The notes beneath the pieces are model-generated. The model saw only the letters and a program-made list of their open reading frames with translations, made no database searches and was not told the origin of the DNA. A stretch of 64,000 bases of DNA from Candidatus Rhodoblastus alkanivorans (GTDB lineage: Bacteria; Pseudomonadota; Alphaproteobacteria; Rhizobiales; Beijerinckiaceae): the NCBI RefSeq assembly GCF_022760755.1, contig NZ_JAIVFP010000001.1, positions 2,708,001-2,772,000 of the forward strand, given 5' to 3'. Positions 1 through 64,000 of this stretch are shown piece after piece (position 1 is the first letter of the stretch; every line of letters starts with the position of its first letter). A program made the translations under genes and the position numbers.

Positions 1-436
1 CGCCTGACCAATGGCTGTTTCAGCCCGGTCAAGGTCGAAAGAAAAGCGGTGTCGCGCGGAGGGCCCGGCAAATCCGGAATCGGGCGATATCGCGCGGGGG
101 CAGCCAATCGGGACACCCCACGCCACGCCGAAGCAACACCGCCGTCGGTGGAAACTGGCTTGCTATTGATTTCAATGAAAACTTTTTCTTTTTCGCTTGC
201 CAAGCATAAGGTAACCGTCGAAATTATTAACGCTGCTTAAGGTGGCCTCGCCAGCGCGAACCTCACGCGCCCGCGAACCGCCGATGGCAGTGATTGTTGT
301 CGAAGTCCGATATCCAGCGACCAAAACGCGGAACGGCGGGGGCTTCGCCCTATCGTGACTGATCGGAATTTTTTCAGCTACCGGCGATCTTCGGTCGTCG
401 CAGGTGACGAAACATCCAAACCCACCGGGAGGCGGA
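1..436. other. Non-coding leader region before the repeat protein
   Basis: I see no convincing gene here. A short open frame at 49-240 has no recognisable protein features and no good ribosome site. The stretch at about 160-240 is much richer in A and T than its surroundings and could hold the promoter of the downstream secreted protein, but I cannot place hexamers with confidence. Confidence 0.4.
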
Positions 437-3400
437 ATGACGACCTATTATTTCACCGGCCGACTCGACAACGACTGGACCAGTGTGGAGTACGCCACCA
501 TCAATGGCACAAATACGACATTCGCGGCCAACTGGGGTTTGAGCACGAGCTATTCCCAGCAGGTCTACCTGCCCGGCCCCGGAGACAACGTCATATTGGC
601 GACGGGAACCGCCTATGCGCAGGTCGTCATCGGCGCCTCGACCTATCAGGGCTACAGCAGTCCGCTCGATATCAATTCACTGACCATCGATTCCGGGATG
701 GTGCTGGATCAGAACGCCGGTCCATTCACCATCTACTCGGCCCTGACCAACAACGGGACCTTCAATCTCAATGTCGGCCCGCTCATCTTCGGCCAGGCGG
801 TGGTCAGCAATGGCCAGATCACCGGCGGCGCCATTCAAAACAATGGTTACATCACAGTCGCGGGCGGCGCCTATCTCGACCTCAAGGGGACGGTGACGCT
901 TCAGGGCTCGGGCGTGATCACGATGGTAGGCGGAGACATTTATCATCAGGCCTATCTCACCGGCGCGGATCCCAATGGCGTCGCCGACCTGATCAATTAC
1001 AGCACAATCCAGGGCGCCGGCCTGATCACGGCGCATCCGGAATATCAATACGATCCCGCCGCGCCGCTGGTCATCGAAAACCACGGCTGGATCGAGGCGA
1101 CCGACAGCGCCAACGCGCTTGGAATCCACCTCAACAATGGCCCAGGCGGCGGGCTGACCAATTCCGGTTTCGTCGAAGCGACACTCGGCGCCACGCTGAA
1201 TATTTGGGCCACCCGGATCGACCAGACGTCCAGCGGCGTCATCGCCGCCTATGGCGCCGGCTCGACAGTCATCATCAACGACGCATATCTGGCCGGCGGC
1301 ATGATCGACGGATCAGGCGGCGGCACGGTGAACTTCGCCCCAACTGGCTATGGTGGCTTCGACACACTCGACGGAAGCGGCGCCGACGGCGCCGTCACCA
1401 TCGGCGCGGGCGGCAAGCTGGTGATTCGCGAACGAACAACGGTCTTGGGAACGATTACCAACCATGGCGAAATCGACATCAATTATCAGCTCATGGTCGG
1501 CACGGGCGATGTGACGCTGAACGGTGGCGGCAAGGTGATCCTTTCGGGCACGGGCCTCCAGCAGCTGACGGGCGCAAGCTCGACGACCGCGACGACCCTG
1601 CACAATGTCGACAACACGATTTCCGGCGCGGGCATCATCGGCGCCGGAACCTCATCCGGCCAACTCGGCAATCTCTTGGTTCTTGACAACCAGGCTTCTG
1701 GCGTGATCGACGCCAACACGAGCGGCGCGAACATCTTCATGGATAATGCGGTTTCCAACGCAGGCGTCCTGGAGGCGACTAGCGGAGGGGCGCTGATCAT
1801 CCAATCGACCAAGATCACTCAGACTTCCAGCGGGCAGATCGCAGCCTATGGCGTGGGATCGCAGGTCTATTTGCAATATGGCGTGACGGTTGTCGGCGGG
1901 ACGATCGGCGGCGGCTCGGGCGGCGAGGTTATCTCCACCTATGGCCCCAACACCATCGACGGAAGCAGCGCCGCGGGCGCGGTGACCATCGGCTCCGGCG
2001 GCAAATTGGTAATCGGCGACACGACGACCGCGCTGGGAACCATCGTCAACCACGGCGAGATCGACCTCAACGGGACCTATAACGCGCTCATCATTGGCGA
2101 CGGCGGCGTCACGCTGACCGGCGGCGGCAAGGTCGTACTGACCACCACTTACGCCGACCTTATCGCGGGAAGCAATCCGACGACAGCGACGACTTTGCAC
2201 AATGTCGACAACACGATTTCCGGCGACGGCATGGTCGGCGGCTACAACGGACTGTTGGCGTTCGACAACCAGGCGGCCGGGGTGATCGACGCGACCACCG
2301 CCGGAACGGCGCTTTCGATCTTGACGGGAAGCGACCTCGTCAACAACGGCACGCTCGAGGCTGACGGCGGTCTGCTCAAGATCTACGACGCGGTGACCGG
2401 TTCGGGACAGGCGCTGATCAAGAATGGCGGCGAGATCGATACCGAATATACATTCGACCAGAACGTGACCTTCGCTGGCTCGGGCCTTTTGCGCCTTTAT
2501 CAGAGCTATAGCGGCGTTGTGAACGGCTTCGCCGCGGGCGATTCCATCAACGTCGCCTCCGCGAGCGGTTCAAATCCCGCCGATTATGAACTGGTCTGGC
2601 GGCCCCAAGCCGGAGGCGGCTTGCTGAAGATCGTCGACACGGCCTATTCGTCGGTCGTCGCGACCCTGAAATTTTCCGGCTCCTTCGCCGGCGAAGCCTT
2701 TCAAATGGCCATCAACAATGACGGAACCTTCCAAATCAGCCTCGCGTCGGCACCCTATGCCGATCCGGCGCCAGGGGATGTGATGGTGACGGATGTCCAG
2801 GGCCAAAATTACACGGCCTACCAGCAAAACTATCGTGGCGGGGTCTATCAGGGAACGCAATATGACTTCGCCGCATCTGGCCAAGCCTACAGCGACTACG
2901 CCTATGACTATTCGGCCGGCGGCGCCTTCATCGGCTCGAAATTCTTTTATGCCGGCGCCGCGAACGCACCCTATTCCGGCTATGAATACGACTATGACGG
3001 CGCCGACCGCCTGACGCGGGTCGCTTTCACCGGCGCGGCCGGAAGCACCTATTCCGCCTATGAATACGATTATGTCGGCGGCGTGTTCGCCGGTTCGAAA
3101 TTCGACGTCGCGGCGCCGTCTGGCGCGGCCTATTCGTCCTATGAACTCGACTACAATTCTTCCGGCGCCTTCGTCGGCGATAAGTTCTTCTTCAAGAATA
3201 TCGTGGGCCAGTCCTACACCGGCGAGGAAGAGGACTTCGATGCCAGCGGCGCCCTGTCGCGCGTCGTGCTGACCGGCGTGGCGAATCAAGCCTATCAATC
3301 GCTCGAACTCGATTATGCGGGCGGGACCTTCGAGGGCTACAAAATGTTCCTCTCCGGGATCAAGAATCAGAGCTATACGGCCGAGGAAGTGGACGTCTCG

Positions 3401-3919
3401 GCGGCGGGCAAATTGCAAAAAGTCGTCTATTCCGGCTTGTCATCGACGCCCTATTCCTCGGTCGAGCAGGATTATTCCGGCTCAACGGTCACCGACACCA
3501 TCTATAATTTCACCAATGTGTCGGGCCAGTCCTATGACGCCTATCACGTCATGGACAATGTGAGCGGCGTCGCGCTGCAGGAGACATTCGACCTCAACAG
3601 CGGCGGCCATGCCCTCGTCGCCTTGACCGGCGGCCAGACGCTGACGAGCCTGGGCGGCGACAAAATGACCGGCTCCGGCGCGACGACCTTCGTGTTCAAC
3701 GCCATCTATGGCGCCGATACGATCACCAATTTCAGCGCCGGCGACACGATCTCGTTGCCGACGTCGGAATTCGCCGATTTCAACACCATGATGCAGCACA
3801 CCACGAATATGGGAGCCAACGTGCTCATAAGCGCGGCGGACGGCGACACCCTGACATTGAAGAACATGGATGTGACGACTCTCGCGGGGATGGCGGCGAA
3901 TTTCACATTCCACGCCTGA
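437..3919 (+). CDS. Large secreted repeat protein, probable type I secretion substrate
   Basis: Predicted 1160-residue extracellular or cell-surface protein of unknown function. The first two thirds is Gly/Ala/Thr/Asn-rich beta-type sequence with long internal duplications, for example two copies of a module running from GAVTIG through TTLHNVDNTISG. The last third has about ten 26-28-residue repeats keyed on YSxYExDY. The C-terminus (GADTITNFSAGDTISL and following) resembles the C-terminal part of RTX/serralysin-type proteins exported by type I secretion, and there is no N-terminal signal peptide, which fits that route. I chose the ATG at 437 because GGGAGG lies just upstream; a GTG at 404 in the same frame has no such site. 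No ABC exporter is next to it, so the export route is inferred. It could instead be an adhesin or S-layer-like protein. Confidence 0.75.
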   Translation: MTTYYFTGRLDNDWTSVEYATINGTNTTFAANWGLSTSYSQQVYLPGPGDNVILATGTAYAQVVIGASTYQGYSSPLDINSLTIDSGMVLDQNAGPFTIYSALTNNGTFNLNVGPLIFGQAVVSNGQITGGAIQNNGYITVAGGAYLDLKGTVTLQGSGVITMVGGDIYHQAYLTGADPNGVADLINYSTIQGAGLITAHPEYQYDPAAPLVIENHGWIEATDSANALGIHLNNGPGGGLTNSGFVEATLGATLNIWATRIDQTSSGVIAAYGAGSTVIINDAYLAGGMIDGSGGGTVNFAPTGYGGFDTLDGSGADGAVTIGAGGKLVIRERTTVLGTITNHGEIDINYQLMVGTGDVTLNGGGKVILSGTGLQQLTGASSTTATTLHNVDNTISGAGIIGAGTSSGQLGNLLVLDNQASGVIDANTSGANIFMDNAVSNAGVLEATSGGALIIQSTKITQTSSGQIAAYGVGSQVYLQYGVTVVGGTIGGGSGGEVISTYGPNTIDGSSAAGAVTIGSGGKLVIGDTTTALGTIVNHGEIDLNGTYNALIIGDGGVTLTGGGKVVLTTTYADLIAGSNPTTATTLHNVDNTISGDGMVGGYNGLLAFDNQAAGVIDATTAGTALSILTGSDLVNNGTLEADGGLLKIYDAVTGSGQALIKNGGEIDTEYTFDQNVTFAGSGLLRLYQSYSGVVNGFAAGDSINVASASGSNPADYELVWRPQAGGGLLKIVDTAYSSVVATLKFSGSFAGEAFQMAINNDGTFQISLASAPYADPAPGDVMVTDVQGQNYTAYQQNYRGGVYQGTQYDFAASGQAYSDYAYDYSAGGAFIGSKFFYAGAANAPYSGYEYDYDGADRLTRVAFTGAAGSTYSAYEYDYVGGVFAGSKFDVAAPSGAAYSSYELDYNSSGAFVGDKFFFKNIVGQSYTGEEEDFDASGALSRVVLTGVANQAYQSLELDYAGGTFEGYKMFLSGIKNQSYTAEEVDVSAAGKLQKVVYSGLSSTPYSSVEQDYSGSTVTDTIYNFTNVSGQSYDAYHVMDNVSGVALQETFDLNSGGHALVALTGGQTLTSLGGDKMTGSGATTFVFNAIYGADTITNFSAGDTISLPTSEFADFNTMMQHTTNMGANVLISAADGDTLTLKNMDVTTLAGMAANFTFHA
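1365..2240 (+). repeat. Long internal duplication in the secreted repeat protein
   Basis: Two in-frame modules of about 95 residues recur at about 1365-1650 and 1956-2240. Both run through DGSxAxGAVTIGxGGKLVI, a TITNHGEID or TIVNHGEID segment, a GGGKVxL segment and TATTLHNVDNTISG. The copies differ at many third positions and in some residues, so the duplication is not recent. Confidence 0.75.
2810..3592 (+). repeat. Tandem 26-28-residue repeats (YSxYExDY type)
   Basis: About ten consecutive protein repeats, each beginning with a motif such as YSDYAYDY, YSGYEYDY, YSAYEYDY or YSSYELDY, followed by a Gly-rich turn and a KFFF-like strand. Units alternate between GGxFxGxKF and GxLxRVxFTG types, suggesting a two-unit super-repeat. 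Later units are more diverged (YTGEEEDF, YTAEEVDV, YSSVEQDY). Confidence 0.8.
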
Positions 3920-4098
3920 CGAGCGCAACAGCCGTTCGAAGGCGTCGGAACTGAATTCTGGCGCCGACCGAATCAGCGGCGGACGGGTATGCCCGGCCGC
4001 CCGGGCGTTGCGGCGAAAGCTGCGCCTCGGCTGAACCAGGACCCCATCGAACCGAACCGCGGCTTTCCCTCCGGCCGCGAGTTATTCTACACAGCCGC

Positions 4099-5508
4099 AT
4101 GACAGAAACACGAAATCCCTCCCCTGCCCCAATCCACGTTATCGGCGGCGGCCTCGCCGGCTCCGAGGCCGCGTGGCAGATCGCTCGCGCTGGCGTTCCC
4201 GTCGTGCTGCACGAAATGCGCCCCGTGCGCGCCACCGACGCCCACAAGACCGGGCTCTGCGCCGAATTGGTCTGCTCCAATTCCTTCCGCTCCGACGACA
4301 GCGAAACCAACGCCGTCGGCGTGCTGCATCGGGAAATGCGGGCGATGGATTCGCTGATCATGCGCTGCGCCGACGCCAATCAGGTGCCGGCGGGCGGGGC
4401 GCTGGCGGTGGACCGCGACGGCTTCGCCGCCTCCGTCACCCTGGCGCTGGAAAAGGAGCCGCTGATCGAAATCCGGCGGGAGGAAGTGGCGGGCCGGCCC
4501 CCGGCGGAATGGGACAATGTGATCGTCGCCACCGGGCCGCTCACCTCCCCCGCGCTCGCCGAAGCGATCGGCGCCCTCACCAGCGAGGCGGAGCTCGCCT
4601 TCTACGACGCCATCGCGCCCATCGTTTACCGCGACTCCATCGACATGGAGAAGGCGTGGTTCCAGTCGCGCTACGACAAGGCCGGGCCGGGCGGAACCGG
4701 CGCCGATTACATCAACTGTCCGCTCGACCGCGAGCAATACGAGGCCTTCGTCACCGCCTTGATCGAAGGCCCCAAGACCCAGTTCAAGGATTTCGAGAAG
4801 ACGCCCTATTTCGACGGCTGCCTGCCGATCGAGGTCATGGCCGAGCGCGGCCGCGAGACCCTGCGCCATGGGCCGATGAAGCCGGTGGGCCTGACCAACC
4901 CCCACAATCCAACCGTCAAACCCTGTGCGATCGTCCAGCTTCGGCAGGATAACGCATTGGGAACGCTCTATAATATGGTTGGCTTCCAGACCAAGCTGCT
5001 TTATGGCGCGCAAGTCGAAACCTTCCGGCAAATCCCCGGGCTGGAGCGCGCCGAATTCGCCCGGCTCGGCGGCCTGCACCGCAACACTTTTCTCAATTCG
5101 CCGAAGGTTCTCGACGAAAAGCTGCGGCTGAAGGCCGAGCCCCGCCTGCGCTTCGCCGGCCAGATCACCGGCTGCGAGGGCTATGTCGAGAGCGCCGGCA
5201 TCGGCCTGATCGCCGGGCGCATGGCGGTGGCCGAACGCCTGGGGCGCGACCTTCCGCCGCCGCCCCGGACCAGTGCGCTCGGCGCCCTGCTCAACCACAT
5301 CACCGCCGGCCATATCGAGACGATTGACGCCGGGCCGCGCAGCTTCCAGCCGATGAACGTCAATTTCGGCCTGTTCCCGCCGCTCGACTTCACCCCAAAA
5401 TCGCCGGACGGCAAGCGCCTGCGGGGACCGGAAAAAGCCGTGGCGAAGAAGCGCGCCCTGTCGCAGCGCGCCGAGGCGGATTTGCGCGCCTGGCTGGCGG
5501 CTGGCTGA
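4099..5508 (+). CDS. trmFO: Methylenetetrahydrofolate-tRNA-(uracil-5-)-methyltransferase TrmFO
   Basis: Folate- and FAD-dependent enzyme that makes 5-methyluridine at position 54 of the tRNA T-loop. The N-terminus has the FAD-binding Rossmann motif [14 protein letters not shown] at about residues 16-29, followed by the family-typical [10 protein letters not shown] and [14 protein letters not shown] segments. Further family blocks include [37 protein letters not shown] and [10 protein letters not shown]. At 469 residues it is the usual length. It stands alone between the repeat protein and the kdp operon, and I see no frameshift. Confidence 0.96.
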
Positions 5509-5964
5509 TCATTTCCGTGGCGCCATGTGGCGAAATTCGATTTTGGGCGCAGCGCCGTAGAACGAAGGTCCGGTCAAGGATCGTTAGCGGCCTAACCGGC
5601 AAAGGCAGAGTCGCGCCATCAGCGGAAATTTTCGGTCGGCCAGCCTTATTTCCGGAATCGACACCGAGAGAGATGTCCTGCTCGGCCTGTGCTATCGCCT
5701 TCGCGTCGGATTGAAACATGTCTTCCGCAGTCACCTCCTGCCGCTCTGACATGATCGCCGCCACGAATCTCGATCTTCTGCGCTGAAGCGGACGGGATCA
5801 TCGATTTTCGTCAGGTAGCGCCTCTGCTTGCATCCGGCGCCCACGGCGCACTGCCGGACAATAAATCCTTACGGGCGCCTTATGCGGCGCAACGGATTTC
5901 TCCGTCGAACTTTTATGCTGATCCGACCAATCTTCGCTCCGGAAAAACCGCAAAGGAGCGAGAC
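5509..5964. other. Intergenic region upstream of the kdp operon
   Basis: No convincing gene. A reverse-strand frame at 5390-5764 overlaps the end of trmFO and looks like chance coding. The right-hand half is the likely control region of the kdp operon, with a direct repeat at 5867-5890 and a strong ribosome site (AAAGGAG, near 5951) before the first small gene. Confidence 0.5.
5867..5890 (+). promoter_or_regulatory. Tandem direct repeat, candidate KdpE operator
   Basis: Two adjacent copies of a 10-12 base element, CCTTACGGGCG and CCTTATGCGGCGC, lie about 75 bases upstream of the first kdp-operon ATG. OmpR-family regulators such as KdpE usually bind tandem direct repeats about one helical turn apart, so this is a plausible operator. 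The assignment rests only on arrangement and position. Confidence 0.3.
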
Positions 5965-6048
5965 ATGTCGGATGTGATTTTCCTCGTCGCAGGCTTTGGC
6001 CTGATCGGCGCGATGGCGCTTTACGCCAACGCGCTCACCCGCGCCTGA
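5965..6048 (+). CDS. 27-residue single-span membrane peptide at the head of the kdp operon
   Basis: A tiny gene starting with MSDVIFLVAGFGLIGA and ending LTRA. It is nearly all one hydrophobic helix with an acidic N-terminus and a basic C-terminal end. The ATG follows AAAGGAG at good spacing, and its stop lies 11 bases before the kdpF start, so it is very likely translated and co-expressed with kdp. I do not recognise a named family. It resembles KdpF in size and topology, so it may be a second small stabilising subunit of the KdpABC complex. It could also be a leader peptide. Confidence 0.65.
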   Translation: MSDVIFLVAGFGLIGAMALYANALTRA

Positions 6049-6059
6049 AGGAGGCGGCC

Positions 6060-6146
6060 ATGTTCGAACCCATCGCCGGCCTCATCGTCGCCCTCGGCCT
6101 CGGCGTCTATCTCGTCGTCGCGCTGCTCAAGCCTGAGCGTTTCTGA
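6060..6146 (+). CDS. kdpF: Potassium-transporting ATPase small subunit KdpF
   Basis: 28-residue membrane peptide, starting [14 protein letters not shown] and ending LKPERF. Size, single hydrophobic segment and the C-terminal KPERF-type ending are typical of KdpF, which stabilises the KdpABC complex in the inner membrane. AGGAGG lies immediately upstream of its ATG. It sits 20 bases before kdpA. Confidence 0.88.
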
Positions 6147-6166
6147 TTCCCTCGGGAGACTTTCCC

Positions 6167-7876
6167 ATGACCCTCAACGGATGGCTGCAAATCGGCCTCG
6201 TCCTTGGCCTCGTGTTGATCACGGCGCGACCGCTGGGCCTTTACATGGCGGCGGTTTTCGACGGCCAGCGCAATTTCCTTTCGCCACTGCTCGAACCCGT
6301 CGAGCGCCTTTTCTATAAACTGGCGGGCGTGTCACCCGACAAGGAACAGGGCTGGCTCGCCTATACGCTCGCGATGCTGATGTTCAGTCTCGCCGGCTTC
6401 GCCTCGCTTTACGCCATCCTGCGGCTGCAGGCCTTTCTGCCGCTTAATCCGCAGGGTTTCGACAATGTCCCGCCGGATCTCGCCTTCAACACGGCGATCA
6501 GCTTCCTGACCAACACCAACTGGCAGGCCTATGGCGGCGAGACGACCATGAGCCATTTTTCCCAGATGGCGGGTCTCGCGGTGCATAATTTCCTTTCCGC
6601 CGCGACAGGCATTGCGCTGGCGCTTGCGGTGACCCGCGCCTTCGCCCGCCACGGCGCCGCGACGCTCGGCAATTTCTGGGTCGACCTGACCCGCTGCACT
6701 CTCTACGTGCTGCTGCCGCTCTCCATTGCGGTCGCCCTGGCCTTCGTCGCGACCGGCGTTCCCCAGACCCTGCTCGGCTCGGTGGACGCGACCACGCTCG
6801 AAGGCGCCAAACAGACGATCTCACTGGGCCCGGTCGCGAGCCAGGAGGCCATCAAGCAGCTTGGCACCAATGGCGGCGGCTTTTTCAACGCCAATTCGGC
6901 GCATCCGTTCGAAAACCCGAACGCCTTCGCCAATATCCTCCAGATCTGGTCGATGCTGGCGGTCTCCACCGCGCTGCTGATCGCCTTCGGCAAGATGGTC
7001 GGCTCGGTTCGCCAGGGCTGGGCGCTGGTCGCCAGCGTCGGCGTGATCCTGGTCGCGGGCGCGGCTCTGGCTTATTGGGCGGAAGCCTCCGGCAATCCGC
7101 TGCTGACGGCGCTGGGCCTCGACGGGTCCGCCGGCAATCTTGAGGGCAAGGAGACGCGCTTCGGCGTCGCTCTATCCGCCCTTTACGCCGCCGTGACCAC
7201 CGGCCTGTCCTGCGGCGCGGTCAACGCCATGCACGATTCCTTCACGCCTCTCGGCGGTTTCGTGCCGTTGCTCATGATCCAGTTGGGCGAGGTGCTGCCG
7301 GGCGGCGTAGGCTCCGGACTTTATGGTCTGGTCGTCTTCGCCATTCTCTCGGTGTTCATCGCCGGGCTGATGGTCGGCCGCACCCCGGAATTTTTGGGCA
7401 AGAAGATCGAAGCGCGGGAAATCAAGCTGGCCATGCTTGCCGTGCTGATCCTGCCGTTGTCGATTCTCGGCTTTTCCGCGGTCGCCGCGGTCCTGCCGGT
7501 CGCCCTGGCGAGCCTCGCCAATAAGGGACCGCACGGCCTGTCGGAGATCCTCTATGCCTATACGTCGGCGACCGGCAACAACGGCTCCGCCTTCGCCGGC
7601 CTCAGCGCCAACACGCCATGGTTTAACGTCACCACCGGCATCGCCATGGCGCTCGGACGCTTCGGCTATGTCGTGCCGGTGATGGCCATGGCCGGCTCGA
7701 TCGCCGCCAAGAAGAAGGCCGCCGCCTCTGCTGGCACGTTTCCCACTGACGGGCCGCTGTTCGTCGGCCTGCTGGTCGGCGTCATCCTGATCGTCGGCGG
7801 CCTGCAATTCTTCCCGGCCCTCGCGCTGGGGCCGATCGTCGAGCATGTCCTGATGCTCGCCGGCAAGACTTTCTGA
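6167..7876 (+). CDS. kdpA: Potassium-transporting ATPase subunit KdpA
   Basis: Membrane subunit that selects and conducts K+ in the high-affinity KdpFABC pump. It has about ten hydrophobic spans and the pore-loop motif [19 protein letters not shown] near residue 230, plus later filter-type segments ([21 protein letters not shown] and [14 protein letters not shown]). At 569 residues it is full length. A ribosome site (GGGAG) precedes the ATG. It belongs to one transcription unit with kdpF, kdpB and kdpC, spaced by 10-20 bases. Confidence 0.97.
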
Positions 7877-7887
7877 CGGAGCTTTCC

Positions 7888-9960
7888 ATGTCTGCGAAAT
7901 CCGAAGCGAAACACACGCTCGCGCTTTTCGACCCTGGCATCATTGGCCAGGCGGCGGCGGATGCGTTCAAGAAGCTGGCGCCGTCGCAATTGATGCGCAA
8001 TCCGGTGATCTTCGTCACCGAGGTCGTCGCGGCGCTCGTCACCCTCCTCTGGCTGCGCGACACGATCAATGGGACGGGCGCGCCGTTCTTTTCCGGCCAG
8101 ATCGCCGCCTGGCTCTGGTTCACGGTTCTCTTCGCCACTTTCGCCGAAGCCGTGGCGGAAGGACGCGGCAAGGCGCAGGCCGCGACCCTGCGCGCGACCC
8201 GTTCGGACACGATGGCCAAGCGCCTCATGGACCCGGACGGCCGCAGCGGCCTTTCCGCCGTGGTCCAGGCGGTTTCGGCGCTCGACCTGAAGGTCGGAGA
8301 CGTCGTCCTGGTCGAGGCCGGCGATCTGATCCCCTCCGACGGCGATATCATCGAGGGCGTCGCCTCGGTCAATGAAAGCGCGATCACCGGCGAATCCGCG
8401 CCGGTGATCCGCGAGGCGGGCGGCGACCGTTCGGCGGTGACCGGCGGCACCACGGTCCTTTCCGACTGGATCAAGGTGCGCATCACCGCACAAGCGGGCG
8501 AAACCTTCATCGACCGCATGATCGCTCTGGTCGAAGGCGCGGAGCGGCAGAAGACGCCGAACGAACTGGCGCTTTCGGTCCTGCTCGCCGGCCTGACCCT
8601 GATCTTCCTGATCGCGGTGGCGACGCTTTACGGGCTGGCGGTCTATTCCGGCGCCGCGCCTACCGTCGTCGTGCTGGTGGCCTTGCTGGTGACCCTCATT
8701 CCCACCACCATCGGCGGCCTGCTGTCGGCGATTGGCATCGCCGGGATGGACCGCCTGGTCCGCTTCAACGTGCTGGCCACTTCGGGCCGCGCCGTCGAGG
8801 CGGCGGGCGACGTCGACACCTTGTTGCTCGACAAGACCGGCACCATCACCTTCGGCAACCGCATGGCCAGCGAATTCATCGCGCTGCCGGGCGTCGAACT
8901 CCGCAAGCTGGCGGAAGCCTCGCTGCTGGCCAGCCTCGCGGACGAAACGCCCGAGGGCCGCTCGATCGTCGCGCTCGCCAAGGGTGATTTCGGCCTGACT
9001 GAGCCCGACCTTGCCGGCAAGGCGCCTGTCGTCATCCCCTTCGCCGCGCAGACGCGCCTGTCGGGCGTCGAGGTCCAGGGGCGCAGCGTCCGCAAAGGCG
9101 CGGTCGATTCCGTGCTGAAATTCGCCGGCCTGACGTCCGAACAGGCGCCCACGGAATTCCGCCACGGCGTCGAGCGCATCAGCCGGTCCGGCGGCACGCC
9201 GCTGGCGGTCGCGGAAAATGGCGTGCTGCTCGGCCTCATCCATCTCAAGGACGTGGTCAAGCCGGGCATCAAGGAGCGCTTCGCAGCCTTGCGCGCCATG
9301 GGCATCAAGACGGTGATGATCACTGGCGACAATCCGCTCACCGCCGCGGCGATCGCGACCGAGGCTGGCGTCGACGATTTCCTCGCCGAGGCGACCCCGG
9401 AGGACAAGCTCAGATTCATCCGCAAGGAGCAGACCGGCGGCCGGCTTGTCGCCATGTGCGGCGACGGCACCAATGATGCGCCGGCCCTCGCCCAGGCCGA
9501 TGTCGGCGTCGCCATGCAGACCGGGACGCAAGCCGCGCGCGAGGCCGGCAACATGGTCGATCTCGACAGCGATCCGACCAAGCTGATCGAGATCGTGGAA
9601 ATCGGCAAGCAGCTCCTGATGACGCGCGGCTCGCTGACGACCTTCTCAATCGCCAATGACGTGGCGAAATATTTCGCCATCCTGCCGGCCCTGTTCGTCG
9701 CGACCTATCCGGAGCTTGGCGCGCTCAATGTCATGCATCTGGCTTCGCCGCAATCGGCGATCCTGTCGGCGGTGATCTTCAACGCCCTCATCATCGTCGC
9801 CCTCATCCCGCTGGCGTTGCAGGGCGTCTCCTATCGCGCCGTCGGCGCGGCGGCGCTGCTGCGGCGCAATCTGTTGATTTACGGCGTCGGCGGGCTGATC
9901 GCGCCCTTCATCGGCATCAAGCTGATCGACCTTGTGGTCGCGGCGCTGCACCTGGCTTGA
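7888..9960 (+). CDS. kdpB: Potassium-transporting ATPase ATP-binding subunit KdpB
   Basis: P-type ATPase catalytic subunit that energises K+ uptake through KdpA. Visible motifs in order: the actuator loop ([10 protein letters not shown]), the phosphorylation site DKTGTIT near residue 314, the nucleotide-binding domain, and the hinge motif [12 protein letters not shown] near residue 527. There are membrane spans at both ends. Length is 690 residues, normal for KdpB. All P-type signatures are intact, in contrast to the broken P-type ATPase at 52703-55181. Confidence 0.97.
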
Positions 9961-9970
9961 GGAGGCACCC

Positions 9971-10570
9971 ATGCTTAAGCATTTTCGTCCCGCGCTTGTC
10001 CTGCTGGTTCTTTTCACAGTGCTGACAGGTCTCGTCTATCCTTTCGCGATCACCGGCGTGGCCAGCATCGCCTTGCCGCGCCAGGCCGGTGGCAGCCTGA
10101 TCGTGAAGGAGGGAAAAGTCGTCGGCTCCAGCCTGATCGGGCAGAATTTCGCTTCCGCGCGCTATTTCCAGCCGCGCCCCTCGGCGACGGTCGCGCCTGA
10201 CCCCAGGGATCCGAGCAAAACCGTCGACGCGCCCTATAACGCCGCCAATTCGTCGGGCTCCAATCTCGGCCCGACCTCGAAGGCATTGATCGCCCGCGTC
10301 GCCGCCGCCACAGAAGCCAAAAAGGCCGCCGGCTGGACGGCGCCGTTGCCGGCGGACGCGCTGACGACCTCGGCCTCCGGCCTCGATCCGGATATTTCGC
10401 CGCAGAACGCGCTCGCCCAGGTCGCGGGCGTGGCCAAGGCGCGCGGACTGGACGAGCGGCGGTTGCGCGATCTGGTCGCGGCGCAGACAGAGGCGCGCTG
10501 GATCGGCGTGATCGGCGAACCGCGAGTGAATGTTTTGTCGCTCAATCTCGCGCTGGATGAGCTAAAATGA
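9971..10570 (+). CDS. kdpC: Potassium-transporting ATPase subunit KdpC
   Basis: 199-residue KdpC, which helps assemble the pump and raises ATP affinity of KdpB. One N-terminal membrane helix (ALVLLVLFTVLTGLVYPF) is followed by a periplasmic domain with the family motifs GSLIVKEGKVVGSSLIGQNF, YFQPRPSA and NAANSSGSNLGP. I take the ATG at 9971, after GGAGG and 10 bases beyond the kdpB stop; an in-frame start at 9932 would overlap kdpB and has no site. Confidence 0.95.
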   Translation: MLKHFRPALVLLVLFTVLTGLVYPFAITGVASIALPRQAGGSLIVKEGKVVGSSLIGQNFASARYFQPRPSATVAPDPRDPSKTVDAPYNAANSSGSNLGPTSKALIARVAAATEAKKAAGWTAPLPADALTTSASGLDPDISPQNALAQVAGVAKARGLDERRLRDLVAAQTEARWIGVIGEPRVNVLSLNLALDELK

Positions 10571-10573
10571 ACC

Positions 10574-13267
10574 ATGCCGCCCGACGCCCATGACGAACGC
10601 CGCCCCGATCCCGACGCGCTGCTGGCGCTGACGGGAGACGGCAGGCGCGGCAAGCTCAAGGTCTTCCTCGGCGCCGCGCCCGGCGTCGGGAAGACCTACG
10701 CCATGCTGCAAGGCGCCCGCCGGCTGAAAGCCGACGGGATCGACGTGGTGATCGGGCTGGTCGAAACCCATGGCCGCTCGGAGACCGCGGCCCTGCTCGA
10801 AGGCCTCGACGTGTTGCCGCGCCGCATGGTCGAATACCGCGGCCGGAGTATCGAGGAATTCGACCTCGACGCCGCGCTCGCGCGCAGGCCGGGCCTGATC
10901 GTCGTCGACGAACTCGCCCACACCAACGCGCCGGAGAGCCGCCATCCGAAACGCTGGCAGGATGTCGAGGAACTGCTCGACGCCGGCGTGGACGTGTGGA
11001 CCGCGCTCAACGTCCAGCATCTGGAAAGCCTTGCCGACGTCGTCAGCCGGGTGACCGGCGTGGCGGTGCGCGAGACCGTGCCGGACAACGTGCTGCAAAC
11101 GGCGCAGGATGTGATCCTCGTCGACATCACGCCCGCCGAACTCATCCAGCGTCTGCAGGAGGGCAAGGTCTATATGCCGCAGACCGCGCGCCGCGCCGTG
11201 CAGAATTTCTTCACCCCCAGCAATCTGACCGCCTTGCGCGAACTGGCGTTGCGCCGCACCGCCGATCGGGTCGATGACCAGATGGTCAATTACCTGCGGC
11301 AGAACGCCATCGAAGGACCATGGGAGACGTCGGAATATCTGCTTGTCTGCATCGGCGCCGACGACCGCGCCGAAATCCTGGTGCGCACGGCGAGCCGCAT
11401 GGCGACCCGCCTCAACGCCTCCTGGGTCGTCGTTCATGTCGAGCGGCAAGGCCATGAAGAGACAGACCCAGCGCGCCTCAAGCGGATCGACGAAGCCCTG
11501 CAATTGGCGGAGCGGCTGGGCGCCCAGACCCAGCGCCTGAGCGCCAGCGACATGGTCGCGGAAGTCCTGCGTTACGCGCGCCGCGAAAACGCGACCCAGA
11601 TCGTGCTCGGCCGCTCGCGCGCCGGCTTTCTGCGCCGGCGCTTCGGCGGCAGCTTTTCCGACGAGATGGTTATTCGGTCGGACGATATCGCCGTCCATGT
11701 GGTGACGACGCCGGCGGACAAGGCGCCGCGCGCCGCGTTCCGATGGACGCGCCCGCAGCCGAAACGCGTGTTTCCTGGCTTTCTGGCGGCCGTTTTCGCC
11801 GTCGCCGCGGCGGTGGGCGTCGGGGAGGCCCTGACGCACTTCCTTGATTTGCCGAACCTGTCGATGGTGTTCCTGCTGGCGGTCCTCGCGTGTTCGGCGT
11901 TTTATGGCCTGTGGTCCGCGGTCGCCGCCTCCTTCCTGTCCTTCCTGGCCTATAATTTCTTCTTCATTCCACCGCTTTACACCTTCACAATCGCCGAGCC
12001 GCAGGAGTTGTTGTCGCTGTTGGCTTTCCTCGCCGTGGCGGTGCTTACTGGCTCGCTGGCCGGCCGCGCGCACGATCAGGCCGAGGCCGTGCGCCAGCGC
12101 GCCCAACATTCGGAATCGCTCTACGACTTCTCGCGCAAGCTGGCGGGCGCCGCGAAGCTCGACGACGTGCTGTGGGCCGCGGCCGCTCATCTGCAAAAGA
12201 TCGTCGGCGGCGCCGTCGTGTTTCTGATCCCGGAGGACGGCGACCTGCAGGTGAGCATCGCCTGGCCGCCAGACGTGGAACTGAATGAAGGCGAGATGAG
12301 CGCCGCGCGCTGGGCCTTTTCCAAGAATGAAATCGCCGGCTGGCATACGGACACGCTTCCCACGCTCGCCAGGCAGTTCCGGCCTCTGGTCACGCCGCGC
12401 GGCGCGGTCGGCGTGCTCGGCTTCGAGCCCATGGCGCGCGGCGCCGCGCCAACGCCTGAAGTCGAACGCGCCCTGACCTCGATCCTCGAACAGACTGCGC
12501 TGGCCGTCGATCGTTCGCTTCTGGTCGGCGAAGCGGTGCGCGCGGCGGCGCTCGAAGACAATGAAAAGCTGCGCACGACGCTGCTGTCGTCGCTTTCGCA
12601 CGATCTGCGCACGCCGCTCGCGACAATCGCCGGCGCCATTTCGACCCTGCGGCAATTACGTGATCGGCTGTCGCCCGAAAAAACCGAGGAGCTGCTGGAA
12701 TCCGCCGAGGAAGAAACGGAGCGCCTCACCCGCTTCATCGCGAATTTGCTCGACATGTCACGCATCGAATCCGGCGCGCTGAAAGCGCGTCAGGATTACA
12801 TCGATCCCATCGACTGCATCCGCAACGCGGTCGAACGCGGCCGCAAGGCCTTCGGCGCGCAAACCATCGAGACCTCGCTGGCCCCTGAGCTGCCTTTCAT
12901 TCGTGGCGACGCCCAGCTTCTGGAACAGGTCTTGTTCAACCTGCTCGACAACGCCCATAAATATGGCGGCGGCTCGACTGCGATGGTCCACGCCCGCCGC
13001 GAGGGCGAACATGCGGTGATCAGCGTCACCGACGAAGGACCGGGGATCAAGCCGGCGGATTTGACCCGCGTGTTCGAAAAATTCTATCGGGGCGGCAAGG
13101 CTGACGGTCGCAAGGCCGGGACGGGCCTTGGCCTGTCCATCTGCAAGGGACTGGTCGAGGCGATGGGCGGAACGATCGAAGCGCAAAGCCCGGCGGTGCG
13201 CCGGCGCGGAACGCGGATCGTGCTGCGGTTCCCGGTCGCGCAGATCAAGGAGAGATTGCCCGCATGA
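10574..13267 (+). CDS. kdpD: Osmosensitive K+ channel histidine kinase KdpD
   Basis: 897-residue membrane sensor kinase that activates KdpE when K+ is limiting. The N-terminal KdpD domain carries a Walker A motif (GAAPGVGKTYAML) near residues 35-47 and VVDELAHTNAP. A universal-stress-protein-like domain (about 250-370), four closely spaced membrane helices (about 395-500) and a GAF-like region follow. The HisKA motif LSSLSHDLRTPLATIAG has its phospho-acceptor at His676. The ATPase domain shows NLLDNAHKYG and GTGLGLSICKGLVEAMGG. It starts 3 bases after the kdpC stop and overlaps kdpE by 4 bases. Confidence 0.96.
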   Translation: MPPDAHDERRPDPDALLALTGDGRRGKLKVFLGAAPGVGKTYAMLQGARRLKADGIDVVIGLVETHGRSETAALLEGLDVLPRRMVEYRGRSIEEFDLDAALARRPGLIVVDELAHTNAPESRHPKRWQDVEELLDAGVDVWTALNVQHLESLADVVSRVTGVAVRETVPDNVLQTAQDVILVDITPAELIQRLQEGKVYMPQTARRAVQNFFTPSNLTALRELALRRTADRVDDQMVNYLRQNAIEGPWETSEYLLVCIGADDRAEILVRTASRMATRLNASWVVVHVERQGHEETDPARLKRIDEALQLAERLGAQTQRLSASDMVAEVLRYARRENATQIVLGRSRAGFLRRRFGGSFSDEMVIRSDDIAVHVVTTPADKAPRAAFRWTRPQPKRVFPGFLAAVFAVAAAVGVGEALTHFLDLPNLSMVFLLAVLACSAFYGLWSAVAASFLSFLAYNFFFIPPLYTFTIAEPQELLSLLAFLAVAVLTGSLAGRAHDQAEAVRQRAQHSESLYDFSRKLAGAAKLDDVLWAAAAHLQKIVGGAVVFLIPEDGDLQVSIAWPPDVELNEGEMSAARWAFSKNEIAGWHTDTLPTLARQFRPLVTPRGAVGVLGFEPMARGAAPTPEVERALTSILEQTALAVDRSLLVGEAVRAAALEDNEKLRTTLLSSLSHDLRTPLATIAGAISTLRQLRDRLSPEKTEELLESAEEETERLTRFIANLLDMSRIESGALKARQDYIDPIDCIRNAVERGRKAFGAQTIETSLAPELPFIRGDAQLLEQVLFNLLDNAHKYGGGSTAMVHARREGEHAVISVTDEGPGIKPADLTRVFEKFYRGGKADGRKAGTGLGLSICKGLVEAMGGTIEAQSPAVRRRGTRIVLRFPVAQIKERLPA

Positions 13268-13950
13268 AGCAGCGTGTGCTGGTCGTCGACGACGAGGAAC
13301 AGATCCTGAAGTTCCTGACCACGGCGTTGGAGGCTTCGGATTATGAAGTCATCCACGCCACGACGGGCCGGCAGGCGCTGCATCTGATCGCCACCGCCGC
13401 GCCCGACCTGATCATTCTCGATCTCGGCCTGCCGGACATGGATGGCAAGGAGGTTCTCACCAAGGCGCGCGGCTTTTCGGCCAAGCCGGTCATCGTGTTG
13501 TCCGCCCGCGAGCGCGAGGTGGAAAAAATCGAGGCGCTCGACCTCGGCGCCAATGATTATGTCGAAAAGCCTTTCAAGATCGGCGAGCTGCTGGCGCGAT
13601 TGCGCGTCGCGTCGCGGCTCGCCAATCACGAGCAGCCGAAGCGGACGATCTTCGAGGCGGACGGACTGCGCGTCGATCTCGAACGTCGCCTTGTCACGCG
13701 CGACGGAACGCCGGTGAAGCTGACACCAAAGGAATACGACCTCCTGGCCTTCCTGGTCCATCATGCGGGGCGCGTGGCGACGCACCGCCAGATTCTTCTC
13801 AGCGTCTGGGGCCCGGCCCACGCCCAGGACACGCCCTATTTGCGGGTCTTCGTCGGCCAATTACGCGCCAAGATCGAGGCTAAACCCGACTCGCCAAGCC
13901 TCATCCTGACCGAACCGGGCGTCGGCTACCGGCTCTCGACCGACGAATGA
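13264..13950 (+). CDS. kdpE: KDP operon response regulator KdpE
   Basis: 228-residue OmpR-family regulator. The receiver domain has the acidic pocket DDEE at residues 9-12, the phospho-acceptor Asp53 in ILDLGLPDMDG, and the conserved Lys in VEKPF. A winged-helix DNA-binding domain follows (LTPKEYDLLAFLVHHAGRV; GVGYRL near the end). The ATGA overlap with kdpD indicates translational coupling. The KdpDE pair should drive transcription of the upstream structural genes. Confidence 0.96.
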   Translation: MKQRVLVVDDEEQILKFLTTALEASDYEVIHATTGRQALHLIATAAPDLIILDLGLPDMDGKEVLTKARGFSAKPVIVLSAREREVEKIEALDLGANDYVEKPFKIGELLARLRVASRLANHEQPKRTIFEADGLRVDLERRLVTRDGTPVKLTPKEYDLLAFLVHHAGRVATHRQILLSVWGPAHAQDTPYLRVFVGQLRAKIEAKPDSPSLILTEPGVGYRLSTDE

Positions 13951-14275
13951 AGCTTGTCGTCGACAAGGTTCCAACGGAATTGGAGGGCTCGAATGATTGG
14001 ACGAAGTCGGCCAAGACTTTGTCACGTTCCTCATAGCTCATTCGTTCACTACCTGTCCCGGCGTGGTCGCCCAGAGACCCGGCAACCAGGGGCAGGACTG
14101 GCTTTCAGCCGTGGGCGACAACATTCTCTCGAATATGCAATACCGCATCGGGTCATAAGCACGCGTTCGAATGACTTGCGGCGTGACCGCTGATGGCGTT
14201 GGCACGGACGTTGGGAAGCAAGCTCGAAGGGCTTTCTGACGTTGCAGACCGAAGTTCAAACCGGGACTTTTTCCT
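13951..14275. other. Intergenic region after kdpE
   Basis: Nothing convincing is encoded. Short frames on both strands lack protein-like composition. A short perfect palindrome (CTTGTCGTCGACAAG) sits just after the kdpE stop, but it has no loop or T-run, so I do not call it a terminator. Confidence 0.4.
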
Positions 14276-14482
14276 TCACTTCCTCGTCTTGCGCGTCTTC
14301 GCCACGCCGGGGTTCAGCGCGCCGCCCCAGAAATCCAGAACAGTCTTTTGCGCCTTGCGCAAAGCGATCCCCTGCTGTCGGCGCATTTCATTCATGGCGT
14401 GGCCGCGCGCGGCGCCGAAAACCTTGTTGGCGCCGCTGAGCCACAGACTCAGATAGGGATTTTTCCCGCCCGATTTCGCCAT
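14276..14482 (-). CDS. Small hypothetical protein, 68 residues
   Basis: Basic, helical small protein beginning MAKSGGKNPYLSLWLSGANK and ending in a Lys/Arg-rich tail. The central part (MNEMRRQQGIALRKAQKTVLDFW) is amphipathic and recalls phasin-like or DNA-associated small proteins, but I do not recognise a family. The composition is protein-like and it lies 36 bases downstream of another small reverse-strand gene, so the two may be co-transcribed. Confidence 0.6.
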   Translation of the reverse strand: MAKSGGKNPYLSLWLSGANKVFGAARGHAMNEMRRQQGIALRKAQKTVLDFWGGALNPGVAKTRKTRK

Positions 14483-14518
14483 GACGCGCCTCGGCCTCGC
14501 GGGCCTCCCGCGAGGCCC

Positions 14519-14839
14519 TCACAAAGCAACATATACGAATTTGGGTCCTTTGAGAGCCGGGTAATTGTCGCGCAGCGCCTTGGCGATCTTCCCGACGAGG
14601 GCCTTCTCACCCGCGGCCGATGGGCCGACGAAATCCGTGCCCGCCATCCAGGTCTCAAGAAAACAATGGAGGGTTTCGTCGTAGTCGGAACCGGTCGGAT
14701 TGGCGGTCTTGTCGGCGAGCGAAGCGACGCCTTTGGCGTCCACTTCCAGGCGCCAGTCGCGGTCGTCCACCTGCGAAGCCAGCAATTTGGCGAGATCGGC
14801 GTCGGTCCAGTTTCCGTTGAGATCAAGCGTCATCGGCAT
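14519..14839 (-). CDS. Small hypothetical acidic protein, 106 residues
   Basis: Soluble protein starting MPMTLDLNGNWTDADLAKLL. No signal peptide, membrane segment or catalytic motif is visible. A good protein-like composition and an N-terminal DLNGNWTDADLAKLLASQVDDRDWRLEV-type layout (quoted in part) suggest a real compact domain of unknown function. It is the upstream partner of the 68-residue gene. Confidence 0.6.
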   Translation of the reverse strand: MPMTLDLNGNWTDADLAKLLASQVDDRDWRLEVDAKGVASLADKTANPTGSDYDETLHCFLETWMAGTDFVGPSAAGEKALVGKIAKALRDNYPALKGPKFVYVAL

Positions 14840-14975
14840 GCCCTTTGTCCCTCGCGCCGCCCCGTCCTGTCACAAAGGCGACGCCGCCAAGCCGAAGCAG
14901 GGATCGGGCCATGCGGCGCGACATTCGACGCGGCACGATAATTGATTGGCGGTCCGCGCAATCCGCGAGACCGCC

Positions 14976-15623
14976 ATGGCCGAAATCATCGAAGGTCCGA
15001 AACTCGCCGCTTTATCCTGCGGCAAGCCCGTCTATCTCGTCGTCCTGCTCCATGGCGAAGGCGGGAGCGGCCAGGACATGGCCGATCTCGCCCTGGGCTG
15101 GGTGCCCGAGATGATCAAGGCGGATTTCGTCGCGCTCGAAGCCCCTTTCCGCGACCCCGAAGGCCGCGCGGTCTGGCGCGAGGCGGAACGGCCGCAATCT
15201 TTCGCCGAAAGCGCCGCCGCGCTCGATTCCTTCCTCGACGCGCAACTCGCGACAACCCGCCTGCCCGCCTCCCATCTCGCGCTGGTCGGCTTCGGCCAGG
15301 GCGCGGAACTGGCGCTGACCGTCGGCCTGCGCCGGCCTCAGAAGCTCGCCGCCCTGGTCGGTTTTTCCGGCGCCTATCCGACGCAGACGCTGCCTGACGA
15401 ACTCGCCGACCCGGCCCCGACCCTGCTGGTCCACGGCGACGCCGACGCCCGTTATTCCGCCATGCTGGCGCTGAAGGACGCCCTGAAGGCGCGCGGCGCG
15501 CCGGTTTGGAGCTTCAAGCGGCCCGGCCTCGGCCATGAGATCGACGGCGACGGCGCCGACGCGGCCGGGGCTTTCCTGGCGAAACATGTCCGACATGTCA
15601 AAGAAGATCACGACCACGATTGA
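14976..15623 (+). CDS. Phospholipase/carboxylesterase-family alpha/beta hydrolase lacking the catalytic serine
   Basis: 215-residue alpha/beta hydrolase of the small esterase family (YpfH/carboxylesterase type). The strand and oxyanion segment VVLLHGEGGSGQDM and the later LLVHGDADARYS (acid) and GLGHEIDGDG (His) motifs are all present. The nucleophile elbow, normally GFSQG in this family, reads GFGQG: Gly107 (codon GGC at 15294-15296) replaces the serine. One base change from AGC would do this. The protein may therefore be non-hydrolytic, or this copy may be recently inactivated, or it may hold a sequencing error. I take the ATG at 14976, where similarity to the family begins. Confidence 0.8.
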   Translation: MAEIIEGPKLAALSCGKPVYLVVLLHGEGGSGQDMADLALGWVPEMIKADFVALEAPFRDPEGRAVWREAERPQSFAESAAALDSFLDAQLATTRLPASHLALVGFGQGAELALTVGLRRPQKLAALVGFSGAYPTQTLPDELADPAPTLLVHGDADARYSAMLALKDALKARGAPVWSFKRPGLGHEIDGDGADAAGAFLAKHVRHVKEDHDHD

Positions 15624-15642
15624 GGCCGAAAGGAACCCCGTC

Positions 15643-15849
15643 ATGCCGATGAATGAAGAAGCGATCGAAGCCGGCAAATGCTATTCGGCCGGCGCCGAAA
15701 ATTACAAAGTCATCGCCATCACGCGCAGCATCGTGACCTATCAGGCCTGGCCAAAGGGCGGCAAACTCAACCCCTTGCGCATCAATTGCGGGCTGAAGGC
15801 CTTCGCCGCGGCCGTCCGAAAGGAAATTGCCTGCCCGGCGGCGCCATAA
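15643..15849 (+). CDS. Small hypothetical protein, 68 residues
   Basis: Starts MPMNEEAIEAGKCYSAGAEN and has two later regions of good composition (YKVIAITRSIVTYQAWPKGG). It looks like a small beta-rich domain; I do not recognise the family. It begins 19 bases after the hydrolase gene, so it is probably co-transcribed with it, and GGAA-rich sequence precedes the ATG. Confidence 0.6.
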   Translation: MPMNEEAIEAGKCYSAGAENYKVIAITRSIVTYQAWPKGGKLNPLRINCGLKAFAAAVRKEIACPAAP

Positions 15850-15986
15850 GGTCGAACAGTCGGGAAACGGCGGGCGTTTCCCCGACCGGCCGCCCGAGAG
15901 AGGTCGAATCTCGCCACGATTCGCCCCGATTTCTGTCGCGGGACCTTCACGGGCGGAGGATATCTTCGCCCGAAAGGGAGCATCCG

Positions 15987-16205
15987 ATGGACGCCGCGAT
16001 CCGGCGCGAGGACGATCTCGCGTCCGTCAATCACGACGTCGCCAAGATCGACCTTTGGGAACAGGCCTGTTTCGGCGAGGACGAGATCCCCGCCGAGGCG
16101 AAGGCCACGAAAGAGAACCAAGAGGACGCCCTGTGCGAACGGATTTTCGGATCTAGCTTTTGTATCGCCAGAGCGCCCACTGCCTGCGCCAGGGCGCCAC
16201 GTTGA
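15987..16205 (+). CDS. Small hypothetical acidic protein, 72 residues
   Basis: Begins MDAAIRREDDLASVNHDVAK after a strong ribosome site (AAAGGGAG with a 6-base spacer). The first 54 residues are acidic and helical. The last part (about residues 55-72) lies over the 3' end of the reverse-strand squalene-synthase-like gene, so the two genes overlap tail to tail by 53 bases. No function can be assigned. Confidence 0.5.
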   Translation: MDAAIRREDDLASVNHDVAKIDLWEQACFGEDEIPAEAKATKENQEDALCERIFGSSFCIARAPTACARAPR

Positions 16206-16986
16206 CGGGCGTCGAAAAGGGATCGTAATCCCGGCGCTCCATTTGGTCCAGATAAAGCCCGGGCAGAGCGAGAAGGCGGAAAGCCTCGCGCGCCGGCCTG
16301 GGGAGGGAGAGGACGCCATGTTTCGCTTTGACCAGATCGTCGCGCGCCAAAGCGCGCAGCTCCGCCAACGCGGCCTTGACGGCTTGCGTCCCGTCGCGCG
16401 CGAACAGATCGGCCGGCGTCAGCCCATGCCGGGCAAGCATATCGACAGGCAGGTAGCATTGCCGGCGCGCGACATGCCAGGGCAGCGCCCGCAGCAAGCC
16501 CGTGACGGCATAGGCGCGGCCAGCCGCAGCCGCGACATCCTCGGCCTCGGCCCCGCCCAGAATGCGGGCCGCAAGGCCAAAAAGAACGGAACAGGTCTCG
16601 TCGCAATATTGGTCCAGAAAGGCCCTGTCCGGCGCCGGGTCGTCGTAAAGGTCGAAGCGCCGCGCCTCTAGATAATCCAGCAGCTTTTGCCGCGGCAGGC
16701 CGCAGGTCTCGACAGTCGCGAGCAAGGCGTCGGCGGTAGGATTGGCGGAAGGCTCGCCGCCCCCCGCCGCATTGAGCGCGTCGACCCACCATTGCAGCCG
16801 CATTTCGCCCAGCAGCGGCTGGGAAACCTGCTCGCTTATGCGCGCGACCTCGGCGTTGAAGGCGTAAAGCGCGAAAAGATGCGGCCGCGCCGCGTCCGGC
16901 GCGAACATCGACGCCAGCCAGCGGTCGCGGTCGGCCTCGCGCAGGGCCTCGCCGCAGAGCCGGTAATGTTCGGCCAGCCGGTCCAA
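16153..16986 (-). CDS. Squalene/phytoene synthase-like protein (NDUFAF6 type)
   Basis: 277-residue member of the isoprenoid synthase-like family that includes phytoene and squalene synthases. Matching segments include LFALYAFNAEVARISEQVS, EMRLQWWVDAL and DQYCDETCSVLFGLAARILG. True synthases have a DxxxD diphosphate-binding motif in the first helix region, which here reads FNAEVA. It is therefore more like the NDUFAF6 branch (a complex I assembly factor in mitochondria) than a working synthase. It is the last gene of the metG-tatD-MBL run, 3 bases after the previous stop. A catalytic role is unlikely but not excluded. Confidence 0.75.
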   Translation of the reverse strand: MDRLAEHYRLCGEALREADRDRWLASMFAPDAARPHLFALYAFNAEVARISEQVSQPLLGEMRLQWWVDALNAAGGGEPSANPTADALLATVETCGLPRQKLLDYLEARRFDLYDDPAPDRAFLDQYCDETCSVLFGLAARILGGAEAEDVAAAAGRAYAVTGLLRALPWHVARRQCYLPVDMLARHGLTPADLFARDGTQAVKAALAELRALARDDLVKAKHGVLSLPRPAREAFRLLALPGLYLDQMERRDYDPFSTPVNVAPWRRQWALWRYKS

Positions 16987-16989
16987 GGG

Positions 16990-17784
16990 CTAGACGCTCA
17001 GCCGCATGAAATCATAGGCCGGCTCGATATTCGCCGGCAGATTACGGCGCAGGACCTCGTAATCGAGATCGGTGTGCAGATTGGTCAGCACCGCGCGCTT
17101 CGGCTTGAAATGCGCGATCAGCTCCAGCGTCTCAGCTACCGAGAGATGGCTCGGATGATGCTTGTGCCGAAGCGCGTCCACGATCCACAGATCGAGATTT
17201 TCCAGAAACTCCATGCTCTCGGGCGGGACATATTTGACGTCCGGCGTATAGGCGCAGGCGCCGAAACGAAAACCGACGGCGTCGATGTCGCCATGATTGA
17301 GCCGGAAGGGCAGAACGTCGATCTCCCCGGCCGGGCCGCCATGCGCAAAGCTTCGGCCATAATCGAAGACATGGGGGATGAGCAGCGGCGGATAATTACT
17401 GCCCGGCGGGGTCTCGAACAGATAATCGAAACGCGAACCCACCGCGGCCCAGGTCGGCGGATCGAAGAAAACGTCGATCTTGCGGTGCATGGCCATGGTC
17501 AGGGGCCGCAGATCGTCGAGGCCGTGGATGTGGTCGGCATGGGCGTGGGTCAGCAGCACCGCGTCGAGCCGATGGACCTCGGTCGCGATCAACTGCTCGC
17601 GCAGGTCGGCGCCGGCGTCCACCAGCAGCCTGGTCGGCTCCCTCTCGCCGCGCTTTTCCACCAGGATGGCGCATCGGCGGCGGCGGTTCTTCGGATTGTT
17701 GGGGTCGCATTCGCCCCAGCCCTGCGCGACGCGGGGGACGCCCGCCGACGAGCCGCAGCCCAATATGACAACGTCAATCGTCAT
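16990..17784 (-). CDS. MBL-fold metallo-hydrolase (PhnP-like)
   Basis: 264-residue metallo-beta-lactamase-fold hydrolase. The metal-binding motif THAHADHIHGLDDLRPL is intact near residues 78-94, the start MTIDVVILGCGSSAGVPRV is typical of the PhnP-like cyclic-phosphodiesterase group, and a later conserved His lies in LSVAETLELIAHF-VLTNLHTDLDY (quoted in two parts). It overlaps the tatD-like gene by 4 bases, an order (metG, tatD, MBL) common in alphaproteobacteria. Its substrate is not shown by the sequence; a cyclic phosphate ester is an inference from the family. Confidence 0.88.
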   Translation of the reverse strand: MTIDVVILGCGSSAGVPRVAQGWGECDPNNPKNRRRRCAILVEKRGEREPTRLLVDAGADLREQLIATEVHRLDAVLLTHAHADHIHGLDDLRPLTMAMHRKIDVFFDPPTWAAVGSRFDYLFETPPGSNYPPLLIPHVFDYGRSFAHGGPAGEIDVLPFRLNHGDIDAVGFRFGACAYTPDVKYVPPESMEFLENLDLWIVDALRHKHHPSHLSVAETLELIAHFKPKRAVLTNLHTDLDYEVLRRNLPANIEPAYDFMRLSV

Positions 17785-18566
17785 GCGGCGAGCGGCGGCA
17801 TTTTATCGAACAATTTAATGGCGTTGGCTGTCGTCGCTTCAGCCAGCTCATCAAGTTCGATTCCCTTGACCTCGGCGAGAATTTTCGCCGTCTGCGCGAC
17901 AAAAGCCGGCTCGTTGGTCTTGCCGCGATAAGGCGTGGGGGCGAGGAAAGGCGCGTCGGTCTCGATGAGCATCCGGTCGAGCGGGACGTCCCTCGCGATC
18001 TCGCGCAATTCGTGCGAGTTCTTGAAGGTCACGATGCCGGAAAAGGAGACGTAAAGCCCAAGCTCGACTCCCCGTTCGGCCAGCGCCCGGCTGGACGAAA
18101 AGCAATGCAGCAGCGCCTTGAATTTTCCCTTGGCCATCTCGTCCGCCAGGATCGCCGCCATGTCCTCGTCGGCGTCGCGGGTATGGATCACCAAGGGCAG
18201 GCCGGTTTCCCGCGCCGCCACGATATGGGCGCGGAAGACGCGATGGGCGAGATCGCGCGGGGCGCGGTCGTAATGATAATCGAGCCCCGCCTCGCCAATC
18301 GCCACGCATTTCTCATGCATTGCAAGGTTGACGATTTCGGCGGAGGAAAATTCGCGCTCGTCTTGCGCGTGGTTGGGATGCGTGCCGACCGAACAGAAGA
18401 TGTTGTCGTCGCTTTCGGCGATGGCGCGAATGTCGGGAAATTTCTCGATCTCGGTGCAGATCGTGATCATCCGGCCGACCCCGGCGGCGGCGGCGCGATC
18501 CAGCACCCCGGCGCGGTCCTTGACCAGTTCCGGGAAATCGAGATGGCAATGGGTGTCGATCAGCAT
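17781..18566 (-). CDS. TatD-family metal-dependent deoxyribonuclease (YcfH type)
   Basis: 261-residue TIM-barrel hydrolase. The metal ligands appear as THCHLD at residues 4-9, the Glu in AIGEAGLDYHYD, the histidines in LPLVIHTRDAD and ALLHCFSSS, and the Asp in LIETDAPFLAP. All expected active-site residues are present, so it should be an active 3'-5' exonuclease or DNA-repair nuclease. Its ATG overlaps the metG stop (TGATG), and its own end overlaps the MBL gene. Confidence 0.94.
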   Translation of the reverse strand: MLIDTHCHLDFPELVKDRAGVLDRAAAAGVGRMITICTEIEKFPDIRAIAESDDNIFCSVGTHPNHAQDEREFSSAEIVNLAMHEKCVAIGEAGLDYHYDRAPRDLAHRVFRAHIVAARETGLPLVIHTRDADEDMAAILADEMAKGKFKALLHCFSSSRALAERGVELGLYVSFSGIVTFKNSHELREIARDVPLDRMLIETDAPFLAPTPYRGKTNEPAFVAQTAKILAEVKGIELDELAEATTANAIKLFDKMPPLAA

Positions 18567-20116
18567 CAGTTGGCCGCCTCCGGCTCGACATAGCGCGGGA
18601 AGATCGGCGCCGGCGCCGGCAGGTCGGCGCCGGCGAACAGCCGATGCTCCGGCGTCGCATAACGGAAATCGCGCTCATCGGCGCGGACCGCGAGAAGGTC
18701 AAGCAATTTTCCCGCCGCCGCTGGAATGAAGGGCTGGCATAGGACGCCAACCACACGCAGGGTTTCGATGGTCGTGAACAGAACCGCGTCGCGCCGCCCC
18801 GGATCGCTTTTGCCAAGCTTCCAGGGCTCCTGGCCGGCGAAATAGCGGTTGGCGTCGCCCACCACGGCCCAGATTTCGGCAAGCGCCTGATGCGGCGCAT
18901 AGGCGGCCATCGCGCCGCGGACCGCCTCAACCGCCCCATAGGTCTTGGCCAGCATCTCGGCGTCGGCCGACTGGACCTCGCCCTGCTCGGGAACCTTCGC
19001 GCCGCAATTCTTGGCGATCATCGACAGCGAACGCTGCGCCAGATTGCCCAAATCATTGGCGAGATCGGCGTTGATGCGCTGGACGATAGCCTCGTGGGAA
19101 TAGTTGCCGTCCTGGCCGAAGGGCACCTCGCGCAGGAAGAAATAGCGCAAGGCGTCCACGCCATAATGGTCGGCGAGCGCCATCGGATCGATAACATTGC
19201 CGACCGATTTCGACATTTTCTCGCCACGATTGAACAGAAAGCCATGGACGACGATCTGCTTCGGCAAGGGAACATCCGCCGACATCAGGAAGGCCGGCCA
19301 GAAGATGGCGTGGAAACGGGTGATGTCCTTGCCGATGACATGAGCGTCGCAGGGCCAGAATTTCGCGCGCGGGCCGCCGTCGAACCAGCCGGTCGCGGTC
19401 AGGTAATTGGTGAGCGCGTCGACCCAGACATACATCACATGGCGTTCGTCGCCGGGGACCGGGATGCCCCAGTCGAAGGTCGTGCGGCTGATCGAAAGAT
19501 CATTCAGCCCGCGCTTCACGAAAGCCACGATCTCGTTGCGGTATTTCTCCGGCGTGATGAAGTCCGGATGGGCCTCGTAATGGGCCAGCAGCTTTTCAGC
19601 ATAGGCCGAAAGGCGAAAGAAATAGCTCTCCTCCTCCACCCATTCGACCGGCGTGCCGGTCGGCGCGAATTTCCTGCCCTCGGCGTTTTCGGTGAGTTCG
19701 TTTTCGTCGTAATAGGCCTCGTCGCGGACCGAATACCAGCCGCTGTATTTCGACAAGTAAATGTCGCCCTTTGCCGCCATCCGCCGCCAGATTTCCTGCA
19801 CGCAAGCCTTGTGGCGCTGCTGCGTGGTTCGCACGACGTCGTCGGCGACGGCGTTGAGCTTCTCGCCCATGGCCTGGAACTGCCCGGCCGTGCGATCCGC
19901 CAAAGCCAGCGGAGTCAAGCCCTCGCGCGTCGCCGTCTGCTGCATCTTCAGGCCATGCTCGTCCATACCGGTGACGAACAGCGCCTCGCGCCCGTCGAGC
20001 CGGTGGAAGCGCGCGAAGGCGTCGGTCGCGATGCGCTCATAGGCATGGCCGATATGCGGCGCGCCATTGGCGTAGGGAATGGCGGTGGTGACGTAATATT
20101 CGGCGCGTTCGGACAT
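18566..20116 (-). CDS. metG: Methionyl-tRNA synthetase
   Basis: 516-residue class I synthetase charging tRNA-Met. The HIGH signature ([13 protein letters not shown]) lies near residues 16-28 and the KMSKS loop ([10 protein letters not shown]) near residue 300. It lacks the C-terminal EMAP/tRNA-binding domain found in some bacterial MetG, as usual for this short alphaproteobacterial form. It heads the reverse-strand run with the TatD, MBL and squalene-synthase-like genes. No frameshift is visible. Confidence 0.97.
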
Positions 20117-20314
20117 GGGCGCGGGAATCTCGGCTCGGGCTGCGGCAGCGCAAACTAGTCAAAGCGCGCCGCCGGGAAAAGACCTTTTGCCGCCATTGAG
20201 CTCCGATCGACGATTTAATCACGGCGCCGGCGCAATGCGAGGCGCAAGGCCCCTATCCGCCGGCGGTGAGAGCCGCCTCGGCGGGAGTCCCGCCGAAAAA
20301 TCCGGGAGGGAGAT
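20117..20314. other. Short intergenic region with a GC-rich inverted repeat
   Basis: Between metG and the PNPOx-like gene. A perfect 9-base inverted repeat (TCGGCGGGA and TCCCGCCGA) at 20278-20296 is followed on the plus strand by AAAAA. On the minus strand, the direction of the neighbouring transcript, the run of T precedes the stem rather than follows it, so it is not a normal intrinsic terminator. The metG promoter should also lie here. Confidence 0.4.
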
Positions 20315-20971
20315 TCAGGCTTCACCCTTGGCGATCAGTTCCGCATAGCTTTCCATCGAAAGCTCGCCGCCAGCGCCGGCGACCCGCTCCCGGTCGCGCG
20401 CCGGTATGGCGTCCTGCACGATGTCCAGCCGCTTCCAGCCAGGCAGCGGCGCCAGCGTTTCCGGCTGCGGCACATATTTCGACAGCCCGACCTTCTCATG
20501 GCGATGGATATAGCGCGGGCAATTGACCCAGATCGCTTCGACCGCGACATTGACGAGAAATTCCGCGCCCGGATAGAGATCGAGAAGCGGATGCTCGAAA
20601 CGCACTTCCGCTTCGCCTTGGACGCGCAGGCGATTGGGGGTCACGAAATCGATGAACAGCAGGCCGACCTGCGCCGCGTTCATCAAATTCCCCGCCGAAT
20701 AATACATTCCGTTGCCGTCGTACCATGGAAAGACCAACGCCGAAGGGCCAGTGACCCTTACGAACCCTGGCGCGCCTCCCTTGTAGGAAACGGTGGGCCG
20801 GCCGGCCCCATCGACCGTCGAGAGAAAGAACATGTCCAGCGATTGAATGAACGCGCTCTCGTGCTCCGCGAATTCATTATGGACAATGTTGTTTTCCATC
20901 AAATCGGCCATGCGGCGCGAATCGAATTTGTCCTGCAGAGCGCGATGCTTCTCCGAGTAGAATTTTGACAT
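20315..20971 (-). CDS. Pyridoxamine 5'-phosphate oxidase-family protein
   Basis: 218-residue split-barrel flavin-binding protein, related to PNPOx-like general stress proteins. Recognisable segments are FFLSTVDGAGRPTVSYKGG, the GLLFIDFVTPNRLRVQG strand and the AEFLVNVAVEAIWVNCPRYI region, which together form the flavin-binding core. I chose the ATG at 20971 (MSKFYSEKHRALQDKFDSRR) over an earlier in-frame ATG at 20995; AAGGATCG precedes it. The substrate is unknown. It is apparently monocistronic. Confidence 0.88.
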   Translation of the reverse strand: MSKFYSEKHRALQDKFDSRRMADLMENNIVHNEFAEHESAFIQSLDMFFLSTVDGAGRPTVSYKGGAPGFVRVTGPSALVFPWYDGNGMYYSAGNLMNAAQVGLLFIDFVTPNRLRVQGEAEVRFEHPLLDLYPGAEFLVNVAVEAIWVNCPRYIHRHEKVGLSKYVPQPETLAPLPGWKRLDIVQDAIPARDRERVAGAGGELSMESYAELIAKGEA

Positions 20972-21274
20972 GGACGATCCTTCCCCATCGAGCAAAGCGC
21001 TCCGGCTCCTCGCAGCGCAAGGCGGAACGGCGCATAGAGTGTCGCAATCGCGATCGCATGGGCAAGAGCCTCGCGCCCTGGCGACTTGCGCGGATTCACT
21101 GATTTTCTCGTAGAATTTTCTTATTCTCGGGATCTCGGCGCTCCGTCTCGCTCGGGACGAGATTGCTCAGACCCCCGGATTTTTTGTTTAGAATGTATTA
21201 ACCGTGACAGTCCGGCCGCAGCGCCTTCGCTAGAGAAGGGACTTGCAAGCATTTCCACGCTATCGGAGCGCGCC
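20972..21274. other. Divergent promoter region between the PNPOx-like gene and alkB
   Basis: 303 bases without a convincing gene. The right part (about 21100-21210) is A/T-rich relative to its surroundings, with TTTAGAATGTATTAACC at about 21187-21203, a possible promoter core for alkB. I cannot assign hexamers with confidence. Confidence 0.4.
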
Positions 21275-22473
21275 GTGAGCCACGTCGAAAGCTTTCTGCC
21301 GAGCCGCGACAACAGCATGTATGGAGCCAAGCGCTGGCTCTGGCTGTTCGGCTTCATTCCCCCCGCCCTGCCCGTGTTTGGCTATCTGCTGGTCAAGGCG
21401 ACCGGGCTGGGCCTGTTCTACTGGTTCGGCCCCATTTTCATTCTCGGCGTCGTCATGATCGACTTCATCGTCGGCGTGGACAAGTCGAGCTATGAAATTT
21501 CGGAAATCGCGGCGGTCGAGAACGAGCCCTATTATCGCTGGGTCGCCGATCTGGTCATGCCGATCCAATATGCCTCGCTGATCTGGAGCGCATGGATGCT
21601 GACGAACGGCGGGCTGAACTGGATCGATTCGCTCGGCCTCGTCGTGACGCTCGGCATAGCCAACGGCATCGCCATCACCAACGCCCATGAAATCGGGCAC
21701 AAGCCGGAAACGCTGGAGCGCTGGCTGGCGAAATTCGTGCTGGCGCCGAGCTTTTTCGGCCATTTCACCATTGAGCACAACGGCTCCCATCATGTCTGGG
21801 CGGCCACGCCCGAGGATTTCTCTTCCGCGCGCATGGGCGAAAGCTTCTACGTCTATTTCCCGCGGACCCTGGTCGGCGGGGTCAAGGACGCCTGGAACCT
21901 CGAAAAGCAGCGGTTCGTCCGCCGCGACCAGTCCCACTGGGGCAAACCGCATTGGACTTGGCGCAACGACGTTCTTTCCGCCTGGATCATCACGCCGCTG
22001 CTGTTCGGCGCCCTGGTCGCATGGCTCGGCTGGAGCGTGCTGCCCTGGCTCGTCCTGCAAGGCTTTATCGGCCTCACCATGCTGGAAATGGTCAATTACG
22101 TGCAGCACTACGGTCTGCTGCGCGCCAAGCGGCCGGACGGCCGCTACCAGCCCTGCGAACCGCGCCATTCATGGAATTCGAGCCATCTGGCACGAATATC
22201 ATGCTCTACCACCTGCCGCGCCATTCGGACCATCATGCCCATCCGATGCGCCATTACCAGGCCCTGCGCCATTTCGAGGAAGCGCCGCAGCTGCCGACCG
22301 GTTATGCCGGCATGAGCCTGATCACCTTGCTCCCGCCGCTGTGGAGCCGGCTCGTCGATCCCGTCCTCGTCGCCCATGCCAATGGCGACCTGACCAAGCT
22401 CAACGTGCATCCGCCGGCCAGGGAACGGCTGTTCAGGAAATGGAGCGCGTGGCGCAAGTTCTCAGCCGCGTAG
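21275..22473 (+). pseudogene. alkB: Alkane 1-monooxygenase (AlkB), interrupted by a one-base frameshift
   Basis: Membrane di-iron alkane hydroxylase that oxidises the terminal carbon of alkanes with electrons from rubredoxin. Six hydrophobic spans and the histidine boxes HEIGHK, HNGSHH (in EHNGSHHVWAATPED) and NYVQHYG are in the first frame. After HSWNSSHL (about 22187) the frame is lost, and the rest of the protein, including the essential LPRHSDHHAHP box, continues in the next frame to 22473. Inserting one base between 22188 and 22189 restores a normal product of about 400 residues. The start is a GTG at 21275 with GGAG upstream. The gene is a recent pseudogene, or the missing base is an assembly error. 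Confidence 0.88.
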
Positions 22474-23532
22474 CAGCAGGCAGGCGTCGCCATAGGAATA
22501 GAAGCGGTAATTCGCCTCGATGGCGTGGGCGTAGGCGGCCTGCATGCGCTCCAGCCCGGAAAAGGCGCTGACCAGCATGAACAGGGTCGAACGCGGCAGG
22601 TGGAAATTGGTCATCAGCGCATCGACCGCGCGGAATTCATAGCCCGGCGTAATGAAAATCGAAGTCTCGCCGGCGAAGGGTCTTATGACGCCAGAAGGGT
22701 CGGCGGCGCTTTCAAGAATGCGTAGCGAGGTCGTGCCGACGGCGACGATCCGCCCGCCCGCCGCTCGCGCCGCGTTCAGCCGCGCCGCGACTTGGGCGTC
22801 GACCGATCCCCATTCGGCATGCATGACATGGCCGGCGGTGTCCTCGGCCTTCACCGGCAGGAAAGTCCCGGCGCCGACCAGAAGCGTGACCTTCTCCAGG
22901 GTCGCGCCCGCTTTTCGAACCGCCTCGACCAGTTCCGGCGTGAAATGCAGGCCCGCCGTCGGCGCGGCGACGGCGCCGCTCTTGTCGGCGAACAAGGTCT
23001 GGTAGTCGCGCGCGTCCCTGTCGTCGTCGGCGCGGCGCGAGGCGATATAGGGCGGCAAAGGCATGTGGCCGAGGGCGAAAATCGCGTCGTCGAGCGCAGG
23101 TCCCGACAGGTTGAAGGAAAGCAAGGCCTCGCCCTCGTTCTTTTCGGCCACATCGGCCCAGAGCGCGCCCGCAAGGCACGCCGCGCCCTCGCGCGCCTCG
23201 CCGAAGATCACCTTCTCGCCGGGTTTCAGCTTTTTCGCCGGCCGGACGAAGGCCCGCCAATGAGAGGCGTCCTCGCGCTTGTGCAAGGTGGCCTCGATCC
23301 GCGCGACCGCCTCGCCGCGCCGACGCCAGCCGAACAATTGCGCCGGGATCACCCTCGCGTCATTGACCACCAGCACGTCGCCCGGGCGCAGAAAGGCCGG
23401 CAGGTCGCGCACCGAGGCGTCGCGAAAAGAGTCCGGCGTCACCGCGAGCAGCCGCGCCGAGTCTCGCGGCTCCGCCGGCCTCAAGGCGATGCGTCCTTCA
23501 GGAAGGTCGAAATCGAACAGATCCACGCGCAA
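22462..23532 (-). CDS. queA: S-adenosylmethionine:tRNA ribosyltransferase-isomerase QueA
   Basis: Transfers and isomerises the ribosyl group of SAM onto preQ1 in tRNA, giving epoxyqueuosine. Family motifs: [18 protein letters not shown] at the start, [23 protein letters not shown], and the C-terminal [18 protein letters not shown] place the start at a TTG at 23532, which begins the family N-terminus ([11 protein letters not shown]) and follows GGGAGGG by 8 bases; the open frame extends further upstream without similarity. That gives 356 residues, a normal length. Its 3' end overlaps the end of alkB by 12 bases, tail to tail. Confidence 0.94.
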
Positions 23533-23591
23533 TTGAACATCCCTCCCGCTGAACCCGTGGTGATAATGGGCGCGGCGAAAAATCTCAAAAG

Positions 23592-23615
23592 AAAACCCCG
23601 CCTGAGCGGGGTTTT
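23592..23615. terminator. Intrinsic terminator, bidirectional
   Basis: A perfect 10-base stem (AAAACCCCGC and GCGGGGTTTT) with a 4-base CTGA loop, flanked by T-runs on both strands. It lies downstream of the reverse-strand transglutaminase-like gene and 60 bases upstream of the queA start, so it separates the two transcripts. Confidence 0.85.
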
Positions 23616-23638
23616 GGCGCCATCGTTTCCCAAGGTCC

Positions 23639-24253
23639 TCAACGCGAGGCGTAAACCGGGGCGGCTGCGGGGCCGAGGGCGACCCAGACATTCGGGTCCT
23701 GCTGGCTCTGGCGCTTCACCAGACGATAGGTAACCTGATCGACCGGCTTCAATTCGTCGGTGAGATTGTCGAGGATGAATTCGCCGGCGTTGGTCTTGAC
23801 CGTCAGGATGGCGTGGCCTTCGTTGTTCTCGTCGCGAACCACCGTAATCAGCAGGGCCTGACGGGGATAGCCGCGCTCGATCAGCATTCTGCGCTTCAGC
23901 AAGGCATAATCTTCGCAATCGCCCTTGCCGTCCACCGGATAGTCCCAGCGATCGACCACGCCCCAATGATCGATGTCGGCGACGGGTTCGACAGCGTGAT
24001 TGACGATGGTATTGACCTGTTCGATCTCGCGCCGCGCGCTGGCGGTCAGATTGACGTCGACCGGAGCAAGGGCGGGGCCGGAGCATTCGCTCTTGTAGCG
24101 CCCGCAGAACACAAGCCAGCCATAGGGAATGCTGGTTTCGCCGCCGACCGAGGCATAGGCAACGTCGTGGCTGGAAAAGGCTTCGGCGGGGCTGGCCAGA
24201 AAGGCGACGGTCATGAGAGCGAAAGCAAGGACCAGAAAATTCGAGACACGCAT
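23639..24253 (-). CDS. Bacterial transglutaminase-like cysteine proteinase (BTLCP)
   Basis: 204-residue exported protein. A clear signal peptide ([20 protein letters not shown], then SPAEAF) precedes a papain-like BTLCP domain. The triad is visible as Cys in [16 protein letters not shown], His in EGHAILTV and Asp in [10 protein letters not shown]. This family occurs mainly in alphaproteobacteria, often near type I secretion or LapD-like surface-protein control; nothing here proves a partner, though the secreted repeat protein at 437-3919 is a conceivable distant substrate. The ATG at 24253 follows CAGGGG and is where the signal peptide begins. Confidence 0.9.
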
Positions 24254-24587
24254 GTCATTCCCCTGTGTTAGGGGAATAATGACCGGGACGATTTGTTGGC
24301 GGCGTAAGTAAAACTGCCGCATTTTAGACAAATGCGTTCATTTTCGCGCCGAGACGAATTAAGTATAATCAGCGCTGAGAAAATTGCTTCAAATTGTCCG
24401 GATTCGTCCGAATGCCCTGATTTTTAGCGCCCTCGACGCCGCGGGCCGAGCGCGCACATCCTTTACGCTTTACTGACACGAGCGACCGCTTTAACCTCCG
24501 ACAGACCGCCAGAGTTAATTTCGGGCTTGAATTCACGAAAATCAGCCACATTTCCCTGCGGTCGCCCCGCGCCGAAGGACAGCGCAA
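24254..24587. other. Divergent promoter region, transglutaminase-like gene and EcsC
   Basis: 334 bases with no plausible gene. A consensus-like -10 box TATAAT lies at 24364-24369 on the plus strand, inside an A/T-rich patch (about 24300-24420), about 220 bases upstream of the EcsC start. I see no good -35 partner. CGGTCATT-like short repeats are absent. Confidence 0.4.
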
Positions 24588-25427
24588 ATGACACCCGATC
24601 TCGACTCCGCTCGTATGACCGCCGCCGACCACGCCGCCCTGATGGACGCGGTCCGGCGGCTGGAGCATATCGGTCCGGCGCTGCGGCTGGCCAATGCGGT
24701 CGGACGCAAGGTCAATTTCCTCAAGACCCTGGCGCCGGAAAAGGCCGCGAAAATCATCGACGGCGCCGTCATGGGCGCGATGAAGGTCGCTTTGCGCGCG
24801 GCGCTGGCGAGCCTCGCCGGCAGGCCGGTGCGCGACCGCGACCGCGCCCACAAGATCCTCGTCGCCGCCTCAGGCGCGGCGGGCGGCGCGCTCGGCCTCG
24901 CCAGCCTGCCCTTAGAACTGCCGGTCAGCACAACGGTCATGCTGCGCTCGATCGCCGACATCGCGCGCGCCGAAGGCGAGGATCTGCGCGACCCGGAGGC
25001 CGCCATGGCCTGCCTCGAAGTCTTCGCCCTCGACGGCCGCACGCCCGGCGACAATGTGTCGGAATCAGGCTATTTCGCCATTCGCGGCCTGCTCGCCCGC
25101 TCGATCTCGGAAGCCGCGCGCTATATCGCCAGCCGGGGCGTGATCGACGAGGCCGCGCCGGCTCTGGTCAAGCTGATGGCGCAGATCGGAACAAGGTTCG
25201 GCTTCGTGGTCAGCCAGAAGCTCCTGGCCCAGGCCACGCCGGCGCTCGGCGCATTCGGCGGAGCGGCGATCAATCTCGCCTTCATCGACCATTTCCAGTC
25301 GCTGGCCAAGGGCCATTTCACGGTTCGGCGCCTGGAGCGCAAATATGGCCCCGACCATGTGCGCTCGGAATATGAGCGCATCGCCAAGGCCCGCGAGCCG
25401 GACGAAATCCACCCCCCGGCGGCCTAA
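24588..25427 (+). CDS. EcsC family protein
   Basis: 279-residue protein matching the EcsC family across its length: NAVGRKVNFLKTLAPEKAAKII, ILVAASGAAGGALGLASLPLELPVSTTVMLRSIADIAR (quoted in part), the GYFAIRGLLAR region and GAFGGAAINLAFIDHFQSLAKGHFTVRRLE. Its middle is hydrophobic and glycine-rich and may associate with membranes. Some EcsC members bind or modify small molecules; a biochemical role here is unknown. It stands alone. Confidence 0.88.
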   Translation: MTPDLDSARMTAADHAALMDAVRRLEHIGPALRLANAVGRKVNFLKTLAPEKAAKIIDGAVMGAMKVALRAALASLAGRPVRDRDRAHKILVAASGAAGGALGLASLPLELPVSTTVMLRSIADIARAEGEDLRDPEAAMACLEVFALDGRTPGDNVSESGYFAIRGLLARSISEAARYIASRGVIDEAAPALVKLMAQIGTRFGFVVSQKLLAQATPALGAFGGAAINLAFIDHFQSLAKGHFTVRRLERKYGPDHVRSEYERIAKAREPDEIHPPAA

Positions 25428-25685
25428 CGGTCAAAATCATACGCTTGGCGCCCGAAGGCGACGCCCGCATTCGGCTCGAAGGAGCCCTTCGCTGACGACC
25501 GCAAAGGACGGCTCGGCGCCATAAATGGTAATTCGGCGCTTGCTGACCAACTTATTTTCTTACCCGGGTAAGCAGCCGTCCCACGAAACAGGGCCTATGG
25601 GGTCGCCCGCGTGTCTTTCCACACTCCATGCGTCGCAGCGGGGCTGAAATCTTTAGCGCGACAAACTCAGTGAGAGTCCGTGTGC

Positions 25686-25990
25686 TCATCCTGTTTGCCG
25701 CGCGGCAAGCCGTTTCGAGCCGTCATACGTATCGAGACCTACTGCCAATTGTCCTAGCCGAGATTCCCCAACCGACGACGGAATTTTGGTCCAGGTGACG
25801 ACACGATTTCGTCCCGCATTTTTTGCCGCGTACAGTGCCTCATCGGCGCACTTGACCAGATGCGGTGTGGACCAGGCGGCGCCGACAATAGCGGTGTCGA
25901 ACCAGAGCAGGGTCTATGACGCGGCGGCGAGCCTTGCACCTCTGCGTTCGCGACCTCGGGCAGGAAGCGAGAGGCGCGCAAATTGCCCAG
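25686..25990 (-). pseudogene. Remnant of a GGDEF (diguanylate cyclase) gene, C-terminal end
   Basis: On the reverse strand a frame ending at 25686 reads ADEALYAAKNAGRNRVV, the hallmark end of a GGDEF domain, preceded by IVGAAWSTPHLVKC, a degraded form of the usual SIGVA segment. Further upstream, in another frame, SRFLPEVANAEV resembles the LLP-rich GGDEF core that lies before this end. The GGEEF active site itself is not present. The remnant is thus a truncated, frameshifted tail, with perhaps 30 residues missing between the two pieces. Confidence 0.7.
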
Positions 25991-26057
25991 AAAAGGAACA
26001 CGGTCGGATCGCTGTGCGTTGTACGCCAGAGGAATTCAAAGTGTTTGGGAGGACAAA

Positions 26058-26342
26058 ATGCGAAATCGCATGTCAAATCGCATGGTTATCGCCATCGTGA
26101 TTTACATGATGGTGCAGGCCGTCGTTTTCGGCATCGGCGTGGTTCTGGTTTTAGCGACGCCGCTCGCGAACATCGCCATGATGTTGATGCCTTTCGTGGT
26201 CGCAGCGACATTGGTTGCGTCGGCGCCGATCGCGTGGTGGCTGGCGCCTTTGGCGCGCGCCGCCCATGAGCGCAAACTGAACGCCCAGGAGCCGGGGCGT
26301 TCAACTGATGATCAGCCTGGTCGCGGTTATCACGCGAATTGA
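26058..26342 (+). CDS. Small membrane protein, 94 residues
   Basis: Two hydrophobic spans (MVIAIVIYMMVQAVVFGIGV and the following VVLVLATPLANIAMMLM-VVAATLVASAPIAWWLAP region, shown in parts), a basic N-terminus MRNRMSNR and a hydrophilic tail. I chose the ATG at 26058, which follows GGGAGGA at ideal spacing. No family is recognised. It may be a small inner-membrane stress protein. It sits next to the GGDEF remnant and has no co-oriented partner. Confidence 0.65.
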   Translation: MRNRMSNRMVIAIVIYMMVQAVVFGIGVVLVLATPLANIAMMLMPFVVAATLVASAPIAWWLAPLARAAHERKLNAQEPGRSTDDQPGRGYHAN

Positions 26343-26506
26343 TCAGCCTGATCAAGGATGGCGCGCGCATAGCGGCTGAAGCCGCCAAAAGGCCAGCGAG
26401 ATCGCGGACCGGGGTTTTCGGCGGCCGTCCCTGTGCCGCCAGAGCCCCGACGATCGGGGCAATGGCCGCGGCCAGCTCTAGCCGGGCAGTTTTCGCGAGT
26501 GGCCGC

Positions 26507-26563
26507 GTAGGGTCAAAACCGGCTGAAGCCGCTATGACAGCTTTCCGCCGTTTTGAGCCCTAC
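26507..26563. repeat. Large imperfect inverted repeat (57-base hairpin)
   Basis: Arms GTAGGGTCAAAAC (26507-26519) and GTTTTGAGCCCTAC (26550-26563) are complementary apart from one bulged base, enclosing about 30 bases with further pairing (CGGCTGAAGC and AGCTTTCCGCC partly match). It lies between the small membrane protein and the YkgJ gene, which converge on it. It could be a bidirectional transcription stop or a copy of a dispersed palindromic element. Confidence 0.5.
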
Positions 26564-26601
26564 GTTTGAGGGAACCAAAGCCGGATTTCGTCCGCTACGC
26601 A

Positions 26602-27345
26602 TCAGCTCGGCCGCAGCGCGTCGAAGGTCGCCGCCATGTCCTGCGCTACGCCCAAGTCCTCGCGCAGATCGGAGAAGACCTTTTCGCCGCGCAGCCAGCG
26701 CGCTTCGCAATCCTCATCGCGCAACGCGCGGTCGAGCCCGGCGAGGAATTCGCACACGCCCCAGTCGAGCCCGGCATCGCGCAGCGACGCCTGCAGGGCG
26801 CTCTGGACCAAGGAACGCACCGTGCGGTGCGCGCCCGACAGCAGCGCGTCGGAATCGCCGCCCGCCGCCACATCGTGGCAGGCGTCGCGGTCATAGGAGA
26901 CATGGCCACGGCAGGCGAGCGTGCGCACGGAATAGATCGCGCAGGCGCCGCCGATGATGAAAGGGCACATCTGGCAGGAAGTGAAACGCTCCTGCTGGCT
27001 CTTGCCCGCCGTCGCGGCATGGGCTCGCGCCAGCCTCTCATCCAGATCGACGCCATGGCGGGCGAAGGCCGGCGCGGTCAGGCGCAGAAAACGGGCGGCG
27101 AGAAAAATTTCCGGCGCCGTGGCCGAAACATGAAGACAGCAGCATGTATCGCAGCCGCGCGCGCAGACGGGCTCCGGCTGGCCCGCGCTCTGGATTTCGG
27201 CGGTGCGCTCATAGCTTTCGAAGGCCTGGGCGGTCAGCGCCTCCACCAGGCGCGGATCGCCGCGCCCCTCCCCGAGAATCCGGTCGAAACTCACGCGCAT
27301 GGCGGCAAAAAAGGCCTGGGGCCCACCTTCTTGAGCGCCGGTCAC
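26602..27345 (-). CDS. YkgJ-family cysteine cluster protein
   Basis: 247-residue protein with a cysteine-rich metal-binding cluster: CARGCDTCCCLHVSA, then SCQMCPFIIGGACAIYS and LACRGHVSYDRDAC. This spacing is typical of the YkgJ/zinc- or iron-chelate-binding family of unknown function. The start is a GTG at 27345, inferred from a 4-base overlap (GTGA) with the stop of the upstream haemoglobin-domain gene, a sign of translational coupling. The pairing with a truncated haemoglobin suggests a metal or redox role, but that is inference only. Confidence 0.85.
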   Translation of the reverse strand: MTGAQEGGPQAFFAAMRVSFDRILGEGRGDPRLVEALTAQAFESYERTAEIQSAGQPEPVCARGCDTCCCLHVSATAPEIFLAARFLRLTAPAFARHGVDLDERLARAHAATAGKSQQERFTSCQMCPFIIGGACAIYSVRTLACRGHVSYDRDACHDVAAGGDSDALLSGAHRTVRSLVQSALQASLRDAGLDWGVCEFLAGLDRALRDEDCEARWLRGEKVFSDLREDLGVAQDMAATFDALRPS

Positions 27346-28172
27346 GCCGCCGGCTCCTTCCGCGGCATTGTCGGCGGGAAAAGGCCGGCCTGGAAACAGA
27401 CGCTCATATGCTCGACCCGCGCGATCGCCGCCCGCGCCGCCGCCGGCTTCAAATGAGCCTCGGCGTTCTTCCGGAACAACGCGACCCAGCGATCGAAAAA
27501 TTCTGGCTTGAGGTTCATCGACAGATGCGGCGTGAACGGACTGCCGGCATAGCGCGACGTGCCGAGCAGCGAGCGCGACCAGAAATTCTGCACGATATCG
27601 AAATGATGCTCCCAATCCGAGACGTGGCTGACGAAAACCGGCCCGATCAACGGGTCGTGCAAGGCTTCAGCGTAAAAGGCGCGAACCATCGCCTTGATGT
27701 CGGCTTCCGTGGCGTCGATCGCCGCGGCGCCATGCTCCGCCTCGCCCACGGGAAGGTTTTTCGCGCGGTCGGCGACAAGGGCGGCGATTTCGGGCGCGGC
27801 CCGGCCCATGCGGAATTCCTCGTTGAGCGGCGGGTCATATTTGCCGACCAGGTCGCGCAGGGCGTGATGGCGCAGACGGGCGTTGTCGCGCGCGGTCCAG
27901 AAACAGCCGTCGGCAAGGCCGCTGGTGAGAACCTGCTCGTCCGCGCGCAGCCGCGCGGCTTCGGCCGCCATGTCCTCGGCCTCGACAAAGATCACGGGAT
28001 AGAGAAATTCGCCGATCCGGCGGGTCAGCGTGAAAATGCCGGCGCGCGCCGGCGGATCGCCCGCGAGGAAGGCGAAGCCGGCGAAGGCGACCTCGTCGGC
28101 GTCAGCATGAGGAAAAATGGGGCCGGCGCGCCGCGCGGCCGGCAGAGGCGAATGGTCGTGACGCGGCTGCAT
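27342..28172 (-). CDS. Group III truncated haemoglobin fused to an unrecognised N-terminal domain
   Basis: 276 residues. The C-terminal ~120 residues are a truncated haemoglobin (group III type): MVRAFYAEALHDPLIGPVF, then WEHHFDIVQNFWSRSLLGT and a haem-pocket region FTPHLSMNLKPEFFDRW. Normal group III haemoglobins are about 130-150 residues, so roughly 140 extra residues at the N-terminus (from HDHSPLPAARRAGPIFPHAD to PEIAALVADRA) form a separate, probably globular domain that I cannot name. The start is the ATG at 28172 after AAAGGACG; an in-frame start at 28226 lacks a site. Translationally coupled to the YkgJ gene. Confidence 0.82.
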   Translation of the reverse strand: MQPRHDHSPLPAARRAGPIFPHADADEVAFAGFAFLAGDPPARAGIFTLTRRIGEFLYPVIFVEAEDMAAEAARLRADEQVLTSGLADGCFWTARDNARLRHHALRDLVGKYDPPLNEEFRMGRAAPEIAALVADRAKNLPVGEAEHGAAAIDATEADIKAMVRAFYAEALHDPLIGPVFVSHVSDWEHHFDIVQNFWSRSLLGTSRYAGSPFTPHLSMNLKPEFFDRWVALFRKNAEAHLKPAAARAAIARVEHMSVCFQAGLFPPTMPRKEPAA

Positions 28173-28358
28173 GTCCGTCCTTTCGACTTTTGGCAGAAAA
28201 CTATTCGGCGCCTCTGCATTTGTCACGCCACCAATTCTTCCTAGGCCGCGGCGATTCTGGACTTGGAATCGCCCCGAATCACGACAATATGTGATTTATT
28301 TACGACACGCTCTGTCGCGAGACTGCGAAGCCTGTCCGTTACCGACCCGAGCGCGAAA

Positions 28359-29189
28359 TCATCCGAACTCCCGCGGCTGCCCCCCGCCCGCGGCGGAATC
28401 GTCGATCGCGGCCTCCTCCGCCAAAACCGGCTTGAGCTTCTGGGCGATCGTCCATACGCCATCCGGCTTGTCGGCATATTGGCCTTTCTTGGAGGTAAAC
28501 TGGCCCTGGACGCAGATTTTCTTATAACTGATATATTTGACGCCCCATTCCTTGATTACGGCGTCGAGTACGACCGGGCCGGTCATTTCAAAGACGCCAG
28601 GCAAAACGCCAGCGTTGATATTCTGGACGATGCGCGCGCAAACCTCGGCGAGAACCGGATTTCCGGGTGCGCTCGCCAGAAAATAATTGGTGATCTCGCC
28701 GTTCTTCATGACGATGAAGACGCCCTCGGCGTCGTCGTCAATGACATTATCCGGAGATTCTACGAAATTCGCATCAATATCCAGGTAAATGCCGCCATAT
28801 TTCAGCAGAACCAGCATTCGCCAAAAATCGGCGCGCGCCGCACCGATTTGCAAGCGCTTATAGGCTCGCCATGTTTCTTCTGGATAAAAGTCCTTAACGA
28901 ATCGGTCGCACTCCTGATCGTTCTGAAAACGGTATTCATGGGTCATGGATAGAATTCGATTGAAACGGAAACAGGCATAAACCTGAAGAGTTACGGACCC
29001 GGTATAGTTTGTCTGCCAGATGATGCGTGGAATGCGTCTCTCAGAGGGCTCCGGACGCGACGCCGGCTCACAGACGGGCAGCTCCTTCCTTATCGACGGA
29101 AAAAAGGCCAAATGAAGCGAAAGAACAACCTTGCTTGCATTGGCATATATTTTGATAAAACGGTAACGAAGCTTGTCCCGGAGTGACAT
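28359..29189 (-). CDS. Glycosyltransferase of the OCH1/DXD sugar-binding type (GT32-like)
   Basis: 276 residues. The domain shows PRIIWQTNYTG at its start, RADFWRMLVLLKYGGIYLDID with the DXD motif (DID) that binds the metal and nucleotide sugar, then MTGPVVLDAVI. This matches glycosyltransferases adding single sugars (mannose- or galactose-like) to surface polysaccharides. The ATG at 29189 follows AAGGT; an ATG at 29201 is also possible. It is monocistronic, faces away from yjbQ, and no export or polymer genes adjoin. Confidence 0.88.
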   Translation of the reverse strand: MSLRDKLRYRFIKIYANASKVVLSLHLAFFPSIRKELPVCEPASRPEPSERRIPRIIWQTNYTGSVTLQVYACFRFNRILSMTHEYRFQNDQECDRFVKDFYPEETWRAYKRLQIGAARADFWRMLVLLKYGGIYLDIDANFVESPDNVIDDDAEGVFIVMKNGEITNYFLASAPGNPVLAEVCARIVQNINAGVLPGVFEMTGPVVLDAVIKEWGVKYISYKKICVQGQFTSKKGQYADKPDGVWTIAQKLKPVLAEEAAIDDSAAGGGQPREFG

Positions 29190-29515
29190 GAGGACCTTCA
29201 TTGGCAGGCGCAAAGGACGCCACGCCGTCCATACGGCGCATCGCCGCTTGAGCGAAGAACGCACAAATATGGCGAAGATTGGGTGCGCGCTTATACGGCC
29301 GACCGACCGCCCTTCGCAAGGCCGATGCCGGAATCCCCGGCCTCGTCGATTCGTTATTTTGCGTGCCGAAACAAAATGAAATAGACAAATTCGCATATGT
29401 GATTGAAGCTGTCGGATCGCCAGCCCGGAACGACGCGCCTCCGTCGTCGGCGCCGGGGCGATTTCGCGCCAACGGACATTCCGGCCGCCATCCGACGCCG
29501 ATGAGGAGCGCGCTG
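29190..29515. other. Divergent promoter region, glycosyltransferase and yjbQ
   Basis: 326 bases, no gene supported. It should hold the promoters of both flanking genes. A forward frame beginning near 29279 continues into yjbQ, but its N-terminal part has no similarity and is not used as the yjbQ start. Confidence 0.4.
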
Positions 29516-29935
<420 letters not shown>

Positions 29936-30026
29936 GGGCCGGCCTGTCGCCGTTCGACCTGGGCGGAGGCTCGCTACAGCCCGTCCAATCCCCGTCGGCC
30001 TTGCGCGCCCTGTCCCAAAAAACTAA

Positions 30027-30046
30027 ACCTCGGCGAAAGCCGAGGT
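30027..30046 (+). promoter_or_regulatory. GNRA-loop hairpin covering the tyrS ribosome-binding site
   Basis: A perfect 8-base stem (ACCTCGGC and GCCGAGGT) closed by a GAAA tetraloop lies directly upstream of the tyrS ATG at 30051. The Shine-Dalgarno sequence GAGGT is the 3' arm of the stem, so the hairpin would block initiation. No T-run follows, so it is not a terminator. It looks like a translational control element, possibly for autoregulation of tyrS. Confidence 0.6.
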
Positions 30047-30050
30047 CCTT

Positions 30051-31310
30051 ATGAGCGAATATCAACCCAGATCCGATTTCCTCCGTACGCTGTTCGCGCG
30101 CGGTTTCGTTCACCAGTGCTCCGATGTCGAAGGCCTCGACCAAAAAGCGCTATCCGGCGAACTCATCGCCTATATCGGCTTCGACTGCACCGCGGCCTCG
30201 CTCCATGTCGGCTCTTTGCTGCCGATCATGATGCTGCACTGGCTGCAAAAGACCGGCGGCAAGCCGATCACCTTGATGGGCGGCGGCACGACCCGCGTGG
30301 GCGATCCTTCCGGCAAGGACGAAAGCCGGAAAATGCTCACCGTCGAGACGATCGAGTCCAACAAGGATTCGATCAAAAAGGTCTTCGAAAAGTTCCTCAC
30401 CTTCGGCGCGGGAAAGACCGACGCTTTGATGAGCGACAATGAGGAATGGCTGTGCAAGCTGAATTACATCGACTTCCTGCGCGACGTCGGCCGCCATTTC
30501 TCGGTCAACCGCATGATGGCGATGGATTCGGTCAAGCTGCGGCTTGAGCGCGAGCATGAGCTGTCCTTCATCGAATTCAATTATATGTGCCTGCAAGCCT
30601 ATGATTTCGTGGAGCTTAACAAGCGCCACGGCTGCATTTTGCAGATGGGCGGCTCGGACCAATGGGGCAATATCGTCACCGGCCTCGATCTCGGCCGCCG
30701 CATGGGAACGCCGCAGCTTTACGCCCTCACCTCGCCGCTGCTGACCACCGCTTCTGGCGCGAAAATGGGCAAGACCGCCGCCGGCGCCGTCTGGCTCAAC
30801 GCCGACATGCTCCCCGTTTATGACTACTGGCAATATTGGCGCAACGCCGAAGACGCCGACGTCGAACGCTTCTTGAAGCTCTTCACCGTCTTGCCGCTCG
30901 ATGAGGTCGCCCGGCTCGCGGCGCTGCAAGGCGCCGAGATCAACGAGGCCAAGAAAATTCTCGCCAACGAGGCCACCGCTTTGCTGCACGGCCGCGCAGC
31001 CGCCGAAGCCGCCGCCGAAACCGCGCGCAAGACCTTTGAGGAAGGCGTGCTGGCCGAAAGCCTGCCGACCGTGACCGTGCCGGAAAGCGAGATCGCCGCC
31101 GGCCTCGGCGTGCTGACCGCCTTCGTCAAGGCGGGCCTTACGCCCTCGACCGGCGAAGCGCGCCGTCAGATCAAGGGCGGCGGGCTGAGGCTCAACGACG
31201 CGACGATCACCGACGAGCGCTACGTGCTCGGCGCCAAGGATTTTGGAAATGACGGCGTCGCAAAGCTCTCGGTCGGCAAGAAGAAGCACGTCCTGCTCAA
31301 GCCGGAATAG
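30051..31310 (+). CDS. tyrS: Tyrosyl-tRNA synthetase
   Basis: 419-residue class I synthetase. The HIGH-type motif appears as [12 protein letters not shown] near residue 53, the tyrosine pocket residues in [11 protein letters not shown] and [14 protein letters not shown], and the KMSKS loop as GAKMGKTA near residue 241. A C-terminal S4-like RNA-binding domain is visible ([20 protein letters not shown]). Length is normal. Translation may be controlled by the hairpin at 30027-30046. Confidence 0.97.
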
Positions 31311-31562
31311 GTCGGGCTCGCTCGAAGTCGAGATCTGACACTTTGCCCCCTTGTTGGATGGCTGTCTTTGTGGAGGGTTTCGGTCGCCGGCCCTGACACG
31401 CGTGATCGGGTCGCCGCGGGGCAGGCGCCCCCCGCTCGCGCGCACGATCTGGAGAGGGGCGAGCCATTTGGCGAAAGTGGAAAATGCAGCGACGAAACTG
31501 AACCATCGTTCCGTCTGGCGCGTAAAAACCCACGCTAAATGAAATTGCTCGCCGGCGCGGGG

Positions 31563-32210
31563 ATGCACATGGACGAACTGGCTCGGGACATAGACGCCCG
31601 ATCGCTCAGGATCGAGCTGGATGACGCGCGAGGTCCCGTCCCGCGCCCGAGCCGCGCCGAGGCGGAGGCCGCCGTCGGCGTGCTGCTCGCCTGGGCTGGC
31701 GACGATCCTGCGCGCGAAGGCTTGCTCGATACGCCTTCGCGCGTCGTCAGGGCCTTCGGCGAACTTTTCGCGGGTTACGGCGAAAATCCGGCGGAGATCC
31801 TCGACAAAATATTCGAGGACGTGGAGGGCTACGACGAAATGGTCCTCGTTCGCGACATTCCCTTCGTCTCGCATTGTGAGCACCATATGGCGCCCTTCTT
31901 CGGGAAGGCCCATATCGCCTATTACCCGGAGCGCGGCGTGGTTGGCCTGTCGAAACTGTCGCGTCTGGTCGAAATCTATGCGCGACGCTTGCAAACGCAG
32001 GAGACGATGACCTCGCAAATTCTCCGCGCGCTCGATGATTTCCTGACCTCGCGCGGCGCGGCCGTGTTGATCGAAGCCGAACATATGTGCATGTCGATGC
32101 GCGGCGTGCGCAAGGCCGGCGCGGTGACGACGACTTTGCGTTTCTCCGGCCGCTTCCGCGACGATCCCACAGAGCAGGCGCGCTTCTTCGCTTTGGCGCG
32201 TGAAAGATGA
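31563..32210 (+). CDS. folE: GTP cyclohydrolase I FolE
   Basis: First enzyme of tetrahydrofolate synthesis, making dihydroneopterin triphosphate from GTP. Family motifs: [22 protein letters not shown], the zinc-binding [40 protein letters not shown] and [21 protein letters not shown]. The first in-frame ATG is at 31539, but I prefer 31563 or 31569, just after GCGGGG; the exact start is uncertain. The region upstream (31311-31562) shows no clear gene. The end overlaps by 4 bases a long in-frame extension of the downstream sigma-factor gene. Confidence 0.93.
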
Positions 32211-32255
32211 GCGCCGTTCTGGTCGATATTTCTCCGCCTGGCGCGGTTGCGAAGC

Positions 32256-32284
32256 TGGACCTCGACGCGCCATTGACGATAATG
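32256..32284 (+). promoter_or_regulatory. Candidate RpoE-type promoter upstream of rpoE
   Basis: TGGACC at 32256-32261, 18 bases, then TAATG at 32280-32284. The Rhodobacter RpoE promoter is of the form TGATCC, about 18 bases, TA-rich -10 box, so this fits in layout and in four to five of six -35 positions. It lies about 90 bases before my chosen rpoE start, in line with autoregulation, but is supported by similarity only. Confidence 0.35.
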
Positions 32285-32371
32285 CCATCGCTCAGGCGGC
32301 GGGGCGCCCTGTTCGGACATACGCCTCGCAGGAAAGCCGCAGCGGGTCCGAAAGAAGGCGGCCAGGCTCGG

Positions 32372-32950
32372 GTGCTGACGGAAAACACGGAAAATTCGGC
32401 GCCCACGCCTGAAATGCTGCAATCCTGGCTGCAAGCCGTCGCTGACGCCCAAGACCGCGAAGCCTTCGCCCGCCTGCACGGCTTTTTCGCGCCCCGCCTT
32501 GCGTCCTTTCTGTCGCGCGCCGGACTTTCGCCGGCCCAGGCCGAGGATATCGTCCAGGAGACCATGATCGCGGTCTGGCGCAAGGCTGGTCTTTACAATC
32601 AGGCCCAGGGCGGGGTCTCGACCTGGATTTTCGTCATCGCGCGCAATTTGCGCGTCGATTACCTGCGCCGAAAAGCCAATCGCGAGATGCTCCCGCTGGA
32701 CGACTGGGACCAGATCGACGACAGCCCCACCGGCGAGGATGGCGTTCTGGCCGCGGAACGCGAAAGCACGGTCCGAAAGGCCTTGGCGCAACTGACGCCC
32801 GAACAGGCGCAGATATTGCAGCAAGCCTATTTCGCCGAAAAGCCGCAATCGGCCATCGCGCGCGAGCTTGGCGTGCCGCTCGGCACGGTCAAATCGCGGG
32901 TGCGGCTGGCGCTCGCGCGGCTGAGAAAGCTGCTGGAGGAGACGCCATGA
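32372..32950 (+). CDS. rpoE: ECF sigma factor RpoE (ChrR-partnered)
   Basis: 192-residue ECF sigma factor, the partner of ChrR. Region 2 shows ARLHGFFAPRLASFLSRAGL, AEDIVQETMIAVWRK and TWIFVIARNLRVDYLRRKA; region 4 shows LTPEQAQILQQAYFAEKPQSAIARELGVPLGTVKSRVRLALARLR (quoted in part). The open frame runs back to 32207, overlapping folE, but that extra part (about 55 residues) has no sigma-like features. I therefore start at GTG 32372; ATG 32414 is another option. It overlaps chrR by 4 bases. By analogy with Rhodobacter it should direct the response to singlet oxygen. Confidence 0.9.
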   Translation: MLTENTENSAPTPEMLQSWLQAVADAQDREAFARLHGFFAPRLASFLSRAGLSPAQAEDIVQETMIAVWRKAGLYNQAQGGVSTWIFVIARNLRVDYLRRKANREMLPLDDWDQIDDSPTGEDGVLAAERESTVRKALAQLTPEQAQILQQAYFAEKPQSAIARELGVPLGTVKSRVRLALARLRKLLEETP

Positions 32951-33612
32951 GTCTGGTCGAGCGCCCCCGTCAGCATCCCAGCGATGAAACGCTGGTGCGC
33001 TATGCCGGAGGAAACCTGGGCGCCGGCGCTCGGCTGGTCGTCGACGTCCATCTCGAAGCCTGCCCGCGTTGCCGCGAACAGCTTCGCCTGTTCGAGGCGG
33101 CGGCCGGCGCCCTGCTCGAAGGCCTGCCACCGGCCGCGGTTTCGGCCGCGCTCATCGAGAAGGTTTTCGCGCGTATCGAGTCGGGTGCGGCGGAACCGCG
33201 CCGGCGGCCGGCCGTTCCGCCCCCGCGGGTGGATGACTTCGTTCTGCCCGCCGCCATGTCCGGCTGCGCGATCGGGCGCTGGCGCTTCGTCCATCCCAAG
33301 CTGCGCTGGGCGCGGGTGACCCTGCCCGAAGCGCCGCGCGAACGCGTCGTTCTGCTGAAAATCGCCGCCGGTTTCGCGGTTCCGGAACATGGCCATCGCG
33401 GGCTTGAGCTGACCCAGGTTCTTTACGGCGCCTTTGCTCACGCGCGCGGCTATTACGGCCCCGGCGATCTGGAAGAAGCCGACGAAGAGGTCGAGGATCA
33501 CGAACCGCGCGTGACGGCGGAAGGCGAATGCCTGTGTCTGGCGGCGGTCGAGGCGCCTCTGCGCATTCATTCCCTGCTGGGCCGGCTGTTCCAGCCGCTG
33601 ATGGGAATTTGA
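32947..33612 (+). CDS. chrR: Anti-sigma factor ChrR (zinc, cupin)
   Basis: 221-residue anti-sigma factor that holds RpoE inactive until singlet oxygen or a related stress. The N-terminal zinc-binding anti-sigma domain has His10, His35, Cys39 and Cys42, the HxxxCxxC pattern of ChrR. The C-terminal cupin domain shows HGHRGLELTQVLYGAF and a later His in VEDHEPRV, matching the second metal site. The ATG overlaps the rpoE stop (ATGA). It ends one base before the convergent DUF2177 gene, so transcripts meet tail to tail. Confidence 0.93.
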   Translation: MSLVERPRQHPSDETLVRYAGGNLGAGARLVVDVHLEACPRCREQLRLFEAAAGALLEGLPPAAVSAALIEKVFARIESGAAEPRRRPAVPPPRVDDFVLPAAMSGCAIGRWRFVHPKLRWARVTLPEAPRERVVLLKIAAGFAVPEHGHRGLELTQVLYGAFAHARGYYGPGDLEEADEEVEDHEPRVTAEGECLCLAAVEAPLRIHSLLGRLFQPLMGI

Positions 33613-34008
33613 TCAGGCGAGCCGCCCGGCGACATAGCCGGCGAGCGCCGCGAGCCCTGTCAGAAAGCTGCCCCACGCCATGTCGACCAGCGTCAATGTC
33701 AGCGGCCAGGTTTTCAGTGTCGCCTGATTGGTCAGGTCATAGACGCCATAGCCGATAAGGCCGAGCGCAAGGCCATAGCCTGCCGCCATTTTCCAGTTCT
33801 GCGCGGCCAGGGCCGGGTTGACGGCAAAAAAGACGACGCCGAACGCATAAAGTAAATAGAAAGCCACAGCGGGTCCGAGGCGAAAGCCGTCCATGGCCAG
33901 TCCGCCCATCGCCGGGCGATAGAATGAATCGCCCATGCGGCCGAGCCAGATGAAGTCTATTCCGGTGAAAACGACGAGGCTCGCCGTATAGGCCGCCAGC
34001 ATCTTCAT
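33613..34008 (-). CDS. DUF2177 membrane protein
   Basis: 131 residues, four hydrophobic spans, starting MKMLAAYTASLVVFTGIDFIWLG and containing YGVYDLTNQATLKTWPL, the signature segment of DUF2177. No biochemical function is known. It is the last gene of the reverse operon with cfa, DUF1365 and the FAD oxidoreductase, and overlaps cfa by 4 bases. This set accompanies rpoE-chrR in other alphaproteobacteria, so a role in membrane-lipid protection is likely by context. Confidence 0.9.
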   Translation of the reverse strand: MKMLAAYTASLVVFTGIDFIWLGRMGDSFYRPAMGGLAMDGFRLGPAVAFYLLYAFGVVFFAVNPALAAQNWKMAAGYGLALGLIGYGVYDLTNQATLKTWPLTLTLVDMAWGSFLTGLAALAGYVAGRLA

Positions 34009-35246
34009 GAGGGGTCTCCTGACTTCTCAAGGAGGAAAAAGCCGACGTCGGTCGCCTGTTCGAGAAAGCCCGCCTCGCAATAGCAAAGGTAATAGGTCCA
34101 CAAGCGGCGGAATTTCGCGTCGAAGCCGAGAGCTTCGATATCAGCCCAGCGCTTTTCGAAGCGATGACGCCATTCGGCCAGCGTGCGCGCATAGGACAGG
34201 CCGAAGGATTCGGCCCCCGCGAGACGCAGCCCCGCGCGCGCGGCCTGTTCGGCAATGACGCTCCTGGTCGGCAGGAAGCCGCCAGGAAAGATGTGGCGCT
34301 GGATGAAGTCCGGCCGCGCGCGATAATCTTCAAAGCGCGCCTCATCAATCGTGATCGCCTGGATCAACGCCTTGCCGCCGGGTTTGAGCGCTTCCGCGAT
34401 TTTCTTGAAATAGCGCGGCCAATAGGCCTCGCCGACGGCTTCGATCATCTCGATCGAAACGACGCGATCGAAGGCGCCGGAAACGTCGCGATAATCCTGA
34501 AGCCTCAGCTCGACGGCGCTGTCGAGTCGTTCCCGAGCAAGCCTTTCACGCGCAAAGGAAAGCTGGGCGGGCGAGAGCGTGAGGCCGAGAATATGGCCGG
34601 CGCCGGCCTGCGCCAGATGCGCGGCGAGCGCGCCCCAGCCGCAGCCGATTTCGAGAATGTTTTCGCCGCCCTCCAAGTCGAGCCATCGGCCGATGCGCGC
34701 GAGTTTCTTGCCCTGCGCCTGCTCGAGACTGACGGTCGCCTCATCCCACAGGCCTGAGGAATAGAGCATGGTTTCGTCGAGCCAGAGCCGGAAGAAATCA
34801 TTGCCGAGGTCATAATGGCTCATGATGTTGCGGCGGCTGCCGCGCCGCGAATTTTTCCGCGCACGATGGAGGAAAAAATTGGACAGGCGATGCAGGCTCG
34901 CGCCGGCCGCGACATGTCCCATGGCGGGCGAATTGGCGGCGGCCAGCCGGATCAGAGCAACGAGGTCGGGGCTTGTCCAATCGCCCGCGACATAGCCCTC
35001 CGCGAAGCCGATGTCTCCGCGCAACAGCAGGCGGCGAAACGCGCGCCAATCCTGAATGTGAAGAGCGGCCTCGGGCCCCGGCGCCGCGCCCGCGGCGTCG
35101 ATCCTTGCGCCCGAGGGCAGCCTCACGGACAGGCGGCCCGCCTGCAAACGATCCAACAGCCGACGCAGGACGAAAACGAGGGGATGCGCCCGGAACCACG
35201 CGCGTGACGCGACATCGTCCATATCAAAGGCGGAAACTTGCGTCAT
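34005..35246 (-). CDS. cfa: Cyclopropane-fatty-acyl-phospholipid synthase (Cfa family)
   Basis: 413-residue SAM-dependent methyltransferase that acts on unsaturated acyl chains of membrane phospholipids. The lipid-binding N-terminal part is followed by SHYDLGNDFFRLWLDETMLYSSG, the SAM-binding motif ENILEIGCGWGALAAHLAQ, and LQDYRDVSGAFDRVVSIEMIEAVGE. All these are typical. In Rhodobacter, RpoE-controlled Cfa-family proteins take part in methylating fatty acids, including on the route to furan fatty acids; whether this one makes a cyclopropane or a methylated diene cannot be told from sequence. Confidence 0.93.
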   Translation of the reverse strand: MTQVSAFDMDDVASRAWFRAHPLVFVLRRLLDRLQAGRLSVRLPSGARIDAAGAAPGPEAALHIQDWRAFRRLLLRGDIGFAEGYVAGDWTSPDLVALIRLAAANSPAMGHVAAGASLHRLSNFFLHRARKNSRRGSRRNIMSHYDLGNDFFRLWLDETMLYSSGLWDEATVSLEQAQGKKLARIGRWLDLEGGENILEIGCGWGALAAHLAQAGAGHILGLTLSPAQLSFARERLARERLDSAVELRLQDYRDVSGAFDRVVSIEMIEAVGEAYWPRYFKKIAEALKPGGKALIQAITIDEARFEDYRARPDFIQRHIFPGGFLPTRSVIAEQAARAGLRLAGAESFGLSYARTLAEWRHRFEKRWADIEALGFDAKFRRLWTYYLCYCEAGFLEQATDVGFFLLEKSGDPS

Positions 35247-35249
35247 GGA

Positions 35250-36053
35250 TCAATCCATCCCTGGTTTGCCCGGAACGGGCGGGGCGGCGCGAACGAATGT
35301 GACCCGGTCCTTGGGCGGCGACGGCTTGGGGCGCAGGCGGATTCCCTTGCGCCAGAGCTTCAGCGCCTCCCAATGGATGCCGCCGAGCACGCGCAGGGTC
35401 AGCAAGGGCGTGGCGAAGAAGCGGCGCAGCAGGTTGAAATCCGAAAGCGCCTCGCGGCGCGCCTGATAGCGCGCCGTCAGCAGCAGGCCGGAAGGGTCGG
35501 AAACCTCGATTACGAGGCTGAGAAGATCGTCCGGCGCGCGCAGCCGAAAGCGATAATCGAGCGCCATGTTCATGAAGGGAGAGACATAAAAATTCTTCCC
35601 GCAGCTTTGGACGATCTCGCCGCGGCCGTCGCCCTCGACCGGGATCATATAGGCGTGGCGCTCGCCGAAGGTGTTGTCGACTTCCCAGAGCACCGCGGCG
35701 AGCTCGCCCGATTTCCGCCGGCAATAAAAAACGCTCAGCGGATTGAAGGCCGAGCCCAGCAGGCGCGGCATGGTCAGCAGGAGGATCTTGCCGCCGTCGG
35801 GCTCTACCCCCGCGCCGCGCATGGCGTCCTCTACTTGCGCGCGCAAATCCCGGACCGAGCCGTCGCCGCGATCGCGACTATGGAAGGAAAACAGGTTGAA
35901 GCGATCGACGGAGAACAGGCGCAGCCGCCTGTCCAACGCATCGAGTTCGTCGAGATCGAGCAGCAGGGAATAGATGCGGTAGGCGAGGCGATGGTCGCGC
36001 GGGCGCACCCGATGATGCGTCACCAGTCCCGCGTAAAGGGCCGATTCGCTCAT
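35250..36053 (-). CDS. DUF1365 domain protein
   Basis: 267 residues. Starts MSESALYAGLVTHHRVRPRDHRLAYRIYSLLLDLDEL, quoted in part as typical of DUF1365, with NPLSVFYCRRKSGELAAVLWEVDNTFGERHAY (in part) and FYVSPFMNMALDYRF. No catalytic motif is known. The family nearly always travels with a Cfa-like methyltransferase and an FAD oxidoreductase, as here, so it probably belongs to one lipid-modifying pathway. It overlaps the FAD gene by 4 bases and lies 3 bases before cfa. Confidence 0.92.
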   Translation of the reverse strand: MSESALYAGLVTHHRVRPRDHRLAYRIYSLLLDLDELDALDRRLRLFSVDRFNLFSFHSRDRGDGSVRDLRAQVEDAMRGAGVEPDGGKILLLTMPRLLGSAFNPLSVFYCRRKSGELAAVLWEVDNTFGERHAYMIPVEGDGRGEIVQSCGKNFYVSPFMNMALDYRFRLRAPDDLLSLVIEVSDPSGLLLTARYQARREALSDFNLLRRFFATPLLTLRVLGGIHWEALKLWRKGIRLRPKPSPPKDRVTFVRAAPPVPGKPGMD

Positions 36054-37387
36054 GCCGGCGCCAGCTCCCGTTCAGGCGGCGATTTGGACGTCAGGAAAAT
36101 CCGGCCGCTTTCCTTTTCAACGCGCCAGGGCCGCTTCGCGCCGCCCAATTGCTCGGCGACGGCGAGGCCCGCCTGCAGTCCGTCTTCATGGAAACCGGAG
36201 CCGAAATAGGCCCCGCAATACCAGATGCGGTCCGCGCCCTGCAGCGACCACAATTCTTTCTGCGCCGCCATGGCGGCGAGATCGAATTGCGGGTGGCGGT
36301 AAATCTCCTGCGCATGGATCAGATCCGCGCGCGGCGGCGGCGGCGGATTGAGCGTCACGAAAAGCTGAGGCGCTTCGCCGAGCGGCTGCAGCCGGTTCAT
36401 CCAATAGGTCACCGCGAGGGAGCGGTCGCCATCGCGCTCCGCAAGATAGTTCCACGCCGCCCAGGCCGCTTTGCGACGCGGCATCAAGCTGGCGTCGGAA
36501 TGTAGCCAGGCGACGTTGGAGGCGTAGCGAAAGGCGCCGAGAAGGCGCCGCTCGGCGTCGCTCGGCTGCTCCAGCATCGCGAGGGCCGCGTCGGCATGGG
36601 CGGCGATCACCACCTGGTCGAAACGATCGGCGCCGCGCGCGTCCCGGATTTCGACGCAGTCGCGAAAGCGCACGACCTTTCTTACCGCCGCGCCGGCGCG
36701 GATTTCGGGAATCGCTTCGGCAAGGCGGCCCACGTAAGCGCGCGAGCCGCCGCGAATTGTGCGCCAGGTCGGCCGCCCGACCAGTTTGAGCAGGCCGTGA
36801 TTTTCGCAGAAGCGGATGAAGGCCGCCGCGGGAAAAGCGCCGACCTCGCCGGCCGGCGTGGACCAGATCGCCGCCGCCATCGGGTAGAGATGGTCGTGGA
36901 TGAAGGCCTCGCCATAGAAGCCGCGCGCCAGATAGTCGTCGAGGCTGATGTCGCCGAGACGGGAAAGGTCGCACGGCGCCTCACGGTAGAAACGCAACAG
37001 GTCGCGGATCATAGACCAGAAGCGCGCGCTGAAAATATTCGAGGGCTGCGCGAACAGGCCGCGCAAATCCTTGCCGGCATATTCAAGAGCGCCTTGGTCG
37101 AGAGACACGGCAAAGGACATGTCGGTCGGCGCCGTCTCGACCCCGAGATGGGCGAAAAGCGCCCTCAGGTTGGGATAGGTCGGCTCGTTATAGACGATGA
37201 AGCCGGTATCGACGGGAATCGTCCGTCCACCCCATTCCACCTCGCGCGTGTTGGCGTGGCCGCCCAACCGGCCCTCGGCCTCGTAGAGCACGACATCATG
37301 GTTGCACGACAGCGCCCAGGCGCAGGAAAGCCCGGAAACCCCGGCGCCGATCACCGCAAGTCTTTGACGAGGAAATGTTCGAGTCAT
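36050..37387 (-). CDS. FAD-dependent oxidoreductase of the amine-oxidase/desaturase type
   Basis: 445-residue flavoprotein. The N-terminal dinucleotide fold LAVIGAGVSGLSCAWALS is followed by VLYEAEGRLGGHANT, and the C-terminal FAD motif appears as IWYCGAYFGSGFHEDGLQAGLAVAE. It is the first gene of the reverse lipid operon (then DUF1365, cfa, DUF2177). The Rhodobacter counterpart is thought to insert a second double bond or otherwise oxidise a fatty acyl group. A candidate promoter lies at 37419-37448. Confidence 0.9.
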   Translation of the reverse strand: MTRTFPRQRLAVIGAGVSGLSCAWALSCNHDVVLYEAEGRLGGHANTREVEWGGRTIPVDTGFIVYNEPTYPNLRALFAHLGVETAPTDMSFAVSLDQGALEYAGKDLRGLFAQPSNIFSARFWSMIRDLLRFYREAPCDLSRLGDISLDDYLARGFYGEAFIHDHLYPMAAAIWSTPAGEVGAFPAAAFIRFCENHGLLKLVGRPTWRTIRGGSRAYVGRLAEAIPEIRAGAAVRKVVRFRDCVEIRDARGADRFDQVVIAAHADAALAMLEQPSDAERRLLGAFRYASNVAWLHSDASLMPRRKAAWAAWNYLAERDGDRSLAVTYWMNRLQPLGEAPQLFVTLNPPPPPRADLIHAQEIYRHPQFDLAAMAAQKELWSLQGADRIWYCGAYFGSGFHEDGLQAGLAVAEQLGGAKRPWRVEKESGRIFLTSKSPPERELAPA

Positions 37388-37418
37388 GACGGGCTCACAG
37401 GCGAAGGGCGCGTACGAT

Positions 37419-37448
37419 CTTCTACGCGCAGCCTCAGCCTTCGGTTCA
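37419..37448 (-). promoter_or_regulatory. Candidate RpoE-type promoter for the lipid operon
   Basis: On the reverse strand, TGAACC (37448-37443), exactly 18 bases, then TAGAAG (37424-37419), ending about 30 bases before the FAD oxidoreductase start at 37387. It shares the TGRACC and 18-base layout with the site before rpoE and resembles the Rhodobacter RpoE consensus (TGATCC, 18, TAAGA-like). Divergently, CGATCC lies at 37456-37461 upstream of the DUF1295 gene, a weaker match. Confidence 0.45.
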
Positions 37449-37483
37449 CCGCCGGCGATCCGAAAGCGTCGCCGGGACGTTTA

Positions 37484-38335
37484 ATGCGACGTGGGAGAAA
37501 AAATTTGTTCTGGTTCGTGGTCGTTGCCGCTGTCTTGGGTTTGAGCCTCGCCATGTCGCTGGCCTGGCTTGTCCGGATGCGCGCCGGCCAGAGCGGCTGG
37601 ATCGACGCCATCTGGTCGGCGGCGACGGGATTGGCGGGTTTCTCCGTCGCCTTGACGCCGGCCTCGTCGGCGCCTTTCGGACGCCGGCTCCTCGCGGCCG
37701 GGCTTGTGCTGTTGTGGTCTCTGCGTCTCGCCAGCCACATTTTTGCGCGCACGCGCGGCGCGGGCGACGATCCGCGCTATGCGGCCCTGGCGCAGGAATG
37801 GGGCGCGGATTTTCCCCGGCGCCTGTTCGTTTTCCTGCAAATCCAGGCGGCGGCAGCCCTGCCTCTGGTCGCCTCCATCGCATTGACCGCGCGCGCGCCG
37901 CGCCCCTTTCCGGACTTTTTCGATATCGCCGGCCTTTTCGTGGCGGCGACGGCCCTGGCGGGCGAGGCGCTCGCCGACGCGCAACTCGCGCGCTTCCGCC
38001 GCGCGGCGCCGCGCGGCGCGATCTGCGAGATCGGCCTGTGGGGCGCCTCGCGCCATCCCAATTATTTCTTCGAATTTCTGTTCTGGTGCGCCTGGCCGTT
38101 GATCGCGTTCGACCGTTCCGGCGCTTTTCCGCAGGGCTGGCTCGCGCTCGCCGCGCCAATCTTCATCTATTGGCTGCTGGCCCATGTCAGCGGCGTCCCG
38201 CCGCTCGAAAAGCACATGCGCGCGACCCGTGGCGCGGCTTTCGACGATTACGCCCGACGCGTGAACGTCTTCTTCCCCGGCCCGCGCGTCAACCTTTTGG
38301 CGCCACGGTCAAACGGCCGCCGTCGAAACCGATGA
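37484..38335 (+). CDS. DUF1295 steroid-reductase-like membrane protein
   Basis: About 284 residues with six or seven hydrophobic spans. Family motifs: VRMRAGQSGWIDAIWSAATG, LASHIFARTRGAGDDPRYAAL, EIGLWGASRHPNYFFEFLFW and PPLEKHMRATRGAAFDDY. DUF1295 proteins are related to 3-oxo-5-alpha-steroid 4-dehydrogenases and are regular partners of rpoE-chrR and cfa. I use the ATG at 37484; a TTG at 37505 with GGGAGA six bases upstream is a good alternative. It is divergent from the FAD-oxidoreductase operon. Confidence 0.88.
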   Translation: MRRGRKNLFWFVVVAAVLGLSLAMSLAWLVRMRAGQSGWIDAIWSAATGLAGFSVALTPASSAPFGRRLLAAGLVLLWSLRLASHIFARTRGAGDDPRYAALAQEWGADFPRRLFVFLQIQAAAALPLVASIALTARAPRPFPDFFDIAGLFVAATALAGEALADAQLARFRRAAPRGAICEIGLWGASRHPNYFFEFLFWCAWPLIAFDRSGAFPQGWLALAAPIFIYWLLAHVSGVPPLEKHMRATRGAAFDDYARRVNVFFPGPRVNLLAPRSNGRRRNR

Positions 38336-38547
38336 TCTGGCCGGTCATCCAGCCCGCATCCGGCGTTCGCCATTTCCAGTCCCCATTGCGCGCCGCCCAT
38401 GAAAGCAAGAATGACGGCGCCATAAAGAAGCAGCATGTTGATGGCGTCCTGCGCAACAGGTCCGCGACCCAGAATCGCTGCAAGACACAGGAACATGAAG
38501 GGGAATGCGCCGGCCCAGCCGAGCGCGAGTACGGGTTTCGGAACCAT
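38289..38547 (-). pseudogene. Deletion scar: DUF3429 start joined to a short-chain dehydrogenase end
   Basis: Reverse strand. From 38547, MVPKPVLALGWAGAFPFMF through LLLYGAVILAFMGGAQWGLE is the N-terminal half of a DUF3429 membrane protein. At about 38365 this sequence stops making sense in its frame. In the next frame the DNA encodes DAGWMTGQIIGFDGGRLTVA and then a stop at 38289, which is the typical end of a short-chain dehydrogenase (SDR). Both genes appear truncated and fused out of frame by one deletion. SDR genes accompany rpoE-chrR and cfa clusters elsewhere, so the lost piece may have belonged to this regulon. The 3' end overlaps the end of the DUF1295 gene by 47 bases. Confidence 0.72.
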
Positions 38548-38713
38548 GGAAAGATCCCAACCGATCACCTCGGTTCAGTTACGCACAGCGCTCTCCGAGG
38601 GATCACCATTTTCGCTGTCGAACTGTTTCGGCAAAAACCTTTCTCGATGGCGGCGCGTATCAACGGGTGTCAAATGCGCGATGTGGCGCGCGGATTACCG
38701 CTGGGAGAAGACG

Positions 38714-39265
38714 ATGACGCGAACGGTCCTGGGAATTCTTGCCGGCCTCCTTTGTTCGACGGCGGCCTGGGCGGCGATGCGGGTTGGCGACAAGGCGCCC
38801 GATTTCACCCTGCAGGCGGCCGTCGGCGGCAAGACTTTCACCTTCCACCTGGCCGAGGCTCTGAAGAAAGGCCCCGTCGTCTTGTATTTCTACCCGAAGT
38901 CCTTCACGGCCGGATGCACGATCGAGGCGCATGAATTCGCCGAGAACGCGGAAAACTTCGCCGCGACGGGCGCGAGTCTGATCGGGGTTTCGGCGGATGG
39001 GATCGAGACCCAGATCGCATTCTCCTCGAAGGAATGCCGCGACAAGTTCCCGGTCGGCGCGGACGCCGACGGCAAGGTCATCCGCGCCTATGACGCGCAG
39101 ATGTTCAAACTTGGCGCGATCGCCCCCTCGATGTCCAATCGCATCTCCTATGTCATCGCGCCCCACGGAAGGATCCTTTACGCCTACCAGGATTCGGAGC
39201 CACAAAAGCATATCGCCAACACGCTCGCCGCCGTCCAACAATGGCGCAAGGATCACCGCCCGTGA
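38714..39265 (+). CDS. Exported peroxiredoxin (thiol peroxidase, BCP/AhpC-TSA type)
   Basis: 183 residues. A signal peptide (MTRTVLGILAGLLCSTAAWA) precedes a peroxiredoxin domain starting MRVGDKAPDFTL. The peroxidatic cysteine is in YPKSFTAGCTIEAHEF, the usual TxxC arrangement. The mature enzyme should reduce peroxides in the periplasm, which is unusual since most BCP-type enzymes are cytoplasmic. The ATG at 38714 follows GGGAG with a six-base spacer. It is next to the RpoE cluster and could serve oxidative-stress defence; no RpoE site is evident. Confidence 0.9.
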   Translation: MTRTVLGILAGLLCSTAAWAAMRVGDKAPDFTLQAAVGGKTFTFHLAEALKKGPVVLYFYPKSFTAGCTIEAHEFAENAENFAATGASLIGVSADGIETQIAFSSKECRDKFPVGADADGKVIRAYDAQMFKLGAIAPSMSNRISYVIAPHGRILYAYQDSEPQKHIANTLAAVQQWRKDHRP

Positions 39266-39599
39266 ACGTCGTCACGCCTCAGGCGCGCCAACAACTTTCC
39301 TGCCCGGAGAATTATCTGATCTTCCCTGAAGGGGGTCCGCCGCCTCCTCCCGAAAACGAGGATTCGGGTTGGCGAGCGCGAGTCCCGGCAGTTCTAAGAA
39401 TTTCCTCAAAGAGCATCATAAAGGTCGTTCGCGCTCCGGCGCTGATCGTCGCCCTCATGTCAATTCCGGAAACCGGGCTGACCAACCGGGAATTTCCGGT
39501 GGTGGCGCGTCGCTGCCCGTGCTGGAGACGCCCTCGGACTTCAGCTTTCCGCCGCTTTCGGTCAAGCGCGAACGAGAACCAAGCGCCAGAATTCGACCG
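39266..39599. other. Intergenic region between converging genes
   Basis: 334 bases between the peroxiredoxin and the reverse-strand protease-like gene. I see no gene, no repeat and no clear terminator. Short frames here are shadows. Confidence 0.4.
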
Positions 39600-40229
39600 C
39601 TAAATTCGCACCGCCGCGAGATACATCATGTCGCCGCCCAAAAAGGCGGGGCGGCGCTCGGCCTTGGTCAGCCGGTGATAGGGCGAGCTGCCCGGCTGGT
39701 CGCTCGGGAGCCACGGATCGAGCGCGCCCATCGCGATGATGCGCGGCCCGCGCGGCGTCGGAATGAAATCCGCTTCGACGATCACCATGCAATGGTCCTT
39801 GTTGGCGTAAAGCAGCGGGCGCTTTTGCAGCAATTCGCTAACGATAAGGGCGTCGTTTATGGCGATAATGCCGCTTTCCTGGTCAAAGCTGGCCTCGATC
39901 CGCGGCCGGAAGGTCACGCCGTGGTCGTCTATCCAGGACTTGCTGAGGATCGTGGTGAGATCGCGGGTCTTGGGCGCCGGCGCGCAGGCGAGGTCGCTGT
40001 AGAGGAAATCGACCACTTTCCTCTGATCGGTGGGATGGCCGAGCGTGCCGAAGATCATCGAGCAGGACGCCGCCCAGCACCAGTCCGCGCATTGCTGCGC
40101 GACAAAAGTCGGGTGGGGGATGAAAGCGCGGCTCGGCGCTTCAGCGAAAGGTACGATCAGTTCTGCGCGGCTGGCCGAAGGGGCGAGAACAGCCGCGGAC
40201 GCCGCAAGAATGAATGACCGGCGGTTCAT
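39600..40229 (-). CDS. Exported papain-like cysteine protease
   Basis: 209 residues. A Tat- or Sec-type signal (MNRRSFILAASAAVLAPSAS) is followed by a papain-like domain: the active-site Gln and Cys in QQCADWCWAASCSMIF, and the catalytic His and Asn/Asp region in NKDHCMVIVEADF and ALDPWLP. This is the pattern of the C39/C70-like papain family. The ATG at 40229 follows GGAGG. The start MNRRSF, with a double arginine, suits the Tat route. The substrate is unknown. Confidence 0.87.
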   Translation of the reverse strand: MNRRSFILAASAAVLAPSASRAELIVPFAEAPSRAFIPHPTFVAQQCADWCWAASCSMIFGTLGHPTDQRKVVDFLYSDLACAPAPKTRDLTTILSKSWIDDHGVTFRPRIEASFDQESGIIAINDALIVSELLQKRPLLYANKDHCMVIVEADFIPTPRGPRIIAMGALDPWLPSDQPGSSPYHRLTKAERRPAFLGGDMMYLAAVRI

Positions 40230-40587
40230 CAAGACCTCCAATCCGTCCGCCGCGGCCGTCAAAACTTCCAAAATTCAAGCGAATCGCGGAAGAGTTCAAT
40301 TATTCTAGACCAACGGCGATTATTGCAAAGAAAGCTTCGGGGCCCTCCTGTTCGCCTCCCTTGCCGATTTTCTCGGCTGTTTGCTGCAAAGCAAAAACGG
40401 CGCCGAACCTGCCCAGATCGCAGCCAAGCTCATGAATCAGCAGATTCGAATATTAGACGATCAGGCGCCGCAGGCGTTTCGTCAACGCCGAACGGCGCGT
40501 CGTCTGGGGACGACGCGCCGACGCGACGGCGCCGTCCTGTCGAGCATGATTTTTCCGAAAACGGACTTCCACTTTCGGACTCATCTC
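40230..40587. other. Intergenic region upstream of the protease-like gene
   Basis: About 358 bases, no gene supported. It separates the protease promoter side from the end of the aminotransferase. An A/T-rich patch at about 40275-40340 may contain the protease promoter on the reverse strand. I see no repeat or terminator. Confidence 0.4.
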
Positions 40588-41760
40588 CTACCGCCGCAGG
40601 AAATCCTTCAGCCGTTTCAGCGCCTCGACCATGTGGCTCTCGGCGCCGGCATAGGACAGGCGCAGAGCGAGATGGCCGCGCAGCGGGTCGAAATCGACGC
40701 CCGGCGTCGCCGCAACCCCGGCGCGATGCAAAAGGTCGCGGCAGAGCCGAGTAGAATCGTCGGTGAAGCGGCTGACGTCGGCGTAAATGTAGAAAGCGCC
40801 GTCGGCCGGAGCGAGTTGGTCGAGGCCGAGCGCCGGCAGGCCGTCGAGTAGAATATCGCGGTTGCGGCGATAGCCCTCCTTTACTGCCTCAAGCTCCTCG
40901 GTCGCGTCGAAGGCGGCCTGCGCCGCGATCTGCGACAGGGTCGGCGCGGAAATGGCGAGCGATTGCTGCAACCGCTCGACAACGCGCGGCAGTTCGGGCG
41001 GCAGCACCAGCCAGCCGACCCGCCAGCCGGTCATGCAATAATATTTCGAGAAGGAATTGACGATGACGGCGCGGTCGGAAAAAGCCAGCGCCGTCTGCGC
41101 CGGGCGGTCATAGGTCAGGCGGTGGTAAATCTCGTCCGAAATGAAAACAATTCCGCGCCGCTCGCACAATTCGGCGATTTCCCTCAACGATTCAGCGCCT
41201 TGCATCGCGCCGCTCGGATTGGCCGGGCTCATCAGCAGCAGGCCGTCGAGTTGACGAGCGTCATGGGCCTTCTCGACGGCCGCCGCGCTGACCGCGAAAC
41301 CATTGGAGGAATCGACCGGCAGATCGACCGCCTCCAGCCCCAGCGTCCGGAAAATATTGCGATAGGGCGGATAGCCCGGGTTCTGGATGGCGATGCGGGC
41401 GCCAGGATCGAACAAAGCGAGAAAGGCCATGACGAAGCCGCCCGACGAGCCGGTCGTCACCGCCACCCGGCCCGGATCGACCTCCACGCCATATGCGTCG
41501 CAATAATGGCGCGCGATGCGCTCGCGCAAAGTGCTCAGCCCGAGCGCGTCGGTATAGCCGACCGGCTGGCCCCCGAGCGCCGCGATCGCCGCCTCGCGGA
41601 CGCGGCGCGGCGGCGGCGCGAAGGGTTCGCCCACCTCCATATGGATGATGTCGGCTCCGGCCTGCGCCCGCAGCGTCGCCTCGCGCTTGACGTCCATCGC
41701 GATGAAAGGCGCGATCGCCGCCCGCCGCGCGGGACGAAGAATTTGCGCAGTCTGATCCAT
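40588..41760 (-). CDS. Class I/II pyridoxal-phosphate aminotransferase
   Basis: 390-residue PLP-dependent aminotransferase of the aspartate/aromatic group. Visible features: HMEVGEPFAPPPRRVREAA, the cofactor-phosphate segment TTGSSGGFVMAFLALFDPG, the NPSG motif (MSPANPSGAMQGA), the PLP lysine in IVNSFSKYYCMTGWRVGW, and the C-terminal LRLSYAGAE with the carboxylate-binding arginine. Substrate specificity cannot be told from sequence. It is divergent from the DsbA-like gene at 41849. Confidence 0.92.
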   Translation of the reverse strand: MDQTAQILRPARRAAIAPFIAMDVKREATLRAQAGADIIHMEVGEPFAPPPRRVREAAIAALGGQPVGYTDALGLSTLRERIARHYCDAYGVEVDPGRVAVTTGSSGGFVMAFLALFDPGARIAIQNPGYPPYRNIFRTLGLEAVDLPVDSSNGFAVSAAAVEKAHDARQLDGLLLMSPANPSGAMQGAESLREIAELCERRGIVFISDEIYHRLTYDRPAQTALAFSDRAVIVNSFSKYYCMTGWRVGWLVLPPELPRVVERLQQSLAISAPTLSQIAAQAAFDATEELEAVKEGYRRNRDILLDGLPALGLDQLAPADGAFYIYADVSRFTDDSTRLCRDLLHRAGVAATPGVDFDPLRGHLALRLSYAGAESHMVEALKRLKDFLRR

Positions 41761-41848
41761 GACATTTTCCGGAAAATCGAGCGCCGTAATTCGACCGAAC
41801 GGCGAAAATAGTGCTAAGCAGGGTTAGATTTTTCGGCCGGAGTTGTCC

Positions 41849-42616
41849 ATGTCCTTCCCCTCCCGCAAGGCGATTTTCGCCGCGTTCCTGTCCTTGAGCG
41901 CCTTCGCCCTCCCCGCGCGCGCCGGCGAATTCACCGCCGCGCAGAAATCCGAGATCGAATCGATCGTCCACTCCTATCTGCTCGACCATCCCGAAGTTCT
42001 GCGCGACGTCGCGAACGCGCTGGAAAAGAAACAGCAGCAGGAGGAAACCGCCCTTCGTCATCAGGCGATCGAACAGAACAAGGATGCCCTCTTCCACTCG
42101 TCCTTCGACGGCGTGGTCGGCAATCCGAACGGCAAGGTCACCCTGGTCGAATTCTTCGACTATAATTGCGGCTATTGCAAAAGAGCTTTGGGCGATCTCG
42201 AAAACCTGATCAAGGCCGAGCCCGACCTGCGCGTCGTTCTCGCCGATTTCCCAGTGCTCGGGCCGGATTCGGTCGAAGCGTCGCGGGTCGCCGCCGCCGT
42301 GCGCAAGCAGATTTCCGGCGCGAAATTCTTCGATTATCATCAGAAACTGCTGATGACCCGGGGCCACGTCGGGAAGGAACAGGCGCTTGCCGTGGCCCAG
42401 GGCATGGGCCTCGACATGGCCCGCGTCCAGAAGGACATGAAGGATCCTTCCGTCCACGCCGGCCTCGCGCAAACCATGAAGGTCGCCGACGCCCTCGGCC
42501 TCAACGGCACCCCATCCTATGTGATCGGCGATGAGGCCATCGTCGGCGCCGTGGGCTACGACCAATTGAAGTCCCGCGTCGATTCCATGGCCAAATGCGG
42601 CAAAACGACCTGCTGA
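41849..42616 (+). CDS. Periplasmic DsbA-family thiol-disulfide protein (ScsC-like)
   Basis: 255 residues with a signal peptide (KAIFAAFLSLSAFALPARA), an N-terminal helical extension (IESIVHSYLLDHPEVLRDVANALEK), then a thioredoxin fold with the active site CGYC in FFDYNCGYCKRALGDLE. A cis-proline segment is in LNGTPSYVIGDEAIVG. The N-terminal extension resembles the trimer-forming part of ScsC-type proteins, so disulfide isomerase or oxidase activity is likely. The ATG at 41849 follows GGAG. It is 22 bases upstream of the ABC-F gene. Confidence 0.92.
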   Translation: MSFPSRKAIFAAFLSLSAFALPARAGEFTAAQKSEIESIVHSYLLDHPEVLRDVANALEKKQQQEETALRHQAIEQNKDALFHSSFDGVVGNPNGKVTLVEFFDYNCGYCKRALGDLENLIKAEPDLRVVLADFPVLGPDSVEASRVAAAVRKQISGAKFFDYHQKLLMTRGHVGKEQALAVAQGMGLDMARVQKDMKDPSVHAGLAQTMKVADALGLNGTPSYVIGDEAIVGAVGYDQLKSRVDSMAKCGKTTC

Positions 42617-42638
42617 GCAGACCTTCTTCGACGCAACC

Positions 42639-44516
42639 ATGCTGACTGTCACCGATCTCACCTACCGGCTCGGACCGCGCCTGTTGTTCGACGCCGCCGG
42701 CCTGGCGCTGCCCGAGCGCGCCAAGGTCGGCTTCGTCGGCCGCAACGGCGCCGGCAAGACCACTTTGTTCCGGCTCATCTGCGGCGAGATCGCCGCCGAG
42801 AGCGGCGCGATCCAATTGCCGCGCGGCGCGCGCATCGGCCGGGTCGAGCAGGAGGCGCCGGGCGGCGACGGCAAGCTGATCGATTTCGTGCTCGCCGCCG
42901 ACATCGAGCGCAGCGCCCTGCTGGAAGAGGCCGAAACCGCGCAGGACCCGCATCGCATCGCTGAAATCCACATCCGCCTCGCCGATATCGAGGCCCACGC
43001 CGCCCCGGCCCGCGCCGCCACGATCCTTTCCGGTCTCGGCTTCGACGAAGACGCTCAGAATCGCGCGCTGAAAGAGTTTTCGGGCGGCTGGCGGATGCGC
43101 GTCGCGCTCGCCGCCGTGCTGTTCTCGCGGCCGGATCTGCTGCTGCTCGACGAGCCGACCAATTATCTCGACCTCGAAGGCACGCTCTGGCTGATCGATT
43201 ATCTCGGGTCCTATCCGGCGACGATCGTGGTCATCAGCCACGACCGCGATCTGCTCAACGAAGTCTGCGACCATATCGTCCATCTCGACCGCGCCAAATT
43301 GCAGCTCTATCGCGGCAATTACGATTCCTTCGCCCACCAGCGCGCCGAGGCGAAAATGCTGCAAGCCAAATTCCTCAAGAAACAGGAAGACCGCCGCGCC
43401 CATCTCCAGGCTTTCGTCGATCGCTTCCGCGCCAAGGCGACCAAGGCGCGCCAGGCCCAATCGCGCCTGAAAATGCTGGAGAAGATGGAGAGCGTCGAGG
43501 CGATGGTGGACGAGGACGTGCTGCCCTTCGTCTTTCCCTCGCCGGAAAAACCTTTGTCGCCGCCGATCATCGCCATGGAGAAGGTTGCGGTCGGCTATGG
43601 CGAGCGCATCGTCCTGTCGGGGCTCTCGTTGAGCCTTGCCAACGACGACCGCATCGGCCTGCTCGGCGCCAATGGCAACGGCAAATCGACCTTCGCCAAA
43701 CTGCTCGGCGGAAGGCTCGACCCGATGTCCGGGACCTTGAGCAAATCGCCCAAGCTCGAAGCCGCCTTTTTCGCCCAGCATCAGGTCGACGACCTCAATC
43801 TCAACGACACGCCCTTCATGGCCGTGCAGCGCCTGATGGCCGACGCGCCGGAAGCGAAAGTCCGCACCCGCGCCGCCCAGATCGGCTTTCCCAATGTGAA
43901 GGCCGACACCAGGGTCTCGCATCTGTCCGGCGGCGAAAAGGCCCGCCTGCTGATGGGTCTCGCCACTTTCAACGGCCCGCACCTGCTGATCCTCGACGAG
44001 CCGACAAATCACCTCGACATCGACAGCCGCGCCGCTCTGGCCGAGGCGATCAACGACTTTTCGGGCGCGGTGATCCTGATCTCGCACGACCAATATCTGC
44101 TCGAAGCCTGCGCCGACCGGCTGTGGCTGGTCGCTGAGGGCAAGGTGCGGACGTTCGACGGCGACATGGCGGACTATCGCAAATTCGTGCTCGATTCCGC
44201 GCGCAACAGCCGCAAGGACGGCGCGGAGAAAAAGCGCGAGGCGCCGACAGAGGGCCGCCGCGACGCCGCCAAAGCCCGCAGGGACGCCGCGCCGCTCGCC
44301 CGCAAGGTCAAGGCGGCGGAAGAGAAAATGACGAAATTCTCCGACCTCGTCGCCCGCGTCGATCTGATGCTCTCCGACCCCCGCGCCTTCGAACGCAACC
44401 CGGCCGAGGCCACAAAACTCTCCCAGCAACGCGCCGAACTGCAACGCGCCCTCACAGCGGCGGAGGAGGAATGGCTGGAGCTTTCCGCCGAGTTGGAGGC
44501 GTTCGCCGGCGGTTAA
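42639..44516 (+). CDS. ABC-F family ATPase
   Basis: 625 residues with two ABC ATPase domains and no membrane spans. First domain: Walker A GRNGAGKTTLF, signature EFSGGWRMRVALAAVLF, Walker B LLLLDEPTNYLDLEG. Second domain: GANGNGKSTFAK, LSGGEKARLLMGL, LILDEPTNHLDIDS. A linker rich in KKQEDRRAHLQAF and a C-terminal coiled-coil-like Lys/Arg/Glu-rich tail follow. ABC-F proteins act on the ribosome rather than in transport; this one looks like the Uup/YheS-type housekeeping group. It closely follows the DsbA-like gene. Confidence 0.93.
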   Translation: MLTVTDLTYRLGPRLLFDAAGLALPERAKVGFVGRNGAGKTTLFRLICGEIAAESGAIQLPRGARIGRVEQEAPGGDGKLIDFVLAADIERSALLEEAETAQDPHRIAEIHIRLADIEAHAAPARAATILSGLGFDEDAQNRALKEFSGGWRMRVALAAVLFSRPDLLLLDEPTNYLDLEGTLWLIDYLGSYPATIVVISHDRDLLNEVCDHIVHLDRAKLQLYRGNYDSFAHQRAEAKMLQAKFLKKQEDRRAHLQAFVDRFRAKATKARQAQSRLKMLEKMESVEAMVDEDVLPFVFPSPEKPLSPPIIAMEKVAVGYGERIVLSGLSLSLANDDRIGLLGANGNGKSTFAKLLGGRLDPMSGTLSKSPKLEAAFFAQHQVDDLNLNDTPFMAVQRLMADAPEAKVRTRAAQIGFPNVKADTRVSHLSGGEKARLLMGLATFNGPHLLILDEPTNHLDIDSRAALAEAINDFSGAVILISHDQYLLEACADRLWLVAEGKVRTFDGDMADYRKFVLDSARNSRKDGAEKKREAPTEGRRDAAKARRDAAPLARKVKAAEEKMTKFSDLVARVDLMLSDPRAFERNPAEATKLSQQRAELQRALTAAEEEWLELSAELEAFAGG

Positions 44517-44609
44517 GCAGAGCATTCCGGTAGGCAAATCTTAAGCGCGCTGACCTATGGTCTGCTCCGGAGCCCGGAACCTCCGGCGCCGGCGCGGAGC
44601 GCTCGAACC

Positions 44610-45884
44610 ATGTTGAAACTTGCGGCTGTGGACGAAGCCTGGCCCTCGGCCATCGACGTCTCCATTGTCATGCCCTGCCTCGACGAGGCGCTCAGCCTGC
44701 CGCATTGCATCGCCAACGCCCGCGAAGCTTTGGCGCAGATGCGCGACGGACTCGGGCTCTCCGGCGAGATCGTGATTTCCGACAATGGCAGCGAAGACGG
44801 CAGCCAGATGGTCGCCCGCGCGCTCGGCGCGACGGTGACCCATTGCCCGCGGCGCGGCTATGGGGCGGCGGTGATCCACGGCATGCGCTCCGCAAACGGC
44901 CGCTTCCTGGTCATGGGCGACGCCGACGGCTCCTATGATTTCCGCGACGCGGTGGCGATGGTGGAGCGTCTGGCGCAAGGCGCCGACCTCTGCATGGGCT
45001 CGCGCTTCAAGGCCGGCATCGCGCCCGGCGCCATGCCGTGGAAGAACCGTTATATCGGCAATCCGGTCCTCACCGGCGTGCTGAACCTGTTTTTCCACGC
45101 CGGCGTCAGCGACGCCCATTGTGGCCTGCGCGCGCTGACCAGGGATTGTTTCGAGCGCCTGGACCTCCGCGGCTCGGGCATGGAATTCGCCAGCGAAATG
45201 GTGGTCAAGGCGGCGCTCAAGGGCGAGAAGATCGCCGAGGCGCCGGCCAAACTGCTGCCCGACCTGCGCGACCGCCCGCCGCATCTGCGCCCCTGGCGCG
45301 ACGGCTGGCGCCATCTGCGCTATCTGTTCATGCTGAGCCCGGTCTGGGCTTTCGCGGTTCCGGCGCTGCTCGCGGCCGCCATGTCGCTCACGATCTGGGC
45401 CGCCGCCGGCCTCGCCTTCGCGCGCGGACGCTGGGAGGAATCGGCTTTCGGCAATTATTGGGTCGTCCTTGCCGGCGCCCTGCTCGGCCTGTCCCATATC
45501 GCGGCCTTGTTCGCCGCTTCCGCCCATATATACGGACGCCGCGCTGGCTTCCGGCGCGCAACGGGCCACGCCGACCGCATCGCCAAATGGACCAATCTCG
45601 AAACCATGCTGATCGGCGGAGGCGTGGTCGCCGCCGCCGGACTCGCCATCCTGACCCTGGTGTTCGGCTATTGGTCGCAGCATCATTTCCAGGCGATCGG
45701 CAGCGTCCTTCCCGCCGTGGTCGGCACGACCCTGATCGTGATCGGCGCGCAGAACGCCCTCGGCGGTATCCTGCTCGCCGTCGTCAACGGCCACGAAACC
45801 GAATTCGTCAAGGCCCCGCGCGAAAGCGCCCCCGTGGCGGCGCCCCAGCCGGCCCAGCCCGAGTCCCAGAGCCGCGTCGCCTGA
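44610..45884 (+). CDS. Family 2 glycosyltransferase with C-terminal membrane domain
   Basis: 424 residues. The GT-A fold appears as VSIVMPCLDEALSLPHCIANA, then ISDNGSEDGSQ, and the DXD site MGDADGSYDFRDA. The C-terminal 200 residues contain three or four hydrophobic helices. This matches dolichyl/polyprenyl-phosphate sugar transferases. It begins a five-gene forward set with a second glycosyltransferase, a methyltransferase and a GtrA protein, so the product may be a polyprenyl-phosphate sugar that is flipped by GtrA. Confidence 0.9.
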   Translation: MLKLAAVDEAWPSAIDVSIVMPCLDEALSLPHCIANAREALAQMRDGLGLSGEIVISDNGSEDGSQMVARALGATVTHCPRRGYGAAVIHGMRSANGRFLVMGDADGSYDFRDAVAMVERLAQGADLCMGSRFKAGIAPGAMPWKNRYIGNPVLTGVLNLFFHAGVSDAHCGLRALTRDCFERLDLRGSGMEFASEMVVKAALKGEKIAEAPAKLLPDLRDRPPHLRPWRDGWRHLRYLFMLSPVWAFAVPALLAAAMSLTIWAAAGLAFARGRWEESAFGNYWVVLAGALLGLSHIAALFAASAHIYGRRAGFRRATGHADRIAKWTNLETMLIGGGVVAAAGLAILTLVFGYWSQHHFQAIGSVLPAVVGTTLIVIGAQNALGGILLAVVNGHETEFVKAPRESAPVAAPQPAQPESQSRVA

Positions 45885-45929
45885 CGCCACGACCAAACAA
45901 GCAAGGGGGCCGGCTCGCCGGCGCAATCC

Positions 45930-46907
45930 ATGACTGGCCCATCAAGCGACGGCAAACCGCTCCTCTCCATCATCATGCCGGTCTTTCGCGGCGAGGAGTT
46001 GATCGGCGAAGCCCTCGAATCGGTCGCGACCGAGGTTCCGCCCGAGGCGCGCGGCAAGGTCGAAATCCTGGTCATCGATTCGAGCCCCGACGACGCGACC
46101 ATGAATGTCGTCCGCCGCTTCGAGGACCGGCTGAATCTGCGCCCCTATGATCGTCCCGATTTCCCCATGTGGCACGCCAAAACCAATTTCGCGGTTCAGG
46201 AAGCGCGCGCCGACCATTTGTGCTGGTTGCATCACGACGATCTCTGGCTGCCCGGACGGATGAAGGCGGTCGAATCCTGGATCGCCGCGGCGCCCGAAGC
46301 GCCGTTCCACTTCGCGCCGAGCGTGTTCGTCGATGCCGCCGGCACGGTTCTGGGCGAATGGAACTGCCCGATCGATGAAGAGGGCCCACAGCCGCGCGAA
46401 ACATTCCTGCGCGGCCTGCTGGTGCAGAATTACATCGCCGCCCCCGCCCCGGTGTTCCGCAAGGACGCCTGGCTACGCTGCGGCGGGCTGGACGAAACCC
46501 TGTGGTACACCGCCGACTGGGACATCTGGCTGAAACTCACGGCGCAGGGCGGCGCCCGTTTCCACAAGGAGGTCGCGACCGCCTTCCGCGTCCACGGCTC
46601 CTCGCTGACGGTGACCGGCAGCCGCGACATCGCTGATTTCGTCGATCAGATGCGGGTGGTGCTGGACCGTCACATCACCTTGCTGCCGGAAAACCGCCGC
46701 CGGGAGATCGCGCCGGTCTGCGCGGCGTCCATTCTGGTTAACGAGGCGGTCGCGCGCGCGTCGCGCGGCGACGCGAGCGCCCTGCTGCGCGCCACCGCCG
46801 CGACGATGAAGCTCGGCCCGCGCGGCGTCGCGACCTATTTGCGCCATTCCCGCCTCGGCGAGCGCGTCAGCGCCCGCGTCCGCGCCAAGATGAGAGGCGG
46901 CATGTGA
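45930..46907 (+). CDS. Family 2 glycosyltransferase
   Basis: 325 residues, no membrane spans. GT-A features: SIIMPVFRGEELIGEALESV, VLVIDSSPDDATM-like region, and a DXD-type acidic pair in WLHHDDLWLPGRMKAV, followed by DETLWYTADWDIWLKLT, a pattern of family 2 enzymes. It lies in the same orientation as the GT2-membrane protein 45 bases upstream, and overlaps the methyltransferase by 4 bases, so they are probably translated together. Confidence 0.9.
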   Translation: MTGPSSDGKPLLSIIMPVFRGEELIGEALESVATEVPPEARGKVEILVIDSSPDDATMNVVRRFEDRLNLRPYDRPDFPMWHAKTNFAVQEARADHLCWLHHDDLWLPGRMKAVESWIAAAPEAPFHFAPSVFVDAAGTVLGEWNCPIDEEGPQPRETFLRGLLVQNYIAAPAPVFRKDAWLRCGGLDETLWYTADWDIWLKLTAQGGARFHKEVATAFRVHGSSLTVTGSRDIADFVDQMRVVLDRHITLLPENRRREIAPVCAASILVNEAVARASRGDASALLRATAATMKLGPRGVATYLRHSRLGERVSARVRAKMRGGM

Positions 46908-47536
46908 TGGCGATCGGCGCGTTCCTGCGCCGCATTTGCGGCCCGTACGAGCATCGCGTCAGCGAAGCCTACCGTTCCATTTATGTCCATCTCGACGATT
47001 TCGTCGCCGGGATCAGGGAATCGCAGCCCGAGGCGCACCGCATTCTCGAGATCGGCTGCGGCGAAGGCGCAGTAACGGAACGGCTAGCGGCAGCCTATCC
47101 GCAAGCGGAGATTTTGGCGATTGACATCACCCCGCGCGTCGGCCGCCTTTATCGCGGTCCCGCCGGCAAGGTTTCCTTCGAGCAGGTCGCGGTGCAGGAC
47201 GTCGCGCGCAAGCGTCCTGGGCAGTTCGATCTCATCGTGCTCGCCGATGTGCTTCACCACGCGCCGCCAAGCCTGCACGACGAATTGTTGGCTTCCGCCA
47301 AGGCCGCGCTGGCCGCCGGCGGTCTGTTCGTCTTCAAGGACGGGGAGCGCGACTTCACGCCGATTCACGGCATGTGCTACGCCTCCGACCGCTTGCTGAC
47401 CGGCGACCGGATCCGTTTCATGTCGGCGACGGAGATGCGCGAAAGGCTCGACTCGGTGTTTGGCGCGGCGGCGATCGAAGCTGTGGCGCGCGTCGCGCCC
47501 TGGAACAACAATCTCGCCTTCATGGTTCGCGGATGA
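46904..47536 (+). CDS. Class I SAM-dependent methyltransferase
   Basis: 210 residues with motif I HRILEIGCGEGAVTERLAAAYP, motif II acidic in EILAIDITPRVGR, and FDLIVLADVLHHAPPSL. It overlaps the glycosyltransferase (ATGATG) upstream and the GtrA gene downstream. The context suggests a sugar or lipid-carrier methylation step. The substrate is unknown. Confidence 0.88.
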   Translation: MMAIGAFLRRICGPYEHRVSEAYRSIYVHLDDFVAGIRESQPEAHRILEIGCGEGAVTERLAAAYPQAEILAIDITPRVGRLYRGPAGKVSFEQVAVQDVARKRPGQFDLIVLADVLHHAPPSLHDELLASAKAALAAGGLFVFKDGERDFTPIHGMCYASDRLLTGDRIRFMSATEMRERLDSVFGAAAIEAVARVAPWNNNLAFMVRG

Positions 47537-47997
47537 CGCGCGCGGGCAGATATGGCGCCCATATCGGCCGCTATTTGAGCGTCGGCGTCGTTTGCGCCGT
47601 GACGCATAACGCGATCATGATCGGCGGCGATTTCCTCCACGCCTCCTTTGCGCTCGACTTCGCTATTTCCTACCTTATCGTGACGCCGCTGGGTTACAGC
47701 CTCCACGTTCGCCACACGTTCAAAACCAGTCCGAACTGGCACGGCCTGTGGCGCTACGCCGGCGCAAATGCTGCGGGCGCGCAAATCTCCTTCATCCTGA
47801 CCGTCCTGTTCATTTCCGGCTTCGGACTCTCGGCGGCCATCGCGGCCCCTGTCGTGACCATCCTCCTGTTCTTCTGGAATTTTGCCGCGACCCATTGGGC
47901 GTTGCGCGCTATGCCACCTGGCGTGATTCAGCGTGCACGCGCGGCGGCACGGCGCGCCGGCGCGAGCTTCGTCGCAAATTGGTTGCGCGCGAACTGA
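47533..47997 (+). CDS. GtrA family protein (polyprenyl-phosphate sugar flippase-like)
   Basis: 154 residues and four hydrophobic segments: YLSVGVVCAVTHNAIMIGG, DFAISYLIVTPLGYSLH, ISFILTVLFISGFGLSA and VVTILLFFWNFAATHW. This is the size and layout of GtrA, a small membrane protein that moves polyprenyl-phosphate-linked sugars across the inner membrane. The ATG overlaps the methyltransferase stop by 4 bases. It is the last forward gene of the cluster. Confidence 0.85.
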   Translation: MTRAGRYGAHIGRYLSVGVVCAVTHNAIMIGGDFLHASFALDFAISYLIVTPLGYSLHVRHTFKTSPNWHGLWRYAGANAAGAQISFILTVLFISGFGLSAAIAAPVVTILLFFWNFAATHWALRAMPPGVIQRARAAARRAGASFVANWLRAN

Positions 47998-48132
47998 CGC
48001 ATCGGCATAATAACTCCTCTCCGACGAATGAGTAGGCGCCTGCATGGCGTTTGCAAGAACGGCTTTGCGCGCTGGTCCGTTTCGGCAGCGACCCGGCCGG
48101 AGCTGGACTCCGGCGTGCGTTTTGGGCCGCGG

Positions 48133-48864
48133 TCAAATGCGCGTCACGACGATGTAGCCGAAACTCAACAGTGGAAACGCCCGTTCCGCGGCCCGGATCG
48201 CGGCTTCCCCTCCAGTTACCAACTGCCCCCGCAGTCCCCTATTCCGGCTTTTCATTTCAACGAAATCGGAATGATAGGGCGTGATCGTCCAGTCGTCGTA
48301 ACCGGCGCGCCGCATCAGGGTCGAGAGAGTCTTGAAGGAAAAAATGCAAAGATGGTCCTGGTGCGTCGACTCGCGTCCGAAGAGGCCGATCAAGGCATTG
48401 TGAAGCGCGGTCGCGTTCGGGGTTGAAAAGACAAACTCCGCGCCTCTCAGAATATCGAGCGAGCGGAACAGCCGCAGGAAAGCGAGCGGATTATCGATAT
48501 GTTCGATCAATTCGCCCGCGACGACCGTGTCTGGCGTGAATTTCTCGCGCTCGAGAAAAGCGGCGAGATCAAAAATATCGCCGCGTCGGATGCAGGCGTT
48601 GTCGGCGGTCTTGAGGCCATCGTCGGGAAGCATGGACGAGGAATCGAGGCCGACGACGCGTTTCGCGCATTTGGCGATCTCTTCGTGGAGCCAATTCCCG
48701 CTGTTCCGCTTCTGCGCGAACGCCGTTTCATCCATCGCGCCCAGATCGAGAACCTGCTTGCCCGAGCAACGCCGGCTGATCCAGCGGATACGATCCGCCG
48801 GCTTCGAAACGATGATCTTTTCAAGAGGTGTGTAATGCAACGGCTGAGGCATGGATTCCATCGC
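48133..48864 (-). CDS. SAM-dependent methyltransferase
   Basis: 243 residues. Motif I reads KQVLDLGAMDETAF, an acidic motif II VVGLDSSSMLPDDG, then TVVAGELIEHIDNPLAFLRLF, VFSTPNATALHNALIGLFG and FSFKTLSTLMRRAGYDDWTI. This is the UbiE/Methyltransf_23 type common in polysaccharide clusters. The first ATG (48864) and a second at 48855 are both possible. It is convergent with GtrA. Confidence 0.85.
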   Translation of the reverse strand, partial: AMESMPQPLHYTPLEKIIVSKPADRIRWISRRCSGKQVLDLGAMDETAFAQKRNSGNWLHEEIAKCAKRVVGLDSSSMLPDDGLKTADNACIRRGDIFDLAAFLEREKFTPDTVVAGELIEHIDNPLAFLRLFRSLDILRGAEFVFSTPNATALHNALIGLFGRESTHQDHLCIFSFKTLSTLMRRAGYDDWTITPYHSDFVEMKSRNRGLRGQLVTGGEAAIRAAERAFPLLSFGYIVVTRI

Positions 48865-48900
48865 TCCCGGCGCGAGCGTCCGTCGCGCCAATTTGCGCGA

Positions 48901-50703
48901 TCATCGCCCGGCTTGACCTGAATAACGGTTAACGCCCGCGGCAAAATGAAGGGCGCCAAGGCGCTCCACCTTGCAGCCGGCGGCTTCAATGCGCGGCGAG
49001 AGCGTCGCGATGCGTTTTTGCGTCCCCTCATCGGGGGCCGATTGGAAATAAACGTCGATCGACCGATACAGGCTGTCCTCCGGCAGCGCCGCCGTCGCGC
49101 CGTCGCGGCACAAGGCCGCGATCAGGTCGTCATCCAGGAAATCCGCAAGGATTCGCAACGGGCGGCTGGAGAGGTCGGGGCGGTTGTGGACAAGATCGGC
49201 CGCGAAGGGTTCGTCTTTCGAACCGATGACGACGAAATCGGCCTTACTCGCCGCAATCCGGGCGTTCGCCTGCGCGGTGGCCGCATAAAGACCATATGAG
49301 AACCAGAGCTGAAGCGGCAAGACAGTCAAAAGAGAGATGAATGTCGTGCGCAGGGTCAGCGGGCGCAGCCAGAGCCGGTCGGCGAGGCTTCGCCAGCCTT
49401 GCGCCGCCAGCAGGATCGCTGGCCCCAGAACGGGATGGAGATAGCGGTAGCCGAATCCATGCCCCTGGTACGGCAAAATCACCAAGGCGACCAGAACAGG
49501 AAGGACGGCGCTGGCCGCCAGGGGCAGCGTATAACGCGCCCTGCGCGAAAAAATCAGCGCGGCCGCCGCCAAAGGCAGGAGCAGAACCGGCTGCCATGCG
49601 GCGAAGCGCAGGAGATTGGCGGCCATCATCGTCCAGCGCTCCGAACCGTCGAGCGACAATATTTCGATCAGGCGCGTGCCGAAATCGGTCCCCATCGGCG
49701 CCGTGACCGACGCCGGCCCCGTCACCAATCCGTGCATGTACAGGGGCCAGGCCAGCCAGAAGGCGCAGATCGCCGCATAGCCCGCCGCAAAGAGGGCGGC
49801 GCGAGGCCAGGCGCGGTCGCGCAGCAGCCCGAACAGAAACGGCGCTGCAAAAAGCGGATGAAACAAAGGCTGATGCAGGCCGGTGGAGACGAAGGCCAGG
49901 ACGAGCGCGCCGGCGTCGGCCGCGCGCCGGTTGAGCAGGAACAGCCACAACCACAATAGGTTCAAAGTCAGATGCGCCGGCATGGCATAGGCGGTCATGC
50001 CGGCGAAGAGAATCTGGCCGGAGGTGCAATAGAGCAGCGCGGCGACGATGGCCGGCTCCGGCTCCTTCGGCCACAGCAAGCGGGCGCATTTCCAGATCGC
50101 GAACGCGCCGAGGGCGGTGAGCACCGGCCCGGCGAGCGCCGGGTCGCCAGCGAAGCCGGCCAGCGTCCGAAGCAGGGCGTTCATCGGCAAATAAGCCGAG
50201 ACCCAGGCCGTTGGCTTCGCAACCGGAAGCATGAACATGGTGTTGAGGGCGCCGGCATGTGCCTGCCAGAACGGCGGGAGCGGCTGGGCCAGCAGGCCCT
50301 TGGCGAAGATCGCGGCGTCGAAATCCGCCATCTGCTCGTCGCGGCTCAAATCATAGCCGCTCAGGATGAAATAATGGCCGAAATAGCAGAAAGCCGCCAC
50401 GCCCGCGACCATGGCGACGAGCGCCGCGCCGCTGAGCCGCAAGGGCGCGGTCCGCGCGCCGAGCCGGAAACCCGCCGCAAGCAGCGACACGATGCCGGCC
50501 AGCAGCAGCCAGCGGTCCTGCTTGAAGAGAAAGATCATCGCCAGATTGTCGACCGGAACCAGCACGGATAGCGCGAAGGCCGTAAAACACAGGCCGCCGA
50601 AAATGAGCGTCGCGCCCTCGGGCGTCTCCCAGAGCGAAGAGAGGCGGCCCGCGGGGGGCGCGGCGGCGGAAAAGCTGTGGGATTGGCGAGCTTGTTCGGA
50701 CAT
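48901..50703 (-). CDS. Large membrane protein, probable glycosyltransferase of the GT39/PMT type
   Basis: 600 residues with about ten hydrophobic spans, then a 140-residue soluble tail. Sequence such as DEQMADFDAAIFAKGLLAQP and RALLFAAGYAAICAFWLAWP in a multi-span membrane protein fits lipid-linked-sugar glycosyltransferases, with an acidic pair in the first loop (SRDEQMADFDA). I cannot assign it firmly. The start MSEQARQSH at 50703 lies in the correct frame without similarity further upstream. Its position beside PAP2 and other glycan genes supports a role in surface glycan or lipid-A-type modification. Confidence 0.72.
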   Translation of the reverse strand: MSEQARQSHSFSAAAPPAGRLSSLWETPEGATLIFGGLCFTAFALSVLVPVDNLAMIFLFKQDRWLLLAGIVSLLAAGFRLGARTAPLRLSGAALVAMVAGVAAFCYFGHYFILSGYDLSRDEQMADFDAAIFAKGLLAQPLPPFWQAHAGALNTMFMLPVAKPTAWVSAYLPMNALLRTLAGFAGDPALAGPVLTALGAFAIWKCARLLWPKEPEPAIVAALLYCTSGQILFAGMTAYAMPAHLTLNLLWLWLFLLNRRAADAGALVLAFVSTGLHQPLFHPLFAAPFLFGLLRDRAWPRAALFAAGYAAICAFWLAWPLYMHGLVTGPASVTAPMGTDFGTRLIEILSLDGSERWTMMAANLLRFAAWQPVLLLPLAAAALIFSRRARYTLPLAASAVLPVLVALVILPYQGHGFGYRYLHPVLGPAILLAAQGWRSLADRLWLRPLTLRTTFISLLTVLPLQLWFSYGLYAATAQANARIAASKADFVVIGSKDEPFAADLVHNRPDLSSRPLRILADFLDDDLIAALCRDGATAALPEDSLYRSIDVYFQSAPDEGTQKRIATLSPRIEAAGCKVERLGALHFAAGVNRYSGQAGR

Positions 50704-50809
50704 GCCGCAAGTTAGGCAGAACGACGTTAAGACTTGCTGAGAGCGCGGCCAAGGCTTGACGATTTTCGCTTCTTCAGGCTCAGGTCCAGGCGGATCAACA
50801 GAGGTTCGC

Positions 50810-51442
50810 ATGCGCCCCCGGAATGCCCCCGCTATCGTCCTCATCGCCGGAATCGTCGTCGCGACGGCGGCAGCCTGTTTCTTCCTTGATCGCTCTTTCG
50901 CTCTCTTTTCCTACGCGCATTTCCACCATGCGCGCGCGCCCTTCGTCGCGCTGACCGACCTTGTCGATCTGCTGGAGGTCGGCGCGGTGTTCGGCCTGAT
51001 CTGGGCGGGCTTCATCGTCGCCGGCGGCCGGCGCATGGGGCCGAACGGGCTCATTGCGCTACGGGCGACGCTCGCGCTGTTCCTGGCGATCGGCGTCAAA
51101 CAACTCGCCAAATACGCCTTCGGGCGGACCTGGCCGGAGACCTGGACCTGCGGCAATCCCTCCTTCATCCGCGACGGCGCCTTCGGTTTCACGCCCTTTC
51201 ACGGCGGCGCCGGCTGGAGTTCCTTTCCTTCCGGCCATGAAGCCGTCGTCTGCGCGGTCGCCGGCTGCCTGTGGACGCTGACGCCGCAGCTGCGGCCGCT
51301 CTGCGTCGTCGCGGTTCTCGCTGTCGGCGTCGGCCTCCTCGGCGCCGATTATCATTGGGTCAGCGACGTGCTCGCCGGAGGCCTGATCGGCTGGCTGATC
51401 GGTCTGTTCGCGGCGCGGCTGACATTCGAGCAAAGGGCCTGA
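50810..51442 (+). CDS. PAP2-family membrane phosphatase
   Basis: 210 residues with six hydrophobic spans. The PAP2 motifs are visible: KQLAKYAFGRTWPE, SSFPSGHEAVVCAV with the PSGH box, and ADYHWVSDVLAGGLIG with the H-D pair. Such enzymes dephosphorylate polyprenyl pyrophosphates or lipid phosphates. It could recycle the lipid carrier used by the neighbouring glycan genes. The ATG at 50810 follows AGAGG. Confidence 0.9.
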   Translation: MRPRNAPAIVLIAGIVVATAAACFFLDRSFALFSYAHFHHARAPFVALTDLVDLLEVGAVFGLIWAGFIVAGGRRMGPNGLIALRATLALFLAIGVKQLAKYAFGRTWPETWTCGNPSFIRDGAFGFTPFHGGAGWSSFPSGHEAVVCAVAGCLWTLTPQLRPLCVVAVLAVGVGLLGADYHWVSDVLAGGLIGWLIGLFAARLTFEQRA

Positions 51443-51443
51443 C

Positions 51444-51518
51444 GGCGCGCTTGACGGTCGAACTGCGCGCCCGATGGCGCGCTTGACGGTCGAACTGCGC
51501 GCCCGATGGCGCGCTTGG
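51444..51518 (+). repeat. 32-base tandem repeat, 2.3 copies
   Basis: Two perfect 32-base units (51444-51475 and 51476-51507) followed by 11 bases of a third, starting directly after the PAP2 stop. Each unit contains GGCGCGC and GCGCGCC arms that could pair as a hairpin. The repeat sits in the intergenic space and seems the result of recent local duplication. Confidence 0.85.
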
Positions 51519-51611
51519 CAGCACTCACAGCAAACCGCTGCTAACAATTTGATTCTATTGACATAAAATTGATTTGGTCGCGTAATTCTCCTTCAAGCAA
51601 GGAGTCGCCCA

Positions 51612-51881
51612 ATGGCATCACCGGACTTTAAACGTCAACTTGAAGGCTATGGGATGACGACGGCCAATATTCTTTACCGAATGCCGGACCATCCGTCGAT
51701 CATCCAATCCTTCATCTGGCAGCAATATGACCTGCAGCCGGAATTCCCCGAGCTGCGCAAATTCCTGCAATTCTGGAAGGAAAAGATCGAGGGCCCCATC
51801 CACCGCGTCATCGTTGGGCATTGCGGCCTGATCAAGCCGGCGGAATTGAAGCTGGTGACGGCGGAATTCCAGCTGCACTGA
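51612..51881 (+). CDS. usg: Usg family protein
   Basis: 89-residue small protein conserved in alphaproteobacteria. It starts MASPDFKRQLEGYGMTTANI and contains MPDHPSIIQSFIWQQYDLQPEFPELRKFL (in part), VGHCGLIKPAELKL. The Usg name comes from a gene next to hisA/trpF-like loci; the molecular role is not known. A GGAG ribosome site is upstream of the ATG. It stands alone, upstream of a methyltransferase. Confidence 0.9.
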   Translation: MASPDFKRQLEGYGMTTANILYRMPDHPSIIQSFIWQQYDLQPEFPELRKFLQFWKEKIEGPIHRVIVGHCGLIKPAELKLVTAEFQLH

Positions 51882-51944
51882 ACGCCGCCCCGCCCGGTTG
51901 AACCCGGCGCGATCCGCGCCCATATCGAGCGTAGGGGGTCAGCC

Positions 51945-52565
51945 ATGAACGAGGACCGAAAGAGCCATTGGCAGGGCGTCTATACGGCCAAGGCCGAGAC
52001 GGAGGTAAGCTGGTTCCAGGCCACGCCGTCGCCGTCGCTTGAGTTGCTGCGCCTTGCGGGCGCGGATCGTCAATCCGCCATCATCGACATTGGCGGCGGC
52101 GCCTCGCTGCTGGTCGATCATCTGCTCGCCGAAGGTTTTAGCGATCTGACAGTGCTCGATCTATCTGAAGCTGCGCTGGCAAAAGCCAGGGCGCGGCTGG
52201 GCGAGGCCGCCGGGCGCGTACATTGGATCGTGGGCGACGCCGCTGAATGGGCCCCTCCCAAAGCCTATGACTTCTGGCACGACCGCGCCGCCTTCCATTT
52301 CCTGACCGAACCAGCCGAGCGCGAGGCCTATATGGAGCGCCTGCGCCGCGCCCTACGCGTGGGCGGCGCCGCGATCATCGGCACATTCGCGCCCGACGGG
52401 CCGCAAAAATGCAGTGGCCTGTCAGTGGTCCGTCATGACTCGAAATCGCTCGCCGAAGCGCTCGGGCCTGGCTTCGAATTGCTCGACGAGCGCCGTCACG
52501 AACATCATACGCCCTGGGGCTCGATACAGAAATTCCAGTTCAGCGCTTTTCGACGCACAGGCTGA
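51945..52565 (+). CDS. Class I SAM-dependent methyltransferase
   Basis: 206 residues. The start has HWQGVYTAKAETEVSWFQA, the SAM motif is AIIDIGGGASLLVDHLL, acidic motif VLDLSEAALAKARA, and post-motif YDFWHDRAAFHFLTEP. This is the pattern of a small thiol- or tellurite-type methyltransferase. The substrate is unknown. A GGGGG ribosome site precedes the ATG. Confidence 0.9.
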   Translation: MNEDRKSHWQGVYTAKAETEVSWFQATPSPSLELLRLAGADRQSAIIDIGGGASLLVDHLLAEGFSDLTVLDLSEAALAKARARLGEAAGRVHWIVGDAAEWAPPKAYDFWHDRAAFHFLTEPAEREAYMERLRRALRVGGAAIIGTFAPDGPQKCSGLSVVRHDSKSLAEALGPGFELLDERRHEHHTPWGSIQKFQFSAFRRTG

Positions 52566-52702
52566 ACAGAAACGAAGTGGCGGAACCTGCCCCGACCCTT
52601 AAATTGCCACTCCAATGTGAAAATCGGGAAATCAGATTGACGCGGGACGTCGCTCTCCCCCGCCGTCCCGCCGGCGAAATCCGCAAAATCGTGAGGATTC
52701 CC

Positions 52703-55181
52703 ATGAGCGCCACGGACGCAAAAAGCCCGGCCGTATCTGGCCAGCGCGTCACGCCGCTCGACGAGGCCGCCGCCAAGGGCCTGACCGAGGCCGAGGCCGC
52801 CCGCCGCCTCGCGCAATATGGCCCCAACGCCCTGATCGAGCATCGCGTCAGCGCTCTCGCCCGTCTGGCGCATTTCTTCTGGGGCCCCATCCCGTGGATG
52901 ATCGAAGTCGCCGCCGTCCTCTCGGCGGTGGTGCGCCATTGGCCCGATTTCGTGGTCATCATGGTCATGCTGGTGCTCAATGCGGCGGTGGGCTTCTGGC
53001 AGGAATTCAAGGCCGACAACGCCATCGAACTGTTGAAGCGCCGCCTCGCCCTCCAGGCGCGCGTGCTGCGCGACGGCCAATGGCAGGACGTCGCCGCGAG
53101 CGAACTCGTCCCCGGCGACGTCATCTCGATCAAACTCGGCGGCATCGTGCCGGCGGACGTCACTTTGCTCGACGGCGATTATCTGGGCGTCGATCAATCG
53201 GCTTTGACCGGCGAATCCCTGCCGGTCGACAAGAAGCCGGGCGACGAGGCCTATTCCTGCTCCATCGCCAAACAGGGCGAGATGACCGCCGTGGTCACCG
53301 CCACCGGCATGAACACCTTTTTTGGCAAGACCGCCCATCTGGTCCAACAGGCCAAGAGCGCCTCCCATTTCCAGCGCGCCGTGCTGAAAATCGGCAATTT
53401 CCTGATCCTCATCACCATCGGCTTGGTCGTGGTCATCGGGCTCGCCGCTTTGTTCCGCCACGATCCGCTGATCGAAACGGTCCAGTTCGCCCTCATCCTC
53501 ACCGTCGCCTCGATTCCCGTCGCCCTGCCCGCGGTGCTCTCCGTCACCATGGCGGTGGGCGCCAAAAGCTCGCTCGCATGAAGGCGATCGTCTCCCGGCT
53601 GGTGTCGATCGAGGAAATGGCCGGCATGGACATGCTGTGCACCGACAAGACCGGCACGCTGACCAAGAACGAACTGACCTTGGGCGCGCCGAGCCCCGCG
53701 GCGAACGTCGCGCCCGAAGCCCTCCTTCTCGCCGCCGCCCTCGCCTCGCGCCGCGACGCGCCCGACGCCATCGACGCCGCGATCCTCGCCGGCGTCACGG
53801 ACGAGAACGCCTTCGCGCCCTACAAGCTGCTGTCTTTCAAGCCTTTCGACCCGGTCGCCAAGCGCGCCGAGGCGGAAATCGAAACCGCCGACAGCAAGTT
53901 CCGCGTGGCCAAGGGCGCGCCGCAGGTTATCATCGATCTCTGCAATCCCACGGATGAAGAACGCCGCGCCATCGCCACCCAGGTCGACGCCGACGCCGCC
54001 AAGGGCTTCCGCACCCTTGGCGTGGCGCGGACCGACGCCGACGGGAACTGGCGCTTCCTCGGATTGCTCGCCCTGTTCGACCCGCCGCGCGACGACAGCA
54101 AGTCGACCATCGCCGCCACAAAGGCGATGGGGGTGGAAATCAAGATGGTGACCGGCGACCACGAGGCGATCGCCCGCCAGATCGCGGGCCAACTCGCGCT
54201 CGGGACCAATATCGTGGTCGCGGAAAATGTCATCGGAAAAGACGCGCCCGCCGATCGGCTGCCGGCCATCGTCGCCGCCGACGGCTTCGCCCGCGTCTTT
54301 CCCGAGCACAAGTTCGCCATCGTCAAGGCCCTGCAGGACGCCGGCCATATCGTCGGCACGACCGGCGACGGCGTAAACCACGCCCGGCGCTCAAACACGC
54401 CGATGTCGGCATTGCGGTCAGCGGCGCGACCGACGCCGCGCGCGCCGCCGCCGACGTCGTATTGACCGCCCCCGGCCTCTCGGTCATCACCCGCGCCATC
54501 GAGGAGGCGCGCCAGATTTTCGAGCGCATGACCGGCTACGCCATCTATCGCATCGCCGAGACGTCGCGCATCCTGCTGTTCATGACGGTCAGCATTCTGG
54601 TCTTCAATTTCTATCCCGTCACCGCGATCATGGTCGTGCTGCTCGCCCTGCTCAACGACCTGCCGATCATGATGATCGCTTATGACAACGCGCCGATCGC
54701 GGAAAAACCGGTGCGCTGGAACATGACGCGGGTGCTCACCGTCGCCTCCGTCCTCGGCATTTATGGCGTGTTTGGAAGTTTCGGCCTCTATCTGATCCTG
54801 CGCAATTATCTCGGCTTGCCGCAGCCGGAAATCCAGCCTCTGATCTTCCTGAAACCTCTGGTCGCCGGCCATATGACGATCTATCTGACCCGAAACCGGG
54901 GGCCGGTCTGGGCGGGCCCGTGGCCGAGTTGGAAGCTCGTCGTTCTCTGCGAGACGACCCAAATCCTCGGCGCGCTCGCCGTGGTCTACGGCTGGTTCAT
55001 GGCCCCGACGGGCTGGAAGCCGGCGCTGATGGTCTGGGCCTATGCTTTGATCTTGTTCGGCATCGGAAGTCTGGTCAAAATCGGAACCTACCGCCTGCTC
55101 GAAAACCGGGCCAAGCATCAGGCCCGCCATCTCGAAAGGATCGAGGGCCGGCTCGTCAATCACACGCGCCCGCGGAGCTGA
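52703..55181 (+). pseudogene. Plasma-membrane-type H+-ATPase (P3A P-type), broken by two frameshifts
   Basis: Full-length family layout is recognisable over three frames. The first piece holds the N-terminal spans, QSALTGESLPVDKK and AALFRHDPLIETVQFALILTV; it ends at 53581. The second begins with KLARMKAIVSRLVSIEEMAG and the phosphorylation motif LCTDKTGTLTKNEL, and ends near TGDGVN. The third covers the last ATP-hinge part and C-terminal spans to 55181. Deletion 1: an A-run (53564-53567) is one base short. Deletion 2: a C-run (54383-54385) is one short. Next to it the hinge Asp of TGDGVND is changed to His (CAC at 54379-54381). The original should be about 825 residues. It is an inactive pseudogene or an error-containing assembly. 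Confidence 0.9.
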
Positions 55182-55235
55182 CGCGGCGCCGTCGCGACGC
55201 AGATCGGGCGGATCGGGATTCTGGCCGCCTGCCGA

Positions 55236-56414
55236 TCAGCGCTCGAAACACCTGATGCCGTTCGCCTTCATGAAAGCGATATCGGCGCCCGTCGCATAGT
55301 CGCGATCCCACGCGTCGAGACGCGGCTGCATGATCTTGAAAAACAGCGGCGGAACGAGAGTGATGGTGACGAGCTTCAAATATCCAATAGGCAGTTCCGG
55401 GGCGTCGGCATTCACATGCAATTCGACCGAGGGACGCGCTGGATGTTCATGGTGATCGGCGTGCCGTCCGAGGTTGTTCAAGATCGCATTGGTCCCGGGA
55501 CGATAGACGTCCCAGGACAAGCGCGGCGTGACCGGCTCGTCTTCAACCCTCAACAATCCATAATGCTGGACGTAATCGATCGACTCGACCATGACCCGGC
55601 CGACCACGCCGCTCGCGACAAAAGCGAGCAGGCCCAGCGGCCCGCCGATGAACAGGAAAAAACCCGCGATCGCGATCAGAATAATCCAGCCCGAGACGAA
55701 CCGGTTCTGCAAGGACCATTGGGGCAGGCCGCGCCGCGCCATCCGCTCCTTCTCATATCGAGCCGCGAAGGCGTAATTCCCGGGAACCGACCGCGCAATA
55801 TAGCCATAGACGCTCATTCCGCGCCGCGCCGTGCCCACGTCGCAGGGGAGACCGACATAGCGATGATGACGCGCGACATGGTGCGTCATGAACCATGGAT
55901 TGAGAACCAATGCGCCGATCCAGTTCGACAGCGCCATTTTGATCCGCGAATCGGCGCAATGCATGAGTTCATGCGCGCTGCTGATCGCAACCGAATAATT
56001 GAAGCCCTGGGCGAACAGGGCCAGAATCAGGTCCAGGCTTGACGTCGATTTTCTCGACGCCTCCAAATCGATCCCCACATGATGAAGCAGGGCCGCCAAA
56101 CCCAAAGGATCGCCGCTTCCGAAATGATAGGCGAAAAAGGTCGCGTTCAAAACCAGAAGCACGACGGTCAGATAGAGGTTCCGCGCATGCATCGCGACAG
56201 GAGGAGCCTCGTCCAAGGTCCTGTCCGCCCCGCCGAAATCGTCGACGACATTGATCAGCACATTTGTCGCCACGAAGGGCGCCCAGACCCACACGCCGCC
56301 CGCAATCAGCCCGATCAGGCTCGCCAGAAAAAGCGCGTTCTGGGTCATGAAGCGCAAATGTGAAACTTTAAACGTCAGCAAACGTTCTCGAAGCGGCTCG
56401 ACTTGGAACTGCAT
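55236..56414 (-). CDS. AlkB-family membrane-bound monooxygenase (alkane hydroxylase-like)
   Basis: 392-residue integral membrane di-iron protein. Histidine boxes: HELMH near residue 153, THHVARHH, DYVQHYG and NNLGRHADHHEHP. Several hydrophobic spans precede and separate them. The layout is that of AlkB, but the second box (THHVARHH) differs from the usual EHNRGHH, so it belongs to a diverged group. It is intact, unlike the alkB copy at 21275-22473. Substrate could be an alkane, fatty acid or related lipid. The ATG follows AGGGA. Confidence 0.85.
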   Translation of the reverse strand: MQFQVEPLRERLLTFKVSHLRFMTQNALFLASLIGLIAGGVWVWAPFVATNVLINVVDDFGGADRTLDEAPPVAMHARNLYLTVVLLVLNATFFAYHFGSGDPLGLAALLHHVGIDLEASRKSTSSLDLILALFAQGFNYSVAISSAHELMHCADSRIKMALSNWIGALVLNPWFMTHHVARHHRYVGLPCDVGTARRGMSVYGYIARSVPGNYAFAARYEKERMARRGLPQWSLQNRFVSGWIILIAIAGFFLFIGGPLGLLAFVASGVVGRVMVESIDYVQHYGLLRVEDEPVTPRLSWDVYRPGTNAILNNLGRHADHHEHPARPSVELHVNADAPELPIGYLKLVTITLVPPLFFKIMQPRLDAWDRDYATGADIAFMKANGIRCFER

Positions 56415-56617
56415 AACGATTCCCTGTATTCAGCCCCAAAATTCTGGTTCAATCCCCAGGAATTGAAAACCCCATTTTCAAACTGTCTTAATTTTTTTTG
56501 CCGCCCTGTTTCGTTTTTGTCATGAAATTGACGGAAACTGGCTCAGGACGCATTTTCGGACGGATCGGCAACCGTCACGGATGGCGCGAAAACGGATCGA
56601 ACGTTCGGGACCGCCTG
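56415..56617. other. Promoter region before the DUF47-domain operon
   Basis: About 200 bases, no gene supported. It lies between the divergent AlkB-like gene and the DUF47-domain gene. A/T-rich sequence at about 56465-56515 (CTTAATTTTTTTTGCC) may contain promoter elements for both. In-frame upstream starts exist at 56498 and 56522 but lack a good ribosome site. Confidence 0.4.
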
Positions 56618-58555
56618 ATGGTAGGCAAAGTCGCAATAGTGGAATCGCTCGGCGAGCGCGCCGTGCTGCTGCCTGCCCTGATCGCCGAGGCGCTGGCGGC
56701 CAATGACAGGCTCAAGATCCGCCTCAGCCTGTTGCAGGAGGCTTCCGCCCACGCGGCAGAGCCGGGGCGGACCGCGTTGACGCTGGAGAACGAGCGCCGC
56801 TCCGTCGGCCTCGACGACGCCGCTCTTGCCGCCACCGTTTCCGGCGCCCGGCCGCTCGACGCCGCGCATTTCTCGGCGCCGGGCGCGGCGCTGCTCGCGA
56901 GCGGCTTCGCCGCCGATCTCGACGCCATGTACGCGCCGATCGACGTCGCGCGCGGCGCGGCGGCCGGCGCCCTGAAAGCGCGGCTCGACGCCGTCGTGGC
57001 CGCCCTGCCCGACCTCAAGGACGATCGCGTCGCCCACGCCCAGGTCCTGGCCCTCGCCTCGGCGAGCCGCGAGGCGGGCGACAGCCTGCATCTCCTGGTC
57101 ATGGACCTGCATCGCGCCATCAACCGCCTCGCCGCCGAAACCGCGGTCGAGGACATCGACGGCGCCCGTGCGGCGGGCCTCGATGAAGGCTCTCGCGCCC
57201 GCGTAAAGGCTTTCATGCGCGGCTTGAACCGGACGGCAGGCCTCGCCTTCGGCCATCCCGGCCTCGCAACCACCGCCGGGCGGGTCGGCGCGCGGCTGAC
57301 GATCCAGAACGACATCGGCACGACCGACGCCCATGTCCTGGTCGTCCATGTCGAGGGCTTGAGCGCGACGACGACCTATACCGACGTCCACCGCCCGCGC
57401 GCGAAATTCTTCATCGCGCTTTTCGACGGCCAGGGCGTGGAGTGGAGCCCGCTCGGCGAAAAGCGTCAGCGCAACCTCGCGGAAGGCGAGGTCTTCTATC
57501 TGCTCAATGGCGTTTACAAGGCGCGCGACGAGGCCGACCTCGACCGTTTCCTCACCTTTCTCGGCTCGCGCATCGTCTTTCTGATCGACTGGAACAAGGC
57601 GCGCAAGGCGCTCCAGCTTTTCACCGGCAAGGGCGCCGCCATCGCCATCCTGCTCGACGCCGCCCGCGGCGACGACGGCCATCGCGCCTTTCTCGAACTC
57701 GGCGGCGCAGAGCTGGTTTATGAGGCGATCCGCAATGCCGCGTCCGGGCGCATCGCTTATGGCGTCCCGCTGGAGCAGGCGCTCGGCGACGAGGAGTGCC
57801 GAGGCTTCTTGCGCCATGTGCTCCATGTCGCCTGCGCGGGGCTAAAGGACGGGCTCTCGACCCGGCTGATCCGCGACGAAATCCAGGCCGACCTGTCGCA
57901 GCGGCTTGGCGCCGCCGAACGCGAATTGCTCACCGTCGCGCTGCGCCATCTCGGCCTGACCCGCATGCTGGCGGGCATGATCGAGACGGTTCTTTCGACC
58001 GGCGCGGCGGCGAGCGCCGACGAGCGGAAAAACCTCGCCCGCCGCGCCAAGGCGCTCGAAGCCAAGGCCGACCGCCTGACCCTGGAGGCGCGAAAGATTT
58101 TCGCGCGGTTGCGCGACGCCGACGATCTCCTGCCCTTCGTGGACGAGATCGAATCCGCCATCGATGCATTGGACGAAGCCGCCTTCCTGATCAGCCTCGC
58201 CGAGAGCGACGGCGTCTTCGCCGCCCCGCTCGGCGAACTCTCGCGCATCGTGACCGAATCCGCCGCGCAGATGACCCGCGCGGTTGAAGGCGCCCTGGTC
58301 GTCCCCAAGGGCAAAAGGCTCGACGCCGCCTTCGCCCTGCAATGCATCGCCGCCGTCGCCGATTGCGAGCGCGCGGCGGATGACGCCGAGCGCACTGCCT
58401 TCGCAGCCGTGCTCGCCCCGGCGCCGGCGGCGATGGAAGCACGCGTGCTGGTGCTCGGCCTCGAAATCGCCCGCGCTCTGGAGGATGCGACCGACCGCCT
58501 CGCCCATGCCGCCTTTTCGCTGCGGGCGCGGCTGTTGCAGGAGCTTTCGGCATGA
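56618..58555 (+). CDS. Large protein with C-terminal DUF47/PhoU-like domain
   Basis: 645 residues, soluble, Ala/Asp/Arg-rich. The C-terminal ~200 residues (from about KALEAKADRLTLEARKIFARL and ADDLLPFVDEIESAIDALDEAAFLISL) follow the helical DUF47 pattern of phosphate-transport accessory proteins related to PhoU. The N-terminal two thirds, with NDIGTTDAHVLVVHVEG and VFYLLNGVYKARDEADLDRF, is not familiar to me. I start at ATG 56618 (MVGKVAIVESLGE), preceded by CGGGA. It overlaps by 4 bases the PPDK-like gene that follows, so the two proteins are made together and may interact. No phosphate transporter gene lies nearby. Confidence 0.7.
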   Translation: MVGKVAIVESLGERAVLLPALIAEALAANDRLKIRLSLLQEASAHAAEPGRTALTLENERRSVGLDDAALAATVSGARPLDAAHFSAPGAALLASGFAADLDAMYAPIDVARGAAAGALKARLDAVVAALPDLKDDRVAHAQVLALASASREAGDSLHLLVMDLHRAINRLAAETAVEDIDGARAAGLDEGSRARVKAFMRGLNRTAGLAFGHPGLATTAGRVGARLTIQNDIGTTDAHVLVVHVEGLSATTTYTDVHRPRAKFFIALFDGQGVEWSPLGEKRQRNLAEGEVFYLLNGVYKARDEADLDRFLTFLGSRIVFLIDWNKARKALQLFTGKGAAIAILLDAARGDDGHRAFLELGGAELVYEAIRNAASGRIAYGVPLEQALGDEECRGFLRHVLHVACAGLKDGLSTRLIRDEIQADLSQRLGAAERELLTVALRHLGLTRMLAGMIETVLSTGAAASADERKNLARRAKALEAKADRLTLEARKIFARLRDADDLLPFVDEIESAIDALDEAAFLISLAESDGVFAAPLGELSRIVTESAAQMTRAVEGALVVPKGKRLDAAFALQCIAAVADCERAADDAERTAFAAVLAPAPAAMEARVLVLGLEIARALEDATDRLAHAAFSLRARLLQELSA

Positions 58556-60153
58556 AAGGCGAAACACCGGAGCTGGGCCTGATCGGCCTCGGCGGCAACC
58601 ATGAGCTGCCGCCGGCGCTTTACGGCTCGAAAGCCGCCGAGCTTGCGCGCATGAGCGCGCTCGGGCTTCCGGTTCCGCCAGCCTTCGCCCTGTCCGCCAA
58701 CCTGTGCGCGCCCATACTCGCGGGCGAGAAGCAGGCGTTCGACCTCCTGCGCGCGGGGCTCGCCGAAGGCGTCGGGCTTCTGGAGAGCGCGACCGGGCGC
58801 CGCCTCGGCGACGCGCGCGAGCCTTTGTTCGTGTCGGTGCGCTCGGGCGCGGAAAAATCCATGCCCGGCATGCTGGAGACCATTCTCGACGTCGGGATGA
58901 ACCCGACGAGCGCGCATGGCCTCATTCGCGCGACCGGCAACCCCCGCCTCGCCTTTGATTCCCATCGCCGTTTCATCCAGATCTATGCCCAAGTGGTCGG
59001 CGGCATGGTGGCCCAGCCATTCGAGGAGGCCTTGGCGCGCATGATGCGCGCGGAAGACGCCGCGCATGAAGGCGAGCTCGATCCCGAGGCACTGGAGCGG
59101 CTGGCCGGCGAATTCCTGGCGCTGGCCGCCGCCGAAGAGGCCGCGCCGCCGCCCGACCCTGTTGCGCAGCTCTTTTTCGCGGCGCGCGCGGTCTATCTGT
59201 CCTGGCAAAGCCCGCGCGCCATCCTCTATCGCAAGATGAACGGGCTCGAAAATCTGCTCGGCACCGCCGTCACTATCCAGACCATGGTTTTCGGCAATTC
59301 GGGCGGAGCGTCCGGCTCCGGCGTCGCCTTTTCCCGCGATCCCGCGACCGGCGCCAAACAGCTCTATGCCGATTTCCTGTTCGACGCCCAGGGAGAAGAC
59401 GTGGTCTCGGGCCGGCGCACGCCGGTTGACGCCGGAGCGCTCAAGCGACGGCTTCCCGAGGTCGCGGCCCAGCTCGCGGCCGGCGCCGAAACCCTCGAAA
59501 AAGACCGGCGCGACGTGCAGGACGTTGAATTCACCGTCGAGAATGGCAAGCTCTTCTTCCTCCAGACCCGCTCCGCCAAGCGCACCCCGCGCGCGGCGCT
59601 GAAAATCGCGGTCGATCTGGCGACCGAAGGCCTGATCGACAAAAGTGAGGCCCTGCGCCGGGTCACCGACGTCGATCTGACGAAAGCGGGCCGCGCCGCT
59701 TTCGTCCAGGCGGCGCCGGCGGTCGCCAGGGCGACCGTCGCCGCGCCCGGCGTCGCCTGCGGCCGCGCCTGTTTCACCAGCGCCCAGGCCGAAGAGGTCG
59801 CGCGGCGCGGGGAGAAAGCCATCCTGATCCGCCGCGACACCTCCACGGAAGATGTCGCGGGCTTCGCCGCCGCCGACGGCATTCTCACCGCGATCGGCGG
59901 GCGCACGTCCCACGCGGCCGTCGTCGCCCGCCAGATGGGCAAGGCCTGCCTCGTCGGCTGCGCGACGCTTTCCATCGACCCGGACGACCGCGCCGCTGCG
60001 CTCGGTGAAAAGCGCCTGCGCCAGGGCGACTGGATCGCGCTCGACGGAACCACCGGCGAAATCTCGCTGGGCCAGCGCGACATTGCGATCGCGGAAGCGA
60101 AGGAAAGCGCGATTTTGCGGCATTGGCGGGATGAGGACGCGCGGCGCCGCTGA
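58552..60153 (+). CDS. PPDK-like protein with only ATP-grasp and phosphohistidine domains
   Basis: 533 residues related to pyruvate phosphate dikinase. The ATP-grasp part has RSGAEKSMPGMLETILDVG near residue 100, GTAVTIQTMVFGNSGGASGSGVAFSRDP and LFDAQGEDVVSGRRTP. The swivelling domain has the phosphohistidine motif GGRTSHAAVVARQMGKACLVG with His454. PPDK of about 880 residues also has a C-terminal PEP/pyruvate barrel of about 350 residues; here the gene ends right after the swivelling domain and no barrel gene follows. A different phosphate acceptor must therefore be used. The tight overlap with the DUF47-domain gene makes that protein the likely partner. Confidence 0.85.
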   Translation: MKGETPELGLIGLGGNHELPPALYGSKAAELARMSALGLPVPPAFALSANLCAPILAGEKQAFDLLRAGLAEGVGLLESATGRRLGDAREPLFVSVRSGAEKSMPGMLETILDVGMNPTSAHGLIRATGNPRLAFDSHRRFIQIYAQVVGGMVAQPFEEALARMMRAEDAAHEGELDPEALERLAGEFLALAAAEEAAPPPDPVAQLFFAARAVYLSWQSPRAILYRKMNGLENLLGTAVTIQTMVFGNSGGASGSGVAFSRDPATGAKQLYADFLFDAQGEDVVSGRRTPVDAGALKRRLPEVAAQLAAGAETLEKDRRDVQDVEFTVENGKLFFLQTRSAKRTPRAALKIAVDLATEGLIDKSEALRRVTDVDLTKAGRAAFVQAAPAVARATVAAPGVACGRACFTSAQAEEVARRGEKAILIRRDTSTEDVAGFAAADGILTAIGGRTSHAAVVARQMGKACLVGCATLSIDPDDRAAALGEKRLRQGDWIALDGTTGEISLGQRDIAIAEAKESAILRHWRDEDARRR

Positions 60154-60449
60154 AGATATTGGCGCGGAACGGCGACGGGGCGACGCCGCCGCGCGGCGCG
60201 ACACAGGCGGCCGGCGTTTCGCGAATCCCTGAAAAGTCAATGAAACGTCAGATGGATGCGCGCATTCCGCCTAAATAAGTAGAAATTTATTTTGTAACGC
60301 AAAGCTGAAGATCAATATGAATATTATAAAAACAATGTGATCGTGTTACCGTGACAGATTCACGAATCGACCACTTTTCGTGCTTAGCAAAGCGGTCCCT
60401 GCATCGCACAGGGTCAAATGACCGAGAAAGCGAAAAGAGGAAGATCATC
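60154..60449. other. A/T-rich intergenic region before the Gln-rich protein
   Basis: About 296 bases with no gene. The first 90 bases are very GC-rich; the rest (60270-60350) is strongly A/T-rich, with AATATGAATATTATAAAAAC at about 60314-60333. It is the probable promoter region of the Gln-rich gene. No hexamers could be fixed. Confidence 0.5.
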
Positions 60450-61139
60450 ATGATACATTCCGAAACCTCGCAACCGAACGCCTTCCAGAACCCGCAGCAG
60501 CTTCATGCGCAAAACCTGCAGTTCCTCGCGCAGGCTCTGCTGCAGCAGGCTCAGAACCAGCAGGCGCAGCAAGTCCCGGGTCTGGGCGCGGTCGGACAGG
60601 GCGTCTTTGGACAGGGCGTCTTTGGACAGGGCGTCTTTGGACAGGGCGTCCATGGCGGTCAGTTCGGCAACGCCAATTGGGGCCCCCAGCGCCAGTTGAG
60701 CCCGCTGGACGTCAGCAACATTCTCCAGCAGATCGCGCCGATCCTTCCCCAGATCGTCGCCCAGGCGCAGCAGCAGCAATATCAGCCGATGGCCGCCTAT
60801 GGCGGAGGCCAGTATGGCTATCAGCGCAACCTGTCGCCGCAGGACGTCAATGAGGTGGTGCGGCAGATTCTACCGATGATCCCGCATGTCCTGCAATCGG
60901 CGCAGCAGCAGAACCCCCTCGCCCAGATGGGCTATGGCCAGCAAGGATTCGGCCAGCAGGGATCCGGCTGGCCCGGCCTCGGCGCCTATGGGGCGCAGCA
61001 AAATCCCTTCCAGCAGACACACTGGCAGAACAATGTTCAGCAGCGTCAGATGACGCCGCTCGACGTCCAGGAAATCGCGCGCCAGGTCTCCGAGACCATC
61101 GCCTTCAGCCAGAACATCGGCCAGCAGCGCACGATCTGA
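60450..61139 (+). CDS. Gln-rich low-complexity protein with three LSPxDV-type repeats
   Basis: 229 residues, about a quarter Gln, with no signal peptide or membrane span. Three similar modules follow one another: QRQLSPLDVSNILQQIAPIL, QRNLSPQDVNEVVRQILPMI and QRQMTPLDVQEIARQVSETI, separated by Gly/Gln/Tyr-rich linkers. Between residues 49 and 68 there is a tandem GQGVF run. The linkers resemble phase-separating or assembly-type low-complexity regions. I do not recognise a family. The ATG at 60450 follows AGAGG. The adjacent gene (61217) and the strong hairpin between them suggest a two-gene unit. Confidence 0.6.
   Translation: MIHSETSQPNAFQNPQQLHAQNLQFLAQALLQQAQNQQAQQVPGLGAVGQGVFGQGVFGQGVFGQGVHGGQFGNANWGPQRQLSPLDVSNILQQIAPILPQIVAQAQQQQYQPMAAYGGGQYGYQRNLSPQDVNEVVRQILPMIPHVLQSAQQQNPLAQMGYGQQGFGQQGSGWPGLGAYGAQQNPFQQTHWQNNVQQRQMTPLDVQEIARQVSETIAFSQNIGQQRTI
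60594..60653 (+). repeat. Four tandem 15-base repeats encoding GQGVF
   Basis: Three identical units of GGACAGGGCGTCTTT (60594-60608, 60609-60623, 60624-60638) and a fourth that differs in its last three bases (60639-60653). All lie in frame. A tandem array this perfect can expand or contract by slippage, so allele length should vary between strains. Confidence 0.9.
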
Positions 61140-61148
61140 AGACATTTC

Positions 61149-61172
61149 GCGGACGGGATCCTTCCCGTCCGC
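61149..61172 (+). terminator. Strong hairpin between the Gln-rich gene and the next gene
   Basis: A 10-base perfect stem (GCGGACGGGA and TCCCGTCCGC) with a 4-base loop begins about 10 bases after the Gln-rich stop codon. The bases after it (CTCCGCTTTC) contain only a weak T-run, so it may act as a partial terminator or as an mRNA-stabilising end that sets different levels for the two genes. Confidence 0.6.
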
Positions 61173-61216
61173 CTCCGCTTTCAAATTGACCGATTTGCAT
61201 AATTGAGGAGCAAAAA

Positions 61217-61705
61217 ATGGCTCAATCCCACCATGGCGCCCATACCGGCCATAAGGCGGAGCGCGGCGCGGAAAGCGCGAGCGACGATCTTCGCACGGTG
61301 TCTTCGGTCCTGCACGACATCATGCCCGTTCTCAACCGCATCCAGAGCCGCAACCCGCATGCCGCCGCCCTGGGCCTTTTCGGTCAAATGTCGGTCGAAT
61401 CGCTGGCTGCTGTCGCGCTGGTCACCGACCTGGGCGCGGACAGCCTGCGCCGCCTGACCGCATTTCTCGACGCCAACGCCGGAAAACACGAGGGGCTGGA
61501 AAATTGCGCGCCGGTTGTCGCCGCCGCGGCGCGGGCGCTTTCGGCGCGCGATTATGCGCAGGCCTTCACCCATATTTTCGACGCCTATCGGGCCATCGCC
61601 CTGATGCGGATGGAAGACCCCGAGATTCCATCGCCGAGTTCGGTCTCCGTCGTGATGGACGCCGCCCGCCCGGCGAACGCGCGCGACGACGGGACGCCGC
61701 ACTGA
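61217..61705 (+). CDS. Hypothetical helical protein, 162 residues
   Basis: His-rich start (MAQSHHGAHTGHK), then a mainly helical domain (LRTVSSVLHDIMPVLNRIQSRNPHAAALGLFGQMSVESLAAVALVTDLGADSLRRLTAFLDAN, quoted in parts). Preceded by GAGGAG. No catalytic motif or membrane span is visible. It is probably co-transcribed with the Gln-rich gene, about 75 bases upstream, but the hairpin between them suggests a lower or different level of expression. Function unknown. Confidence 0.65.
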   Translation: MAQSHHGAHTGHKAERGAESASDDLRTVSSVLHDIMPVLNRIQSRNPHAAALGLFGQMSVESLAAVALVTDLGADSLRRLTAFLDANAGKHEGLENCAPVVAAAARALSARDYAQAFTHIFDAYRAIALMRMEDPEIPSPSSVSVVMDAARPANARDDGTPH

Positions 61706-61903
61706 GACATTGTGCTTCCTTGAGAAAGGGCCAACCGCGGCGCGAAGCTTAAGCGCCGCGGGCGGGACCGCTTCGCGATCGCAGCGAATTTATTGCGGCG
61801 CAAAATTCATTCGAAATTTCAACGCCCTACCTAAAAGTGGCATGGCGTTTGCTGGTCCTCCGGCTAGAGTGTCGCCTCAGGCGCTGCGGTCGGAGGGTGA
61901 TTC

Positions 61904-62860
61904 GTGTTGCTGTCCCTGGGACTTCCCGGCTGTTTTTCCGACGGCGTCGCGCCGCCGGCGGACGGGCGTAACGGCGGACACGGCCGGAACGATCATTTTC
62001 ATCATCATCCCCACGCCGACCGGCCGCGGCGGCGCCCCGAATCTCTGGCCCGGCTCAAGCGCAGCCTACAGCACGACCTTCATTCCCAGAGTTCGGAACG
62101 CGTCATGGCCGGCCTGATCGGCCTGCACGCGCTCTGCGCCAAAGCCGCCGACAAGACGCGCAAGCCCGAATGGTCGCCTTCGGACATCCGGCACAGCATG
62201 CGTGCGACTGAACGCCGGCCGCATGACGCCCTGCGCGCCTTCGGGGCCAAGCCCCTGCGCTGCGCCGACGCGCCCGCCCTTTACGCCATCCTGCTGGACA
62301 TCTGCCTGCGCGCCGGCCTGACGCGCGTGCCCGAACTATTCCTGCTCCCCTGTCCCGGCATGAACGCCTATGCCCTCGGCGGCCGCGACAACGCCTGCAT
62401 CTCGGTCACCAGGGGCTTGCTCAGCGGTCTGTCGCGCGACGAAATCGCGGGCATTTTCGCCCATGAGGTCGCCCATATCCTCCATTGCGACAGCTCCGCA
62501 ATGAACTGGGCCGTCGCCATACAGCGGGAAATCGCTGATCTGGCGATGCGGGGCGTCAAGGATCTGATGACTCGCAGCCAGGATCTCGCCCGGATCGGCC
62601 CGCAGGCGCTCCTGCTCGCGGCGGCGCCGGCCATGGCCCAGTTGCTGATCTCCGCCCTGTCGCGAGCGCGCGAACTGGCGGCCGACGCCCGCGCCATCGA
62701 CCTGATCGAACATCCCAGGGCCCTGGTCGCGGCCCTGTGCAAGCTGGAATATTTCCACACCGGCCTCACGCCTTTCGACGCGCATCTGCGCCACGATCCA
62801 ACGATGCGGGCGCTCCACAGCCATCCCGGAACCTGGGAAAGAATCGCCCAGCTCGCCTGA
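61904..62860 (+). CDS. M48-family zinc metalloprotease
   Basis: 318 residues. The zinc motif HEVAH is near residue 188 (EIAGIFAHEVAHILHCDSS), and the downstream glutamate is in SRARELAADARAIDL, the M48 arrangement. Substrate-binding strand ACISVTRGLLSGLSRDEI. One hydrophobic segment (ALLLAAAPAMAQLLISAL) is present, but the N-terminal transmembrane helices of HtpX are missing. The N-terminal 45 residues are His-rich (NDHFHHHPHADRPRRRPE). The start is a GTG at 61904 after GGAGG. A cytoplasmic or peripheral protease is likely. Confidence 0.85.
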   Translation: MLLSLGLPGCFSDGVAPPADGRNGGHGRNDHFHHHPHADRPRRRPESLARLKRSLQHDLHSQSSERVMAGLIGLHALCAKAADKTRKPEWSPSDIRHSMRATERRPHDALRAFGAKPLRCADAPALYAILLDICLRAGLTRVPELFLLPCPGMNAYALGGRDNACISVTRGLLSGLSRDEIAGIFAHEVAHILHCDSSAMNWAVAIQREIADLAMRGVKDLMTRSQDLARIGPQALLLAAAPAMAQLLISALSRARELAADARAIDLIEHPRALVAALCKLEYFHTGLTPFDAHLRHDPTMRALHSHPGTWERIAQLA

Positions 62861-62958
62861 CGGCGCCCTCGCCCCCACGCCCGCGATTGTGCTTGGGGTA
62901 AAAGACGGCTTAACTCGGCCGGCGCTCGCGAATCGGGCGTGAAGCGGGAACGCCGCCC

Positions 62959-63987
62959 ATGGAAGAGGACCGCGCCGTGAAGGCGTCGCTCGTTTTGAGC
63001 ACGTTGCTGATCGCCCTCGCCGCCGCTTATTTCGCGCGGCCGATCCTCGCGCCGGTGACCTTCGCCCTGTTCACCGTCGCCATAGTCTGGCCGATCCAGG
63101 ACGCGATGCAGCGGCGCATCCCCAAACTGCTCGCGCTGGTCGTCACCCTCCTCGCGACCCTCGCGACGATCGCCCTCCTCGGCTTCCTGGTGATCTGGGC
63201 CTTCGGCCATGTCGGGCAATGGCTGGTGAGCAATACCGCGCGTTTTCAGGCGCTTTACGCCCAGGCCGCCGACTGGCTCGACGTCCACGGCGTTCCGGTG
63301 AAATCGCTGATGGCGACCAGCTTCAGCCCGGCATGGATCACCGGCGCCTTGCGCGGACTCGGCGGACAGGGCTACGGCCTGGTTTCCTTCGTCATCATCG
63401 CCTTCGCTTTTACCGTTTTAGGCCTGCTCGAAGTCGATATCGCGCGCGGCAATATCGAGCGGCTCGACAATCCCCGGCTGCGCGACGCCCTGCTGACCCC
63501 GGCGCAGGAGATTTCCACCAAATTCCAGCAATATATGATGGTCCGCAGCACCATGAGCGCGCTGACCGGCGCCGTGGTCTGGGCCTTCGCGCTGGTCGCG
63601 GGGATCGAACTCGCCACCGCCTGGGGCGTGATCGCCTTCGTGCTGAATTACATTCCCTTCATCGGGCCGCTGATCGCCACGATATTCCCCTCGCTGTTCG
63701 CGCTGGCGCAATTCGAATCGTGGAAGCTCGCCATCGTCGTCTTCGCCTGCCTGAACTTCATCCAGTTCTTCATCGGCAGCTATCTGGAGCCCCGCATCGC
63801 CGGCGCGCGGCTGTCGATGTCGCCGTTCATCGTCCTGTTCGCGGTGTTTTTCTGGAGCTTCTTATGGGGCATCGCCGGCGCCTTCATCGGCGTCCCCATC
63901 CTGATCGCGATCCTCACCATCTGCGCCGAACACAATTCGTCGAAATGGCTGGCGGTCCTGATGTCAGGCGGCGCCGGCAAGGGGTAA
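62959..63987 (+). CDS. AI-2E family transporter-like permease
   Basis: 342 residues with about eight hydrophobic spans. Family-typical segments: LIALAAAYFARPILAPVTFALF, SYLEPRIAGARLSMSPFIVLFAVFFWSFLWGIAGAFIGVPILIAI (quoted in part). Members include TqsA-like exporters and, in some bacteria, Na+/H+ antiporters; the substrate here is not known. The start codon lies in the reading frame without a recognised signal. The window ends 13 bases after its stop. Confidence 0.9.
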   Translation: MEEDRAVKASLVLSTLLIALAAAYFARPILAPVTFALFTVAIVWPIQDAMQRRIPKLLALVVTLLATLATIALLGFLVIWAFGHVGQWLVSNTARFQALYAQAADWLDVHGVPVKSLMATSFSPAWITGALRGLGGQGYGLVSFVIIAFAFTVLGLLEVDIARGNIERLDNPRLRDALLTPAQEISTKFQQYMMVRSTMSALTGAVVWAFALVAGIELATAWGVIAFVLNYIPFIGPLIATIFPSLFALAQFESWKLAIVVFACLNFIQFFIGSYLEPRIAGARLSMSPFIVLFAVFFWSFLWGIAGAFIGVPILIAILTICAEHNSSKWLAVLMSGGAGKG

Positions 63988-64000
63988 TTCGATCCGCTCC

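Follow-up and report, generated by a model that had tools for sequence, protein, structure and literature searches.

The closest described system is VadK (Rv1127c) of Mycobacterium tuberculosis, a barrel-less protein of the pyruvate, phosphate dikinase (PPDK) type that has an operonic partner, Rv1126c, autophosphorylates on the histidine equivalent to His454 of the protein described below and has been reported to be a metabolic regulator whose solubility is improved by the partner (EMBO Rep 2026, PMC13400623). HpeHI, PpsAB and CreHI are two-component small-molecule dikinases (JBC 2025, PMC12167813), and rifampin phosphotransferase (RPH) has an ATP-grasp domain, a swivelling His domain and an acceptor domain other than the barrel. 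VadK, RPH and HpeHI/PpsAB already show the principle, and a barrel-less PPDK, which an earlier note on this DNA had made part of its main candidate for an undescribed system, is in itself not new. What is new at the locus considered here is the partner protein, the clade of the barrel-less protein and a link to low oxygen through FixK/FNR-type boxes.

The locus lies in a stretch of 64,000 nucleotides (the window) from Candidatus Rhodoblastus alkanivorans. Both open reading frames and their 4-base overlap were found at the coordinates given in the earlier note, and the following features were assigned:

56618..58555, + strand: gene 1, a 645-aa partner protein with an unassigned N-terminal region and a C-terminal PhoU domain (ORF, 53-member alignment A1 and AlphaFold2 model)
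56618..57142, + strand: helical N-terminal region, gene 1 residues 1-175, ending in the invariant helix D-S-x-H158-x4-D163-L-H165-x3-N169
57143..57622, + strand: alpha/beta core, gene 1 residues 176-335, the most conserved part
57899..58552, + strand: PhoU/DUF47 fold, gene 1 residues 428-645, with four ExxxD motifs (481-485, 512-516, 584-588 and 622-626)
58552..58555, + strand: ATGA overlap (4 bases) of the gene 1 stop and the gene 2 start
58552..60153, + strand: gene 2, a 533-aa barrel-less PPDK-type protein (ORF, domain matches)
58618..59598, + strand: ATP-grasp domain, gene 2 residues ~23-349, with K27, R97, D324, E326, Q338 and R340 invariant
59812..60057, + strand: swivelling phosphohistidine domain, gene 2 residues 421-502, with T452 and H454 invariant (GGR-T-[SA]-H)

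Gene 2 matches the Pfam families PPDK_N (1e-37) and PEP-utilizers (2e-21) and no barrel domain. Its residues 23-519 align to residues 17-517 of C. symbiosum PPDK (phmmer, E 8e-128), with His454, which sits in a GGRTSH motif, falling on the catalytic His. All eight residues listed above for the two domains are invariant in 29 gene-2 proteins and align with PPDK. A tblastn search with the PPDK barrel as the query found none in the window above the chance level. The domain composition proposed earlier (PPDK ATP-grasp and swivelling His454 domains, no barrel) is confirmed. Judged from its sequence, gene 2 encodes a genuine phosphohistidine protein of the PPDK type that lacks the barrel: within residues 23-519 it has the ATP-grasp and swivelling domains and every catalytic residue checked of PPDK (EC 2.7.9.1), but not the PEP/pyruvate barrel, and its host encodes a separate complete PPDK. 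The NCBIfam model NF004531 names gene 2 'pyruvate, phosphate dikinase', an uninformative label because the same model also puts most full-length PPDKs above its cut-off.

In the phylogenetic tree, the gene-2 proteins (520-554 aa) form a single clade with 100/100 support, separate from full-length PPDK, from another short group and from VadK, for which four plasmid homologues stood in for Rv1127c and whose distinct clade is also 100-supported. With the exception of one locus (L048), which carries a separate PPDK fragment, the homologous loci have no PEP/pyruvate barrel. A truncation in this strain only, which the earlier note had considered, is ruled out by this fully supported clade of barrel-less relatives and by the kept adjacency to gene 1. 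Gene 2 lies directly downstream of gene 1, on the same strand, at every gene-1 locus with enough sequence (~90 loci), the same 4-base overlap being found at ~40% of homologous loci, and the pairing persists down to 36% identity of the gene-1 homologues wherever the contig continues. The adjacency on which the earlier reading turned is strictly kept across homologous loci. The label 'orphan' was wrong, as a full-length PPDK (936 aa) is encoded separately in the genome and the pair is widespread. It is present in many alphaproteobacteria, and plasmid copies were found in Aquabacterium (a betaproteobacterium) and Methylocella. Genera that carry the pair include Bradyrhizobium, Xanthobacter, Methylocella and Acidocella.

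The C-terminal part of gene 1 is DUF47/PhoU-like, as had been noted from the sequence. Residues 466-632 match PhoU_div/DUF47 with 17.3 bits, under the Pfam gathering cut-off of 24.4, but the assignment is firm despite this single-sequence score because the family alignment matches PDB 3l39 (profile E 5.9e-7), other members of the family match PhoU_div (best E 1.7e-7) and the fold predicted for the C-terminus matches 3l39 with a Z of 24.2 over 205 residues (mean pLDDT of the gene 1 model, 89.9). The four ExxxD (metal) motifs are 96-100% conserved and are matched in 3l39. The DUF47 (PhoU_div) proteins of Pit transporters have the same fold and motifs, whereas gene 1 has an extra N-terminal region of ~415 residues and is paired with a dikinase-type protein instead of a transporter. 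No literature joining DUF47 with PPDK was found in the collection of papers searched.

That N-terminal region, already described as unrecognised in the earlier note, has neither a Pfam match nor a convincing counterpart among solved folds. Foldseek returned nothing under E 0.001, and the best VIA-align match was phage T4 MotA (Z 8.7 over 105 residues), followed by YbjN and secretion-chaperone folds; we take these likenesses as a common arrangement rather than as a convincing relative, an outcome that does not show the fold to be new. No match to an HpeH-like protein was found, and homology to HpeH-like substrate domains was dropped. In alignment A1, near-invariant positions (>=98%) make up 27% of residues 176-335 vs 7% of the PhoU part, the conserved core residues being H213, Q230-N-D232, H239, D256, H258, R261, D324-W-N326, R329 and K330. 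The motif that the earlier note had singled out is part of this most conserved block, which suits catalysis or an acceptor role better than regulation alone.

We consider the chances about even that gene 1 and gene 2 constitute a two-component phosphohistidine dikinase, with the N-terminal domain of gene 1 serving as both dock and acceptor site. ATP would be bound by the ATP-grasp domain of gene 2 and its beta-phosphoryl group would be passed, PPDK-style, to His454 of the swivelling domain, as the intact residues and the precedent of VadK suggest. Instead of a PEP/pyruvate barrel, the swivelling domain would then visit the conserved N-terminal domain of gene 1, where invariant His, Asp, Asn, Arg and Lys residues would form the acceptor site. 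We favour a small-molecule acceptor bound there; the alternative would be transfer to a histidine of gene 1 itself. The PhoU domain probably binds metal via its ExxxD motifs, and its role is probably to dimerise or regulate the complex on sensing phosphate or metal. Like HpeHI, PpsAB and CreHI, such a pair would be a phosphohistidine dikinase that is encoded by two genes and uses an acceptor other than pyruvate, although the split is different: those systems keep the ATP-grasp domain on a chain of its own and fuse the swivelling His domain to the substrate domain, whereas here ATP-grasp and His domains share the gene 2 chain and the proposed acceptor is gene 1. It would also resemble RPH in its set of domains, but RPH is a single chain with another domain order and a rifampin-binding domain.

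Boxes of the FixK/FNR type precede gene 1 in several lineages: the 11.4 kb of sequence upstream of it hold 8 matches (7 loci), vs 29 in 1.17 Mb elsewhere. In Bradyrhizobium the genes are arranged as xfp-(ackA)-gene 1-gene 2 and follow the box TTGACCTCACGCAA, which is the FixK2 site of bll2518-bll2517 (PMC9104804); no papers naming the locus tags adjoining bll2517 were found. The gene-1 promoter in the window itself has no FixK/FNR box within 350 bases and carries a different palindrome. Low oxygen is the most likely condition for use of the pair.

Like gene 2, VadK has PPDK ATP-grasp and swivelling His domains, no barrel, the catalytic His in the same place and a two-gene operon with a dedicated partner. 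It is a distant relative, however, in a separate clade, and its partner is a ~200-aa MarR-like protein without a PhoU domain, unlike gene 1; the gene 2 operon has no Rv1126c-like partner, gene 1 sharing with it only a short helix pattern that is not significant. The Rv1126c family was represented by a 201-aa gene adjoining the M. avium plasmid VadK homologue. Its invariant helix, DSYHTVWFELH, resembles that of gene 1 (DSxHxxxxELH vs DSxHxxxxDLH). Pairwise BLASTP between gene 1 and the VadK partner gave nothing significant, and in a profile comparison the best segment was this two-His helix, which is kept as a lead only because shuffled controls reach its score in 2.5-6% of cases. The strict two-His motif, a pattern written after seeing both families, has no occurrence in 335,000 residues of other ORFs at these loci. 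The VadK-partner profile had no matches Pseudomonadota-wide, yet the class search had matches and the empty answer is not informative. We regard the helix likeness as suggestive only.

A further reading is tentative, and we place somewhat less trust than doubt in it: the N-terminus of gene 1 may be an undescribed phosphoryl-acceptor domain that replaces the barrel in trans, making the pair a new class of two-component dikinase with PhoU as a metal- or phosphate-sensing gate, switched on at low oxygen, and VadK with its partner a distant sister with the same two-histidine docking helix.

PhoU proteins are usually regulators, and a role of gene 1 in regulation alone would agree with this too. 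Gene 2 might be a VadK-like regulatory histidine kinase that autophosphorylates and, through protein interaction or phosphorylation, regulates central metabolic enzymes (e.g. phosphoketolase, acetate kinase or PEP carboxylase), with gene 1 as a sensor or chaperone gating it via PhoU and not an acceptor. M. tuberculosis VadK is reported to work in this way with a partner that aids its solubility, and xfp/ackA or PEP carboxylase adjoin the pair in some lineages. These adjoining enzymes vary by lineage, however, and the N-terminal core of gene 1 is far more conserved than PhoU and has many invariant polar residues, as expected of an active site rather than of a sensor, so we judge this explanation unlikely, if the strongest of the alternatives. 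Beyond the two genes the neighbourhood is not conserved, and no substrate can be read from it; PADLOC found no defence system at the locus.

Phosphate-transport control, suggested in the earlier note, found no support, although the pair may form a phosphorelay. A relay in which gene 2 phosphorylates gene 1, acting like a Pit-associated DUF47 or Pst PhoU protein, to control phosphate uptake or sensing would be consistent with the PhoU fold and ExxxD motifs, with the CHAD (polyphosphate-binding) gene that adjoins the pair in Roseiarcaceae and Acidocella, and with the PHO4/Pit transporters that adjoin stand-alone DUF47 relatives. However, no PHO4/Pit or other phosphate transporter was found among the gene-1 neighbours (the window and ~14 loci), unlike those relatives, and the PhoU domain is not the most conserved part of gene 1, which makes the relay improbable. 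Least credible is that gene 2 borrows the barrel of a full-length PPDK or PEP synthase and the pair modulates ordinary PEP/pyruvate interconversion, for although the host has such a PPDK (936 aa) and another barrel protein (817 aa), its barrels are confined to these two complete ORFs and none is free for gene 2, PPDK has its own swivelling domain, and the dedicated partner of gene 2 is gene 1, not a barrel.

If the two-component dikinase reading is true, PPDK-type phosphohistidine chemistry would have been re-purposed, with a separate protein taking over from the acceptor domain, and the barrel would have been lost more than once: in the gene-2 clade, in VadK and in another short group that belongs to a single family of this order. 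As the pair is found in well-studied genera, its acceptor should be findable by standard genetics and labelling. By analogy, the partner of Mycobacterium VadK, which has been neglected, may do more than aid solubility and may be the functional acceptor or a docking subunit of that system. A member of the VadK-partner family adjoins every VadK copy examined, and the family, often encoded in catabolic clusters, was found in actinobacteria and in some of the proteobacteria. One of its members is fused to an AMP-binding ligase and one to a PEP-utilizing enzyme.

The gene pair described in the earlier note, with its domains and its missing barrel (the PEP/pyruvate domain of full-length PPDK and its usual phosphate acceptor site), was confirmed by the open reading frames, their 4-base overlap, the Pfam domains and a barrel search. 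In the host (genome size 4.35 Mb), the start of gene 2 sits inside the last codon and stop of gene 1 (gcATGA):

55236–56414, opposite strand to gene 1, upstream: fatty-acid-desaturase-family (alkane-monooxygenase-like) gene
56618–58555, forward strand: gene 1, 645 residues
58552–60153, forward strand: gene 2, 533 residues

A perfect inverted repeat, TTGAAAA-N5-TTTTCAA, lies at 56464–56482, in the gap that separates gene 1 from the divergently oriented desaturase-family gene; none was found upstream of gene-1 homologues, the closest of which come from Rhodoblastus-like Hyphomicrobiales.

Pfam recognises only two domains in gene 2, PPDK_N and the PEP-utilizers mobile domain, and complete gene-2 proteins are 520–554 aa long. 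Residues 23–519 align with Clostridium symbiosum PPDK (phmmer, E 8e-128). In this alignment, the known nucleotide residues of PPDK (Lys22, Arg92, Asp321, Glu323, Gln335 and Arg337) land on K27, R97, D324, E326, Q338 and R340, and the catalytic His455 falls on H454 within GGRTSH; all seven gene 2 residues are invariant across 29 gene-2 proteins. By the barrel query, neither the window nor the homologous loci contain a barrel, the exception being one locus with a separate PPDK fragment; in the host genome the domain is present only inside an 817-aa ORF and the full-length 936-aa PPDK. The earlier interpretation is supported in part: the acceptor is indeed missing, and its absence is conserved.

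A maximum-likelihood tree gathers 32 gene-2 proteins into one group with 100/100 support and separates them from four VadK-type plasmid proteins, a third short group and the full-length PPDKs of this order (22 sequences); as the tree was midpoint-rooted, this group is a clade only if the root falls outside it. The third group comprises barrel-less PPDKs of ∼545 aa whose genes come immediately after glyS in a single family of that order (loci L133–L136; the sequence retrieved there encodes no barrel), and forms a separate clade in the tree.

In tblastn searches of 80 public loci identified through gene 1, and of loci from 289 genomes of the class, gene 2 lay directly 3' of gene 1, in the same orientation, in every case in which the sequence extends far enough. 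The exact 4-base overlap is seen in ∼40% of the public loci, the rest having small overlaps or gaps of up to 115 bases. The pair is also plasmid-borne in Aquabacterium olei (Betaproteobacteria) and Methylocella tundrae. Its spread is patchy, with a real N-terminal match of gene 1 in 12 of 297 genomes of the order and nine of 289 of the class, and it is absent from the sampled relatives in the host's own family. That so patchily distributed a pair is so strictly kept together argues that the two genes form one functional unit. A contig labelled Terriglobia (Acidobacteriota; L088) carries, beside recA, a pair that falls inside the alphaproteobacterial clade, and is probably mis-binned.

The C-terminal 218 residues of gene 1 have a PhoU fold (AlphaFold2 model, mean pLDDT 89.9) and match PDB entry 3l39 with Z 24.2 and rmsd 2.9 over 205 residues. 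The family profile also matches 3l39 (E 5.9e-7); the single sequence is below the Pfam cut-off for its C-terminal PhoU-type domain. The PhoU part has four ExxxD motifs, 96–100% conserved; motifs of this type in PhoU bind metal. The N-terminal 415 residues received no name from any library searched and have no convincing relative among solved structures; modelled alone, residues 1–412 (pLDDT 89.7) begin as a helical region and continue as an alpha/beta core. Conservation over 53 sequences is highest here, with at least 98% identity at 43 of the 160 positions in residues 176–335, compared with 16 of the 230 positions of the PhoU part. Invariant residues include H158, D163, H165, N169, H213, Q230, N231, D232 and H239, as well as D256, H258, R261, D324, N326, R329 and K330; these His, Asp, Arg and Lys residues would be expected of a metal- or phosphate-handling site.

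Gene 1 is the obvious candidate for the missing acceptor. In the proposed mechanism, the ATP beta-phosphate would charge His454 of gene 2, as suggested by its intact catalytic residues and by the autophosphorylation of VadK, the barrel-less PPDK of Mycobacterium tuberculosis (Rv1127c), on the equivalent His422 (PMC13400623). The swivelling domain may then bring the phosphoryl group to gene 1 in place of the barrel, given the strict pairing, the retention of the catalytic residues where the barrel has been lost, and the clustering of invariant positions in the N-terminal part of gene 1. From there the group would pass to a small molecule, which we favour, or to a His of gene 1, and the PhoU domain, judging by its fold and motifs, may control the system.

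Because barrel-less PPDKs (VadK) and two-component dikinases are already known, the novelty lies in the gene-2 clade and the partner, with its conserved unassigned domain and PhoU. HpeHI, PpsAB and CreHI are such two-component dikinases, split differently (PMC12167813). The VadK-partner family assembled from VadK-type loci (18 members, ∼200 aa; the operonic partner Rv1126c was represented by its M. avium plasmid homologue) adjoins a VadK-type gene in every copy checked, often within catabolic clusters. In Rhodococcus LW-XY12 (L178:226–2397), its domain is joined to an AMP-binding acyl-CoA ligase, and in R. opacus B4 (L175:1–2367) it is attached at the C-terminus of a PEP-utilizing enzyme; these fusions suggest that VadK-type pairs have a catabolic role linked to a substrate. 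A PEP-utilizing (swivel) protein and a DUF7065 protein that adjoin such pairs (L127:8843–11244, L129:1694–4328 and L176:1397–3443) resemble a second split dikinase within these clusters. No overall homology was detectable between the VadK-partner family and gene 1. The best profile match joins the invariant partner helix DSYHTVWFELHEDLL to DSLHRLVMDLHKALNRL of gene 1, with two invariant His at equal spacing; as 2.5–6% of shuffled controls reach its score, it is a lead only.

Apart from the pair itself, no neighbours are conserved across lineages, and the control of phosphate transport proposed in the earlier note finds no support in this context. Recurrent neighbours include phosphoketolase, alone or together with acetate kinase (15 Bradyrhizobium loci), CHAD proteins (upstream in Roseiarcaceae, downstream in Acidocella) and P-type cation ATPases (the window, Tistlia, Reyranella and one Xanthobacter); PEP carboxylase neighbours the pair in Tistlia. 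On the M. tundrae plasmid (L131, 1–9466), the pair is immediately preceded by a gene cluster for fatty-acid beta-oxidation (thiolase, hydroxyacyl-CoA dehydrogenase, acyl-CoA dehydrogenase and enoyl-CoA hydratase).

The density of FixK/FNR-type boxes in the 150 bases 5' of gene 1 (eight matches, in seven loci, in 11.4 kb) is 28 times that in the remainder of the loci (29 in 1.17 Mb); none was found in the window's own gene 1 promoter. In Bradyrhizobium, TTGACCTCACGCAA stands 5' of xfp-(ackA)-gene 1-gene 2 and is identical to the sequence given in PMC9104804 as the FixK2 site of the phosphoketolase and acetate kinase genes bll2518-bll2517; this phosphoketolase is induced by microoxia (PMC6515984).

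The P-type (H+/cation) ATPase gene of the window (52577–55181, forward strand), which has a 69% identical relative near the pair in Tistlia (L025), apparently changes frame twice, near 53580 and 54400, and so reads as three ORFs, reflecting either a pseudogene or sequencing or assembly errors.
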